48,991 bases of DNA from Halorubrum coriense DSM 10284 (GTDB lineage: Archaea; Halobacteriota; Halobacteria; Halobacteriales; Haloferacaceae): assembly GCF_000337035.1 (NCBI RefSeq), contig NZ_AOJL01000060.1:41466-90456 (forward strand). The letters are read 5' to 3'. Under the pieces are notes generated by a model. The model was not told the DNA's origin, made no database searches, and saw nothing but the letters and a program-made list of their open reading frames with translations. This document shows positions 1 to 48,991 of the stretch, in pieces (the first letter of the stretch is position 1; each line of letters begins with the position of its first letter). Both the position numbers and the translations under genes were made by a program.

Positions 1-76
1 CCCCCCCCCCCCCCCCCCCCCCCCGCCCCCCGCGGCCGCCGCTTCGCTCCGGCCGCTCGCACGCACGCGCCACCGC
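1..76 (+). repeat. Truncated right end of dispersed structured repeat (copy R1), preceded by poly-C
   Basis: Positions 32-76 match the tail of the repeat copies at 20.4, 26.2 and 44.1 kb. A hairpin with 7-bp arms (GCGGCCG 32-38, CGGCCGC 50-56) is followed by GCACGCGC (63-70) and CCACCGC, the same order as in the other copies. The left partner of GCACGCGC is missing because the sequence before it is a run of 24 C, one G and six C. The C run looks like an assembly or contig-end artefact rather than biology, but this cannot be settled here. Confidence 0.7.
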
Positions 77-136
77 AGCCCGTGGGTGTCGTCGTCGTCC
101 CGGTGGCTTTTCCTCGTCGCTCGCGTGTCCCGACGC

Positions 137-1420
137 ATGACCGACGCAGACGAGGCGGCGCCGACGGTCGCGGTCGTCGGCGGCGGCGCGGTCGGCGTCA
201 CGACCGCCCACGACCTCGCGGCGCGCGGCGCCGAGGTGACCCTCTACGAGCGCGACGAGTTGGCGGCCGAGAGCTCCGGCCGCGCGGCGGGCCTCCTCTA
301 CGACGCGTACGCCGAGGACATCGACGCCGCGATCGGTGCCCGATCGATCGAGCGGTTCCGCGCGTTCGACCGGTCGCTGCCCGGCTTCTCGTTTTCGCCC
401 TGCCCGTACGTGATCGCGGTCCGCGAGGGCGACCCGGACGCCGACGCCGTCCCGGCGATGGTCGATCGCATGCGTGGCCACGGCCGCGAGGTGTCCGTCG
501 TCGACCCCGCCGCGCTCGGCGAGCGGTTCCCGTCGCTCCGCACCGACGACCTCGCCGTCGCCGCCGTGGCCGAGGGGGCCGGCTGGACCGACCCGCCGAG
601 CTACGTCCGCGCTCTCGCCGACCGCGCCGCCGGGGAGGGGGTCGCGATCGAGACGAACGCCGCCGTCGCGCTCGGGCCGCGGACCGACGCGGGACGAGCG
701 GTCCGGATCCGCGACGCCGGAAGCGACGGGAGTTCGGGGACCGAGACGCGCGCCTTCGACGCGGTCGTCGTCGCCGCCGGGGCGCACACGCGGTCGCTCC
801 TCGCGGCCGCGGGCGTCTCCGTCCCGGTCGTCCCCTACCGCGTTCAGGCGCTCGTGGCGCGGCGCGACTACGCCGGGCCGATGGTCTACGACGCCACCGC
901 CGACGCGTACCTCCGCCCGCACCTGGAGGGCCTGCTCGCGGGCGACGGCACGGAGCCGGTCCCGGCCGACCCGGACGACTACCGCCGCGCGGCGGACGAC
1001 TGGTTCCGCGAGGATATCGCCGGCGTCCTCGACGAGCGCCTCGGTCGCGTCGACCGCCCCGACGACGCCGGGCGACCCGACCGCGGCGAACGGGTCGACC
1101 GCGACCTCGGCGACGCGCGGGCGTGGGCCGGGCTCTGCACCGCGACGCCGGACGGCGACCCGCTCGTCGGCCCGATCGACGCGGCGGGGGCCGACCCGAC
1201 GCTGTTCGTCGCCGCCGGCTGGCAGGGACACGGGTTCATGCGCGCGCCGGCCGTCGGCGAGACGACCGCGGAAGGCGTGCTGGCGTCGCTCGCGGGCGTC
1301 GCGTTCGACGACCCGGACTCACCGTGGGTCGGCGCGTTCGACCCCGAGCGGTTCGACGGCGACGAGGCGTTCGAGATCGCCGAGGGCATGTCGCTGTCGA
1401 ACCGGACGGAGGAGAGGTGA
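137..1420 (+). CDS. FAD-dependent oxidoreductase (D-amino acid oxidase/glycine oxidase-like)
   Basis: This 427-residue protein should oxidise an amino or hydroxy compound with bound FAD in the cytoplasm; the substrate cannot be told. A Rossmann dinucleotide-binding motif stands at the N-terminus (GGGAVG, residues 15-20) with an acidic residue at the end of the second strand (E38), as in FAD-binding DAO-fold enzymes. The C-terminal part has DGDPLVGP and the glycine-rich AAGWQGHGFMRAP, which closes the FAD site in this family. The start chosen (ATG 137, MTDADE) puts the first strand close to the N-terminus; an upstream in-frame ATG at 86 would add a basic tail unlike a haloarchaeal protein. It is a single gene, followed by the convergent hsp20 gene. 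Confidence 0.85.
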   Translation: MTDADEAAPTVAVVGGGAVGVTTAHDLAARGAEVTLYERDELAAESSGRAAGLLYDAYAEDIDAAIGARSIERFRAFDRSLPGFSFSPCPYVIAVREGDPDADAVPAMVDRMRGHGREVSVVDPAALGERFPSLRTDDLAVAAVAEGAGWTDPPSYVRALADRAAGEGVAIETNAAVALGPRTDAGRAVRIRDAGSDGSSGTETRAFDAVVVAAGAHTRSLLAAAGVSVPVVPYRVQALVARRDYAGPMVYDATADAYLRPHLEGLLAGDGTEPVPADPDDYRRAADDWFREDIAGVLDERLGRVDRPDDAGRPDRGERVDRDLGDARAWAGLCTATPDGDPLVGPIDAAGADPTLFVAAGWQGHGFMRAPAVGETTAEGVLASLAGVAFDDPDSPWVGAFDPERFDGDEAFEIAEGMSLSNRTEER

Positions 1421-1461
1421 GGAGAAGTGAGGTCGCCCGAGCGGGCGGGGCCGAGCGGCGG

Positions 1462-1878
1462 TCAGTCGTCCTCTTCGACGACGTCGACGTCGCCGGAACC
1501 GCCGCGCTTGGGGATCTCGACGTGGAGCGTTCCGTTGCGCGTGAGCGTCGCGTTCGCGCCCTCGGGCGTCACGTCGGCGTCGCGCGGCAGGTCGACGCTG
1601 CCGGACAGCGAGACGCCCCGGCCCGGGAACACGAGGTCGTAGCCGTCGTAGAAGTCCCGGAAGCGTTCGAGCGAGACCTCGACGGTGCGGTCGAGGAAGG
1701 TGACGTCGACGTCCTCGCCGCGGACGCCGGGGGCGTCGAAGACGACGAGGTAGGCGTCGTCGCTCTCGAGGAGGTCGGTGGAGAGCGGGCGGCGCTCCTG
1801 GACGCGACCCCACCCGCGGCCGAGGCGTTCGAGGGCGCTACGGAGCGCGGACCGACCGCTCTCGACGAGTCCGCTCAC
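1462..1878 (-). CDS. Hsp20/alpha-crystallin family small heat-shock protein
   Basis: A 138-residue small heat-shock protein expected to hold unfolded proteins in large oligomers in an ATP-independent way. The alpha-crystallin domain spans roughly residues 35-120 and carries the typical A-x3-N-G-x-L-x-V-x-I-P-K ending (ANATLTRNGTLHVEIPKR). The C-terminal tail is acidic (VDVVEEDD) and lacks a clear I-x-I/V anchor, which usually helps oligomer assembly. Its start lies only 3 bp after the stop of the small zinc protein upstream on the same strand (1882-2037), so the two are probably co-transcribed. Confidence 0.88.
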   Translation of the reverse strand: MSGLVESGRSALRSALERLGRGWGRVQERRPLSTDLLESDDAYLVVFDAPGVRGEDVDVTFLDRTVEVSLERFRDFYDGYDLVFPGRGVSLSGSVDLPRDADVTPEGANATLTRNGTLHVEIPKRGGSGDVDVVEEDD

Positions 1879-1881
1879 GGC

Positions 1882-2037
1882 TCACACCTCGATTTCGACG
1901 AGGTCGCTCCCGCCGCAGTACGGACACGAGAGGTCCCCGACCGCGTGGTCGTCGGGCACGTCGTACGTGTAGTGGTTCTCGAACATGTCGAGCTCGCAGT
2001 CGTCGCTGACGCACTTGACCTCCATCGTCGATGGCAT
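1882..2037 (-). CDS. Small zinc-ribbon protein, conserved haloarchaeal type
   Basis: A 51-residue protein with four cysteines (C9, C14, C38, C41) in CVSDDC and CPYC pairs, which suggests one bound zinc. The rest is acidic and has an aromatic stretch (FENHYTY). I recognise it as a conserved haloarchaeal small protein but know no function. ATG 2037 sits 24-31 nt downstream of a TATA-like GTTTAAAC, so a leaderless start is likely; an internal ATG at 2025 is a possible alternative. The close spacing to hsp20 suggests a shared transcript and perhaps a role in protein quality control, which is only inference. Confidence 0.75.
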   Translation of the reverse strand: MPSTMEVKCVSDDCELDMFENHYTYDVPDDHAVGDLSCPYCGGSDLVEIEV

Positions 2038-2060
2038 ACGCGAACGTAGTGTCGGCGTCG

Positions 2061-2068
2061 GTTTAAAC
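2061..2068 (-). promoter_or_regulatory. TATA box for zinc protein/hsp20 transcript
   Basis: GTTTAAAC lies 24-31 nt upstream of the ATG at 2037, the archaeal TATA distance for a leaderless transcript. Confidence 0.55.
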
Positions 2069-2114
2069 GGCGTGGCGGCGGCGAGCCGGGGACGCGAAAC
2101 GCGCGGCGCGGCGA

Positions 2115-2510
2115 TCAGACGCCGGCGCCGCGCATCCGGTCCGGAACGACGGTTCGCTCGGCGAGTAACACGACGGCGGTCCCGAGCGCGACGCCGGCGA
2201 CGAAGCCCGAGGTGCCCGGGAAAAGCGCCGGGGCGAACGCGAGCGACGCCCCGAGCCAGACGGACGCAACGAGGAGACCGACGCCCCAGGCGACGTACGT
2301 CAGCGTCTCGCGGCGGTCGCTCGGAATCCGGTCCCGCGCCAGCCACGCCGTCGGGCCGAGGACGACGGCGGTGCCGGCCGCCCACGCGGCCGCGGCTCCC
2401 CACGGGCGCGGCTCGGCGGCGTAGAACCGTCCCGCAACGAAGAGGGCGAACCCGGCGAACACGACGTATCGGACCGCGCGCAGCCGGGTCGAAGTCGTCT
2501 CGGAGGGCAT
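2115..2510 (-). CDS. Four-helix membrane protein of unknown function
   Basis: A 131-residue integral membrane protein with four predicted transmembrane helices (about residues 12-29, 36-56, 70-90 and 98-117) and short charged loops. There are no recognisable catalytic residues. It stands alone, divergent from the radical SAM gene at 2622, and its AT-rich promoter (AAATAAATTATT) is 24-35 nt upstream of the start. The composition matches neighbouring genes, so it is probably a native haloarchaeal gene; I do not recognise a function. Confidence 0.65.
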   Translation of the reverse strand: MPSETTSTRLRAVRYVVFAGFALFVAGRFYAAEPRPWGAAAAWAAGTAVVLGPTAWLARDRIPSDRRETLTYVAWGVGLLVASVWLGASLAFAPALFPGTSGFVAGVALGTAVVLLAERTVVPDRMRGAGV

Positions 2511-2533
2511 ACGACTCGATTCCGCAGCGGCTG

Positions 2534-2545
2534 AAATAAATTATT
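2534..2545 (-). promoter_or_regulatory. TATA element for membrane protein gene
   Basis: AAATAAATTATT is centred about 30 nt upstream of the ATG at 2510, in an otherwise GC-rich stretch. Confidence 0.5.
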
Positions 2546-2621
2546 CCCCGCCGCACCGCGCCGAGTTCCGTCCCCGGCGTTCCGCACGCTTTTCCCGTCT
2601 CGGTCGAGTACGGACGGTAAC

Positions 2622-4475
2622 ATGACCGATTCGCCCGCGTCGGCCCGGGGGTCGCTCCCGGCCGACCCGAACGACCTCTCCGTCACCATCGTCGACGGCT
2701 ACGTCGACGAGCCGGCTCACTTCGGCGTCCCGCCGTACCTCTCGACGTACCCCCGGTACACGGCGGGCGCGCTCGTCGACGCCGGCGTCCCGGAGTCGGC
2801 GATCACCTACCACACAATCGACGAACTCCGCGAGGACCGGTCGAAGCACGCGGACGTCGCGGACGCCGACCTCATGATCTACGTCGGCGGGATGACGGTC
2901 CCCGGGAAGTACGTCGGCGGCACGCCGGCGGAGCCCGACGAGGTGCGCGAACTGGGCTGGACGGCCGACGGCGTGACGCTGCTCGGCGGCCCGGTGCGCT
3001 TCGGCGTCGGCGAGGAGAACGCGGGCGCACAGGAGACGCAGCGCGACGACCTCGACTACGACTTCGTCGCGATGGGCGACGTGGAGGCCGCGGCCCACGA
3101 CCTCGTCCGCGAGGGGTTAGAGGGGTACGGCAACCGGATGCGGACGAACGAGGAGGTCGACCGCTGGGCCCGACAGGGGGCGTTCGTCGTCGAGCAGCAC
3201 CCGAACCACCCCGACTACCTCATCTGCGAGATGGAGACCTCGCGCGGGTGCGCCTACCGCTGCTCGTTCTGTACGGAGCCGCTGTACGGCGACCCGGCGT
3301 TCCGCGCGGCGCGGTCGGTCGTCGACGAGGTCGACGCGCTCTCGGACCGCGGCGTGCGGCACTTCCGGCTCGGGCGGCAGGCCGACATCCTCGCGTTCGG
3401 CGGCGACGGCGAGGCGCCGAACCCCGACGCCCTCCGGGAGCTGTACGGCGGGATCCGCGAGGTCGCGCCCGACCTCCGGACGCTCCACCTCGACAACATG
3501 AACCCCGTGACGATCACGGACTACCCGGAGGCGTCCCGGGAGGCGATCCGCGTCATCGCCGAGCACAACACGCCCGGCGACACCGCCGCGTTCGGGCTCG
3601 AATCGGCCGACCCGGTCGTCCAAGCGGAGAACAACCTCCTCGTCACCGCCGAGGAGTGCCTGGAGGCCGTCCGCGTCGTCAACGAGGAGGGCGGCTGGCG
3701 ACCGGGCGACGACCCGGAGACGACGCCCGGCGACGCGAGCCGCGTCACGGGGCCGTCGACCGGTCCGGACGCCTCGCCGCGGCTGCCGAAGCTCCTCCCC
3801 GGGATCAACCTCGTCCACGGGCTGACCGGCGAGCGCCCGGAGACGTACGAACACAACAAGCGCTTCCTCCAGACGGTGTACGACGAGGGGTTGATGCTCC
3901 GCCGGATCAACATCCGGCAGGTGATGGCGTTCGCGGGCACGGAGATGGCCGAGACGGGGGCCGAGGTCGCACAGGAGCACAAAGACCAGTTCCAGGCGTA
4001 CAAACGCGAGGTGCGCGAGACCATCGACAACCCGATGCTTGACCGCGTCGTGCCGCCGGGCACCGTCCTCCCGGACGTGTACCTGGAGTACCACCAGGAC
4101 GGCAAGACGTTCGGCCGCCAGCTCGGAACCTACGCGCTCCTCGTCGCGGTGCCGGGCGAGCGCGAGCTCGGCACCAGCATCGACGTGGCGATCACCGACC
4201 ACGGCTACCGCTCCGTCACCGGCGTCCCGTACCCGCTCGACGTCAACGCGGCCTCGATGGCCGAGCTCACCGCGATCCCCGGGATCAACCGGAGCCGGGC
4301 CGGCGACGTCGTTGTCGGCCGCCCCTACGACTCGGTCGACGCTGTCGACGCCAGGGTCGCCGACCTCGGGGCGTACGCGGTCGCCGGCGACACCGACGTG
4401 CCGATTCCCGGGCGGGAGCGTCCCGGCTCCGGCCCCGGACCGGCCGCGAGGTCGTCGCTCGGTCGCGGGGACTGA
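2622..4475 (+). CDS. Radical SAM protein with C-terminal helix-hairpin-helix
   Basis: A 617-residue iron-sulfur enzyme that should cleave S-adenosylmethionine to start radical chemistry; the substrate is unknown. The cluster motif is C210-x3-C214-x2-C217 within ETSRGCAYRCSFC. The N-terminal ~190 residues resemble the Rossmann-like leader domain of B12/UPF0313-type radical SAM proteins (VDGYVDEP at the start). Near residues 539-585 there is a helix-hairpin-helix like that of ComEA (NAASMAELTAIPGI), usually a DNA-binding element, followed by a Pro/Gly tail. The gene ends 3 bp before a metallo-hydrolase (4479), indicating an operon. I have no pathway for it; the combination recurs in haloarchaea as far as I know. 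Confidence 0.85.
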   Translation: MTDSPASARGSLPADPNDLSVTIVDGYVDEPAHFGVPPYLSTYPRYTAGALVDAGVPESAITYHTIDELREDRSKHADVADADLMIYVGGMTVPGKYVGGTPAEPDEVRELGWTADGVTLLGGPVRFGVGEENAGAQETQRDDLDYDFVAMGDVEAAAHDLVREGLEGYGNRMRTNEEVDRWARQGAFVVEQHPNHPDYLICEMETSRGCAYRCSFCTEPLYGDPAFRAARSVVDEVDALSDRGVRHFRLGRQADILAFGGDGEAPNPDALRELYGGIREVAPDLRTLHLDNMNPVTITDYPEASREAIRVIAEHNTPGDTAAFGLESADPVVQAENNLLVTAEECLEAVRVVNEEGGWRPGDDPETTPGDASRVTGPSTGPDASPRLPKLLPGINLVHGLTGERPETYEHNKRFLQTVYDEGLMLRRINIRQVMAFAGTEMAETGAEVAQEHKDQFQAYKREVRETIDNPMLDRVVPPGTVLPDVYLEYHQDGKTFGRQLGTYALLVAVPGERELGTSIDVAITDHGYRSVTGVPYPLDVNAASMAELTAIPGINRSRAGDVVVGRPYDSVDAVDARVADLGAYAVAGDTDVPIPGRERPGSGPGPAARSSLGRGD

Positions 4476-4478
4476 GGT

Positions 4479-5378
4479 ATGTCGGACGGACGCGACACGG
4501 AAAGAAAGGGCGAGCCGAGGGGGGACGACCACGGTGACGCCGACCACCGCGAGCCCGTCGCCGTCTCCCGGATCGAGGTCCCCGTGGACACCCGCGCGCC
4601 GGGCGGAACCACGAACGCGTACCTGCTCGACGGCCTCCTCGTCGACCCGGCGGCCCGGACCGACGCGCTCGACGCCGCGCTCGCGGACCGCGGCTCGACC
4701 GACGCGGACGCCCCGTCCGTCGAGGCGATCGCGGTCACTCACGCTCATCCGGACCACGTCGGCGCGGTCGCCGACTACGCCGCCCTGACGGACGCGACGG
4801 TCGTCGCCCGCGAGGGCCACGCGGACCGGTTCGCCGCGGCCGCCGGCGTCGACCCGGACGAGACGGTCGCACCGGGCGAAACGGTCGCCGACACGGCGGT
4901 CCGCGCGGTCGACACGCCCGGGCACGCGCCGGACCACCTCGCGTTCGCGGCCGGCGGCCGGGCCGCGGGACCGGAGCGATCGGTGTTGTGTTGCGGCGAC
5001 CTCGCCGTCGCCGAGGGGAGCGTCGCGGTCGCCGCGCCCGAGGGGGACCTCGCCGCCTACCTCGCGAGCCTCGAAGGCGTGCGCGACGCCGGCTACGACC
5101 GCCTCCTCCCCGGACACGGCCCGCCGATCGACGACCCGGCGGCGGCATGTCGGCGGCTGATAGCCCACCGACTGGACCGCGAGCGCGACGTGATCGCCGC
5201 GATCGACGGCGGCGCGGCGGACGTCGACGCAGTCGTCGACGGCGCCTACGAGAAGGACGTCTCCGGCGTGCGTGACCTCGCGCGGGGGACGGTCGCCGCG
5301 CACGTCGAGAAGCTGGTCGCCGAGGGGCGGATCGACGAGGCATGGCTCGGTCGCTTGGCTGACGGAGACTTCGGCTGA
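4479..5378 (+). CDS. MBL-fold metallo-hydrolase with C-terminal winged-helix-like domain
   Basis: A 299-residue protein of the glyoxalase II/LACTB2-like branch of the metallo-beta-lactamase fold. The metal motif H88-x-H90-x-D92-H93 (THAHPDHVG) is intact, a third His follows in DTPGH (H149), and CCGD and LLPGHGPPI supply the bridging Asp and last His. The C-terminal 80 residues look like the winged-helix tail found in LACTB2-type proteins (DVSGVRDLARGTVAAHVEKLVAEG). The first 25 residues are charged and probably disordered. It is translated with or just after the radical SAM gene (3 bp gap). The likely activity is a thioester or phosphodiester hydrolase; the substrate is not inferable. Confidence 0.87.
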   Translation: MSDGRDTERKGEPRGDDHGDADHREPVAVSRIEVPVDTRAPGGTTNAYLLDGLLVDPAARTDALDAALADRGSTDADAPSVEAIAVTHAHPDHVGAVADYAALTDATVVAREGHADRFAAAAGVDPDETVAPGETVADTAVRAVDTPGHAPDHLAFAAGGRAAGPERSVLCCGDLAVAEGSVAVAAPEGDLAAYLASLEGVRDAGYDRLLPGHGPPIDDPAAACRRLIAHRLDRERDVIAAIDGGAADVDAVVDGAYEKDVSGVRDLARGTVAAHVEKLVAEGRIDEAWLGRLADGDFG

Positions 5379-5414
5379 TCCGCTCGGCGCCCCAGCCGCT
5401 TCCGCCGGACCGGC

Positions 5415-6035
5415 CTACGGCTCCGCTTCGATCTCGCCGACGACCTTGGACAGCGGCGTCTCCGTCACGTCGACGAAGCGGCCGCCGGCTGCGACGATCC
5501 CGCCGTCGGTCTCCGGGTCGTCGCCGACGTGGACGAGCCCGGTCGTCGCGGTCCCGAGTGCCTCCGCCGCGGCCTCGAACGCGGAGGGATGGGGTTTGCG
5601 CCAGCCGCAGCCGACGCTCGTCGTGACCGCCTCGAACTCGCCGCGGAGCCCGGCGCGGATCAGCGTCCGCGGGACGAGCTCGGGGACGGCGCAGTTCGAG
5701 AGCAGCCCGACCGGGCCGCGCTCGGCCGCGCCCCGGACGGCGTCGAGCGCGCCGTCGCGTCGGGCCACGTCCGGGTCGAACGCCGCGATCACGGCGTGTC
5801 TGGCGACGTTCCGCTCCGCGTCGACGCCGCGGGAGTCGAGCGCCCGGGCGACGTGGGCGGGGAGGGGGACCTCCGCGCCGGCCGGCGCTTCCACGTGCTG
5901 TTCGCCGTACGCGACGTGCCAGTCGTCCGGGACCGCCACGCCGCGGGACTCCAGTTCGCGCGCGACCGCTTCCGCGGGGTCGGACGGGTACTCGACGTCG
6001 ACGAGGGTCCCGAAGAGATCGAAGGTGACTGCCAC
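5415..6035 (-). CDS. HAD-superfamily hydrolase (haloacid dehalogenase-like)
   Basis: A 206-residue cytoplasmic HAD hydrolase. Motif I is DLFGTLV (nucleophile Asp near the N-terminus; the Phe at motif position 3 is typical of the dehalogenase-like group), motif II LLSNC, motif III KPHPSAFEAA, motif IV HVGDDPETD. The preferred start is GTG at 6035, which puts motif I at residue 5; no ATG lies in a sensible place upstream. It is convergent with the metallo-hydrolase gene. The substrate is unknown: family members include phosphatases such as phosphoglycolate phosphatase and 2-haloacid dehalogenases. Confidence 0.85.
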   Translation of the reverse strand: MAVTFDLFGTLVDVEYPSDPAEAVARELESRGVAVPDDWHVAYGEQHVEAPAGAEVPLPAHVARALDSRGVDAERNVARHAVIAAFDPDVARRDGALDAVRGAAERGPVGLLSNCAVPELVPRTLIRAGLRGEFEAVTTSVGCGWRKPHPSAFEAAAEALGTATTGLVHVGDDPETDGGIVAAGGRFVDVTETPLSKVVGEIEAEP

Positions 6036-6121
6036 GATACCACCGTTAGGGACAAACCCGGATTGAACCTGTCGGTCGGGGGTGTCCCTCCCGACGCCGA
6101 CCGCTCGCGGCGGAACTCCCG

Positions 6122-6604
6122 TCAGAACAGCGAGCCGAAGTGGAGCGTGAACAGCCGGTAGAGCCCGGTTACCCACGCGCACAGCCACAGGATCATGAAG
6201 CCCGCGACGCCGGCGCGGAGCCGCTTCCGCCAGTGGCCCATGTCTTCGTGGAGCTCGTCGATGTCGACGTCGAGGTCCTCGTAGGCGTCGGCGTTGCGCT
6301 TCGCCTGGAAGATGCGCACGATCCCGGTGAGCGCGAACGCCAAGAGCGCGTACGCCTGAACGCCGAAGAAGGCGTGGAGGATCGCCATCCCGCTCACCTG
6401 ATCGAGAACCCGCGGGACCATCCAGGTGACGATCGGCGTCGTCGTGAGGACCAGCCCGACGACGATGTACCGCAGGTGTCGCATCAACACGTTCCACGAC
6501 ACCGTCTCCGCGTCGATCATGATCCAAGCTCCGTACAGCAAGAACGGGAAACTCGCCGTCACGGACAGCCCGGCGACCGCCGCGATGACCGACTCGTCGA
6601 CCAT
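6122..6604 (-). CDS. Four-helix membrane protein next to the cytochrome b cluster
   Basis: A 160-residue membrane protein with helices at about 8-30, 43-64, 74-99 and 131-152. Histidines H43 and H77 lie at helix starts, and the loop before the last helix is highly acidic (EDLDVDIDELHEDM). It is divergent from the membrane protein at 6744 that opens the cytochrome b/halocyanin cluster. I believe it belongs to one of the haloarchaeal DUF73xx families seen beside these genes, but cannot confirm the number. A role in assembly or quinone/heme handling of the complex is possible from position only. Confidence 0.7.
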   Translation of the reverse strand: MVDESVIAAVAGLSVTASFPFLLYGAWIMIDAETVSWNVLMRHLRYIVVGLVLTTTPIVTWMVPRVLDQVSGMAILHAFFGVQAYALLAFALTGIVRIFQAKRNADAYEDLDVDIDELHEDMGHWRKRLRAGVAGFMILWLCAWVTGLYRLFTLHFGSLF

Positions 6605-6743
6605 ACCGACGGTACGTTCTCCGGCGCGTAAAGCCCCCCGATCCGCGTCCGTCGAGGCGCTCTCCCGACGCGCGGTGGCCGGGTTCCCGACCCCGAGGCA
6701 CGGACGAAAACAGTTAGCGTCAGGAGCACGTACCGACGGCGTA

Positions 6744-7589
6744 ATGGAAGACACCTCGACGCGGTCGGAGCCGGATTCGCCGCCGCCGGAGTCCGCCGAC
6801 CCGGCGGCGGACGGCCCGGACGACGCCGATCCGGAGACCGAAGCCGGGGCCGACGACATCGAGGCGCTCCGCGAGCGGGTCGAGTCGGAGTACGACTTCG
6901 ACGACTTCGGCCCGTCGGACATGGCCCGGATGAGCGCCGAGGAGTGGGACGCCGCCTTCGACCCCGACACGTGGATCACCGGCGACCGGCTCCTCGACCG
7001 GGTCGACGCCGAGCTGAAGTCGCGGATCGCGACCCGCGACGTGTTCGGCGTCTTAGAGCGCGTCCGCGAGAACGGTGAGGAGCGCATCCTCGTCTACTCC
7101 GACGAGGGATACGCCATCATTCGGCCCACGGGCGAGGTGCGCGGCGAGGGGACTGTGCTCCGAGACATCGAACCGGTCGTCGCGCTGGCGGCGATGGACT
7201 CGTACGAGGTTCCAGAGCCGCCGGACGACTGGTCGCTCCCGCACCCCGACAGCGTTCCGGAGGGGTCGGGCGAGTTCGGCAACCTCCTGATACAGGCCGT
7301 CGCCGCGGTCCAAGTGCTTGCCGGCGCGGCGCTCCTCGTCGCGACCGCCGTGACCGACCTCGACACGATCGTCGCGCCGGCGATGGGCGTCGTGTTCCTG
7401 CTCGTCGGCGTGTTCCTGTTCGCGATGGTGGCGAACGCGCGGCTCTCCGACCGGTTCCGATCGGAGGAGTACCGGGACCGTCTGCGGGCGCTCCGCGAGG
7501 CGAAAGAGCGTCCCGGGTTCGTCCCCGTCGAGGACGGCGTCGTGACCGACGAGGACGCCGCTGCGACCGACCGCGACCGGGACGAGTAA
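6744..7589 (+). CDS. Membrane protein with acidic N-terminal domain, cytochrome b cluster
   Basis: A 281-residue protein: a disordered acidic N-terminus (1-40), a soluble alpha/beta-looking domain (41-175) and two transmembrane helices (about 181-203 and 208-230), then a charged cytoplasmic tail. The start (ATG 6744) was chosen because translation further upstream loses haloarchaeal composition and overlaps the divergent gene's promoter. It precedes the halocyanin gene by 95 bp on the same strand. It has no known catalytic motif. I infer an accessory role in the cytochrome b/halocyanin complex from the neighbourhood. Confidence 0.72.
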   Translation: MEDTSTRSEPDSPPPESADPAADGPDDADPETEAGADDIEALRERVESEYDFDDFGPSDMARMSAEEWDAAFDPDTWITGDRLLDRVDAELKSRIATRDVFGVLERVRENGEERILVYSDEGYAIIRPTGEVRGEGTVLRDIEPVVALAAMDSYEVPEPPDDWSLPHPDSVPEGSGEFGNLLIQAVAAVQVLAGAALLVATAVTDLDTIVAPAMGVVFLLVGVFLFAMVANARLSDRFRSEEYRDRLRALREAKERPGFVPVEDGVVTDEDAAATDRDRDE

Positions 7590-7590
7590 T

Positions 7591-7606
7591 CCGCCGATTT
7601 CGGCGG
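7591..7606 (+). terminator. Short GC hairpin after the 6744-7589 gene
   Basis: CCGCCGA and TCGGCGG form a 7-bp stem with a 2-nt loop just after the stop codon. There is no strong T-run behind it, so termination is only a suggestion; the halocyanin has its own TATA box downstream. Confidence 0.3.
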
Positions 7607-7653
7607 TCTCAGGCCCTACAGACACCTCCACGTCGGCGGTTTCAGTCGGTGGG

Positions 7654-7659
7654 TTTAAG
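7654..7659 (+). promoter_or_regulatory. TATA box for halocyanin operon
   Basis: TTTAAG (within GGGTTTAAGC) lies 26-31 nt upstream of the halocyanin ATG at 7685, suggesting that the halocyanin and cytochrome b genes start a new leaderless transcript here. Confidence 0.5.
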
Positions 7660-7684
7660 CGCACCCCGTCCTGAGTGAAACTGT

Positions 7685-8335
7685 ATGAAAAGGCGGGACT
7701 TCGTGCGGACGGCCGGCGGCGCGACCGCCGCCGTCGCGGCCTCCGCCGGGGCGACCGGAACGGCGGCTGCACAGGAGGTACAGCCCGACTGGCCGAGCGG
7801 GGCGGCCGACGGCAACGTCGGGTCGTACACCGACGCCCGCGGCCAAGACGAGGTAACGATCTCCGTCGGGGCCGGGAGCAACGGCCTCGCGTTCGATCCG
7901 ACGCTGGTGTGGGTCGACGAGGGGACGACCATCGTCTGGGAGTGGACGGGAGCCGGCGGCGACCACAACGTCCAGACGGTCGACGGCGGCGGTCCGGCCA
8001 GCCTCGACAGCGGGAGTCCCGTCGGTGAGGAGGGAGCCACCTACGAGTACGAGACGTCCAGCGAGGACGCCGGCATCACCCACTACCACTGCGTGCCCCA
8101 CACCGCGGTCGGCATGCACGGCGGCATCGCCGTCGGCGAGGACGTCGCCACCGTCGAGGTCGGCGGCGGCGGCAACACCGGGTGGCCCGAAGACATCGCC
8201 AAGGTCGGCGTCCCGCTCCACGCTCACTGGGTCGGGATCTCCGCGATCCTCGGGATCGGCCTGACGTTCGTGTTCACCTTCTACATGCTCAAGTACGGCG
8301 AGTCGGCGCACACCGGCCACGGGGGTGCCAGATGA
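7685..8335 (+). CDS. Halocyanin: Tat-exported blue copper protein with C-terminal membrane anchor
   Basis: A 216-residue plastocyanin-like electron carrier that faces outside the cell and passes electrons to or from the cytochrome b complex encoded next to it. The N-terminus is a Tat signal (KRRDF then an Ala/Gly-rich stretch ending AAAQ). Type-1 copper ligands are visible: H94 (GDHN), C136, H139 and M144 in YHCVPHTAVGM, the standard C-x2-H-x4-M arrangement. A hydrophobic helix near residues 180-202 should anchor the C-terminus; there is no lipobox Cys, unlike many halocyanins. The stop overlaps the next start (ATGA), which ties it to the following gene. Confidence 0.92.
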   Translation: MKRRDFVRTAGGATAAVAASAGATGTAAAQEVQPDWPSGAADGNVGSYTDARGQDEVTISVGAGSNGLAFDPTLVWVDEGTTIVWEWTGAGGDHNVQTVDGGGPASLDSGSPVGEEGATYEYETSSEDAGITHYHCVPHTAVGMHGGIAVGEDVATVEVGGGGNTGWPEDIAKVGVPLHAHWVGISAILGIGLTFVFTFYMLKYGESAHTGHGGAR

Positions 8336-8721
8336 GCTCCGGAAACTCGTCGTACGGCGACATCCACCGGTACGAGCCGGCCCGCGAGAGCACGGCGGCC
8401 GCGATCGCGATCGTCCTGCTCACCGTCATCGAAGTCGTCTTCGTCGCGCTGTTCACCTACGGGCTGATGTCGGCGTGGGCGTCGACGGAGGCCGGAAACA
8501 TGTACGTCGGCGCGCTGCTGGCGTTCATTTTCATCGACCTCGCGTTCATCCTACTGCTCTACCGGAAGGAGTTCCTGCCGGACGTGATGATCGTGAAGAA
8601 GCGCCGGCGCAAGTGGGAGGATCTGTACATCCGCGAGGAGGACAAAGACGGCAAGACCTTCGACACCGGCGGTCTCACGGACACGCTGAAACGCGCCGTG
8701 TACCCCTACTACAGGAAGTGA
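8332..8721 (+). CDS. Small two-helix membrane subunit of the cytochrome b/halocyanin cluster
   Basis: A 129-residue protein with two transmembrane helices (about 22-45 and 57-77) and a basic, then acidic, cytoplasmic tail (VKKRRRKWEDLYIREEDKDGK). Its ATG overlaps the halocyanin stop by 4 bp and it ends 7 bp before the cytochrome b gene, so translation is coupled. I recall this as a haloarchaeal DUF7318-type protein, not verified. An accessory subunit of the complex is the likely role. Confidence 0.75.
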   Translation: MSSGNSSYGDIHRYEPARESTAAAIAIVLLTVIEVVFVALFTYGLMSAWASTEAGNMYVGALLAFIFIDLAFILLLYRKEFLPDVMIVKKRRRKWEDLYIREEDKDGKTFDTGGLTDTLKRAVYPYYRK

Positions 8722-8728
8722 TTCGACA

Positions 8729-9538
8729 ATGAGTCTGAAAAAACAAGACGACATGGACCACAACGCGTGGCTCAAGAGTCAGGACCTCACGGCCATCGAG
8801 ACGGCCTTCCTGACCACGCTCATCTGGCTCGACAAGCGGCTCCGCATCGTCGACTACCTCGAACTGCTCGAGACGATGTACTACCGCGCGAACCTCCAGA
8901 TGCCGAAGAGCCACACCGAACAGTACGACCTCGACAACAAATTTTGGTACTGGTACCCGCTGTACTCGCTCGGGTCCCTCTCGATCATCGCGTACCTGCT
9001 CGCGGCGGTATCCGGAGCGCTCCTCGGGTTCTACTACGCGCCCTCGACCGCCGGAGCGGTCGCGCAGGGCGACCCGACTGCGGCGTACGACTCGATGGTG
9101 ATGATCATGCAGGACGTCCAGTTCGGCTTCATGCTCCGGTCCATCCACCGCTGGTCCGCGCAGTTCATGGTGGCCGCGGTGTTCCTCCACATGCTGCGCG
9201 TCTACTTCACCGGCGCGTACAAGGAGCCGCGCGAGGTCAACTGGATCCTCGGCGTCGTGCTCATCGCCCTGACGCTGCTGTTTGGCTTCTCCGGGTACGT
9301 TCTCCCGTGGAAGCAGCTGTCCTTCTGGGCGGCGCAGATCGGCGTCGAGCTGGCCCTCGCGACCCCCATCGTCGGCGAGTGGGCGGCCCAGCTGCTGTTC
9401 GGCGGCTTCACCCTCGGACAGGCGACGCTCGTGAGAATGTACATCCTGCACGTGTTCGTGCTCCCGTTCGTGGTCACCGCGCTCATCGCGGTCCACGTGG
9501 GCATCGTCTGGGTGCAGGGCATCGCGGAACCGCACTAA
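8729..9538 (+). CDS. Cytochrome b, N-terminal (b6-like) subunit
   Basis: The 269-residue diheme core of a quinol-oxidising cytochrome bc-type complex in the cell membrane. Four transmembrane helices follow a ~75-residue cytoplasmic N-terminus. Heme ligand pairs are H140/H154 in the second helix and H241/H256 in the fourth. The spacings, 13 and 14 residues between the ligands, match cytochrome b6 rather than mitochondrial cytochrome b (13 and 13). PWKQLSFW follows helix C. The C-terminal half of cytochrome b is a separate gene starting 4 bp downstream (9543), another b6f-like trait. The gene name petB is used for such genes. Confidence 0.93.
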   Translation: MSLKKQDDMDHNAWLKSQDLTAIETAFLTTLIWLDKRLRIVDYLELLETMYYRANLQMPKSHTEQYDLDNKFWYWYPLYSLGSLSIIAYLLAAVSGALLGFYYAPSTAGAVAQGDPTAAYDSMVMIMQDVQFGFMLRSIHRWSAQFMVAAVFLHMLRVYFTGAYKEPREVNWILGVVLIALTLLFGFSGYVLPWKQLSFWAAQIGVELALATPIVGEWAAQLLFGGFTLGQATLVRMYILHVFVLPFVVTALIAVHVGIVWVQGIAEPH

Positions 9539-9542
9539 TCCG

Positions 9543-10331
9543 ATGACCGACGACACCACCCCCATGACCGACGGAGGCACCGACGACGAGGCGCGGACCG
9601 ACGGCGGCCCGCCGGCGACGGTCCCGCCGGACGACGAGACGCCGACTTGGTCCGAGCGCAAGGAGCACAGCCAGGGGCTCGCACAGCTCACCTACCAGTA
9701 CTTCGAGCGCTCTCGGCGCGAGGACGAGGACCTGCGCACGGAGTCGACCTACGTCGAGCGCGACGTGCTCGGCTTCCCGACGTGGCCCCACGAGACCATC
9801 CGGAACCTCGCGATCACGTCCTTTTTCATCGGGATCATGCTGCTCGTGGCCTCGATCATGCCGGGGCACTTCGGCGACCCGGCGAACCCCGGCTCCACGC
9901 CGGCGATCATCCTGCCCGACTGGTACCTCTACTGGTCGTTCGGTCTGCTGAAGCTCGACCCGATCAACCCGGACCTCGCGGTACTGGGCGGAAACATCAT
10001 CATGTCGAACGAGCTGATGGGCCTCGTCGCGCACGGCGCGATCTTCGGCGTCATCACGCTGGTGCCCTTCCTCAACAAGGGGAACGCGCGGCGCCCCGTC
10101 GAGGAGCCGGGCTGGGCAGCGCTCGGCGTGACCGGCGTCATCCTCGCCATCACGCTGGCCGCGCTCGCCATCCAGAACTTCTTCCCGGTCCAGCTCGAGC
10201 TGCTGTTCTCGCTCACGTTCATGCTCCCGGTTGCGGGCGGCGTGGTCACCTACGCGGTGCTGAAGACGATGCGAGAGGGGTACATGTACGACCTCAACCG
10301 CCGCTACTTCATGCTGCGGCCGCCGAAGTAA
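9543..10331 (+). CDS. Cytochrome b, C-terminal (subunit IV-like) subunit
   Basis: A 262-residue partner of the b6-like protein that completes the quinol oxidation site. After ~90 acidic cytoplasmic residues come three main transmembrane helices (about 92-112, 150-175 and 190-215, perhaps a fourth near 220-245). The Qo-site motif is P125-D126-W127-Y128, a conservative Glu-to-Asp change from the classical PEWY. It starts 4 bp after the cytochrome b gene; a second in-frame ATG at 9564 is an alternative start. Often called petD in haloarchaeal annotation. Confidence 0.9.
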   Translation: MTDDTTPMTDGGTDDEARTDGGPPATVPPDDETPTWSERKEHSQGLAQLTYQYFERSRREDEDLRTESTYVERDVLGFPTWPHETIRNLAITSFFIGIMLLVASIMPGHFGDPANPGSTPAIILPDWYLYWSFGLLKLDPINPDLAVLGGNIIMSNELMGLVAHGAIFGVITLVPFLNKGNARRPVEEPGWAALGVTGVILAITLAALAIQNFFPVQLELLFSLTFMLPVAGGVVTYAVLKTMREGYMYDLNRRYFMLRPPK

Positions 10332-10405
10332 CGCCGACGAGACCGCTGTCGCGGTTCCGCGACCGACGCGCGGTCGCGGCCGCCGTTCCCGACGTTCCGT
10401 AACCC

Positions 10406-10837
10406 ATGTCATCATCAACAGACGGCGACGCGTCGCAGTCGTTCGACGAGACGGGCGACCCGATCGCGGCCGACGACGACGCCGACCCGCGAAACGAACC
10501 GACGGGCCCGCGCGACGGGCCGAGCGGCCGAGAGGTGGTCGTTCCGTTCCGGCTGTACAAGGCCGTTACCGTCTTCTCGACGCTCGCCGCGGTCGTCACC
10601 TACTTCGTCGGGTTCACCCTCATCGACGCCGCGACGCTCCAGATCAGTTTCGTTCGGACGACCATCGTCTACCTGCTCGACAACGCCGGAATCCTGCCGC
10701 CGGAAGACGTCCTAGTGGCGTTGCTGGCGATCACCGGCGTCGGCTTCATCCTCCTCGGGACCGCGGTGTACGTGCTCGGGACCCGGTTCCGCGGACAAGG
10801 GATGGGAAAGTCTCAAGACGACTCCAGCGAAACGTGA
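10406..10837 (+). CDS. Two-helix membrane protein, cytochrome b cluster
   Basis: A 143-residue protein with a 45-residue acidic disordered N-terminus, then transmembrane helices at about 51-73 and 102-126. The segment between them faces outside. It is 74 bp after the subunit IV-like gene and 4 bp before the next small gene, so it belongs to the operon. I recall the family as DUF7315, not verified. No catalytic motif is present; an accessory subunit is likely. Confidence 0.72.
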   Translation: MSSSTDGDASQSFDETGDPIAADDDADPRNEPTGPRDGPSGREVVVPFRLYKAVTVFSTLAAVVTYFVGFTLIDAATLQISFVRTTIVYLLDNAGILPPEDVLVALLAITGVGFILLGTAVYVLGTRFRGQGMGKSQDDSSET

Positions 10838-10841
10838 GATA

Positions 10842-11120
10842 ATGGCAGACGAGTTCATGAAGGGCTTCGCCCTGTTCGCGATCGGCGGTCTCGGGTGGAT
10901 CACCTTCGGCGGCTGGTACCGGACGCCCTCGTACTACGAGGTGGTACAGCTCGTGAACCCGCCGGAGGGCGTGAACACGGCGTACGGCGAGATCGGACTC
11001 CTCGCGGGCGACGCCTTCTTCTGGCTGATGGTCCTCGGCGCGCTGACGTTCTGGGTTCTCATTCCTGTCAGCCGTCAGCTCCGCGACGCCCTCAACGACG
11101 ACGACGCCGCCGCGAACTGA
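10842..11120 (+). CDS. Small two-helix membrane protein, last gene of the cytochrome b cluster
   Basis: A 92-residue protein with helices near residues 6-24 and 48-73 and an external loop (GWYRTPSYYEVVQLVNPPEG) between them. The acidic C-terminus (ALNDDDAAAN) is cytoplasmic. It starts 4 bp after the preceding gene. I recall the family as DUF7314, not verified. Position makes it a probable structural subunit of the cytochrome b/halocyanin complex. Confidence 0.72.
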   Translation: MADEFMKGFALFAIGGLGWITFGGWYRTPSYYEVVQLVNPPEGVNTAYGEIGLLAGDAFFWLMVLGALTFWVLIPVSRQLRDALNDDDAAAN

Positions 11121-11233
11121 ACGCGACGCTCTCGTCTCGCTTTCTGTGGTCTGCCTCGACGCCGCCCGAGCGGCGCGGCCGCGCCCGCCGACGAACCGGG
11201 AGCTTTTCACCGCCGCTCGCCCGAAGCTCGCGC

Positions 11234-11980
11234 ATGAGTGAGTCGACGCCCCGCCTCGCGGTCCTCGGCGACGCCGACCCGACGGCGGCGATCCGGTCGG
11301 CGGCGACCGCCGCGGACGTCCGCCTCACGGACCGCGCCGAGGCCGACGGCATCGTGGCCGTCGGGGACGCCGCGTTGCGGGAAGCGATGCGCGCGGTCGC
11401 GAGCGGCGACGCGCAGTCGGTTCCGATCCTCCCGGTCGGCGACGCCCGACATGCGGTCGATCCCGCCCTCGCGACCGAGCGCCTCGCGGACGTCGTCGAC
11501 GAGATGGGGGGATCGGTTGAGGCGCTCGACGGGTTCACACGCGCCGCGCACCCGGTTCTGTCGGTCGAGGCGGCCGACGACGGGACGGCTCTGTTCGCGG
11601 CCGCGGACGTCGCGCTCGTGACCGCGGAGCCGGCCCGAATCTCGGAGTACGGGATCGCGTTCTCCGACGGCGACGAGGTCTCGATGCGGGCCGACGGCGC
11701 GGTGGTCGCCACCCCGCTCGGCAGCGACGGCTACGCGGCGGCGGCCGGCGGGCCCGTGGTGTCGCCCGGCGGCGGCCTCGCGGTCGTCCCGGTCTCGCCG
11801 TTCACGACTCGCCCGGACACGTGGGTCGCGTCCGGCGGGCTCCGCGTCACGGTCAAACGCGGAGAGGAACCGGTCGCGCTGGTGGTCGACGGCGTTCGCC
11901 GCGGAACCGTCGCGCCGCACCGCGCGGTCCGGATCGAGATCGCAGCGACGGTCGACCTGCTCGCGCCGACGGCGCAGTGA
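11234..11980 (+). CDS. NAD kinase-like protein with degenerate nucleotide motif
   Basis: A 248-residue protein of the ATP-NAD kinase fold. The C-terminal beta domain has the family's ADGAVVATPLGSDGYAAAAGGPVV (residues 154-175, compare the canonical GST-x-Y-x3-AGGP). The active-site loop, normally GGDGT, reads VGDAAL at residues 43-48: the Asp (D45) remains but the flanking glycine and Thr are Ala. The usual NE pair after the central strand is also absent (VTAEPA). The protein may therefore be catalytically weak, use another nucleotide, or have a regulatory role. It is a single gene after the cytochrome b cluster. Confidence 0.75.
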   Translation: MSESTPRLAVLGDADPTAAIRSAATAADVRLTDRAEADGIVAVGDAALREAMRAVASGDAQSVPILPVGDARHAVDPALATERLADVVDEMGGSVEALDGFTRAAHPVLSVEAADDGTALFAAADVALVTAEPARISEYGIAFSDGDEVSMRADGAVVATPLGSDGYAAAAGGPVVSPGGGLAVVPVSPFTTRPDTWVASGGLRVTVKRGEEPVALVVDGVRRGTVAPHRAVRIEIAATVDLLAPTAQ

Positions 11981-12094
11981 GCCGGCGGTCGACGCGATCC
12001 GGAGGGGCCCGAGTCGGCTCCGCTGCCGCGGCGATTCGTCGCTTCGCTCGCCCCCGGTCCGGACCTTCTCGCGGGCGCGGCGATCGGAAACACT

Positions 12095-12101
12095 CTAATA
12101 C
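12095..12101 (+). promoter_or_regulatory. TATA-like box for membrane protein gene at 12124
   Basis: CTAATAC lies 23-29 nt upstream of the ATG at 12124. Confidence 0.4.
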
Positions 12102-12123
12102 GTCGTGAACGGAAGTGGTGGAT

Positions 12124-12567
12124 ATGGACCCACTGCAGTTCCTCGTTCCCCTCGACTGGCTGGCTGCCGTCGGGCCGGTGCTGCCGTACGCGATCTTCGT
12201 GATGACCGTCGCGAACCTCGCCACGCGGCACCTCGCGCACAGGCGGCACGTCGAAGAGGGACAGGACGCGGACAGCGTGGAGGCGTACACGCCGCACGTG
12301 TTCACCAACGTCGGCCTCGTCCTCCTGTCGTTCCTCTTCATCCTCGACTCGCCGGTGAGCGGCACGATCCTGTCGGTGCTCGTGCTCGCGATGTTCATCG
12401 CCGACTTCTTCGAACTGGAGGCGCGCAACGTCGAGGCCCGCAACGACATGGCGATCGAGGCACCGAAGAGCTCGATCGCCGCCTCGCTCGTCGTGTTAGT
12501 GTGGTCGTCGTACTACGCGCTGTTCTTCGTCATCGAAGGGATCTGGAACCAGTTCGTCGTCGCCTGA
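12124..12567 (+). CDS. Four-helix membrane protein, unknown function
   Basis: A 147-residue membrane protein with helices at about 13-34, 59-76, 79-98 and 117-139. A charged loop with a His-rich start (HLAHRRHVEEGQD) joins the first two helices. I do not recognise a catalytic function; it is a conserved-looking haloarchaeal protein placed a short way downstream of the cytochrome b cluster. ATG 12124 was chosen over the GTG codons just before it because of the TATA distance. Confidence 0.7.
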   Translation: MDPLQFLVPLDWLAAVGPVLPYAIFVMTVANLATRHLAHRRHVEEGQDADSVEAYTPHVFTNVGLVLLSFLFILDSPVSGTILSVLVLAMFIADFFELEARNVEARNDMAIEAPKSSIAASLVVLVWSSYYALFFVIEGIWNQFVVA

Positions 12568-12612
12568 CGAACTCCGACCCGGACCGCGGTTTCTCCGAGC
12601 ACTCGACGCCCG

Positions 12613-13935
12613 TCAGAACGGCCAGTCGCCGGTGAGTTTCATCCCCGTCGCCTTCCCCTCCGCTTCGAGCGCCGCGGCGATGTCGTCGGCGTCGCGCCGG
12701 GGGATCGACACGGCCGCGTCCGCGAGGTCTACGACGAGCTCGGTCAGGAGGATCGCCTGCTCGCGGAGGTTCCGCGACTCGAGTTTGTCGAGCGTGTCGG
12801 CGTGGGTGTGGCCCCAGCCGCGACCGCGCCCCTCGGTCTCGCCGGAGACCATGTACCCGGGGATTCCGCGCTTCACGAACGGCCAGTGGTCGCTGTGGGG
12901 AACCAGCTCCCCGCCGGTCGAGACCGGGTGGTCGAAGCGGTCGCTCACGCGCTCGGCGGCGGCCGCCAGCGCGTCGAAGTCGTGGTGGTCCAGCCGCAGC
13001 GTCCGGCCGAACACGTTGCTGTCGACGTTGACGACGGCGCGGACCGCCCCCCGGTCGGCCGCCTCGGCGGCCACCGACGAGCCGACGAGACCGACCTCCT
13101 CGGCACCGAACGCGGCGAATCGAACGCGCACGTCGAGCTCCGCCTCGCGTGCCGCGAGCGCTCGCGCGACCTCGACGATGGTCGCGGTTCCGGCCCCGTT
13201 GTCCATCGCGCCCTCCGCGAGGTCGTGGGCGTCGACGTGCGAGGAGACTATCAGGTGCTCGTCGGTGTCGGGGCCGAGTTCGGCGACCGCGTTGCCGCTC
13301 GTCGCCGTCGGCGTCTCGCAGTCGACCGCGACGGTCAGCTCGTCCCCCTCACGTCGCCGCGCGAGGCGCGCGCCGGTCTCCTTCGAGACGCCGACGGCCG
13401 GAACGTCCCCGATGGGCGCGTCCGCGGTCCCGACGCTCCCGGTCGGCGGGAGCGTCCCCTCGACGTGGTTGACGAAGACGAAGGCGGCCGCGCCCGCGTC
13501 GACCGCGCGGTAGTACTTCTCGCGGCGGTGGACGAACCGGTCGACGGAGTCCGGCGTGTCCGACGACACCATCACGACCTTCCCCGCGAGGTCGGCCTCG
13601 AAGTCCTCGGGAACGCCGTGCCCGAGGTCGACGAACTCGCCGGTCGCCTCCGCGCTCGGGCTCCGCGGCAGCGCGATACAGGCGTTCGGGCCGACGGCGA
13701 CGGCGTCTCCGGTCGCGGCGTCCCGGATCGCGCTGTCGCCGCGCTCCCAGCCCTGAATCTCGAACCCCTCGACGGCCGCGTTCCGCGCGCCCGCGTCGGC
13801 GAACGCGTCGCGGGTCAGTTCCAGCGCCTCGCGCTCGCCCGACGAGCCGGCCATCCGGTCGCCGACGTCGACGAGGTCGATGAGGTGGTTCCAGCCCGCG
13901 TCGCTCGTGAACGTCTCGCCGATCCAGTCGGTCAT
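12613..13935 (-). CDS. M28-family zinc peptidase (aminopeptidase-like)
   Basis: A 440-residue co-catalytic dizinc peptidase. Metal and catalytic residues can be read: H233 and D235 in SSHVDAHD, D245 in GAMDNGAG, the Glu pair E279/E280 (GAEEVGL), D305 (NVDSN) and H376/H378 (GHTHADTLD). Residues 100-205 form an inserted PA-like domain (VVMVSSDTPDS to VGVSKETGARLA), as in secreted M28 aminopeptidases. There is no signal peptide, so the enzyme is probably cytoplasmic, hydrolysing short peptides. It is a single gene, convergent with the membrane protein gene at 12124-12567. Confidence 0.88.
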   Translation of the reverse strand: MTDWIGETFTSDAGWNHLIDLVDVGDRMAGSSGEREALELTRDAFADAGARNAAVEGFEIQGWERGDSAIRDAATGDAVAVGPNACIALPRSPSAEATGEFVDLGHGVPEDFEADLAGKVVMVSSDTPDSVDRFVHRREKYYRAVDAGAAAFVFVNHVEGTLPPTGSVGTADAPIGDVPAVGVSKETGARLARRREGDELTVAVDCETPTATSGNAVAELGPDTDEHLIVSSHVDAHDLAEGAMDNGAGTATIVEVARALAAREAELDVRVRFAAFGAEEVGLVGSSVAAEAADRGAVRAVVNVDSNVFGRTLRLDHHDFDALAAAAERVSDRFDHPVSTGGELVPHSDHWPFVKRGIPGYMVSGETEGRGRGWGHTHADTLDKLESRNLREQAILLTELVVDLADAAVSIPRRDADDIAAALEAEGKATGMKLTGDWPF

Positions 13936-14057
13936 GCGCGTGAGTGTCGCGGCCGCCGCTCAAGCGTTTCGGTGGCGGCGGGGGCGGCCGGGATCGGGCG
14001 AGAGGATGAGTCGGGTGCTCGGCCCGGGAGCGACGGTCGAGTGCTCGGCCCGGGCGC

Positions 14058-14717
14058 TCAGACCGGGACGGCCGGCAGCAGGACCGCCGCGGCCTCGGCG
14101 GCCGCGAACGTCGAGTCGTACAGGTGGTTGAGGAGGAGGTAGGTGACGACTCCGAGCACGAGCGAGAGGATCCACGCGCTCGCGGCGATCCGCCCGACGC
14201 GCCGGTGGGGCGTCTCGGTCCGGAGCTCCCGTTCGGAGTGGGTGAGTCCGAGGACGATGGCGTACAGCACGACGGGGACCGACACCACGGAGAGGAGGAT
14301 GTGGATCGCGAGCATGATCAGGTACGCCGGGTACACCCAGTCCCACAGCGGGACCCACGCGTACGCCGAGTCCAGCACGAACTCCTTCGTTCCCCCGCCG
14401 GCGACCTTCGGAAGGTACATCGCGAGGAAGAGGAGGATGAGTCCGAACGACGTCGTCATCGCCGCGGCGTGTTTCTTCACATCGTCGTTGCGGATCCAGT
14501 ACCACCCGAGCGAGAGCGTGATCACGGTGACCGTGTTGACGGCGGCGATGGCGTGAGCGAGGAGGTCGACGGTGCCCTTCGTGAGCGTCGGGAACAGCGC
14601 CTGAAACTCGGGCACGAGGAACACGCCGCCGACGGCCCCGTAGCCGACGACGGTGAGGAGGGCGGTTATCGCCCCCGGGTGTTCTCCGGCCCTGTCGCGA
14701 ACGCTGGCGGTGGACAT
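14058..14717 (-). CDS. DUF420 family membrane protein
   Basis: A 219-residue membrane protein with about five helices (16-34, 52-74, 83-102, 132-157 and 174-196). Conserved-looking histidines sit in helices: H55 (LLAHAIAAVN), H83 (KKHAAAMTTSF) and H139 (LAIHILLSV). I recognise the DUF420 pattern, a family found beside cytochrome oxidase and CtaG-type assembly genes, so a role in heme-copper oxidase maturation is plausible but not shown. The start ATG 14717 is preceded by an AT-rich stretch (AACGTTATTG region) near 14738. Confidence 0.82.
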   Translation of the reverse strand: MSTASVRDRAGEHPGAITALLTVVGYGAVGGVFLVPEFQALFPTLTKGTVDLLAHAIAAVNTVTVITLSLGWYWIRNDDVKKHAAAMTTSFGLILLFLAMYLPKVAGGGTKEFVLDSAYAWVPLWDWVYPAYLIMLAIHILLSVVSVPVVLYAIVLGLTHSERELRTETPHRRVGRIAASAWILSLVLGVVTYLLLNHLYDSTFAAAEAAAVLLPAVPV

Positions 14718-14811
14718 ACCGATCCTACTGCCGGGAGCGTTATTGTCCTTTCGAGGTCGGTCCGACAGCGTGCCCTCGTCGACGTGATCGGCTCGCCGCG
14801 AGCGCGCGCGG

Positions 14812-15864
14812 TCAGTCCTCGATGACCCCCGTCGCGGTCGCGACCTCCACCGCCGCCTCCTCGTTGATCCCGCCCTGGAGGATGGTGTAGCGGTCGCGGA
14901 TCTCGTGGGCGCTGGTGAGGGCGGCGATCAGCTCGGCGTCGTCGACGCCCAGTTCGCTCGCAGTCGTCGGGGCGTCGAGCTCGTCGAGCGCGTCGCGGAT
15001 CGCCGCCCACCGACCGTTCTCGCCGCTGTGGAGGAACTCGGTCATGATCGACGCCACGCCGACCTGGTGGCCGTGGAGCGCCTTGCCGGGCGCGATGCGG
15101 TCGAGCTGGTGCGAGATGAGGTGTTCCGCGCCGGACGCGGGCCGCGAGGAGCCGGCGATGGACATCGCGACCCCCGAGGAGACGAGCGCCTTCACGACCA
15201 CCCACGCCGACTCCTCTAACCCCGGGCGGATCATGTCGGCGTTCTCGACGAGCAGCTCCGCCGTCATCTCCGAGAGCGCGCCCGCGTACTCGCTGTACTC
15301 GACGTTGCGCAGGCGGCGGGCGAGCCGCCAGTCCTTCACCGCGGTGTAGTTGGAGATGATGTCCGCACAGCCCGCGGTCGTGAGCCGCCACGGGGCGTTC
15401 GCGAGCAGCGTCGTGTCCGCCACGACGGCGAGCGGCGGGTCCGCGGCGACTGAGTGACGCGTGTCGCCCTCGGGGATCGAAGAGCGCCCCGAGACGATGC
15501 CGTCGTGGGAGGCGACCGTCGGGACGGAGACGAAGCCGACGTCGAGGTGGTCGGCGGCCATCTTCGCGATGTCGATCGGCTTGCCGCCGCCGAGCGCGAT
15601 GAGGTAGCCGGGGTCGACCGCCTCTGCGGTCTCCTTCAGGTCCTCGACGGCCGCGAAGGAGGCGTTCTCCACGACCGCGGTCGCGGGGTCGTCGAACTGC
15701 GCTCTGACGCGGTCGCCCGCGATCTCGTTCGGCGTCGGGCTCGTCACGATCAGCGGCCGCCCGGTAAGGTAGAGTTCGCCGACCGCCTCCCCGAGGTCGT
15801 CGAGGACGTCGTGTCCCACGAGGACGTTCCGCGGGAGCTTGATCCACGTCGTCTTCTCGAACAT
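14812..15864 (-). CDS. egsA: sn-Glycerol-1-phosphate dehydrogenase [NAD(P)+]
   Basis: A 350-residue cytoplasmic enzyme that reduces dihydroxyacetone phosphate to sn-glycerol-1-phosphate, the stereochemical starting point of archaeal membrane lipids. The nucleotide-binding loop GGGKPID is at residues 92-98, and SHDGIVSGRSSI (119-130) is the substrate region characteristic of the family. Zinc ligands are expected in GAEHLISHQLD and HGHQVG. Length and order of motifs are as usual for haloarchaeal EgsA. It is transcribed alone, towards the DUF420 gene. Confidence 0.95.
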   Translation of the reverse strand: MFEKTTWIKLPRNVLVGHDVLDDLGEAVGELYLTGRPLIVTSPTPNEIAGDRVRAQFDDPATAVVENASFAAVEDLKETAEAVDPGYLIALGGGKPIDIAKMAADHLDVGFVSVPTVASHDGIVSGRSSIPEGDTRHSVAADPPLAVVADTTLLANAPWRLTTAGCADIISNYTAVKDWRLARRLRNVEYSEYAGALSEMTAELLVENADMIRPGLEESAWVVVKALVSSGVAMSIAGSSRPASGAEHLISHQLDRIAPGKALHGHQVGVASIMTEFLHSGENGRWAAIRDALDELDAPTTASELGVDDAELIAALTSAHEIRDRYTILQGGINEEAAVEVATATGVIED

Positions 15865-15930
15865 ACGGGACGGTCACGCCGACGGGTCAAAGCCGTTGTC
15901 CATGCGGGCGAGGACCCGTTCGGCCGCCCG

Positions 15931-16629
15931 CTACGCTCCGAGCGCCGCCAGCGTCGTCGCCGCGTCGTAGAGGAAGTAGACGCCGAAGCCGGCGAGCACG
16001 ACCGCGGAGGCGACGGCGACGAGCGGCGCGAACGTCTCGATCCGGCGCTCGGCGGCGACGAGCCCCGTCGGGAAGCCGACGATCCAGACCAACACGCCGA
16101 GGAAGAACCCGCCGATGAGCGCGGGCGAGCCGGTGGCGACCACGAGCGTCCCAGTGAGGTCGGCTCCGACGACCGGGAGCCGGGACAACACGTCGAGTTC
16201 GCCCGGTCGGAGCAGGCCGACGCCGATCGTCAGCCAGAACAGCACCTGGTACGGGTTCGTCAGGGCGAGCACCAGCGCCTTGCGGAACCCCTTCCCCTCC
16301 GCCGCGATCGTCTCGCCCCCCGAGGTCGGGTGGAACGACGCCCGCGCGCCCTGCGCCGCGCCGACGGCGAAGTACAGCATGAGGACGCCGCCGACCGCGA
16401 TCATGACGCCCTGTAACAGCGGGAACGACTCCACGACCGCGACGACGCCGACGTACGCGAGGAGGAAGAATATCGCGTCGGCGGTCGCCGCGCCGAGACC
16501 GGCCCGGAAGCCGGCGAAGCGACCGCGGAGGACTGCCTCCTCGGCGATCACCGCGTTCATCGGGCCGGGCGGCGCGGCGAGCGCCAGTCCGAAGACGACG
16601 CCCGCGCCGAGCGTAACGAGGGTGCTCAC
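15931..16629 (-). CDS. LysE/RhtB-family amino acid exporter
   Basis: A 232-residue transporter with about six membrane helices. GLALAAPPGPMNAV near the N-terminus is the LysE-family signature, followed by FRAGLGAATADAIFF. ALTNPYQVLFWLTIGVGL in the middle matches the family's conserved NP-x2-x-FW segment. The start chosen is GTG 16629, because no ATG lies between it and the helix; an ATG 111 bp upstream would add a hydrophilic, basic tail. The substrate (amino acid or other small solute) is unknown. Confidence 0.85.
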   Translation of the reverse strand: MSTLVTLGAGVVFGLALAAPPGPMNAVIAEEAVLRGRFAGFRAGLGAATADAIFFLLAYVGVVAVVESFPLLQGVMIAVGGVLMLYFAVGAAQGARASFHPTSGGETIAAEGKGFRKALVLALTNPYQVLFWLTIGVGLLRPGELDVLSRLPVVGADLTGTLVVATGSPALIGGFFLGVLVWIVGFPTGLVAAERRIETFAPLVAVASAVVLAGFGVYFLYDAATTLAALGA

Positions 16630-16817
16630 ACCGGTCGCAACGCCCGGTTTCGTGAAAAAGCCCGCGACAGCAACGTGGTCGGTAGCGACCGTTTCCGGAC
16701 GCTGCGACCGAGATGCGGACACCGGACGCCAGATCCGCACACGCCCGGCGCGGCCGCGGCGACGAACCGATGGCGACGGCCCGGCGAAGCGAGCGCGTCC
16801 GACCCGAGACGCCGGAA

Positions 16818-17618
16818 CTACTCGTCTTGGAGTTCCGCGTCGCGGAGCGCCTCGTTGAGGTCCTCGCGGACGCGCTCGCCGGTCTCGCGGTCCATCGCCG
16901 TGGTGACGATCCGGTTCTCCTGAACGCTGGAGCCGTCCCGCAGGAGCAGCCGGACGTTACCGTTGGTCCCCGCCCGCGTCGCCTTCGCGCGGAGGCCCGT
17001 CCGCGACCCCGTTCCGCCGGCGTCGATGGGCCCGGGGACGATCTTCTTGACGTGCGGGTGTTCCGCGACCGTCTGGACGGCCTTCCGCCCCTTGCGATCG
17101 CCGATGAGCGTCGAGTGCGACCCGCCGATCTTCTCGCGCGGCGGGGTCTCGACCACCGCCAGCGACCGGTCGCCCCGGCGGTCGAGGACCCACCGAACCA
17201 CCGGGCTCGCGTCCGCTCCGTCGTCGCCGTCCCGGGAGCCGTCCGCCGCAGTGCCGCCGCCCCCGTTCCCGCCCGCGCCGTCGTCGGGAACCCGGTAGAA
17301 CTCGTGGTGAAGCTGCGCGCGCGTCTCGCGGAGCGGCTCGCGCTCGCCGGCGGCGTAGACGGTCTCGGGGCGTTTTCGCCGGATCTCGTCGGCGACGCGT
17401 CCGGCGAAGTTCCGCAGTTGGACCTCGGTCAGTCGCTCGTCGTCCTCCGGGCGCGTGGTGACCGTCGTCTCGCCGACGACGGCGTCCTCGTCCAGCATCG
17501 TCAGGCGCGCGCGGTCGGCGTCGAACTCGGCGACGACCGCGTCGACGTTGGCGGTGTTACAAGTCAGACAGTAGTCCCCCGGCTTCTGTAACGGGGTTCC
17601 ACACCGCCGGCAGTTCAT
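16818..17618 (-). CDS. DUF2103 protein with N-terminal zinc ribbon
   Basis: A 266-residue protein that starts with a zinc ribbon (C3, C6, C17, C20: MNCRRCGTPLQ and DYCLTC). The C-terminal half carries the DUF2103 core, with GGSHSTLIGDRKGRK and EHPHVKKIVPGPID. A Gly/Asp-rich low-complexity linker separates two parts of the protein near residues 130-155. DUF2103 proteins look like nucleic-acid-binding small domains to me, but no activity is established. ATG 17618 was chosen since it starts directly with the ribbon and sits 22-30 nt from a TATA-like box. Confidence 0.8.
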   Translation of the reverse strand: MNCRRCGTPLQKPGDYCLTCNTANVDAVVAEFDADRARLTMLDEDAVVGETTVTTRPEDDERLTEVQLRNFAGRVADEIRRKRPETVYAAGEREPLRETRAQLHHEFYRVPDDGAGGNGGGGTAADGSRDGDDGADASPVVRWVLDRRGDRSLAVVETPPREKIGGSHSTLIGDRKGRKAVQTVAEHPHVKKIVPGPIDAGGTGSRTGLRAKATRAGTNGNVRLLLRDGSSVQENRIVTTAMDRETGERVREDLNEALRDAELQDE

Positions 17619-17639
17619 ACCGGACGGAAGCGCGTGGCG

Positions 17640-17648
17640 GGTAAAAGC
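17640..17648 (-). promoter_or_regulatory. TATA-like box for DUF2103 gene
   Basis: GGTAAAAGC (GCTTTTACC on the minus strand) lies 22-30 nt upstream of the start at 17618. Confidence 0.45.
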
Positions 17649-17678
17649 GCGTCCGTTCGTCCCCTCGCGGAGGCAACC

Positions 17679-17687
17679 CATATAGTG
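17679..17687 (+). promoter_or_regulatory. TATA-like box for membrane protein gene at 17709
   Basis: CATATAGTG lies 22-30 nt upstream of the ATG at 17709; with the element at 17640-17648 it forms a compact divergent promoter pair. Confidence 0.5.
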
Positions 17688-17708
17688 CGGGCCGACTTGG
17701 TGGTGCGT

Positions 17709-18470
17709 ATGAACTCCGACCGCTCCGCGGCGGACGCCTCAGGCGGGGAGTCCGACGGCGAGGTCGAGGGGCGCGATCCGGACGCTCCGAGTCCCGGCGG
17801 TTCCGACTCGCTCGATCGCGTTCTCGGCGACCCACATCCGGACGACCCGGAGCCAGACGTTCCCGGCGGCGACGCCATCGAGGACCGCGTGGCGCGGCTG
17901 TTCCGCAGCGGGCGGACGAACGCGGTGATCGCTTGGGCGATGGTGGCGGTGCTCGTGGGGGTGTTCGTCGAGAGCCTGCTCGGGTTCGACTTCCTCCCGA
18001 TGGTCCTCGTCGCCGCCATCACCGCCGTCGTGGTCGCGCCGGCGGTCGCGGCGCGCGACCCGCGAGTGATGCTCCCGTGGGAGGTGCTCGGTCTCGCGCT
18101 CCTTCCGGTGTTGGTGCGGGCGCTTCTCGGCGGCGAGCTGGGGACGTTCTCGACGTATCTGGCGATCGCCGCGTTCGCGCTCATCGTCACCGTGGAGCTC
18201 CACATGTTCACCTCGCTGCGGGTCACCCACTGGTTCGCGGTCCTGTTCGTCGTGCTGACGACGATGGCGACGGCGGCCGCGTGGACGGTGCTCCGGTGGA
18301 ACGCCGATCGGCTGCTCGGCACCTCCTTCTTGACGACGAACGAGGCGCTGATGAGCGAGTGGATCTACGTGATGCTGGCCGGACTCGCCGCCGGCGTCCT
18401 CTTCGACGCGTACTTCCGGCGGCGCGGCGCACGACTTCGGAGCGCCATCTGGCGGGTGGTGCGCCGATGA
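17709..18470 (+). CDS. Six-helix membrane protein, unknown function
   Basis: A 253-residue protein with a 65-residue acidic, Pro/Gly-rich N-terminus and about six transmembrane helices (72-91, 95-115, 124-140, 146-166, 173-194 and 217-234). The C-terminus is basic (YFRRRGARLRSAIWRVVRR), which places it in the cytoplasm. The stop overlaps the ATG of the next gene (ATGA), so the two membrane proteins are translationally coupled and may act together. I know no function. Confidence 0.7.
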   Translation: MNSDRSAADASGGESDGEVEGRDPDAPSPGGSDSLDRVLGDPHPDDPEPDVPGGDAIEDRVARLFRSGRTNAVIAWAMVAVLVGVFVESLLGFDFLPMVLVAAITAVVVAPAVAARDPRVMLPWEVLGLALLPVLVRALLGGELGTFSTYLAIAAFALIVTVELHMFTSLRVTHWFAVLFVVLTTMATAAAWTVLRWNADRLLGTSFLTTNEALMSEWIYVMLAGLAAGVLFDAYFRRRGARLRSAIWRVVRR

Positions 18471-19120
18471 GCGTCCGCGGCGTCCTCCGCGCTCGCCCGT
18501 CGATTCGGACGCAGCGCCGACTCACGAGAGTGATGCAGGTCCTGCTGGTCGCCATCGTCGCCTACGGGGCGGCGTTCGGCCAGCCGAAGGCGATCACCAA
18601 CGGCGGACTCGGGCTGTTCGTCACGTTCGTGCCGGCGCTGGTCGAGCGCAACTACGACATCCCGCTCGACCCGTGGCTCGGCGTGTGGATCACGTCGGCG
18701 GTGTTCTTCCACACGCTGGGGTCCGCGTGGTTCTACGCGCAGATCGGCTGGTGGGACCACGTCACTCACGCGCTCTCCGCGTCGCTGATCGCCGGCGCCG
18801 GATACACGACCCTGCGCGCGATCGACATCCACAGCGACCGGATCCAGATCCCGGCCCGCTTCGCCTTCGTGTTCATCTTCGTGGTGGTACTCGCGTTCGG
18901 GGTCGTCTGGGAGCTGTTCGAGTTCGCGCTCGACATCGTCGCCGACGAGACGGGGATCTCGATGCCGCTCGCGCAGTTCGGACTCGACGACACGGTGCTC
19001 GATCTCATGTACAACTCCGTGGGGGCGCTGGTCGTAGCGACCTTCGGACAGGCGTACCTCTCGGGCGTCGCGGAGCGAGTCCGAGAGGGACTGTTCGGCC
19101 CGTCGGAGGAGCGACCCTAG
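18467..19120 (+). CDS. Multi-helix membrane protein, YjdF/DUF2238-like
   Basis: A 217-residue membrane protein with about five helices. The conserved acidic and His residues in GWWDHVTHALSAS (D97, H98, H101), in VVWELFEFALD (E149) and in DTVLDLMYNSVGA (D175, D179) match the pattern I associate with DUF2238/YjdF-type membrane proteins, where polar residues inside helices suggest metal or ion handling. It overlaps the upstream gene by 4 bp. Function is unknown; the family call is from memory of the motif and carries moderate certainty. Confidence 0.72.
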   Translation: MSVRGVLRARPSIRTQRRLTRVMQVLLVAIVAYGAAFGQPKAITNGGLGLFVTFVPALVERNYDIPLDPWLGVWITSAVFFHTLGSAWFYAQIGWWDHVTHALSASLIAGAGYTTLRAIDIHSDRIQIPARFAFVFIFVVVLAFGVVWELFEFALDIVADETGISMPLAQFGLDDTVLDLMYNSVGALVVATFGQAYLSGVAERVREGLFGPSEERP

Positions 19121-20268
19121 CGTAGACACGCGGCCACGACCCGCAGCGCGGCCTCGCCCCGAACCTCGTTCGCGAGCAGCGGGACCCGCTTCACCTCGCG
19201 ACCGCGGAACAGGTCGGTCGCCTCGCGGAGCGCGTTCTGTTGAACCTCCCACCGGCGCGCGCAGAACTCGCAGGTCTCGGGGTTCGGCTCGACGACCCAG
19301 TCGGGGTCGATCCCGGCCCCGTCCTCGCCGGCCACGTCGCCCACCCCCTCCATCACGCGGTTGACGACGAGCGTGTCCACCGGAATGCCGAACTCGTCGA
19401 GCCGCGCGACGAGCCGCTCGGACTCGACGACGCTCATCTCTTCGGGGATCATCACGACGCGGAAGTCGGTCTTCGCCGGATCGCGCAACACCGCGCGGAG
19501 CCGCTCGATGCGCTCGCGCAGCTCTTCGAGGTCGGCGGAGGGGTCGGGGTCGTCGTCGTCGCCGCCGAACATCCCCTTGATCCCGTCCATCATCCCGGAG
19601 AACCGCTGGCGGAGCTTCATCACTCGGCCGAGCATCGAGTCCATGATCTCCGGCAGCTGGAGCAGGCGGAGGGTGTGGCCGGTCGGCGCGGTGTCGACGA
19701 CGACGCGGTCGAACCGCGGGTCGTCGAGGTACTCCAGCAGCTGGCGCATCGCCGCGGCCTCGTCCGCGCCGGGCATCGTCCCGCCGAGCAGTCCGCCGAG
19801 CCCCTCCTCGCCGTCGTCCGCGGCGTCGGCACCCCCGCCGGGCCCCATCCCGCCCATCGCGCCGAGTCCGCCGAGCGGGTCGCCGTCCGCCCCGAACATC
19901 CCCTCGTCGACCGCGGCGTCGGGGTCGATCTCGGCGGCGTACAGGGGGACATCTTCGCGGATCCGCGCCGGCTCGGCGGGGATCTCGGCCTCGTAGGTGT
20001 CGGACAGCGAGTGCGCCGGGTCCGTCGAGACGACGAGCGTCCGGACGCCGCCCGCGGCCGAGGCGAGTCCCGTCGCGGCCGCCATCGTCGTCTTCCCGAC
20101 GCCGCCTTTCCCGCCGTACAGCACGTAGTCGGGCGCGTCGACGCCCGCGGGCAGGTCGGCGAGCTCCTCGTCGACGGTCACCGTATCGTCCGCCTCCGCG
20201 GGCTCGACTGCGCCCTCGTCTCCGGGCTCGTCGACGCGGTCGACGGGTTCGACGTCGATGTCGTCCAT
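19117..20268 (-). CDS. Get3/ArsA-type ATPase
   Basis: A 383-residue ATPase of the SIMIBI class, probably Get3-like (membrane-protein targeting) rather than arsenite-pumping. The deviant Walker A GGKGGVGKTT is at residues 52-61, switch I at STDPAHS (D83), switch II at VDTAPTGHT (D192), and the dimer zinc pair is C333-E-F-C336. The first 48 residues are an acidic haloarchaeal extension. Residues 124-175 and 206-242 are rich in Met and Gly (GLGAMGGMGPGGG; MMDGIKGMFGG), where Get3 forms its hydrophobic client groove. No arsenic genes are nearby. Its 3' end overlaps that of the convergent gene by 4 bp. Confidence 0.88.
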   Translation of the reverse strand: MDDIDVEPVDRVDEPGDEGAVEPAEADDTVTVDEELADLPAGVDAPDYVLYGGKGGVGKTTMAAATGLASAAGGVRTLVVSTDPAHSLSDTYEAEIPAEPARIREDVPLYAAEIDPDAAVDEGMFGADGDPLGGLGAMGGMGPGGGADAADDGEEGLGGLLGGTMPGADEAAAMRQLLEYLDDPRFDRVVVDTAPTGHTLRLLQLPEIMDSMLGRVMKLRQRFSGMMDGIKGMFGGDDDDPDPSADLEELRERIERLRAVLRDPAKTDFRVVMIPEEMSVVESERLVARLDEFGIPVDTLVVNRVMEGVGDVAGEDGAGIDPDWVVEPNPETCEFCARRWEVQQNALREATDLFRGREVKRVPLLANEVRGEAALRVVAACLR

Positions 20269-20382
20269 ACGTGCGTGTCGTCCCGGCGGGCTTGTGTACC
20301 CGTCGGTCCCGAGAAGTCGCGGTCCCCGTAATGACGGTATTCGAGTTTCCAGCTGGTCGGCCATCCGTAGTGGCGTGCGGAT

Positions 20383-20712
20383 CGACGAAGAACACTGCCA
20401 AAGCCCCAGCCGCGAGGCGGACACACGCTCGCTGTGCGCTTCAGTCGCTCACTGCGTTCGCTCCCTCCAGTGCTTGCGCCGCCTGTGCCCGCCTCGCGGC
20501 TGCCCCTTTGAGTCCACCCCCCACCGCACAGGAACCGCACCTCACGCCTCCCCAGCCTCGCGGTTCGCGCTCTTCGAGCGCTCACCGCGTCCAGCGAGGG
20601 ACCAGTGGTCCCTCTGGCAGCCGGCGCTACGCGCCGGCGACCTCGCGCGTGCGACTCGCGCCGCGTCGCGGCGCTCGTCGGCACGCGCCACCGCCCCATT
20701 TATGATTGATTA
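20383..20712 (+). repeat. Dispersed structured non-coding repeat, copy R2
   Basis: Full-length copy of a repeat also at 26.2 kb, 44.1 kb and (partial) 1-76. A 14-bp inverted repeat, CAGCCGCGAGGCGG (20407-20420) with its exact complement at 20489-20502, starts the element, followed by CCCCTTTGAGTCC. Two more hairpins are perfect: 20598-20612 (6 bp) and 20620-20638 (8 bp, loop TAC). The tail has an outer stem GCGCGTGC/GCACGCGC around an inner GCGCCGC-GTC-GCGGCGC hairpin. The open frames through it have repeat-driven composition and are not genes. It fills the 508-bp gap between the Get3 and priS genes; unlike R3 and R4 it lacks a clear TATA-like box 42 nt before AGCCCC. Confidence 0.85.
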
Positions 20713-20776
20713 GTCCCGTCGGGCCCGCCCGCGAACGGTAACGTTGATACGTCGACCGCGGGTACGAGATGAGAGG

Positions 20777-21940
20777 ATGGACGACCGGACCCGCGAGTAC
20801 CTCCGAGGGCGGTTCAGCGACTACTACCGGTCGGTGTCGCTGTCGCTCCCGCCGGACGCGTACCTCCGCGAGTGGGGCCACATCCCGTGGACCCCCGGAT
20901 CGGGGACGACGATGGTCCGGCACCAAGCGCTGTCCGAACTGGGCGACGTCGACACGTTCTTCGCGGACAACGCGCCGCGGCACGCCTACTTTTCGGCCGC
21001 GCGCTACGACGACCCGGGAGCGGCGACGATGGGACAGAAGGGGTGGCGGAACGCCGACCTCGTCTTCGACTTAGACGCCGACCACCTCCCCGGCGTCGAC
21101 CCGGAGACGACCTCGTACCCGGAGATGCTGGCGGCGTGTAAGGAGGCCCTCCTGCGGCTGCTCGACTTCGTCGACGACGACTTCGCGTTCGACGACGTGA
21201 CCGTCGTCTTCTCCGGCGGGCGCGGCTACCACGTCCACGTCCGCGACGAGAGCGTCCGGGGGTTAGACAGCGACGCGCGCCGCGAGATCGTCGACTACGT
21301 GCGGGCGATCGATCTCGACACCGACGGCCTGATCCGCACCGTCTCCGACCGCGGCACGACGAAGCGCGTCCTGCGGACCGAGGGCGGGTGGGGCGCGCGC
21401 GTCCACGACGCGCTGGTCGAGTACGCCGACGACCTCCGGGAGATGGACGACGAGGCCGCGCGCGAGCGGTTGATGGAGCTCGACGGGATCGGCGAGGGGC
21501 GCGCGAACACGATCCTCGGCGCGTTCGACCGGAACCCGACCGCGGTGCGCGAGGGCAACGTGGAGGCCGGCGGGCCGGGCGTGCGTCGGCTCGTCTCCGC
21601 GCTCGCGTCGCGCGTGGCCGCGGCGGACGCGGCCCCCATCGACGAGCCGGTGACGACCGACACCCGGCGGCTCATCCGGCTCCCGGGGACGCTCCACGGC
21701 GGCTCCGCGCTCGTCGTCACGCCGCTCGACCGCGACGAGCTCGCCGACTTCGACCCGCTCCGAGACGCGGTCCCGGACCGGTTCGTCGGCCGCGAGATCC
21801 GGATCGAGACGGACGCGGATCGGACGGTAGAATTAAACGGCGAGCGCGTCAGAGTTGAATCCGGTAGAAACACCGTGCCCGAGTTCGCGGGAGCCTTCCT
21901 GATGGCCCGCGGCGAGGCGCGGAAAGCCCCCGAACGATGA
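20777..21940 (+). CDS. priS: DNA primase small (catalytic) subunit PriS
   Basis: A 387-residue catalytic primase subunit that makes RNA primers for the replication fork together with PriL. Catalytic acidic residues D98 and D100 are in [10 protein letters not shown], and the [10 protein letters not shown] motif that positions the nucleotide follows at about residues 142-151; the third Asp is expected near the [16 protein letters not shown] segment. ATG 20777 is directly preceded by GAGAGG, a possible ribosome binding site, and by GTTGATAC 28-35 nt upstream. The stop is 10 bp before the GINS gene, a conserved haloarchaeal replication pair. Confidence 0.95.
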
Positions 21941-21950
21941 CCGACGACAG

Positions 21951-23021
21951 ATGAACCTCGACGAACTCCGATCCGCGCAGGCGAAGGAGCGCCGGAAGGA
22001 CAGCCTCCAACACCTGCGGGACTCGTTTTACGACGACGTCGGCGCGTACGTCGCGGACCTGCGCGCCGCGCGCGACCGGCGCGCCGAGCAGGTCGAGAAC
22101 CCGTTCGCGGACGACGACATCCGCCGGCTCTCCGACGAGGTGGAGACCGCCGAGGAGGTCGCGGAGGCGCTCTACGAGCGCCGGGTCGGGAAGGTCGTCA
22201 AGCTCGCCTCCTTCGCCGCGGCCGACATGTCGGTCGACGAGGAGGGGATGACGGCCGAGGAGCGCCGGCTGTTCGACGACCTCGTCGATCGCATCACCGC
22301 GAACAAGTCGGAGGTGCTCGACGTGCTCGCCGGCGAGTCGCCGGCGACGGGCGATCTCCCGACGGACGACGGGGCTCCGACCGGCGACGACCCCTCCGCG
22401 TCGCGCGGCCCCGACGCCCTCGGTGGGGAGTCGACCGCGACCGATTCGGCGTCGACCGACCCGACACCGACCGACCCGACACCGGCCGACGCAGACGCGG
22501 GACCGGCGGACACCGGCGACGGAGCCGCCGTCTCGGACACCTTGGCCGGAGCGATGGGCGGATCCGAAGCGGCGTCTCCCCCCGCCGAGGAATCCGCGAT
22601 AGCGGGCGGAGACGACTCGGCGGCGGCCGCTCCGGGGCCGACCGAGGGTCCCGCGGGCGACGGCGCAGACGAGCCGACGCCGGTCCCTCCCGAGCCGGCA
22701 CCGCCGGGGGCGGTCGGCGTCGACGACGCGGGCGAGGAGGCCGACGGCGCGGCGGCGGACCGTCCCGCGAGCGACGCGGCCGAAGGGGCGGAGTCCGGAG
22801 CGACGACGGACGGCGGTCCGATCCCGGAACCGACGGCCGGCGGCGGGTCCGGAACGGAGCGCTCGGTCGACCGGGCGACGGTTCGGATCACCCGCGACGT
22901 GGGGGCCATCTTCGGCGTCGACGAGCGGGAGTACGACCTCGCGAGCGAGGACGTCGTCTCCCTCCCGGTCGAGAACGCCGACCCCTTGGTCCAACGCGAC
23001 GCGGCCGAGCGGCTCGACTGA
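21951..23021 (+). CDS. GINS complex subunit (Gins51-like)
   Basis: A 356-residue subunit of the archaeal GINS complex that helps the CMG-type helicase at the replication fork. Residues 1-115 form the helical A domain (MNLDELRSAQ, then the YERRVGKVVKLASFAA segment). Residues about 302-356 (RATVRITRDVGAIFGVDEREYDLASEDVVSLP) are the small B domain, in the order A-B of the Gins51/Sld5-Psf1 type. Between them lies a ~180-residue Ala/Pro/Asp/Gly-rich linker, longer than the domains themselves and typical of disordered haloarchaeal inserts. The gene lies 10 bp after priS. Confidence 0.9.
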   Translation: MNLDELRSAQAKERRKDSLQHLRDSFYDDVGAYVADLRAARDRRAEQVENPFADDDIRRLSDEVETAEEVAEALYERRVGKVVKLASFAAADMSVDEEGMTAEERRLFDDLVDRITANKSEVLDVLAGESPATGDLPTDDGAPTGDDPSASRGPDALGGESTATDSASTDPTPTDPTPADADAGPADTGDGAAVSDTLAGAMGGSEAASPPAEESAIAGGDDSAAAAPGPTEGPAGDGADEPTPVPPEPAPPGAVGVDDAGEEADGAAADRPASDAAEGAESGATTDGGPIPEPTAGGGSGTERSVDRATVRITRDVGAIFGVDEREYDLASEDVVSLPVENADPLVQRDAAERLD

Positions 23022-23087
23022 CGCCGGTCGGCGGCGTCGCTCGCCCGACCGACGGACACTAACGCCGCGGGCGGCTACGGATGCGTA

Positions 23088-24338
23088 ATGCAGGTCGAGT
23101 TCCTCGGCGGCGCTCGCGAGGTCGGCCGGAGCGCCCTCCTCGTCGACGACGCGCTACTCGTGGACTACGGACTCATGACCGCTGAGCCGCCGCAGTACCC
23201 GGTCCGCGACCCCGAGCCGGACGCGGTCGTCGTCTCGCACGGCCACCTCGACCACGTCGGCGCGGTCCCCGCGCTGCTGAAGGGCGACCGGCGGCCGCCG
23301 ATCCACTGGACGCCGCCGACCGGCGAACTCGCGCGGACGCTCGCCGAGGACACGCTGAAGCTCCGCGGCAACAGCCCGCTGTGCCCGTTCGGGGCCGAAC
23401 ACGTCGCGCGGCTGGGCGAGGTGGAGCGGCGACACGACTACAGCGACCCCTTCCCGGTCGCGGGCGGAATCGACGACGGCGGGTACGAGGTGACGCTGTT
23501 CGCGGCGGGGCACATCCCCGGGTCGGCGCACGTCCTCGTCGACGACGGGGAGACGCGGCTGCTGTACACCGGCGACTTCCACACCGACGATCAGCGGCTG
23601 GTCGCGGGGACGACCGCACGTCCCGACGCCGACGTGGTGGTCTGCGAGAGCACGTACAGCGACGTGCGACACGACGATCGGGGCGAGGTCGAGGAGCGGT
23701 TCGCGGAGAGCGTCGAGACGACGCTCTGGGAGGGCGGGACGGTCGTCGTGCCGGCGTTCGCCATCGGGCGCACCCAAGAGTTACTGTTGGTCTGTGCGGC
23801 GCACGACATCCCCTGTTACGTCGACGGAATGGGGAAGGGAGTCACCGAGATGCTCCGGCGGTACCCCGGGTTCGTCCGCGACCCCGAGGCGCTTCGGCGC
23901 GCGAAGTCGCACGCGCGCTTCGTCACCGGCCGCGACGGGCAGCGCGAGCGCATCGCCGACGGGAACGCGGCGATCGTCACCACAAGTGGGATGCTCTCCG
24001 GCGGCCCCGCGATGACGTACATCCCCCAGATCCGGTCGAATCCGGTGAACAAGGTCGCGATGACCGGCTATCAGGTCGAGGGGACTCCGGGACGGGACCT
24101 CTTGGAGTCGGGTCGCGCCGAGATCGACGGGCGGGTGATGCCCGTGAGCGCTCGGGTCGAGCAGTACGACTTCTCCGCGCACGCCGACCGCGACGGGCTG
24201 TTCGGGTTCCTCGACTCCTACCGAGACGCGACGGTGATCGTGAATCACGGCGACCGCTGCGAGGCGTTCGCGGCGGACCTGCGCGCGGACGGCTTCGACG
24301 CGAGCGCGCCCGCGCTCGCCGGGCGGATCGAAGTGTGA
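23088..24338 (+). CDS. Beta-CASP metallo-beta-lactamase nuclease (CPSF/RNase J-like)
   Basis: A 416-residue RNA-processing nuclease, probably an exo/endo-ribonuclease of the archaeal CPSF-like group without KH domains. Motif 2 is H51-G-H53-L-D55-H56; GHIPGSAHV holds the third His and YTGDFHTD the bridging Asp. The beta-CASP insert contributes CESTYSD (motif A acidic residue), FSAHAD (motif B His) and VNHGDRC (motif C His). The start at residue 1 puts the first strand (VEFLGGAREVGRSA) correctly. It follows the GINS gene by 66 bp and may be in the same transcript. Confidence 0.9.
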   Translation: MQVEFLGGAREVGRSALLVDDALLVDYGLMTAEPPQYPVRDPEPDAVVVSHGHLDHVGAVPALLKGDRRPPIHWTPPTGELARTLAEDTLKLRGNSPLCPFGAEHVARLGEVERRHDYSDPFPVAGGIDDGGYEVTLFAAGHIPGSAHVLVDDGETRLLYTGDFHTDDQRLVAGTTARPDADVVVCESTYSDVRHDDRGEVEERFAESVETTLWEGGTVVVPAFAIGRTQELLLVCAAHDIPCYVDGMGKGVTEMLRRYPGFVRDPEALRRAKSHARFVTGRDGQRERIADGNAAIVTTSGMLSGGPAMTYIPQIRSNPVNKVAMTGYQVEGTPGRDLLESGRAEIDGRVMPVSARVEQYDFSAHADRDGLFGFLDSYRDATVIVNHGDRCEAFAADLRADGFDASAPALAGRIEV

Positions 24339-24829
24339 GATGGGGAGAGCGAGACGCGATCGCCCGGAGGTGTGTCGCGTCAGTACCGGCGGCGTCTCGC
24401 TTCCGGCGGCTTTTCCGAGTTCCCGAGTCGCATCCGCCGCCCGATCGCGTGGTGGGCGGCGGCGGTTCGTGAGCAGATCGAAGGCTCGTTCGTCCGGCAG
24501 CGATAGGTCGCTCGTCGTTCCCATCGGGCTCGTCGAAGTATTGTGTGGCGCTCGCCGACCGAGGCCGCGGCGACGGCCTCCTGTTCGTCGGTTAACACTA
24601 AAATGTAGACAAACCTACATACAGAGCGTAGATATTCTATCCGACGTGTGGGCCTTCGGACCCCTCTGAGAGGGCCAGACCGGGTATCAATCACCGCTTG
24701 ATGCGACGAATCTCCGGGTTTGAGCCGATGTTCGCGTCGTTTCGATATTCCAATCGAATTTCTGTTTAGAATATTTGATGAATTAAATTATCTAGCGCCA
24801 AGACTATACAGACTAGATCTCAGGTTGAT
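24339..24829. other. Gene-free intergenic region with AT-rich right half
   Basis: No convincing gene lies in this 491-bp gap; the frames that stay open have composition unlike the neighbouring proteins. The left part (24339-24590) is GC-rich. From about 24590 the sequence turns AT-rich, most strongly at 24740-24835. It contains an inverted repeat ATGTAG-ACAAAC-CTACAT (24603-24620) and a small hairpin CCCTC-TGA-GAGGG (24662-24674). It may be the remnant of inserted DNA or a long regulatory region; nothing decides between these. Confidence 0.5.
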
Positions 24830-25087
24830 TTACTCCCCGCCGTCGGTGAACGCCCAGTCGTCGAGTACGCGGTCAGCGACGTCGTTCGCCTCCGACGGAG
24901 AGGGACAGGAGCCGTCGGCGACCTCCTGTGAGAGCTCGCCCGCGAGGTCGTACACCGCGGCTCCGTCCGCGCGCTCGGCGACGCGCTCGAAGGTGGGCCG
25001 GTATCCCGCGGCGGCGCGCTGACCGATTTCGTCGAGCGAGGCGTCGATGCTGTATTCGAGCTGACGGACCGCTTCCTCTGGTTCCAT
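24830..25087 (-). CDS. Small acidic protein of unknown function
   Basis: An 85-residue acidic, helical protein (MEPEEAVRQLEYSIDASLDEIG at the start) with one cysteine and no known motif. The acidic composition is typical of haloarchaeal proteins, and ATG 25087 lies 25-31 nt from a TATA-like CTTAAAG, so it is probably a real leaderless gene. It is divergent from the inositol monophosphatase gene. I do not recognise the family. Confidence 0.6.
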   Translation of the reverse strand: MEPEEAVRQLEYSIDASLDEIGQRAAAGYRPTFERVAERADGAAVYDLAGELSQEVADGSCPSPSEANDVADRVLDDWAFTDGGE

Positions 25088-25111
25088 ACTCGATCCACGG
25101 GGTCCGATCCA

Positions 25112-25118
25112 CTTAAAG
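25112..25118 (-). promoter_or_regulatory. TATA-like box for small acidic protein gene
   Basis: CTTAAAG lies 25-31 nt upstream of the start at 25087 (reads CTTTAAG on the minus strand). Confidence 0.45.
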
Positions 25119-25173
25119 GTACTCGGATTCGGAACTGAGTTAATCCCGACGAGCGACGCGCGCCGAACCGACG

Positions 25174-25180
25174 TTTATAC
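25174..25180 (+). promoter_or_regulatory. TATA box for IMPase gene
   Basis: TTTATAC lies 25-31 nt upstream of the ATG at 25205, a strong match to the haloarchaeal TATA consensus. Confidence 0.6.
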
Positions 25181-25204
25181 GCGTCGCGAACGCCGATTAC
25201 CGGC

Positions 25205-26056
25205 ATGACCGACGCAGACGGCGGCGGCGCGGACCGCGTCCCTCCCGTCGCGGAGCGCGCCGACGACGTCGCTGAGCGCGCGGCCGTGGCGAAACGTGCG
25301 GCACGGGCCGGTGCCGCGGTGGCGAACGAGCGCTTCCGGAGCGACATCGCGGTGGAGACGAAAGGCGAGGACGACGTGGTGACCGAGGCGGACCGCGCCG
25401 CCCAGCGCGCCGTCATCGAGTCGATCCGCGAGACGTACCCGGACGACGCGGTCGTCGGCGAAGAGGAAGACGAGCGCAAGACCGTCCCGGAATCGGGCCC
25501 CGCGTGGGTGATCGACCCCATCGACGGGACGCACAACTACGTCCGCGACATCCGCGTGTGGGGCACCGCGGTCGCGGCGGTCGTCGACGGCGAGCCGGTC
25601 GCGTCGGCGATCGTCTGCCCCGCGCTCGGTGACACCTACGCCGCCGACGCCACGGGCGCGTATCGAAACGGCGAGCCGATCGCGGTGAGCGACGCGACCG
25701 AACCCCGGCGCGCGACCGTCGGCCCGACGATCTGGTGGGCGTACGACGCCCGCGACGAGTACGCCCGCGCCTGCGAGGCGATCGTCACCCGCTTCGGCGA
25801 CATGCGCCGCCTCGGCGCGGCGCAGGTGGTCCTGCCCACGGTCGCCGCGGGCGGACTGGAGGGGACGATCACGAACGTCGCGGCGAACCCCTGGGACACG
25901 GTGGCGGGCGTCTTCGCGATCCGGCAGGCCGGCGGGCGCGTGACGGACCTCGACGGGAACCGCTGGCGACACGACTCGATTGGGCTGGTGGCCTCGAACG
26001 GCGCGCTCCACGACGAGGTGCTCGCGGCCGCGAACGAGATCGAATCGAACGAATGA
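25205..26056 (+). CDS. Inositol monophosphatase/fructose-1,6-bisphosphatase family protein
   Basis: A 283-residue Mg-dependent sugar phosphatase. The metal-binding residues of the family are present: the Glu cluster GEEEDE (86-88), D104-P-I-D107-G-T (DPIDGTHNY), and D231 in ANPWDTVAG. Archaeal members often act on both inositol-1-phosphate and fructose-1,6-bisphosphate, and which applies here is not visible. The first 20 residues are acidic and probably disordered. A leaderless start is likely from the TATA position. Confidence 0.9.
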   Translation: MTDADGGGADRVPPVAERADDVAERAAVAKRAARAGAAVANERFRSDIAVETKGEDDVVTEADRAAQRAVIESIRETYPDDAVVGEEEDERKTVPESGPAWVIDPIDGTHNYVRDIRVWGTAVAAVVDGEPVASAIVCPALGDTYAADATGAYRNGEPIAVSDATEPRRATVGPTIWWAYDARDEYARACEAIVTRFGDMRRLGAAQVVLPTVAAGGLEGTITNVAANPWDTVAGVFAIRQAGGRVTDLDGNRWRHDSIGLVASNGALHDEVLAAANEIESNE

Positions 26057-26112
26057 TCTGAATCCGAGTCGGTCATCGGCGATTCAGCAGAGAATACCGC
26101 CAGCGCCTCAAC

Positions 26113-26169
26113 GGCTCACTTATATATAGACGTCAACAGAGCAACGGCATACACCGACAGAGCCCCAGC
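26113..26169 (+). repeat. Tandem duplicate of the repeat's promoter and 5' end (unit U1)
   Basis: This 57-bp unit (TATA-like CTTATATATAG to AGCCCCAGCC) is followed directly by the equivalent unit of the full repeat copy R3 at 26170-26227. The two share GCTC-C-CTTATA near the start and ACACCGACA-AGCCCCAGCC at the end, at an offset of exactly 57 bp, while the middle has diverged. It looks like an ancient tandem duplication of the 5' end of the repeat. Confidence 0.7.
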
Positions 26170-26455
26170 CGCTCGCTTATAAATAATTGAATCCAGATTG
26201 ACGACGAACACCGACAAAGCCCCAGCCGCGAGGCGGGCGCACGCTCGCCGCGCTCCTCGCTCGCGTTGCTCGCTGCGGTGCTCGCGTCGCCTGCGCCCGC
26301 CTCGCGGCTGCCCCTTTGAGTCCCGCCCCGCACCGCTCCGCACAGCGCCTCGCGCCTCCCCAACCTCGTCGGCCTCCCTGCGGTCGGCCGACTCCCTCGC
26401 GCGTGCTGACTTCGCGGCCGCCGAGGGCGGCCGCTCGCAGGCACGCGCCACGACA
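26170..26455 (+). repeat. Dispersed structured non-coding repeat, copy R3
   Basis: The best-preserved copy. A TATA-like CTTATAAATA (26176-26185) stands 42 nt before AGCCCCAG (26218). A 19-bp perfect inverted repeat follows: left arm 26223-26241 and right arm 26292-26310 (CAGCCGCGAGGCGGGCGCA and its complement), loop 50 nt. Then come CCCCTTTGAGTCC, GCCTCCCC, and the tail: outer stem GCGCGTGC (26399-26406)/GCACGCGC (26441-26448) enclosing inner hairpin GCGGCCGCC-GAG-GGCGGCCGC (26414-26434). Long open frames cross it but are GC artefacts. With the neighbouring duplicate it fills the gap between the IMPase gene and the gene at 26521. Confidence 0.85.
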
Positions 26456-26520
26456 GCGTATCAGACGTGATCGCGCCCGCGAGCCGAGGATTCAAATCGG
26501 GCGACGGCGAACCCCGTCGC

Positions 26521-27051
26521 ATGTACGCGGTCGTCGGCTGCAACGAGTGCGCCAACATGTGGCTGGTCACGGACCCGGAGACGAGGGAGACGGCGCAGTG
26601 CTCGCGGTGCGGCAAGACCCACCGGACCGCCAAGCTCAAGCGCTTCTTCGAGTCTGAGGAGCGCGCGGCGGCCCGGCAGGCGCGGTCCGCGCTGCTCGCG
26701 AAGAAGCGCGGCGACAGCGCGGCGTTCGCCGAGGTGGACCACGTCGCCGACCTCGAAGCCGCCGTCGAGGACGCGGGCATCGACGACCGCGAGTACCTCG
26801 AATCGTCGGGCATCGACGCCGACGCCGTCGACGAGGCCGCCTCGCGCGCCGAGGGCGGCGGGGGCGGGTCGCGGAGCCGCACCGAAGTCGTCCGCGACGC
26901 GGTCGACGCCCTCGACGACCCCACCGAGTCGGCGATCGTCGAGCGCGCCGCGACCGACGGCGTCCCCGCGGACGCGGCCCGAGAGATCCTGACCCGCCTC
27001 GCGCGCCGCGGCGAACTCACCGAGTCGAACGGGCGGTATCGCGTCCTCTGA
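26521..27051 (+). CDS. DUF5817 zinc-ribbon protein
   Basis: A 176-residue protein with an N-terminal zinc ribbon (C7, C10, C27, C30: GCNEC and CSRC), a basic helix (KTHRTAKLKRFFESEERAAARQ), and a C-terminal winged-helix-like region (TESAIVERAATDGVPADAAREILTRLARRGELTESNGRYRVL). I recall it as DUF5817, a haloarchaeal family; the layout suggests nucleic-acid binding, possibly a transcription or translation factor. ATG 26521 starts directly with the ribbon. It directly follows repeat copy R3 on the same strand, so an R3 transcript could run into it. Confidence 0.78.
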   Translation: MYAVVGCNECANMWLVTDPETRETAQCSRCGKTHRTAKLKRFFESEERAAARQARSALLAKKRGDSAAFAEVDHVADLEAAVEDAGIDDREYLESSGIDADAVDEAASRAEGGGGGSRSRTEVVRDAVDALDDPTESAIVERAATDGVPADAAREILTRLARRGELTESNGRYRVL

Positions 27052-27091
27052 CCCCGGTTCCGCGTCGGCCGGGCGACGACTGGACAAAGCA

Positions 27092-27099
27092 CTTATATG
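27092..27099 (+). promoter_or_regulatory. TATA box for PGF-CTERM protein gene
   Basis: CTTATATG lies 21-28 nt upstream of the ATG at 27120. Confidence 0.55.
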
Positions 27100-27119
27100 A
27101 CGCTCGTGAGGGGTCGCGT

Positions 27120-28136
27120 ATGGACACCCGTACGGCCCTCCTGACGGCGGCGGCCGCGCTCCTCGTCGCGAGCGCGGTCGGAGCCGTCGCCGTCCCCGGC
27201 GCCGTCACCGACCCGCGAGAGACGAACGAGCCGCCCGGCCGGATCGACGTCGCCGGCGCGACCGTCTCCCCCGGCGAGGTGCGCGGCGAGACCGCCGAAC
27301 TCCGGCTCGGCACCGACCTCCGCCATCGCGGCGGGACGGTCGAGAACGTCACGGTCCGCCACCGCGCGATCGGCAGCGAGTCCGGCCTCCTCGTCGACGA
27401 GACTACCGTCGACGTCGGCGACGTCGACTTCGAGGGCGAGCACACGGTCAACGGCACGGTCGACGTCGAGCGCGGGGGCGGCTACCGCATCGAGACGGTC
27501 GTCTTCGCGGACGGCCAGCGTCGCGAAGAGCAGACCACCCGCGTCGACGGCGTCGCGGCGCTCACGCCCGACTACGCGGACACGCGGGTCGGGTTCACCG
27601 ACGGCTCCGTCTGGCCGACGGTCGCGGTGAGCGTCGTCGAGGCCGACAACCGGACGGCGACGCTGTCGGCGTCGGTCTCGGTGACCAACCGCGGCGACGT
27701 CGCCTCCGAGGACGTCGACCTCCGGCTCTACCTCCGGCAGGCGGAGTCGAACGTGATCGCGGCGGAGGCGGCGGAGACCGTCGGCACCGTCCGCCCCGGC
27801 CGCACCGACACCGTGCGGGCGACCGTCGAGGTCCCCGACGGCTACAACTACTACATCGACGCCGCGCTGTTCGACGACGACGTGCTCGTCGACGAGACGC
27901 AGGGCGTCGCGAACCTGAATCCGCAGGAGACCATCACCGCGAACGAGACCGTCCGCGACGTCCAGTTCGCCGTCGAGGACTTCGAGCGCGGCGAGGGCGG
28001 CGTCGGCGGCGACGACGGCGGCGACGGCGCGGCGCGGGACGACGGTGCGAGCGACGACTCGACGCCCGGGTTCGGCCCCCTCGTCGCGCTCGTCGCGCTC
28101 GTCGCCGCGGCGCTGGCAGCGCGGAGGCGACGATGA
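27120..28136 (+). CDS. Secreted surface protein with PGF-CTERM sorting signal
   Basis: A 338-residue exported protein: a Sec-type signal helix at about 5-25, a long beta-rich ectodomain with N-x-S/T glycosylation sites (for example NVTV, NGT), and a C-terminal PGF-CTERM tail (DDSTPGFGPLVALVALVAA then RRRR). The tail is the archaeosortase A substrate signal, so the mature protein should be lipid-anchored to the cell surface. A CARDB-like repeat of about 100 residues recurs in the ectodomain (VSVTNRGDVASEDVDLRLYL). The stop overlaps the next start (ATGA). Binding partner unknown. Confidence 0.85.
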   Translation: MDTRTALLTAAAALLVASAVGAVAVPGAVTDPRETNEPPGRIDVAGATVSPGEVRGETAELRLGTDLRHRGGTVENVTVRHRAIGSESGLLVDETTVDVGDVDFEGEHTVNGTVDVERGGGYRIETVVFADGQRREEQTTRVDGVAALTPDYADTRVGFTDGSVWPTVAVSVVEADNRTATLSASVSVTNRGDVASEDVDLRLYLRQAESNVIAAEAAETVGTVRPGRTDTVRATVEVPDGYNYYIDAALFDDDVLVDETQGVANLNPQETITANETVRDVQFAVEDFERGEGGVGGDDGGDGAARDDGASDDSTPGFGPLVALVALVAAALAARRRR

Positions 28137-28651
28137 CGGACGAGCCGACGCGCGACGACGCACCGACGCGCGACGACGCACCGACGCGCGACGACGCACC
28201 GACGCGCGACGAACCGACGGACGACCGAGCGACCGACGACAGCGACCGCACCCGCGACCCACCCCAGCCAATGACAGACGACACCCACGCGACCACGGAC
28301 GCCGAGCGCACGACCACGGACGCCGAGCGCCGGGAGACGGACGCCGACCGCACGGAAGAGGGGTACTGGACCGAACCCGTCGACTCCTCGGGGTTCGGCC
28401 GCCTCTCGACCGACGACCTCCGCGGGCTGCTCGACCGCGTCGGACTGGCGGCGCTGTCGCTGCTCGCGGTCGTCGCCGGCTGGGGCTTCTACAACCAGTC
28501 CGGGAACGCGATCCGGACGTGGTTCGACCCGGCCTACCAGTCGGTCGCGCTCGCCGTCTTCAACCTCGCGGTCCTGCTCGTCGCGCTCGCCGGCGTGACC
28601 CACCAGCTCCGCCGGATCCGCGCGGCGGACTCCCGCGACGGCGAGCGCTGA
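28133..28651 (+). CDS. Membrane protein with tandem TRDDAP repeats
   Basis: A 172-residue protein: an N-terminal repeated acidic tail, then two transmembrane helices at about 96-118 and 134-155. The tail has three exact 18-bp units (28148-28201) coding TRDDAP, then TRDEP. A second small repeat TDAER occurs near residues 54-66. The start at 28133 overlaps the previous stop; an internal ATG at 28271 would remove the repeats and is a possible alternative. Function unknown; it is coupled to the surface protein gene. Confidence 0.65.
   Translation: MTDEPTRDDAPTRDDAPTRDDAPTRDEPTDDRATDDSDRTRDPPQPMTDDTHATTDAERTTTDAERRETDADRTEEGYWTEPVDSSGFGRLSTDDLRGLLDRVGLAALSLLAVVAGWGFYNQSGNAIRTWFDPAYQSVALAVFNLAVLLVALAGVTHQLRRIRAADSRDGER
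28148..28216 (+). repeat. 18-bp tandem repeat (TRDDAP codons)
   Basis: Three identical units ACGCGCGACGACGCACCG at 28148-28165, 28166-28183 and 28184-28201, plus a shortened fourth (28202-28216, ACGCGCGACGAACCG). The unit is 18 bp, so copy number can change by slippage without shifting the frame. Confidence 0.9.
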
Positions 28652-28687
28652 CCGGCGCGGAGGGTCGCCTCGAACGGGGCCGCGTCG

Positions 28688-29056
28688 CTACTCGTCGGGG
28701 AGCTGGTCGGTGCTGGCCGGGATCTGTTCCACCTGCCCGGCGAGCGTCGCGGCGTCGCCGGCGACCGTGGAGGGCTCGACGCCGGCCTCGCCCGCGACCA
28801 ACCTGACGTGCGCGGCGAGCAGCGCGAGCGCGCGGAGGCCGGCCCCCTCGGGGTCGTCCTCGGTGCGCTGGGCGAACGTGGTGTCGACCTCGCCGTCGCG
28901 GACGACGCCGACGTGGACCGCGTCGATGTCCTCGCCGTCGAGGAGGTCGCGGGCGGCGGCGAGTTCCGTCTCGAAGTCGTCTCCGGCGGCGTCGGTCTCT
29001 TCGCGCGGAGCGCCGTCCGCGGGCCCGTCGCCGTCTGCGGGGGTGTCGTCGCTCAT
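28688..29056 (-). CDS. Small acidic protein of unknown function
   Basis: A 122-residue cytoplasmic protein with an acidic, Gly/Asp-rich N-terminus (about 30 residues) and a predicted alpha/beta core (VHVGVVRDGEVDTTF, then the helical LRALALLAAHVRLVAGEAG). ATG 29056 is preferred; an ATG 9 bp upstream (29065) is possible. It lies convergent with the membrane protein gene ending at 28651 and 87 bp downstream of the Rieske gene on the same strand. I do not recognise a family; composition supports a real gene. Confidence 0.6.
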   Translation of the reverse strand: MSDDTPADGDGPADGAPREETDAAGDDFETELAAARDLLDGEDIDAVHVGVVRDGEVDTTFAQRTEDDPEGAGLRALALLAAHVRLVAGEAGVEPSTVAGDAATLAGQVEQIPASTDQLPDE

Positions 29057-29143
29057 ACCGATCACTCCGGCGAGCGGCGTGAAAAGCGCGGCGGGGGCCG
29101 CGGGCGAGAAGACGAGAAAACGAACCGAACCGCGACGAACTCG

Positions 29144-29983
29144 TTACTCTTCGGGACGGGGCCGCGCGATGAACAGCGCCTCTTCGAGGGTGAACGGGTC
29201 GTACACGGACTGGTGGCAGACGCAGTACGTCCCGTCGGAGGCGTCGTAGCGTGCGGACTCCTCTAACACCTTGTAGCCGGGGATACAGCAGAAGTGCGTA
29301 CAGACGTTGAGGTACGCCATGAACCCCTGATCCGTCGACGCCTGAAGCCACTCGTCGTTCTGGGCCGCCTCCTCGATCTCCGGCGAGCGGATGACGATCG
29401 CGTTGAGGTTGGTGTCGGCGTCCTCGGAGCGCCACGTGGCCGCCGCCGGCTTGCCGACGCCGTCGCTGCCGATCCCGTTGCCCCACTCGTCGTAGTCGTC
29501 GAAGTCGTCGACGTGGAGGCGGTCGCCGCCCGAGTACGCCTCCGACTGCCAGTCGTACGGCGGGCCGCTCGCGGCGCGGAACAGGTTGTCGGACTCGAAG
29601 TCGGGCTGAACGTTCTCTTGGGACTCGACGCCGCAGTACTGGAACCACGCGCCGGAGTAGGTCTTCCCGCCGAGCTCCTGCTGGGCGACCTCGATCTCCT
29701 GTCCCTCTTGCGTGACGGTCGTCGTCTCGGGCCAAATGCCCTCGATGTACCCGTCGTCGGTGACCTGAAGCGGGATCTGCGGCAGGCCGCGCGGCGCGGG
29801 GCCGCCGGTGTGCGCGATGGTCGTCGCGACCGTCGACCCCCCGCCGATGCCCCCGGCGGTCGTCAGGGTGTTCACGGTCGCCGACCCCATCGCGCCGACC
29901 CCGGCGAGGGCCGCGCCGCCGACGACGCCCTTCACGAAGCGTCGCCGCCCGGACTCAGACGGATACTTGTCGGACGCACTCAT
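29144..29983 (-). CDS. Rieske 2Fe-2S protein, Tat-exported
   Basis: A 279-residue membrane-anchored iron-sulfur protein that should receive electrons from the quinol site of the cytochrome b complex encoded at 8.7-10.3 kb. The Tat motif RRRF (residues 13-16) precedes a hydrophobic anchor (19-40). Rieske box 1 is C228-T-H230-F-C232-C233 and box 2 is C254-V-C256-H257-Q-S259; ligands are C228, H230, C254, H257, with C233/C256 placed for the usual disulfide. The Gly of the classical CTHLGC is Cys here (C232), leaving an extra cysteine. It is divergent from the PEP carboxylase gene. Confidence 0.92.
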   Translation of the reverse strand: MSASDKYPSESGRRRFVKGVVGGAALAGVGAMGSATVNTLTTAGGIGGGSTVATTIAHTGGPAPRGLPQIPLQVTDDGYIEGIWPETTTVTQEGQEIEVAQQELGGKTYSGAWFQYCGVESQENVQPDFESDNLFRAASGPPYDWQSEAYSGGDRLHVDDFDDYDEWGNGIGSDGVGKPAAATWRSEDADTNLNAIVIRSPEIEEAAQNDEWLQASTDQGFMAYLNVCTHFCCIPGYKVLEESARYDASDGTYCVCHQSVYDPFTLEEALFIARPRPEE

Positions 29984-30214
29984 ACTCGCTCCTGAGGTTG
30001 GATCGGTAAAAAGGGTGACGAACCCTCCACCGGCGCGGGAATCGGGCGCGTCGCCGGTCGGGTCGCCGATCCGGAACCGGACGTCCGCCGGACCGCCGAG
30101 TCGCGCTCCGGCCCACGCCGCGAGAGCGGCCGAACCCGACCGCGAGCGCGGTCGACGAGGAACGTTCGTGAGGGAATTAACTCGAAACCGGGGCAAGCAT
30201 TCGTCTAGCCCACG

Positions 30215-30222
30215 CATTTAAC
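30215..30222 (+). promoter_or_regulatory. TATA box for PEP carboxylase gene
   Basis: CATTTAAC lies 26-33 nt upstream of the ATG at 30248. Confidence 0.55.
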
Positions 30223-30247
30223 CGGTCCCGAGCGAACTGTCTGTGGT

Positions 30248-32950
30248 ATGAAGTTGCACAATCGGGACGTGCGGACGGACGTTCGAGAACTCGGGGCGCT
30301 GGTGGGAGACGTCCTGGCCGCACAGGCGTCGACCGACGCGTACGAGACGGTCGAGACGCTTCGGAACGCGGCGATCGACTACCGTCGGGGGGACGCTGCG
30401 GACCGAACGGCCCTCCATCAGGCGGTCGACGAGCTCTCGACGACCCGCGAGGAGGTCGTCGCCCGCGCGTTCACGACGTACTTCGAGCTCATCAACCTCG
30501 CCGAGGAGCGCGAGCGCGTCCGCGCCGTTCGGAACGCGGACGACGGGACCGCCCTCCACGACTCCTTCGACGCGACGATAGCCGAGTTCGCCGAGGCGGG
30601 CGTCGACGCCGACGAGTTGGAGGGGCTGCTCGCTGACGTGCTCATCGAGCCGACGTTCACCGCCCACCCGACGGAGGCCCGGCGGTCGACGGTGAAGTCC
30701 AAGCTCCGCTCCATCGCGAACCACCTCGGCGAGCTGGACGAGCGCAACCTCACCGACCGCGAGCGGCGCGCCGTCTGGCGCGACGTCACCGCCGAGGTCA
30801 CCAGCCTGTGGGGCACCCGTCAGGTCCGCCAGCGGGCCCCCGAGCCGGAAGACGAGGCGCGCAACGTCCAGTGGTACCTCGAGAACACGCTGTTCGACGT
30901 CGTCGGCGACGCCTACGAGGAGTTCGAAGAGACCATCTCGAAGGAGTACGACGACGTCGACTGTCCCAAGCTCTTCGAGTTCCGCTCGTGGGCCGGCTCC
31001 GACCGCGACGGCAACCCGTTCGTCACGCCCGAGGTGACCGACGAGACCCTCGAACGCCAGCGCGAGGTCGCCGTCGAGAAGTACCGCGACCGCTGTAAGC
31101 GGCTCTCCGCCGTCCTGAGCCAGGACGGCGACCGGTACGCCGCCGGCGACGCGCTGGCGCGGTCGCTCGCGGCCGACGCCGAGCGCTTCCCGACCGTCGT
31201 CGAGGAGGCCCGCGAGCGTTACCCCGACGAGCCGTACCGCCAGAAGCTGCGGCTGATGCGCGAGCGGCTCGACCGCGTCAACGACGTCCGGCCGGGCGAG
31301 TACCCCGACGGCGACGCCTTCCTCGACGACCTCGACGTCATCGCCGAGTCGCTGCGCGAGGACGGTCAGGAGTCGGTACTGGAGTCGTTCGTCGAGCCGT
31401 TCCGCCGACAGGTCGACACGTTCGGCCTCACCTTGGCGTCGCTCGACCTGCGGGACCACCGCGAGAACCACACCGAGGCCGTCGCCGAGGCGGTCGCGGT
31501 CGAGGGCGTCGACTACGCCGGGATGGACGAGTCCGAGCGCGTCGACTTCCTCACCGAGGCGATCCTCCAGGAGGACCCGGTCGTCGACGTCGACGAACCC
31601 GGCGACGTCTCGGAGACGACCGAGCGCGTCCTCCGGCGATTCGCGTCGTTCGCGGGGTGGCAGGAGGAGTACGGACAGCAGGCGATAGACACCTACTGTA
31701 TCTCGATGACCGAGGAGCCCAGCCACGTGCTGGAGGTGCTCTTCTTGGCCGACCAGGTGGGCGTCGTCTCCCTGCCCGACCACTGCGCGGTCGACGTCGT
31801 CCCGCTGCTCGAGACCGAGTCGGCGCTCAACGGGGCCGAGCGCATCCTCGGCACCCTCTTCGAGAACGAGGCGTACGCGGCCGCGCTGGAGGCCCGTGAC
31901 GAGGTCCAGGAGGTCATGCTGGGCTACTCGGACTCCAACAAGGAGAACGGCTTCCTCGCCGCGAACTGGGACCTCTACGAGAACCAGCGCCGGATCGCCC
32001 GGTTCTGTCGCGAGGAGGAGGTCACCCTCCGGCTGTTCCACGGCCGCGGCGGCTCCATCTCGCGCGGCGGCGGCCCGATGAACGAGGCGCTGCTCGCGCT
32101 CCCGAACGAGACCGTCACCGGGCAGGTGAAGTTCACCGAGCAGGGCGAGGCGATCGCCGAGAAGTACGCCAACCCGCGGATCGCGGAGCGCGAGCTCGAA
32201 CAGATGCTCGACGCGCAGATCCGCGCCCGGAAGGAGGCGAACGAGGAACCGGTCGAGGACGTGCCCGACCGTTGGGTCGAGGCGATGGAGATCATGGCGC
32301 CCGCCGCCCGGGGGACGTACCGCGACCTGCTGAACAGCGACGGGTTCGTCTCCTACTTCGAGCAGGCGACGCCGATCAGCGTCGTCGAGGACCTCAACCT
32401 CGGCTCGCGGCCCGCCTCCCGCTCCGGCGAGCGCAGCGTCGAGGACCTGCGGGCGATCCCGTGGGTGTTCTCGTGGACCCAGACGCGGCTCATCCTCCCC
32501 GGCTGGTACGCGATCGCCTCCGGCATCGACGCCTACCTCGACGAGGTCGGCGAGGAGGAGGGGATGGAGACGCTCCGCGAGATGTTCGACGAGTGGCCCT
32601 TCTTCCGGACCACGCTCGACAACGCCTCGCTGGCGCTCGCGCGCACGGAACCCGAGATCGCCGCCGAGTACGCCGACCTCGCGGACGACGACCTCCGCGA
32701 GCGCTTCTTCCCCGAGCTCGTCGGCGAGTACGAGCGCGGCCGCGAGCTGGTCTTAGCCATCAGCGGCCGGGACCAGCTGCTCCGCCGCGAGTGGCTCGAA
32801 GAGAGCCTCGACCGCCGGAACCCCTACGTCGACCCCCTGAACCTCCTTCAGGCGAACCTGCTCGGGCGCACCCACCGCACCGACGAGGAGGAGCGCACCC
32901 TCCGGCTCACGGTCAACGGCATCGCCGCCGGGATGAAGAACACTGGGTAA
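30248..32950 (+). CDS. ppc: Phosphoenolpyruvate carboxylase
   Basis: A 900-residue anaplerotic enzyme that fixes bicarbonate on phosphoenolpyruvate to give oxaloacetate. It is the large bacterial-type PEPC. Catalytic elements are in place: H140 in FTAHPTEARR, LGYSDSNKENGF (residues 558-569), and the glycine loop FHGRGGSISRGGGP (starting near residue 597). The C-terminus NTG matches the family's conserved ending, and the length is full. It is transcribed alone from a leaderless promoter, divergent from the Rieske gene. In haloarchaea it feeds the citrate cycle during growth on substrates entering as pyruvate. Confidence 0.96.
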   Translation: MKLHNRDVRTDVRELGALVGDVLAAQASTDAYETVETLRNAAIDYRRGDAADRTALHQAVDELSTTREEVVARAFTTYFELINLAEERERVRAVRNADDGTALHDSFDATIAEFAEAGVDADELEGLLADVLIEPTFTAHPTEARRSTVKSKLRSIANHLGELDERNLTDRERRAVWRDVTAEVTSLWGTRQVRQRAPEPEDEARNVQWYLENTLFDVVGDAYEEFEETISKEYDDVDCPKLFEFRSWAGSDRDGNPFVTPEVTDETLERQREVAVEKYRDRCKRLSAVLSQDGDRYAAGDALARSLAADAERFPTVVEEARERYPDEPYRQKLRLMRERLDRVNDVRPGEYPDGDAFLDDLDVIAESLREDGQESVLESFVEPFRRQVDTFGLTLASLDLRDHRENHTEAVAEAVAVEGVDYAGMDESERVDFLTEAILQEDPVVDVDEPGDVSETTERVLRRFASFAGWQEEYGQQAIDTYCISMTEEPSHVLEVLFLADQVGVVSLPDHCAVDVVPLLETESALNGAERILGTLFENEAYAAALEARDEVQEVMLGYSDSNKENGFLAANWDLYENQRRIARFCREEEVTLRLFHGRGGSISRGGGPMNEALLALPNETVTGQVKFTEQGEAIAEKYANPRIAERELEQMLDAQIRARKEANEEPVEDVPDRWVEAMEIMAPAARGTYRDLLNSDGFVSYFEQATPISVVEDLNLGSRPASRSGERSVEDLRAIPWVFSWTQTRLILPGWYAIASGIDAYLDEVGEEEGMETLREMFDEWPFFRTTLDNASLALARTEPEIAAEYADLADDDLRERFFPELVGEYERGRELVLAISGRDQLLRREWLEESLDRRNPYVDPLNLLQANLLGRTHRTDEEERTLRLTVNGIAAGMKNTG

Positions 32951-32967
32951 GCCGCCGTGGGCGATCG

Positions 32968-33444
32968 CTACCAGACCACGTCGTCGCCGACTTCGATGGT
33001 CCCGGACTCGACGATGCGGGCGTCGAGTCCGCCGCGACCGTCGAGCGCGGTCGCCGCGTCCGACTCGCCCGCGAGGTCGGCCATGTAGCCGCAGGGTTCG
33101 CAGCGGCCCGTCCCCTCGACGGTCGCGTCGCCGACCCGGAACCGCTCGCCGACGAGCGCGGCGAGGTCGACCCCGCGCGTCGTGACGTTCCGCCGGTGGG
33201 CCCCCGCTTCGAGGTCGACGCCGTACTCGGCGGCGGCGGCTTCGAGCGCCTCGGCCGCGATCAGCGTGACGTCGCTCGGCTCCAAGTCCGACTGCTCGTT
33301 GTAGATCCCGTCCCCGTCGAAGTAGCGGTCGCCCCGGAGCCCGCGGTCCGCGACCGCCTCGACCGCCGTTCGCGACTCCGGATCGCCGCCCGTCCCCGAG
33401 GCGACGTGGATCCGTTCGACCGTGCCGACGCGTGGATCCGTCAT
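32968..33444 (-). CDS. MOSC domain protein
   Basis: A 158-residue MOSC (molybdenum cofactor sulfurase C-terminal) protein that should bind sulfur-molybdenum cofactor intermediates through a conserved Cys. The order fits the family: GTVERIHVASG at the start, LRGDRYFDGDGIY, VTLIAAEALEAA, NVTTRGVDLAALVGERFRVGDATVEGTGRCEPCGYMADL. The cysteine pair CEPC near residue 118 is the likely functional site. It is convergent with ppc, with 17 bp between stops. Small stand-alone MOSC proteins are linked to molybdenum enzymes; none is nearby. Confidence 0.88.
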   Translation of the reverse strand: MTDPRVGTVERIHVASGTGGDPESRTAVEAVADRGLRGDRYFDGDGIYNEQSDLEPSDVTLIAAEALEAAAAEYGVDLEAGAHRRNVTTRGVDLAALVGERFRVGDATVEGTGRCEPCGYMADLAGESDAATALDGRGGLDARIVESGTIEVGDDVVW

Positions 33445-33451
33445 GCGCGGC

Positions 33452-33470
33452 TCACGGAGACGCTCCGTGA
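33452..33470. promoter_or_regulatory. Perfect 8-bp dyad just upstream of MOSC gene
   Basis: TCACGGAG-ACG-CTCCGTGA is a perfect 8-bp inverted repeat with a 3-nt centre, 8-26 nt upstream of the MOSC start codon (33444). It could be an operator over the transcription start or a hairpin in a short 5' leader. Confidence 0.45.
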
Positions 33471-33671
33471 CGCGGGATCAAGAAGGTAGCGCCGGGCAGC
33501 GGGCGGAGCGGTGGTCCGGGGACGCCGAGTCGTCGCGCGGGAGCGACCGACGGAGTTCGCTTCGCGACTCGCGACGGTTCCGACGGGGCGCAGCGCCGCC
33601 GAGAGTGCCGGTCTCTCACGACGGGTGCGGAGGCGATTCGTGATCGCGACGCTGCCGGGGCTACTGATGGC

Positions 33672-33684
33672 AATATTTAATATT
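33672..33684 (+). promoter_or_regulatory. AT-rich palindromic promoter of NikR-like gene
   Basis: AATATTTAATATT (near-palindrome, AATAT/ATATT arms) lies 22-34 nt upstream of the ATG at 33706 in an otherwise GC-rich region. It is both the TATA box and a plausible autoregulatory operator. Confidence 0.6.
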
Positions 33685-33705
33685 TCAACCCGGCTGTGTT
33701 ATTAT

Positions 33706-34134
33706 ATGACCGTCGTCAGCGTTTCCATGCCGGAAGAGTTGCTGAACCGGATCGATCAGTTCGCGGACGATCACGGCTACACCGGTCGCAGCGAGGTGCT
33801 CCGGGAAGCGAGCCGGAACCTCCTCGGTGAGTTCGAGGACAAGAAACTGGAGGACCGAGACCTGATGGGCGTCGTGACGGTGGTCTTCGATTACGAGACG
33901 ACGAGCGTCGAGGAGAAGATGATGCACCTCCGCCACGAGCACGAGGACATCGTCGCGTCGAACTTCCACAGTCACGTCGGCGGCCATCACTGTATGGAAC
34001 TGTTCGTGCTGGAGGGGTCGCTCGAAGAGATTTCGACGTTCGTCGGGAAGATCCGGGCGACGAAGGACACGCTCACGATCGACTACTCCGTGCTACCGGT
34101 GGACGACTTCGGCCCGCTCGCCGATATGAACTGA
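33706..34134 (+). CDS. NikR-like nickel-responsive ribbon-helix-helix regulator
   Basis: A 142-residue transcription factor of the NikR type that should bind DNA when nickel is bound. The N-terminal ribbon-helix-helix spans residues 3-45 ([37 protein letters not shown]), the C-terminal ACT-like domain residues 53-140. The square-planar nickel ligands of E. coli NikR (H76, H87, H89, C95) are all matched here as H77, H88, H90 and C96 with identical spacing. No nickel transport genes are nearby. The start ATG 33706 follows the AT-rich promoter directly, so the transcript is probably leaderless. Confidence 0.9.
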
Positions 34135-34518
34135 TCCGCCGGGCGCTCCGTCTGCTGGTTTTCGGAAGTCGAGTTCTCGACCGGTGAGCCCTCCCAGAGA
34201 CGTCGTCTCCCGAGCCGGTTCGAGAGATAACCGCGAGGGTCCGATATCGGTACCCGGTCGGTGAGAGTCACCCGAAGGAGCTGCCGAGTCGACCACAGAC
34301 CGTCCCACCCTCTGACCCCCCGGCGATCGACCGCTCTCGAATTTTGTATAGCGACATTAGATTTATGACGTGCGCAGCGAGCCGAACCGGGGAAACGAAG
34401 CAATCGCCGCGAGAAGCGTTGACGCGCCGGAGAACGTGCCGCTACGAGCGCAAAACGAACGGAATCGGGTCGAAGCAGTCGCTACGGGAGCGAAACGGAC
34501 GAAGACAGAGAGATCGGC
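34135..34518. other. Gene-free intergenic region
   Basis: This 384-bp gap between the nikR-like gene and the S19e gene holds no supported gene. There is a TATA-like GTATAG/ATTTATG stretch around 34345-34370 and a weak imperfect direct repeat (CGCTACGAGCGCAAAACGAACG and CGCTACGGGAGCGAAACGGACG) at about 34438-34507. No transcript or small RNA can be claimed from this. Confidence 0.4.
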
Positions 34519-34974
34519 TTAGGCGTAGCGTTCGAGTTCCGGACGGTCGAGGTCCTCGAAGACCTCGGTCGCGACCTCGGAGAGGAACGCCTCGCCCTCG
34601 TCGGAGAGGCGGCGGCCCTCGCCGGAGGCGGTCGTGACGAGGTCCTCCTCTTCGAGCGCCTGAAGCGAGGAGCGGATGAGCTTGCGGGAGCCCCCCTCGT
34701 GCTCGCCGGGGCGGACGACGTAGCGGTTCGAACCGCGCTTCTTCGAGCCGTACTCGGTCGCGAGCCGCTCGATGCCGATCGGCTCGTTCTGCGCGACCTT
34801 CCGCAGGAGGCTCGCGGAGCGGACGTACCAGAAGTCGTCCTGCTCCGGCGGGAGCTCCTTGCCAGCGCCGGTCTTGGTGAACTCGACCCAGTCGGGCTCG
34901 TCGATCCGGTCCTCGAGTCGCGCGGCGACGGCCTCGATGAGGTCGTCGGCCGGCACGTCGTAGATGGTTACCAT
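34519..34974 (-). CDS. 30S ribosomal protein S19e
   Basis: A 151-residue ribosomal protein of the small subunit, shared by archaea and eukaryotes. It begins MVTIYDVPADDLIEAVAARL and carries the family's WVEFTKTGAGKELPPEQDDFWYVRSASLLRKV and the conserved YGSKKRGSNRY. A winged-helix fold is expected. Start ATG 34974 is supported by a TATA box 26-33 nt upstream; 12 residues of extra in-frame sequence before it are not family-like. It is transcribed toward the NikR gene, away from HMG-CoA synthase. Confidence 0.95.
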   Translation of the reverse strand: MVTIYDVPADDLIEAVAARLEDRIDEPDWVEFTKTGAGKELPPEQDDFWYVRSASLLRKVAQNEPIGIERLATEYGSKKRGSNRYVVRPGEHEGGSRKLIRSSLQALEEEDLVTTASGEGRRLSDEGEAFLSEVATEVFEDLDRPELERYA

Positions 34975-34999
34975 TGGGTCTCGATTCACGCCAGCGTCG

Positions 35000-35007
35000 T
35001 TTAAAAC
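35000..35007 (-). promoter_or_regulatory. TATA box for S19e gene
   Basis: TTTAAAAC (GTTTTAAA on the minus strand) lies 26-33 nt upstream of the S19e start at 34974. Confidence 0.6.
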
Positions 35008-35109
35008 CATCGTATCGCGTACGGGCCGTGTGAGCCGTTTTCACGGGGTTGCGGGCCGCTGCGGGCGACTCGCGGATCCGAGACCGGCCGAACGGCGGCG
35101 GCCGCGACG

Positions 35110-36453
35110 CTACTCGGCGTACTCGTACTGCCGTTCGTTCATCCGGCCCCAGCCGGTGAAGACGAACTCGCCGTCGGGCTGGGTGAACTCCTCGACCTCC
35201 CGCCCGAGGTCGGCGTCGTACTCGTGGACATCGTGGACGTCCTCGTACTCGTCCCACGAGAGGTCGTAGCGGGCGTCGAGCTGCGCGTCGATGTCGAGCG
35301 CCTCGACCTCGGCCTGCCACCCCTCGCGGACCGTCTCGGCGTGGATCTCGGCCTGCGCGCCGGAGCCGTACGAGGCGACGAGGAGCGTCTCGCCGACGAA
35401 GTCGCGGTCGCGGGTCAGCGCGTCGCGGAGCGCGCTCACGCGGGCGATGTGGACCGAGCTGGTGTACCAGTTACCGACCTCTCGGGAGAGCCCGAGCGTC
35501 GGCTCGACGGCCGTGTCGTACCACGTCTGGTACTGTTCGGTCGTCTTCAGGTCGTCCATGTACCCGCGGATCGCCTCCTCGTAGGCCTCGCGGTCGTCGT
35601 ATTCGTCCTCGCGGGGCTGGCGACCGATCTCGTCGGCCAGCGACTCCTCGTGAGCCGTGTCGCGGATGACGTGCCGGTAGGCGAGGAGCGCCGCCTTCCG
35701 GACCATGCCGGGGAACGGGGTGTGGAACGGCGCGTACGCGAAGTCCTCCAGTTCGATGTCGTCGGTGACGGACTCGTAGTCCTCTAGGGCCTCCCGCATC
35801 CGCGAGAGGTACACCTGGACCGACCGCTTCCCGTCGACGCTGGGGAACTGCTGGTTCGGCTTGAGGAAGTCCGTCTCGTCCTTCGAGCCGTACCCTTGGT
35901 CGGTCGACAGCTCGACGACCGAGGGGTCCTCGTCGATCAGCATCGCGACCGCGCCGGCCCCCTGCGTCGCCTCGCCGGGGTCGCCGCGGGCGTACAGCGC
36001 CGTGTCGGTGGTGATGACGATCGCGGGGCGGTCGCGGTTTCGGCCCGCGCGGATCCAGTTGTACGCGTCGTCTATCGCCTGCGTTCCCGCGAGACAGGCG
36101 AACTTCCGCTCGCCTTTGTTCGCGTGGGTGAAGTCGCCGTCGTACACCTGTTCGAGACAGCCGGCGATGTACGTCGACACCGGCTTCGAGTGGTCGAACG
36201 CCGACTCCGTGGCGACGTCGATCCGCCCGATGTCCTCGGGTTCGAGCCCCTTCCGGTCCATCAGCCCCTTTGCGGCGTTCGCGCCCATCGTGACGATGTC
36301 CTCGTACACGTCGGGGAACGAGGAGTTGGTGAGTCCGAGCCCCTTCGTGTACTTCTCGGGGTCGTCGCCCTTCTCCGGCGCGAACGTGCCCGGCAGGTCG
36401 AGTTTGAGCTTCCCGGTCCAGATCTCGATGCCGTCGATCCCGACTGCGGTCAT
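35110..36453 (-). CDS. Hydroxymethylglutaryl-CoA synthase
   Basis: A 447-residue mevalonate-pathway enzyme that condenses acetyl-CoA with acetoacetyl-CoA, supplying isoprenoid chains for archaeal lipids. Catalytic residues are visible: the Glu in VATESAFDHSKP (E83), the nucleophile C120 in FACLAGTQA, and the His in APFHTPFPGMVRKA. This is the archaeal type with a full thiolase-like fold. With egsA at 14.8 kb, it gives the window two membrane-lipid genes, not linked as an operon. A TATA-like GCATATGG is 23-30 nt upstream. Confidence 0.94.
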   Translation of the reverse strand: MTAVGIDGIEIWTGKLKLDLPGTFAPEKGDDPEKYTKGLGLTNSSFPDVYEDIVTMGANAAKGLMDRKGLEPEDIGRIDVATESAFDHSKPVSTYIAGCLEQVYDGDFTHANKGERKFACLAGTQAIDDAYNWIRAGRNRDRPAIVITTDTALYARGDPGEATQGAGAVAMLIDEDPSVVELSTDQGYGSKDETDFLKPNQQFPSVDGKRSVQVYLSRMREALEDYESVTDDIELEDFAYAPFHTPFPGMVRKAALLAYRHVIRDTAHEESLADEIGRQPREDEYDDREAYEEAIRGYMDDLKTTEQYQTWYDTAVEPTLGLSREVGNWYTSSVHIARVSALRDALTRDRDFVGETLLVASYGSGAQAEIHAETVREGWQAEVEALDIDAQLDARYDLSWDEYEDVHDVHEYDADLGREVEEFTQPDGEFVFTGWGRMNERQYEYAE

Positions 36454-36474
36454 ACACGGTCGTTCACGAGACTG

Positions 36475-36482
36475 GCATATGG
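36475..36482 (-). promoter_or_regulatory. TATA-like box for HMG-CoA synthase gene
   Basis: GCATATGG lies 22-29 nt upstream of the start codon at 36453. Confidence 0.4.
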
Positions 36483-36534
36483 CTTTGTCGATGAGTATTA
36501 CGTCGATCGTGGAAGAATCAGCCGTCCGGGTCGG

Positions 36535-38079
36535 TCAGGCGAGGGCCGGGTCGAACGAGGCTCCCTCGGTCAGGACGCCGCCGCCGGCGGTGACGGTAAT
36601 GCGGCCGTCCCTGCCGCCGAAAAGACCGACTCCGGTCGCGTCGAACCGGCCCTCGCGGAGATCGGCGGTGCCGCCGACCGTCAGTCCGATGTCGCCCGCG
36701 CTGGCGAAGACCCAGTCCCTCGCGGCGGTGGTCACCGTCGCGCCGCGGGCGTTGAGGTCGCCCCCGACTCGGAGCGTCACGTCCCCCGGACGGACGAAGA
36801 TCCCCACTCGTGAGGTGTCGATCGCGGCGCCGTCGCCGATTCGGAGGTTCCCTCCGGCTTCGAGCGAGACCCCGTCCGCCCGAAGCGTGACGCCGTCTCG
36901 GACCGTCACTCGATCGGCTGCGGCCGTGACCGGGACCGAGACCTCGACGTCGTCGTACACGACGAGGTGGCCGTCGACGGAGCCGAGGAAGGCCAGCTCG
37001 ACGGCGGTGTACCGCTCGTCCGGATCGCCGTCCCCGTCGCGGTCGACGTACGCGACCGCGTCGGTGGCCGCGTCGAGGACTTCGACGGTCGTCGTCGCCG
37101 AGTCGTCCTCAGTGTCGACGGTCAACGTCCGCTCGCCGACGTCGGTCGGGAGCGTTTGCCAGCGCAGCGAGACGGTCCGGCGCTCGCCGGGATCGAGCGT
37201 AACGTCGACCGAGTCAGCCACCTCGCCGCCGGCACGGAGTTCAACGGTTTTCGTCCCTCGCTCGTCACCGACGTTCTCGACCGCGGCGTCGACAGTCAGG
37301 GGGTCGCCCGCGTCGACCGTCGCGTCGACGCCGGCGATTTCGACCGCGAACTCGGCCGGTTCGAGCGGGTCGAGCCGGAAATCGACGGTCGCCGTCTCGT
37401 TCGGCTCGACTTCGACGGTCGTCGTCGAGAGCGCGAGCCCCGGCGCGGCGGCCGACACCTCGTACTCGCCCGGTTCGAGGCCGCCGACCCGGTACGCGCC
37501 GCCAGATCCGGTCGTCGTCTCGGCGACGCGTCCCGCGCCGTCGACGGAAACGGTCGCACCGACGAGCGGGGTGGCGACCTGCCGGACACCGAACGAGGCA
37601 CCGGAGGCGACCCGCATCGCGGCCGCGCCGGGACCGACGACGGTGCCCTCGATCGACCCGGTCTCGGCGACCGGTTCGGGCTCGGGGGTCAGCGTCGCTC
37701 GCGCGATCTGTTCGCCCGAGGGCTCGTGATAGAGCCACACTTCGTTCGAGGCGTTCGCGACGAGCGCGTCCGGGAACGCGCGACGGTCGCCGGGAGCGAA
37801 CTCGCCGGGCGGCGGCGCGAAGGGGTAGCGCGTCGTGTTCCCGTCCGCTCTGACGACGACCCCGAGCGCCTCGTTCGGGAGGGCGTCGCCGCCGAGGTGG
37901 TCGACCCGCAGGTCGGTCTCCGCGGCGCTCAGATCGGCCGAGACGACGACTTCGTCGGCGTCGGAGGCTACGTCGCCGAGGTAGACGGTTCCGACCGCGC
38001 CGGCGCTCACGACGAAGACGCCGAGCAGGAGGATGATTCCCACCGTCTCGGACTGGGCGCGGGCGGTGGTGCGGGACAT
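36535..38079 (-). CDS. Large pilin-like surface protein with carboxypeptidase-regulatory-like and CARDB-like domains
   Basis: A 514-residue exported protein. The N-terminus has an archaeal pilin-type start (RAQSETVG followed by a helix to about residue 33), so PibD cleavage and pilus-like assembly or anchoring are possible. A carboxypeptidase-regulatory-like domain follows (about 140-215, GGAYRVGGLEPGEYEVSAAAPG), then a CARDB-like domain (225-310). The C-terminal 120 residues repeat LRxGGxL/VTLRADG units typical of right-handed beta-helices. This is far larger than a normal pilin (usually under 200 residues). It probably forms an operon with the gene at 38185-39891 on the same strand. Confidence 0.8.
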   Translation of the reverse strand: MSRTTARAQSETVGIILLLGVFVVSAGAVGTVYLGDVASDADEVVVSADLSAAETDLRVDHLGGDALPNEALGVVVRADGNTTRYPFAPPPGEFAPGDRRAFPDALVANASNEVWLYHEPSGEQIARATLTPEPEPVAETGSIEGTVVGPGAAAMRVASGASFGVRQVATPLVGATVSVDGAGRVAETTTGSGGAYRVGGLEPGEYEVSAAAPGLALSTTTVEVEPNETATVDFRLDPLEPAEFAVEIAGVDATVDAGDPLTVDAAVENVGDERGTKTVELRAGGEVADSVDVTLDPGERRTVSLRWQTLPTDVGERTLTVDTEDDSATTTVEVLDAATDAVAYVDRDGDGDPDERYTAVELAFLGSVDGHLVVYDDVEVSVPVTAAADRVTVRDGVTLRADGVSLEAGGNLRIGDGAAIDTSRVGIFVRPGDVTLRVGGDLNARGATVTTAARDWVFASAGDIGLTVGGTADLREGRFDATGVGLFGGRDGRITVTAGGGVLTEGASFDPALA

Positions 38080-38184
38080 AGAGAGGGAAACTTGTTCGAC
38101 TTCTGTTTAGCCGGCATTTCAATACCTCGTCACGGCTATTGAACGTGATAATTCGGTACAGGTTGAAATGTGCGTCAGGCGTAG

Positions 38185-39891
38185 TTAGGGATACGGAACC
38201 GTCTGCTGATCCTCTTCGTTCCCGGCGCCGTCGTAGAGGATGACGCGGACCTCAACGGCCTGGTTTCCTCCGCCAATTGTTACGGGCTGAGGCTCGTCGT
38301 AGGGCAAGAGGTCGGTCTCGTCTCGAATGCTTCCATCGCCACGGAGTGACTGTACCCGTATTTGCGCGTCCTGATCAGTGGTATCGATATCGAAGAACAC
38401 GTCGATAGCGTTTCCACCACCAGATTGTGGGTTCACACTCACGATATCGTACGGCGTCGTGGACGCGACGACCTCGACCACCAGCCGGCCCACGTCGTCT
38501 CCGGAGGCCGCATACAAGGTGAAGTTGTCGCCCGCAGTTGCCCCGTTGGTGTCAAACTGAGTAACAACCGTCTGACCGTCCGCGTTGGTCTCAGGAGGCT
38601 CCTGAAAGCTCGGAATACCGTCCACATCACCAATAGGCGAAAGGGCGACATCGACGGCCGCGCCGTCGATTGGCGCGTCCGAAGCGAAGTCGGAAACCGA
38701 GATATCGAGTACGCCGTCATCCGTTCCCTGTTCGATCTGAATCGGGTCGATCTCGTCCCACTCGACGTCGTAGGTGCGGTTTCCGCTACCCACACCGCCG
38801 GCCGACACGTCGAAGGCGACCGACTCGTAGGTGGGTCCCGCAGTCCCGTTGATCGTCGCCGTCAGCGGGCCGCTCGCGGTCGGTTCGAAGAACGCTCGCC
38901 CGTCGTCGCCGGTGGTGCGGTTCTCGCCGCCGAAGGAGACGATTGCGTCCGGCACCGGATTGTTGTAGCGGTCGCGGACCTCGACGCCGACGCTCTCGCC
39001 GACGGCGGCGGTCTCGGAGCCGACGGACACGATGTACGCCGGCTCGGTCGTCCCGCTGGCATCGAGCGACACCTCGGACAGCGCCAATCGGTACGGGTCA
39101 GACCCGTTGTCCAGCGTGATCCTGAGCGCGTCGCCGGTCGCGTTCGGCGTCGCGGTCGCGGTCGCCGGGAGCGCCCGATTCCAGCGCGCGGCGAGCGCGG
39201 AGGCGTTCTCGACCGCGGTCGGGAGCTCCAGAGTGACGTTTCCACCGCTCGGGTCGAGCGGGACCGTGGTGTCGCTCGCGGAAACGGCGCGAGGGTCGAC
39301 GCTCCGCGGGGTGACGCCGCTCTCTGACACCGACCCGGTCAGCGCGGTCAGGGCGATCCGGTCGTCCGAGACGACCGTCTGCCCGGTTCTGAGCAGGACC
39401 GCGTCGTCGAACTCGGCGGCGACGACAGAGTGCTCGGAGACGAGCTCGGGCGCGTCGCGGAACTCGTTGTAGCGCGCGTCATAGCGCAGCGAGCGCGTCT
39501 CGAACGTCCGGTTCGTGTCCCAGAACGCGGCGGCGTTCGGGTGCGCGCCGCCCCCGACCGTGGCGTTCCGGATCCGGATCGCGCCGGTTGCTTCCGTCGA
39601 GAGCGACCCCGACACGGGCGGCGGGTTCACGAAGAACGTCCGGGCCGGGTAGCGCGTGCCGAGTCGGACCTGCGTAGACCCGGTCGACCCCGTGGAACTC
39701 GCCCGGAGGATGTCGTTGCGGAGGTCGCTGAAGTCGTCTTCGACCGTCTGACTGTGTTCGAACTCGACGTTCGCGTTCTCCGTCGGGACGACTTGGACCT
39801 GATAAATGCCGAGCGCCAGGATCAGGAACCCGAACAGGATCACCGTCCCGACCACGACCGACTGGCCCCGACGGTCGCGACTGAAGCGCAT
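38185..39891 (-). CDS. Large pilin-like surface protein with Ig-like domains
   Basis: A 568-residue exported protein with a pilin-like N-terminus (RRGQSVVVGTVILFGFLILALG, Q10 after a Gly). The ectodomain has N-x-T/S sites and an Ig-like segment around residues 305-360 (DRYNNPVPDAIVSFGGENRTTGDDGRAFFEPTASGPL). The 3' third of the gene (38200-38780) is visibly less GC-rich than the 5' part and than neighbouring genes. The start ATG 39891 has a strong TATA box (TATAAAAT) 25-32 nt upstream. It precedes the second pilin-like gene by 105 bp. Function is unknown; adhesion or surface structure is inferred. Confidence 0.8.
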   Translation of the reverse strand: MRFSRDRRGQSVVVGTVILFGFLILALGIYQVQVVPTENANVEFEHSQTVEDDFSDLRNDILRASSTGSTGSTQVRLGTRYPARTFFVNPPPVSGSLSTEATGAIRIRNATVGGGAHPNAAAFWDTNRTFETRSLRYDARYNEFRDAPELVSEHSVVAAEFDDAVLLRTGQTVVSDDRIALTALTGSVSESGVTPRSVDPRAVSASDTTVPLDPSGGNVTLELPTAVENASALAARWNRALPATATATPNATGDALRITLDNGSDPYRLALSEVSLDASGTTEPAYIVSVGSETAAVGESVGVEVRDRYNNPVPDAIVSFGGENRTTGDDGRAFFEPTASGPLTATINGTAGPTYESVAFDVSAGGVGSGNRTYDVEWDEIDPIQIEQGTDDGVLDISVSDFASDAPIDGAAVDVALSPIGDVDGIPSFQEPPETNADGQTVVTQFDTNGATAGDNFTLYAASGDDVGRLVVEVVASTTPYDIVSVNPQSGGGNAIDVFFDIDTTDQDAQIRVQSLRGDGSIRDETDLLPYDEPQPVTIGGGNQAVEVRVILYDGAGNEEDQQTVPYP

Positions 39892-39915
39892 TGTGCGGTT
39901 TCGACGCCGAGCGGG

Positions 39916-39923
39916 TATAAAAT
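39916..39923 (-). promoter_or_regulatory. TATA box for pilin-like operon
   Basis: TATAAAAT lies 25-32 nt upstream of the start at 39891 (ATTTTATA on the minus strand), the best TATA match in the window. Confidence 0.6.
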
Positions 39924-39961
39924 CCTCCGTCCGGTCTCTCAGTCGCGATACTCGGGGAGAG

Positions 39962-40156
39962 TCACCCGCCGGTCGCCCGCCGCTCCGTCAGCCACGCCGA
40001 CGCGACGGCCACGACGCCGGCGAGCCCGCCGAGCAGCACCGCCTGCGTCCAGTTGAAGCCGAGCACCGTCCCCGCGGCGGTCGTGACGAGGAGGAACGCG
40101 ACCACGAGCGCACCGAGCGTCGAGGCGAGGTCCGCCGAGGCGTCAGCGTCGGTCAT
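39962..40156 (-). CDS. Small two-helix membrane protein
   Basis: A 64-residue protein with two transmembrane helices (about 10-30 and 36-56) separated by GFNWTQ. It has no other motif. A TATA-like ATAAAAC lies 25-31 nt upstream of the ATG at 40156, and the composition is coding-like, so I take it as a real short gene. It sits just upstream of the pilin-like operon on the same strand but with its own promoter. Function unknown. Confidence 0.6.
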   Translation of the reverse strand: MTDADASADLASTLGALVVAFLLVTTAAGTVLGFNWTQAVLLGGLAGVVAVASAWLTERRATGG

Positions 40157-40180
40157 GGCCGAACGTCGCGGCCTCGGGCG

Positions 40181-40187
40181 ATAAAAC
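40181..40187 (-). promoter_or_regulatory. TATA-like box for 64-residue membrane protein gene
   Basis: ATAAAAC lies 25-31 nt upstream of the start at 40156 (GTTTTAT on the minus strand). Confidence 0.45.
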
Positions 40188-40258
40188 GGACCGATCTGGC
40201 GGAGCCGTCGGTCCGGTGGGGCGGGGAGCGACGCCGCCCCGACCGCCGTAGTAAATCG

Positions 40259-40272
40259 TATATCGCGATATA
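40259..40272. promoter_or_regulatory. Perfect 14-bp palindrome upstream of nucleoside phosphorylase
   Basis: TATATCGCGATATA is a perfect dyad 73-86 nt upstream of the phosphorylase ATG, in the divergent region between that gene and the small membrane protein. It could be an operator or a TATA/BRE element; the regulator is unknown. Confidence 0.5.
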
Positions 40273-40344
40273 AAATTCGTATTGGGGCGGTCTCCCCGCC
40301 GCCCGACCGGTCCGTTTTTGCGCGCGGCGGCTGTCTCCGCGCGT

Positions 40345-41070
40345 ATGGCGAAACAGCCGCATCTGTTGGTCGAGGAGGGCGACGTACACGAGACCGCGAT
40401 CATCCCCGGCGACCCCGGCCGCGTCGACCGGATCGCCGATCTCTGCGACGATAGCGAGGTCGTCGCGCAGAACCGCGAGTACAAGATCGTCAACGCGACA
40501 TACGACGGGGTCGAGCTCACGATCTGCTCGACCGGCATCGGCTGCCCGTCTGCCGCCATCGCCGTCGAGGAGCTCTCGCGGGTCGGCGTCGAGACGTTCG
40601 TCCGCTGTGGCACCTGCGGGGCGCTCCAGCCAAAGATGGAGGTCGGCGACATGGTCGTCGCGACGGGCGCGGCCAAGGAGGAGGGGACGAGCAAGCGGTA
40701 CGAGTCCGCCAACTACCCGGCCGTCCCGGACTACGACGTGCTCGCGGGGCTCGTCGACGCGGCCGAGGCGAACGACGAGGAGATCCACGTGGGCCCCATC
40801 GTCTCGGACGACGCGTTCTACAACGAGAGCGACGAGTACGTCGAGGACTGGAACGACGCGAACCTGCTCGCGATCGAGATGGAGGCCGCGACCGTCTTCT
40901 CGCTCGCCCGGCGCAAGGGGCTCGCCGCGGGCGCGATCTGTACCGTCGACGGCAACCTCGTCGCGGGCTCGCAGAAGGGCGCGGACTCCGACGACGAACT
41001 GCCGGAGAAGGCGAAAGACAACGTCGAGCGGGCGATCCGGATCACGCTGAACGCGGTCACGTCGCTGTAA
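40345..41070 (+). CDS. Uridine/nucleoside phosphorylase family protein
   Basis: A 241-residue NP-I family phosphorylase that should split a nucleoside into base and ribose-1-phosphate for salvage. GDPGRVDRIA at the start is the phosphate-binding motif, followed by STGIGCPSAAIAVEEL, the glycine-rich RCGTCGALQP, and the ribose/base-binding AIEMEAATVFSLA (E-M-E). The close match suggests uridine phosphorylase-like specificity but 5'-methylthio or purine substrates cannot be excluded. A T-rich CGTTTTACTCC follows the stop. Confidence 0.9.
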   Translation: MAKQPHLLVEEGDVHETAIIPGDPGRVDRIADLCDDSEVVAQNREYKIVNATYDGVELTICSTGIGCPSAAIAVEELSRVGVETFVRCGTCGALQPKMEVGDMVVATGAAKEEGTSKRYESANYPAVPDYDVLAGLVDAAEANDEEIHVGPIVSDDAFYNESDEYVEDWNDANLLAIEMEAATVFSLARRKGLAAGAICTVDGNLVAGSQKGADSDDELPEKAKDNVERAIRITLNAVTSL

Positions 41071-41093
41071 ACGACCGGTCCGTCCGCTTCGTT

Positions 41094-41540
41094 TTACTCC
41101 TCGGCGCGGAACTCGACGAGCGTCAGGTCGCGGTCGAGCGCGCACGTCTCGTGCGGGGGTTCGCCGAGCACCTGGTCGATGACGCGCTCGTCGTCGAAGT
41201 CGGCCCCGTCGGGGACGCAGTAGCCGTGGCTCGGGCACTCGGTGTGCGGGCAGGGGCCGGCGAGCGACGCCCTGCTCCCGGCGTACGCGCGCTTCGACGG
41301 GACGTTCGCGGGGACCGACGCGGGCTCGACCTCGACCGCGCGGACCCCCGCGTCGTGGACGGCGCAGTCGAGCGTCTGGGCGTTCTCGCGGATCCCGGTC
41401 ACCCGGTAGCGAGTGCCCTCGGAGAGGTTGAGACACTGGCCGCGGTAGGGACACCCCTCGCAGTCGGCCGATTCCCCCTGATAGACGAACTCGCGGCCCA
41501 CGTCCGCGAGCCGCGTCCCGATGAGCGTGACCGTAGTCAT
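41094..41540 (-). CDS. UPF0179 family protein
   Basis: A 148-residue cysteine-rich cytoplasmic protein of UPF0179, known almost only from archaea. Cysteine motifs are CEGCPYRGQC near the N-terminus and CPHTECPSHGYC later, which suggests a metal or iron-sulfur centre. The start MTTVTLIGTRLADVGREFVY matches the family. It is convergent with the phosphorylase gene and divergent from tmcA. Function is unknown. Confidence 0.85.
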   Translation of the reverse strand: MTTVTLIGTRLADVGREFVYQGESADCEGCPYRGQCLNLSEGTRYRVTGIRENAQTLDCAVHDAGVRAVEVEPASVPANVPSKRAYAGSRASLAGPCPHTECPSHGYCVPDGADFDDERVIDQVLGEPPHETCALDRDLTLVEFRAEE

Positions 41541-41640
41541 GCCCGGAGCGATGCGCCGAGCGTCCGTAAGCCTCCCGCCTCCGCGGGCGTCGGCGGGTTG
41601 GCCCCGCAGCCGAGCCGTGGGGGCGCGGAGGGTAAGACAC

Positions 41641-44007
41641 ATGTCCGCGCCTCGGCAACGACGAGCGGAGATGATTGGGGGAGTCGCGCGCGAACTGCGC
41701 GCCGAGGCCGAGCGGACGAACGAGCGGCGCGTTCTCGTGCTGGCGGGCGACCGCGACCGCGCGATCGACGCGGCCTACGACGCGGTCGAGTCGGTCGGCC
41801 TCGCCGACGAGGCGGTCTCGCTCGTCTCGACGCGGGATGGGTTCCGGTTCGAGGAACACCGCCCGCGGAGCGCCGACGAACTGCTCGGACGCACCCGCGA
41901 GGCGGTGGTGCTCGACTGCCACGAGCGGTTCGTTCCGAACGCGCTCGGCCGAGCGGTCGGAGCCGTCGACGGCGGCGGGCTCCTGATCCTGCTTACCCCT
42001 CCGCTCGACGACTGGCCGGCGGTCCGGGACCGCTTCGACGACTCGCTCGCCGTGCCCCCGTACGACATCGGCGACGTGACAGGGCGGTTCCGCGAGCGCC
42101 TCGTCGGGACGCTCCGGACGCACCCCGGCGTCGCGGTGGTCGCGCTCGGCGACGACCCGGAGGGCGACGCCGTGGTGCGCGACGGCCTGACGGGAGCGCA
42201 ACCCGTGGGCGGCGCGAATCGCGCGGGGGCGGGCGACGACGCCGAGCCGCGGCGCGCGCCCCCGGGCGCGACGTTCCCCGCGAGCGCGTACACCGCTTGC
42301 CTCACCGCCGACCAATCGCGGGCGTTGCGGGCGTTCGAGGCGCTCTCCGAGCCCGGATCCGCTCTCGTGGTCGAGTCCGACCGAGGGCGCGGGAAGTCGA
42401 GCGCGGCCGGGTTGGCGGCCGGCGCGCTCGCGCTCGGGGGCGACGAGGTGCTCGTCACCGCGCCCGCGTTCCGGAACGCCGCGGAGGTGTTCGCGCGGGC
42501 CCGAGAGCTGATCGCGGAGGAGACGGGCGACGGCGAGGGCGGCGCGGTCGACCGGAGCGGCGAGGGCGGCCGGGGCGGCGACGCGGACGGGCGCGAGCTC
42601 CGAACGCCGGCCGGCGGTCGCGTCCGGTTCCTGCCGCCCGCGGCCGCCGCGGCGGTCGCCGGCGAGGCGGACGCCGTGATGGTCGACGAGGCGGCGGCGC
42701 TCCCGGTGCAGCTCCTAGAGGGTTTTCTCGGCGCGCCCGCGGTCGCGTTCTGTACGACGGTCCACGGCTACGAGGGGGCGGGCCGGGGGTTCGCGGTCCG
42801 GTTCCGGGAGCGGCTGCTGGACTCACGGTTCGCGGTCCGCGACGTGCGCCTCGACGAGCCGATCCGGTACGCGCGGAACGACCCGGTCGAGGCGTGGGCG
42901 TCGCGGGCGCTCCTGCTGGACGCCCGGCCCGCGGTCGACGACGCGGTCGCGGACGCGTCCGTCGGCGACGCGACGTACCGGGCGCTCGACCCGGCGGCGC
43001 TGCTCGCGGACGAGACGCTGCTCGGCGAGGCGTTCGGGCTGCTCGTCGCCGCGCACTACCGGACGGAGCCGAACGACCTCGCGCGGCTGCTCGACGCGCC
43101 GAACCTCGTCGCGCGGGCGCTGGTCGCCGACGGGCGCGTCGTCGCGGTCGCGCTCCTCGCGCGGGAGGGCGGGCTCGACGCCGGGACGCGGCGACGGATG
43201 TACGAGGGCGAGCGCGTCCGCGGCAACATGGTTCCGGACGTGCTCACGAGCCAGTTGCGCGACGAAGACGCCGCCGCGCCGCGCGGCCTGCGGACGGTCC
43301 GGATCGCGACCCACCACGCGCTCCGGGACGCCGGGTTCGGCTCGCGGCTGCTCGACGAGGTCCACGCGGAGTTCGGCGGCGAGCCGACCGGTGACGGCGC
43401 GGAACCGGTCGACTACTTCTCGGTCGGCTACGGCGCGACGCCGCGCCTGCTCCGCTTCTGGAAGCGGGCGGGGTACCGGATCGTCCACCTCTCGACGAGT
43501 CGCAACGAAGCCTCTGGCGAGCACTCCGCGATCATGCTGTGCCCGGAGACCGCGGCCGGGCGCGACCTGCTCGCCCGCCACGCCGTCGCCTTCCGAGACC
43601 GCGAGCGCGACGGGCTCTCCGACGCGCACCGGGACGTCGACCCGGACGTGATCCGCGGGGCGCTGGGGGCGTGTTCCGCGCCCGTGCCGGTCGATCTCAC
43701 CGAGACCGAGTGGCGCTCCGTCGTCGGCGCGTCGGTCGGGCCGGGGATGTACGACAGCGCGCCCGGGGCGTTCCGCGACCTCGCGCTCGCGGCGCTGGTC
43801 GAGGGGACCGACCTCGACGACCGGGCGGAGCGCCTGCTCGTTCGGAAGGTCCTCCAAGGTCGGCCGTGGGAAGCGGTCGCCGACGACCTCGGGTTCGTCT
43901 CGACGAGCGCGTGTATGCGCGCGCTCGGCGACGCCTACACCCCTCTCGTGGAGCGGTACGGGACCGACTTCGCGCGCGAGGAACGGGAACGGTTTATAAA
44001 CGACTGA
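41641..44007 (+). CDS. tmcA: tRNA(Met) cytidine acetyltransferase TmcA
   Basis: A 788-residue RNA helicase-acetyltransferase that makes N4-acetylcytidine, in bacteria at the wobble base of elongator tRNA-Met. The N-terminal domain is followed by a helicase-like module with Walker A ESDRGRGKSSAAG (Lys252) and Walker B VMVDEAAALP, then a GNAT acetyl-CoA binding segment RIATHHALRDAGFGSRLLDEVH and a C-terminal tRNA-binding region (VDYFSVGYGATPRLLRFWKRAGYR). ATG 41641 gives full length; ATG 41671 is an alternative. An acidic Asp/Glu/Gly-rich insert near residues 295-320 interrupts the helicase domain. Archaeal homologues are known to acetylate many RNA sites. Confidence 0.93.
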   Translation: MSAPRQRRAEMIGGVARELRAEAERTNERRVLVLAGDRDRAIDAAYDAVESVGLADEAVSLVSTRDGFRFEEHRPRSADELLGRTREAVVLDCHERFVPNALGRAVGAVDGGGLLILLTPPLDDWPAVRDRFDDSLAVPPYDIGDVTGRFRERLVGTLRTHPGVAVVALGDDPEGDAVVRDGLTGAQPVGGANRAGAGDDAEPRRAPPGATFPASAYTACLTADQSRALRAFEALSEPGSALVVESDRGRGKSSAAGLAAGALALGGDEVLVTAPAFRNAAEVFARARELIAEETGDGEGGAVDRSGEGGRGGDADGRELRTPAGGRVRFLPPAAAAAVAGEADAVMVDEAAALPVQLLEGFLGAPAVAFCTTVHGYEGAGRGFAVRFRERLLDSRFAVRDVRLDEPIRYARNDPVEAWASRALLLDARPAVDDAVADASVGDATYRALDPAALLADETLLGEAFGLLVAAHYRTEPNDLARLLDAPNLVARALVADGRVVAVALLAREGGLDAGTRRRMYEGERVRGNMVPDVLTSQLRDEDAAAPRGLRTVRIATHHALRDAGFGSRLLDEVHAEFGGEPTGDGAEPVDYFSVGYGATPRLLRFWKRAGYRIVHLSTSRNEASGEHSAIMLCPETAAGRDLLARHAVAFRDRERDGLSDAHRDVDPDVIRGALGACSAPVPVDLTETEWRSVVGASVGPGMYDSAPGAFRDLALAALVEGTDLDDRAERLLVRKVLQGRPWEAVADDLGFVSTSACMRALGDAYTPLVERYGTDFAREERERFIND

Positions 44008-44030
44008 GCGGATCAGCGGCGACTAATTAT

Positions 44031-44254
44031 AACTGGATCTGCGGTGGCGCGTGCCTGCGAGGCCGCTTCGCGGCCGAGTAGCACGCGCGAGGGACGCGGT
44101 GAGCGACGCGGGCGACCGGAGGGAGCCCCGAGCGAACCGCGAGGCTGGGGAGGCGTGAGGCCGCGGTCCCGCGAGCGGAGCGAGCGTCCGTCGGCCCCAC
44201 GACTGGGGCTTCGGAGGTGTCGTCTGTCGGTTCACACGCGAGCGTTTATCAGCG
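44031..44254 (-). repeat. Dispersed structured non-coding repeat, copy R4 (inverted, shortened)
   Basis: On the minus strand this copy has CTGATAAACG 42 nt before AGCCCCAG, as in R3. The long first stem of R2 and R3 is replaced by a short hairpin GCCCCA-GTCG-TGGGGC (44194-44209 on the plus strand). The GCCTCCCCAGCCTCGCGG block and the tail are kept: outer stem GCGCGTGC (44047-44054)/GCACGCGC (44081-44088) around GGCCGC-TTC-GCGGCC (44061-44075). It lies between the 3' end of tmcA and the 3' end of the ferredoxin gene. Confidence 0.8.
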
Positions 44255-44296
44255 AACAACTCCGTCCGCAGCGGAGAAAACGAGACGTTCGGCGGC

Positions 44297-46845
<2,549 letters not shown>

Positions 46846-46892
46846 ATGAGCGACGCGTCGGCGGTCGTCGGCAGGGAGTCGAGGGGATCGCG

Positions 46893-47132
46893 GTGGTAGG
46901 ACCCATCTCCGAGGCGGAGCGGGACGCGGGGAACCGGAAGATCAAGCTCGTGTTACTCGCCATCGTCACGGCCACGCCGCCGCTTATCGCCCTCCAGTTG
47001 GACCCGTCGCCGGTCGAACTGCTGGCCGCGGCCGGAGTCGGGTTCTGTCTCGGTCTCGTGATCGTGTGGTACCTCGGCCGGCTCGCGGCGGAGTTCGCCG
47101 GAAGCCAAGTGCGCTCCCGCCGTCGGCGCTGA
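46893..47132 (+). CDS. Small two-helix membrane protein
   Basis: A 79-residue protein with two transmembrane helices (about 18-35 and 42-62) and a basic C-terminus (SQVRSRRRR). The start is GTG 46893. An ATG 47 bp upstream (46846) opens a 17-codon frame that stops at 46899, overlapping this start; either it is a short leader or a frameshift has split a longer N-terminus. I do not recognise a family; the helices and composition make it a probable gene. Confidence 0.55.
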   Translation: MVGPISEAERDAGNRKIKLVLLAIVTATPPLIALQLDPSPVELLAAAGVGFCLGLVIVWYLGRLAAEFAGSQVRSRRRR

Positions 47133-47148
47133 GTCGACCGGTCGCCCC

Positions 47149-47280
47149 CCGGTCTCCGCGCCCCGGGCCGACTCGGCGAGATCACCCGCTCGGTCGCCCG
47201 CGACGGCTCGCTAGTCGGCCCCGGTCTCCGCGCCCCGAGCCGACTCGACGAGGTCGCCCGCCCGGTCGCCCGCGACGGCG
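47149..47280. repeat. Tandem 72-bp duplication across the surE stop codon
   Basis: GGTCTCCGCG and the following ~58 bases at 47149-47208 recur at 47221-47280 with about seven mismatches. The offset is 72 bp, so the copies are in frame. One copy lies inside surE and the other directly after its stop (47211-47213). On the minus strand both encode RAVAGDRAGDL-ESARGAETG. Confidence 0.85.
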
Positions 47281-48080
47281 CGCGAACTCGACAGCGGCGA
47301 GATGCTCACCTCGCCCTCGACCGCGGCGCGTCGGTCCGACCCCGGGTCGTCCGGGACGTCGCCGCGCAGGAACTCCCGCCAGAAGCGGTCGCGGAGCTCC
47401 ATCCCCATCTCGCCGCGGCGCTCGCCGAACTCCCAGCCCTCCGGGACGTTCTCGTCGTCCGGCCCCTCCTCGCCCGGTCGGAGCTCGATCACGTCGAAGC
47501 CGCGGGCCGGCTCCGTCAGCCGATAGGTGGGGTCCGCCGCCGCCTCGTCGTCCGCGGCCGGGACGTTGACGTTCAGCACGTCCGCGCCGAACGGGAGCCG
47601 TCCCGCGTCCGTCCGACCGAGGAGGTCGGCGACGACCTCGCCGGCGACCGCGAAGTCGCCGTTGTCGAGCGTCGGCGGCACGGGGAGGTTCCCGCGGTCG
47701 TACAGCGAGACGGCTATCGCGGGCGTCCCGAGGAACGACGCCTCCATCGCGGCCCCGACCGTGCCGGACTGCCCGAGGATGTGCGCGCCGATGTTCGGGC
47801 CGTGGTTACAGCCGGAGACGACCACGTCGGGGTCGAGCCCGAGCGCCACGTCCGCGACCGCGACGCAGTCCGCCGGGGTCCCCTCCACCGCGTAGCCGCG
47901 GTCCGTCTCGGTGTAGTCGACCGTCGTCTCCCACCACGAGCGCGCGCCGCCGACGCCCGACTGGTTCGTCGCGGGCGCGACGACGGTCACGTCGTGGTCG
48001 CGGGAGAGGGCGTCCGCGAGCGCCCGGATCCCGACGGCGTCGATCCCGTCGTCGTTGGTGAGCAGGATCTCGGTTGTCAC
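47211..48080 (-). CDS. surE: 5'/3'-nucleotidase SurE
   Basis: A 289-residue metal-dependent nucleoside monophosphate phosphatase. The active site LLTNDDGIDAVG starts at residue 6 (N9, D10, D11), NQSGVGGARS carries the conserved Ser, and VVSGCNHGPNIGAHILGQSGTVGAAMEASF holds the remaining metal-site Asn and oligomer contacts. The last ~25 residues (AVAGDRAGDLVESARGAETGAD) are an acidic tail of which the same code is repeated downstream of the stop. SurE acts on damaged or surplus nucleotides in stress survival in bacteria; in archaea the substrate is unproven. It is divergent from the CPSase small-subunit gene's end. Confidence 0.94.
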   Translation of the reverse strand: MTTEILLTNDDGIDAVGIRALADALSRDHDVTVVAPATNQSGVGGARSWWETTVDYTETDRGYAVEGTPADCVAVADVALGLDPDVVVSGCNHGPNIGAHILGQSGTVGAAMEASFLGTPAIAVSLYDRGNLPVPPTLDNGDFAVAGEVVADLLGRTDAGRLPFGADVLNVNVPAADDEAAADPTYRLTEPARGFDVIELRPGEEGPDDENVPEGWEFGERRGEMGMELRDRFWREFLRGDVPDDPGSDRRAAVEGEVSISPLSSSRAVAGDRAGDLVESARGAETGAD

Positions 48081-48245
48081 GTCTCACGGTGCGAGGTGAC
48101 GGGAGAAAACGTCGCCGGTACGGGGCGGGGGAAAGGCGGGCGCGGACAGAGAGGCGAGCGGGGGCCGGGCGTCGCGGACGCCGGCCGGGTGGTACTCCGA
48201 GCGGTCAGTCGGGAGGGCGGCGGAGCGGGACCGTGGACCGCGGGA

Positions 48246-48991
48246 TCAGTCGGCCGCGAGGCGGCGCGACGAGGTCGCGAGGTCGAGCACCTCGTCGAAG
48301 AAGCCGAGCGAGTCGTGCGGGCCGGGGTTCGCCTCGGGGTGGTACTGGCGGGTGATCACGTCGAGCTCCTCGCTGTCGAGCCCCTCGACGGTGTCGTCGT
48401 TGACGTTCACCTGCGTCACCTCCAGCGGGCCGGTGTCGTCGACCGTGTAGCCGTGGTTCTGGGTGGTCATCACGACCTTGTCCGTGCGGAGGTCCTTGAC
48501 CGGCTGGTTGACGCCGCGGTGGCCGAACGCCATCTTCTCGGTCGAGCCGCCGAGCGCGCTGGTTATCACCTGCTGGCCGAGGCAGATGCCGGCCATCGGG
48601 AGGTCGCCGGCGAACTCGTCGACGACCGCCTGAGCGGCGACGAAGTTCTCCGGGTCGCCCGGGCCGTTCGAGACGAAGAGCACGTCGGGGTCGACGGCGG
48701 CCACGTCCTCGGCGGTCGCGTCGTACGGGAGGACGTGGACGTCCGCGCCGCGCTCGGTGAGCGAGGAGATGATCGAGCCCTTCGCGCCGCAGTCGAGCAG
48801 GGCCACGTCGACGTCGCCGCCGCCCTCGTGGACGGTCGGCTCCGCGACCGACACCTGCGCGCCGATGTCGACGTGGTCGCTCATCGGCTTGCACGCCTCC
48901 ATCTCTTCGACCGCGTCCTCGGGGGTCGCGTCCGGCCCGGCGGCGATTCCGCAGGCCATCGCGCCCTCCTCGCGGACGGTGGTGACGATCT
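48246..48991 (-). CDS. carA: Carbamoyl-phosphate synthase small subunit (5' end beyond the window)
   Basis: The C-terminal 248 residues of the glutaminase subunit that supplies ammonia for carbamoyl phosphate in arginine and pyrimidine synthesis. The class I glutamine amidotransferase domain has the nucleophile Cys in GICLGQQ, the His in QYHPEANPGP, the GHRGVNQPVKDL segment, and NGPGDP near its start. The window ends inside the N-terminal domain (IVTTVREEGAMACGIAAG), so the start and about the first third are missing. The stop codon is at 48246-48248. Confidence 0.94.
   Translation of the reverse strand, partial: IVTTVREEGAMACGIAAGPDATPEDAVEEMEACKPMSDHVDIGAQVSVAEPTVHEGGGDVDVALLDCGAKGSIISSLTERGADVHVLPYDATAEDVAAVDPDVLFVSNGPGDPENFVAAQAVVDEFAGDLPMAGICLGQQVITSALGGSTEKMAFGHRGVNQPVKDLRTDKVVMTTQNHGYTVDDTGPLEVTQVNVNDDTVEGLDSEELDVITRQYHPEANPGPHDSLGFFDEVLDLATSSRRLAAD

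Follow-up and report, generated by a model that had tools for sequence, protein, structure and literature searches.

Three of the repeats in the window, which is the whole 48,991-nucleotide stretch of Halorubrum coriense DNA that was analyzed, are copies of an intergenic element that is 220-500 bp long, with a median of about 250, and is made up of the hairpin domains H1, H2 and H3. It is well supported that the fold of this element is under selection, which probably keeps the conserved unpaired letters as well, rather than the sequence of the stems. H1 is the widely conserved core, and H3 is the narrowly distributed part. We consider that the repeats are probably non-autonomous dispersed elements, mobile or mobile-derived, with a folded strand under selection.

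Repeat copies in the window

The three copies are designated R2, R3 and R4, and their domains, together with a remnant of a further copy, are located as follows. The model of the tail hairpin H3 (called R1) was built from the strand on which the first-pass annotation had described the repeats, and for this reason H3 of R3 is listed by the model on the plus strand.

25-76, minus strand: remnant of copy 1, the 3' half of H3, preceded by an assembly gap (undetected by the H3 model)
20394-20519, minus strand: H1 of R2 (H1 model, 126 bits, E 2.8e-23)
20559-20589, minus strand: H2 of R2, CGCGGTTCGCGCTC-TTC-GAGCGCTCACCGCG (segment table and fold)
20593-20641, unstranded: two-hairpin module inserted in R2, AGCGAG-hairpin-CTGGCAGCCGG-hairpin-CGAC (also in other copies and species)
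20633-20694, minus strand: H3 of R2, stems 20645-20688, just upstream of priS (H3 model, listed on plus, E 2.1e-8)
26150-26199, unstranded: short tandem unit upstream of R3, ACACCGACAGAGCCCCAGCCGCTCG then TTATAAATAATTG (from the sequence)
26210-26327, minus strand: H1 of R3, the core long hairpin with a 3x3 GGG/GGG loop and a GA-rich apical helix (H1 model)
26367-26392, minus strand: H2 of R3, short variable hairpin GTCGGCC...GGCCGAC (segment table and fold)
26387-26454, minus strand: H3 of R3, the tail hairpin, stems 26399-26448 (H3 model, listed on plus, E 2.5e-12)
44041-44100, plus strand: H3 of R4, an inverted copy (H3 model, listed on minus, E 3.2e-10)
44131-44218, plus strand: degenerate H1 of R4 (H1 model, E 0.003)

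All other matches to the H3 model in the window scored far below R2, R3 and R4. H1 of R3 matched the H1 model (the R2 model) with 105 bits and an E-value of 4.3e-19, and it was also found by a pattern match at 26217-26317, where 0.01 matches were expected. Folded singly as RNA, the copies in the window were 4-4.7 standard deviations below dinucleotide shuffles.

The first-pass annotation had placed the tail hairpin in four copies, and in R2, R3 and R4 the pairing is present as it was written. In R3, the outer arm GCGCGTGC (26399-26406) pairs with GCACGCGC (26441-26448) around the inner hairpin GCGGCCGCC-GAG-GGCGGCCGC; the inner hairpins of R2 and R4 read GCGCCGC-GTC-GCGGCGC and, on the plus strand, GGCCGC-TTC-GCGGCC. 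The long stem reported at the other end of two copies was found in R2 and R3, and it is the opposite end of the same element as the tail hairpin. The description did not hold for copy 1 (1-76), where the 5' outer arm is missing although the inner hairpin and the tail's 3' half are present, and which was undetected when the window was scanned with the H3 model. In the contig directly upstream of copy 1 (L393), N and a poly-C run break up a similar element. Copy 1 is the distal half of such an element, severed by an assembly gap immediately ahead of the window. Positions 1-24 of the window and 300-324 of L393 are N followed by poly-C, apparently a scaffolding artifact inside a repeat copy.

Organization of the element

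On the strand of the first description, H1 is a long hairpin flanked by AAAGCCCCAG and CTGCCCCTTTGAGTCCC, the linker after it ends in CACCTCACRCCTCCCCAGCCTCG and is followed by the short hairpin H2, TCCCTC separates H2 from the tail hairpin H3, and GGCACGCGCCACCGC comes after H3. The H1 core is a hairpin of roughly 126 nt with conserved flanks, GGGACUCAAAGGGGC...GGGGCUUU; its lower stem is almost free in sequence, and its apical helix is made of 2-bp steps separated by G-A mismatches. H3 includes a variable step of two or three letters (TG/CA, GAC/GTC or TCC/GGA) that is also paired. TATA-like words (TTTATAAATAGTCG-like) are frequent in both flanks of the element: about 50 of the 85 full copies of one Halorubrum genome (G120) have one that precedes AAAG at a fixed distance of 39/40 nt, and on the other flank they mostly stand 10-20 nt past H3. 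Short tandem units upstream of copies, including the one upstream of R3, have the same two ends as the full element, and some copies contain two-hairpin modules inserted at several places. Some IS200-type genes have modules resembling the inserted ones at a distance of about 1 kb, and at L203 2880-2970, L204 3110-3171 and L210 189-249 such modules seemingly fall within the C-terminal tail of a coding frame.

The folding strand also carries invariant GGGG tracts at both feet of H1 (alignments A4 and A5), for which a G-quadruplex at high potassium is conceivable. In columns 38-40 of alignment A3, one copy often has the reverse complement of another copy's three-letter hairpin tip (TTC/GAA, GAT/ATC), which would fit inversion of the tips. 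GUGGGAUUGAAAG may be similar to the end of haloarchaeal CRISPR repeats, and GTGGGATTGAAAG (or ATGGGATTGAAAG), at the 5' end of H1 where the L340 and L344 matches start, may likewise resemble the 3' end of such repeats. A peptide gene following the SD-like GGAGG was considered and rejected, since the distance from GTG to TAA was spread over all three frames and no frame was kept.

Covariation

Selection on structure, as the first-pass annotation had proposed, was borne out by double changes far above shuffled controls in two domains and across genera. In every one of 2000 permutations, for both H1 and H3, the arms of a copy paired better with each other than with arms exchanged among copies. 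An alignment of 104 distinct H3 copies from a single genome had 93.5% of its cells paired, compared with 83.3% after shuffling, and 11 of its 20 pairs were doubly changed. Doubly changed cells numbered 192 against 68 in the shuffles; these partly reflect the presence of two subfamilies, which have G-C or C-G at one pair, and independent events are therefore fewer than cells. In 33 Halorubrum copies of H1, 98.9% of positions were paired and 19 of 33 pairs were doubly changed. A second H1 set consisted of 41 copies from ten genomes of nine other genera, plus DL31, and here 97.8% of pairs were kept (73.6% when shuffled), with 296 double changes distributed over 27 of the 33 pairs, and 37 of the 41 lower stems were distinct. 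The covariation score was reached by none of 500 shuffles, and slid controls were all far below it. The paired changes had been read as compensation, but not all of them arose point by point, since some hairpins have been swapped as whole blocks, as at a single site in L130 and L132, which have H2 and H3 in common and differ in H1.

The folding strand

A single mutation in a stem produces either G-U or A-C, and the two are exchanged when the other strand is read. On the strand of the first description, A-C exceeded G-U by 26 to 3 in H1 and by 33 to 5 in H3, and by 11 to 2 and 12 to 0 in two further sets of copies, with much of the excess located in four columns, making the test weaker than the p values suggest; omitting two recurrent columns of H3 left 13 to 4. 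A-C intermediates on that strand are therefore G-U on the reverse strand. Across genera, H1 read on the reverse strand had 43 G-U and 8 A-C (p 7e-7). The reverse strand was also the more stable in 40 of 40 Halorubrum copies (z -5.6, compared with -4.4), and it folded better in 32 of 41 copies outside Halorubrum. Its internal loops contain GA steps, which are ordinary in RNA, and those of the other strand contain pyrimidine mismatches. By both wobble asymmetry and folding energy, then, the strand first assigned to R1-R3 has to be replaced by its reverse.

The G-U bias and the better fold of the reverse strand thus indicate that a single strand is selected, most likely as RNA. We infer RNA rather than observe it, because G-T pairs are tolerated in single-stranded DNA too, and part of the wobble asymmetry could come from a mutation process that is linked to transcription and favors one strand.

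Distribution among haloarchaea

The genome from which the window comes has about 50 copies (51 BLAST matches, 49 model matches). The element was present in all 38 Halorubrum genomes, with between 2 and about 150 copies; one closed genome has 141, and a further one at least 150. Covariance searches of haloarchaeal genomes, the check suggested in the first-pass annotation, gave an answer that depended on the domain, with H3 nearly limited to Halorubrum and H1 in 63 of 77 genera. Among 146 genomes sampled from the order, all nine Halorubrum genomes matched the H3 model and one other did so weakly. The H1 model had matches at E 0.01 in 225 of 292 sampled haloarchaeal genomes, although class-wide E-values for H1 are rough and weak single matches may be false; ten genomes from nine other genera had 8-110 matches each. 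Confinement of the family to Halorubrum, while true for H3, is ruled out for H1 by these class-wide matches. In the strains DL31 and DL1, the H1 copy sits on a plasmid segment that is identical in both.

Context and history of the Halorubrum copies

All 92 of the Halorubrum copies sampled were intergenic, and the four gene contexts were represented by 25, 24, 21 and 19 copies, with no preference for orientation, so that a fixed role relative to genes was rejected. A regularly spaced chromosome-organizing site was rejected as well, since the gaps between copies had a coefficient of variation of 1.04, as for random placement, with 79 copies on the plus and 61 on the minus strand. Copies were almost confined to chromosomes (56 of 56 and 66 of 67), and one plasmid copy was seen. 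No phage record matched, and one exact pattern had no match in viral contigs.

About 14 species have retained the copy at priS without a change of orientation, and a near base-exact empty site in L098 could reflect its loss. The site of R3 is occupied in either orientation, or is empty, in different species. In the 85 full G120 copies, the closest pair was 93% identical, and the nearest neighbors by H1 and by H2-H3 agreed in only 2. Neither target duplications above chance nor terminal repeats were seen in Halorubrum copies. The lack of a visible duplication and the 93% identity of the closest pair suggest that the Halorubrum copies are old, or that they evolve by exchange of segments.

Upstream of priS, L104, L105, L145, L148, L149, L175 and L176 share all or part of TTGGTCCCCGCTGACGCTTCGGCCCTCCAGACGAAGCGTCAC, which has a strong hairpin and is possibly another small RNA gene.

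Mobility in another genus

At least a dozen of the H1 copies in G296 are arranged as inverted pairs with 28-30 nt between them, and the 27 copies read were 90-99% identical to their nearest neighbor. Ten pairs have similar terminal inverted repeats, of the GTACTGTTCAG and GTCGTGTTCAG types, and flanking words of 8-11 nt were shared in 5 of the 10 pairs, compared with 1% by chance. The H1 carrier in this genome is a mobile element with 8-bp target duplications. A search of plasmids for its end sequences returned nothing relevant. RNA and the DNA of a mobile element had been offered as two readings of the repeats; fold and mobility were both seen, and the two are not alternatives because a mobile element in the genus of G296 has this core too.

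Interpretation

In the interpretation we favor, the repeats would be copies of a small non-coding dispersed element with the H1 hairpin as its core, in which one strand, the reverse of the one first described, folds. The folded molecule would be RNA rather than single-stranded DNA, with transcription presumed, and a host protein or a transposition factor may read the H1 apical helix and the G-tract loop. The Halorubrum copies may have moved in a manner similar to the G296 element; recent movement in Halorubrum is unsupported, given the 93% identity of the closest G120 pair and the undetected target duplications. Keeping a fold inside an element with terminal repeats suggests that the fold serves something besides end recognition, and the random orientation and number of copies argue against a single cis role. 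Against this reading, a terminal-repeat transposon itself needs no conserved internal fold, plasmid copies would be expected yet almost all copies are chromosomal, and the priS copy has long been kept in one orientation. We also entertain, tentatively, the possibility that in H1 haloarchaea have a new RNA domain, found across the class, that travels as a passenger of different small mobile elements and is recognized by its shape (the GA-stepped apical helix and the G-tract loop) and not by its stem sequence. If so, H1 would have been taken up because it acts on transcripts or on the transposition machinery.

The main rival, which we think rather unlikely, is that each copy is a structured RNA serving the host, alone or within transcripts (such as a cis-acting terminator or processing site for read-through transcripts, or a regulatory RNA encoded in many copies), and that spread by mobility is incidental. 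The wobble bias and fold of the reverse strand, the H1 core in 63 of 77 sampled genera, the long retention at priS and the confinement to chromosomes are all consistent with such a role, as are the TATA-like words, whose distance is fixed on one flank and 10-20 nt on the other, and the inverted pairs of G296, which give one sense copy to transcripts arriving from either side. However, orientation that is random with respect to genes and random chromosomal spacing fit no single cis role, and Halorubrum genomes differ in copy number, with as few as 2 and as many as about 150.

Descent from a palindrome-associated IS200/IS605 relic, of the PATE or REP type, moved as single-stranded DNA by a Y1 transposase, is improbable. 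Nested insertions in PATEs have been described from a haloarchaeon (PMC3119063), a strand-specific single-strand fold with nested hairpin modules would fit, and similar modules lie near some Y1 genes. Copy number, however, was unrelated to the number of Y1 genes (rho -0.11, p 0.52), and 7 of 38 Halorubrum genomes have no Y1 gene and a median of 87 copies. No significant match to the H3 model lay near 16 Y1 genes, and the similarities seen to Y1-carrying elements were confined to short modules. The 8-bp target duplications of G296 are not made by IS200/IS605 elements; in Halorubrum no duplication was detected.

We give still less credence to passive upkeep, in which palindromes are kept by template switching or gene conversion and the fold is not selected. 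Hairpin tips found as reverse complements, the block swapping of H1 between orthologous copies and the agreement of H1 and H2-H3 neighbors in only 2 of 85 copies are what such copying might leave, but copying of arms is blind to strand and predicts equal A-C and G-U, where 26:3, 33:5 and 43:8 were observed, and it leaves the conserved unpaired letters and the purine-rich internal loops unexplained. Chance pairing of low-complexity sequence, to which a GC content of about 0.77-0.8 might lend itself, can practically be dismissed, since 0 of 500 shuffles reached the covariation score and slid controls were far below it.

Relation to known families

That the repeats match no named RNA family, as first stated, was confirmed with Rfam 15, which gave no match at gathering thresholds in the window and none at E 0.1 in eight loci. 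The motif strings occurred in no relevant paper in the literature searched, mostly without subscription journals, and the family, nameless in Rfam and in those papers, seems to be undescribed. A survey of small RNAs in halite reported 22 conserved non-coding RNAs of Halobacteria without a function (PMC7002113).

The PATEs and SMRs of Haloquadratum walsbyi are likewise non-coding haloarchaeal palindromes in tens to hundreds of copies, with small elements nested in the palindromes of others (PMC3119063). PATEs are linked to IS605-type ends (PMC3119063), whereas copy number here is independent of Y1; going by the descriptions, the present family is also set apart by its class-wide core and by terminal repeats with 8-bp duplications in one genus. 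In G296 the element is similar to MITEs in being short and non-coding, with inverted terminal repeats, an 8-bp duplication and many near-identical copies. It differs from them in its internal strand-specific fold, kept across genera while the stem sequence changes, and in that terminal inverted repeats and target duplications, the marks of MITEs, were found only in G296 and not in the Halorubrum copies. The bcr1 element of the Bacillus cereus group, in a different domain of life, is likewise a repeat element with secondary structure. REP/REPIN sequences with RAYT and CGTC repeats are also high-copy intergenic palindromes occurring in inverted pairs, but their units are 20-40 bp, compared with about 126 nt here, and RAYT is a Y1 enzyme, which is not needed here (PMC3733652). 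The element works like PATEs and MITEs, and membership among the PATEs fails in the Y1 tests made.

These results describe a structured element that reaches about 150 copies per genome and occurs in most sampled haloarchaeal genera, and its nearly free stem sequence combined with a kept fold gives a testable strand signature. The family matters for how haloarchaeal genomes are annotated and masked for repeats and for surveys of their small RNAs, and with it one can ask whether functional RNA is carried by the small mobile elements of archaea.
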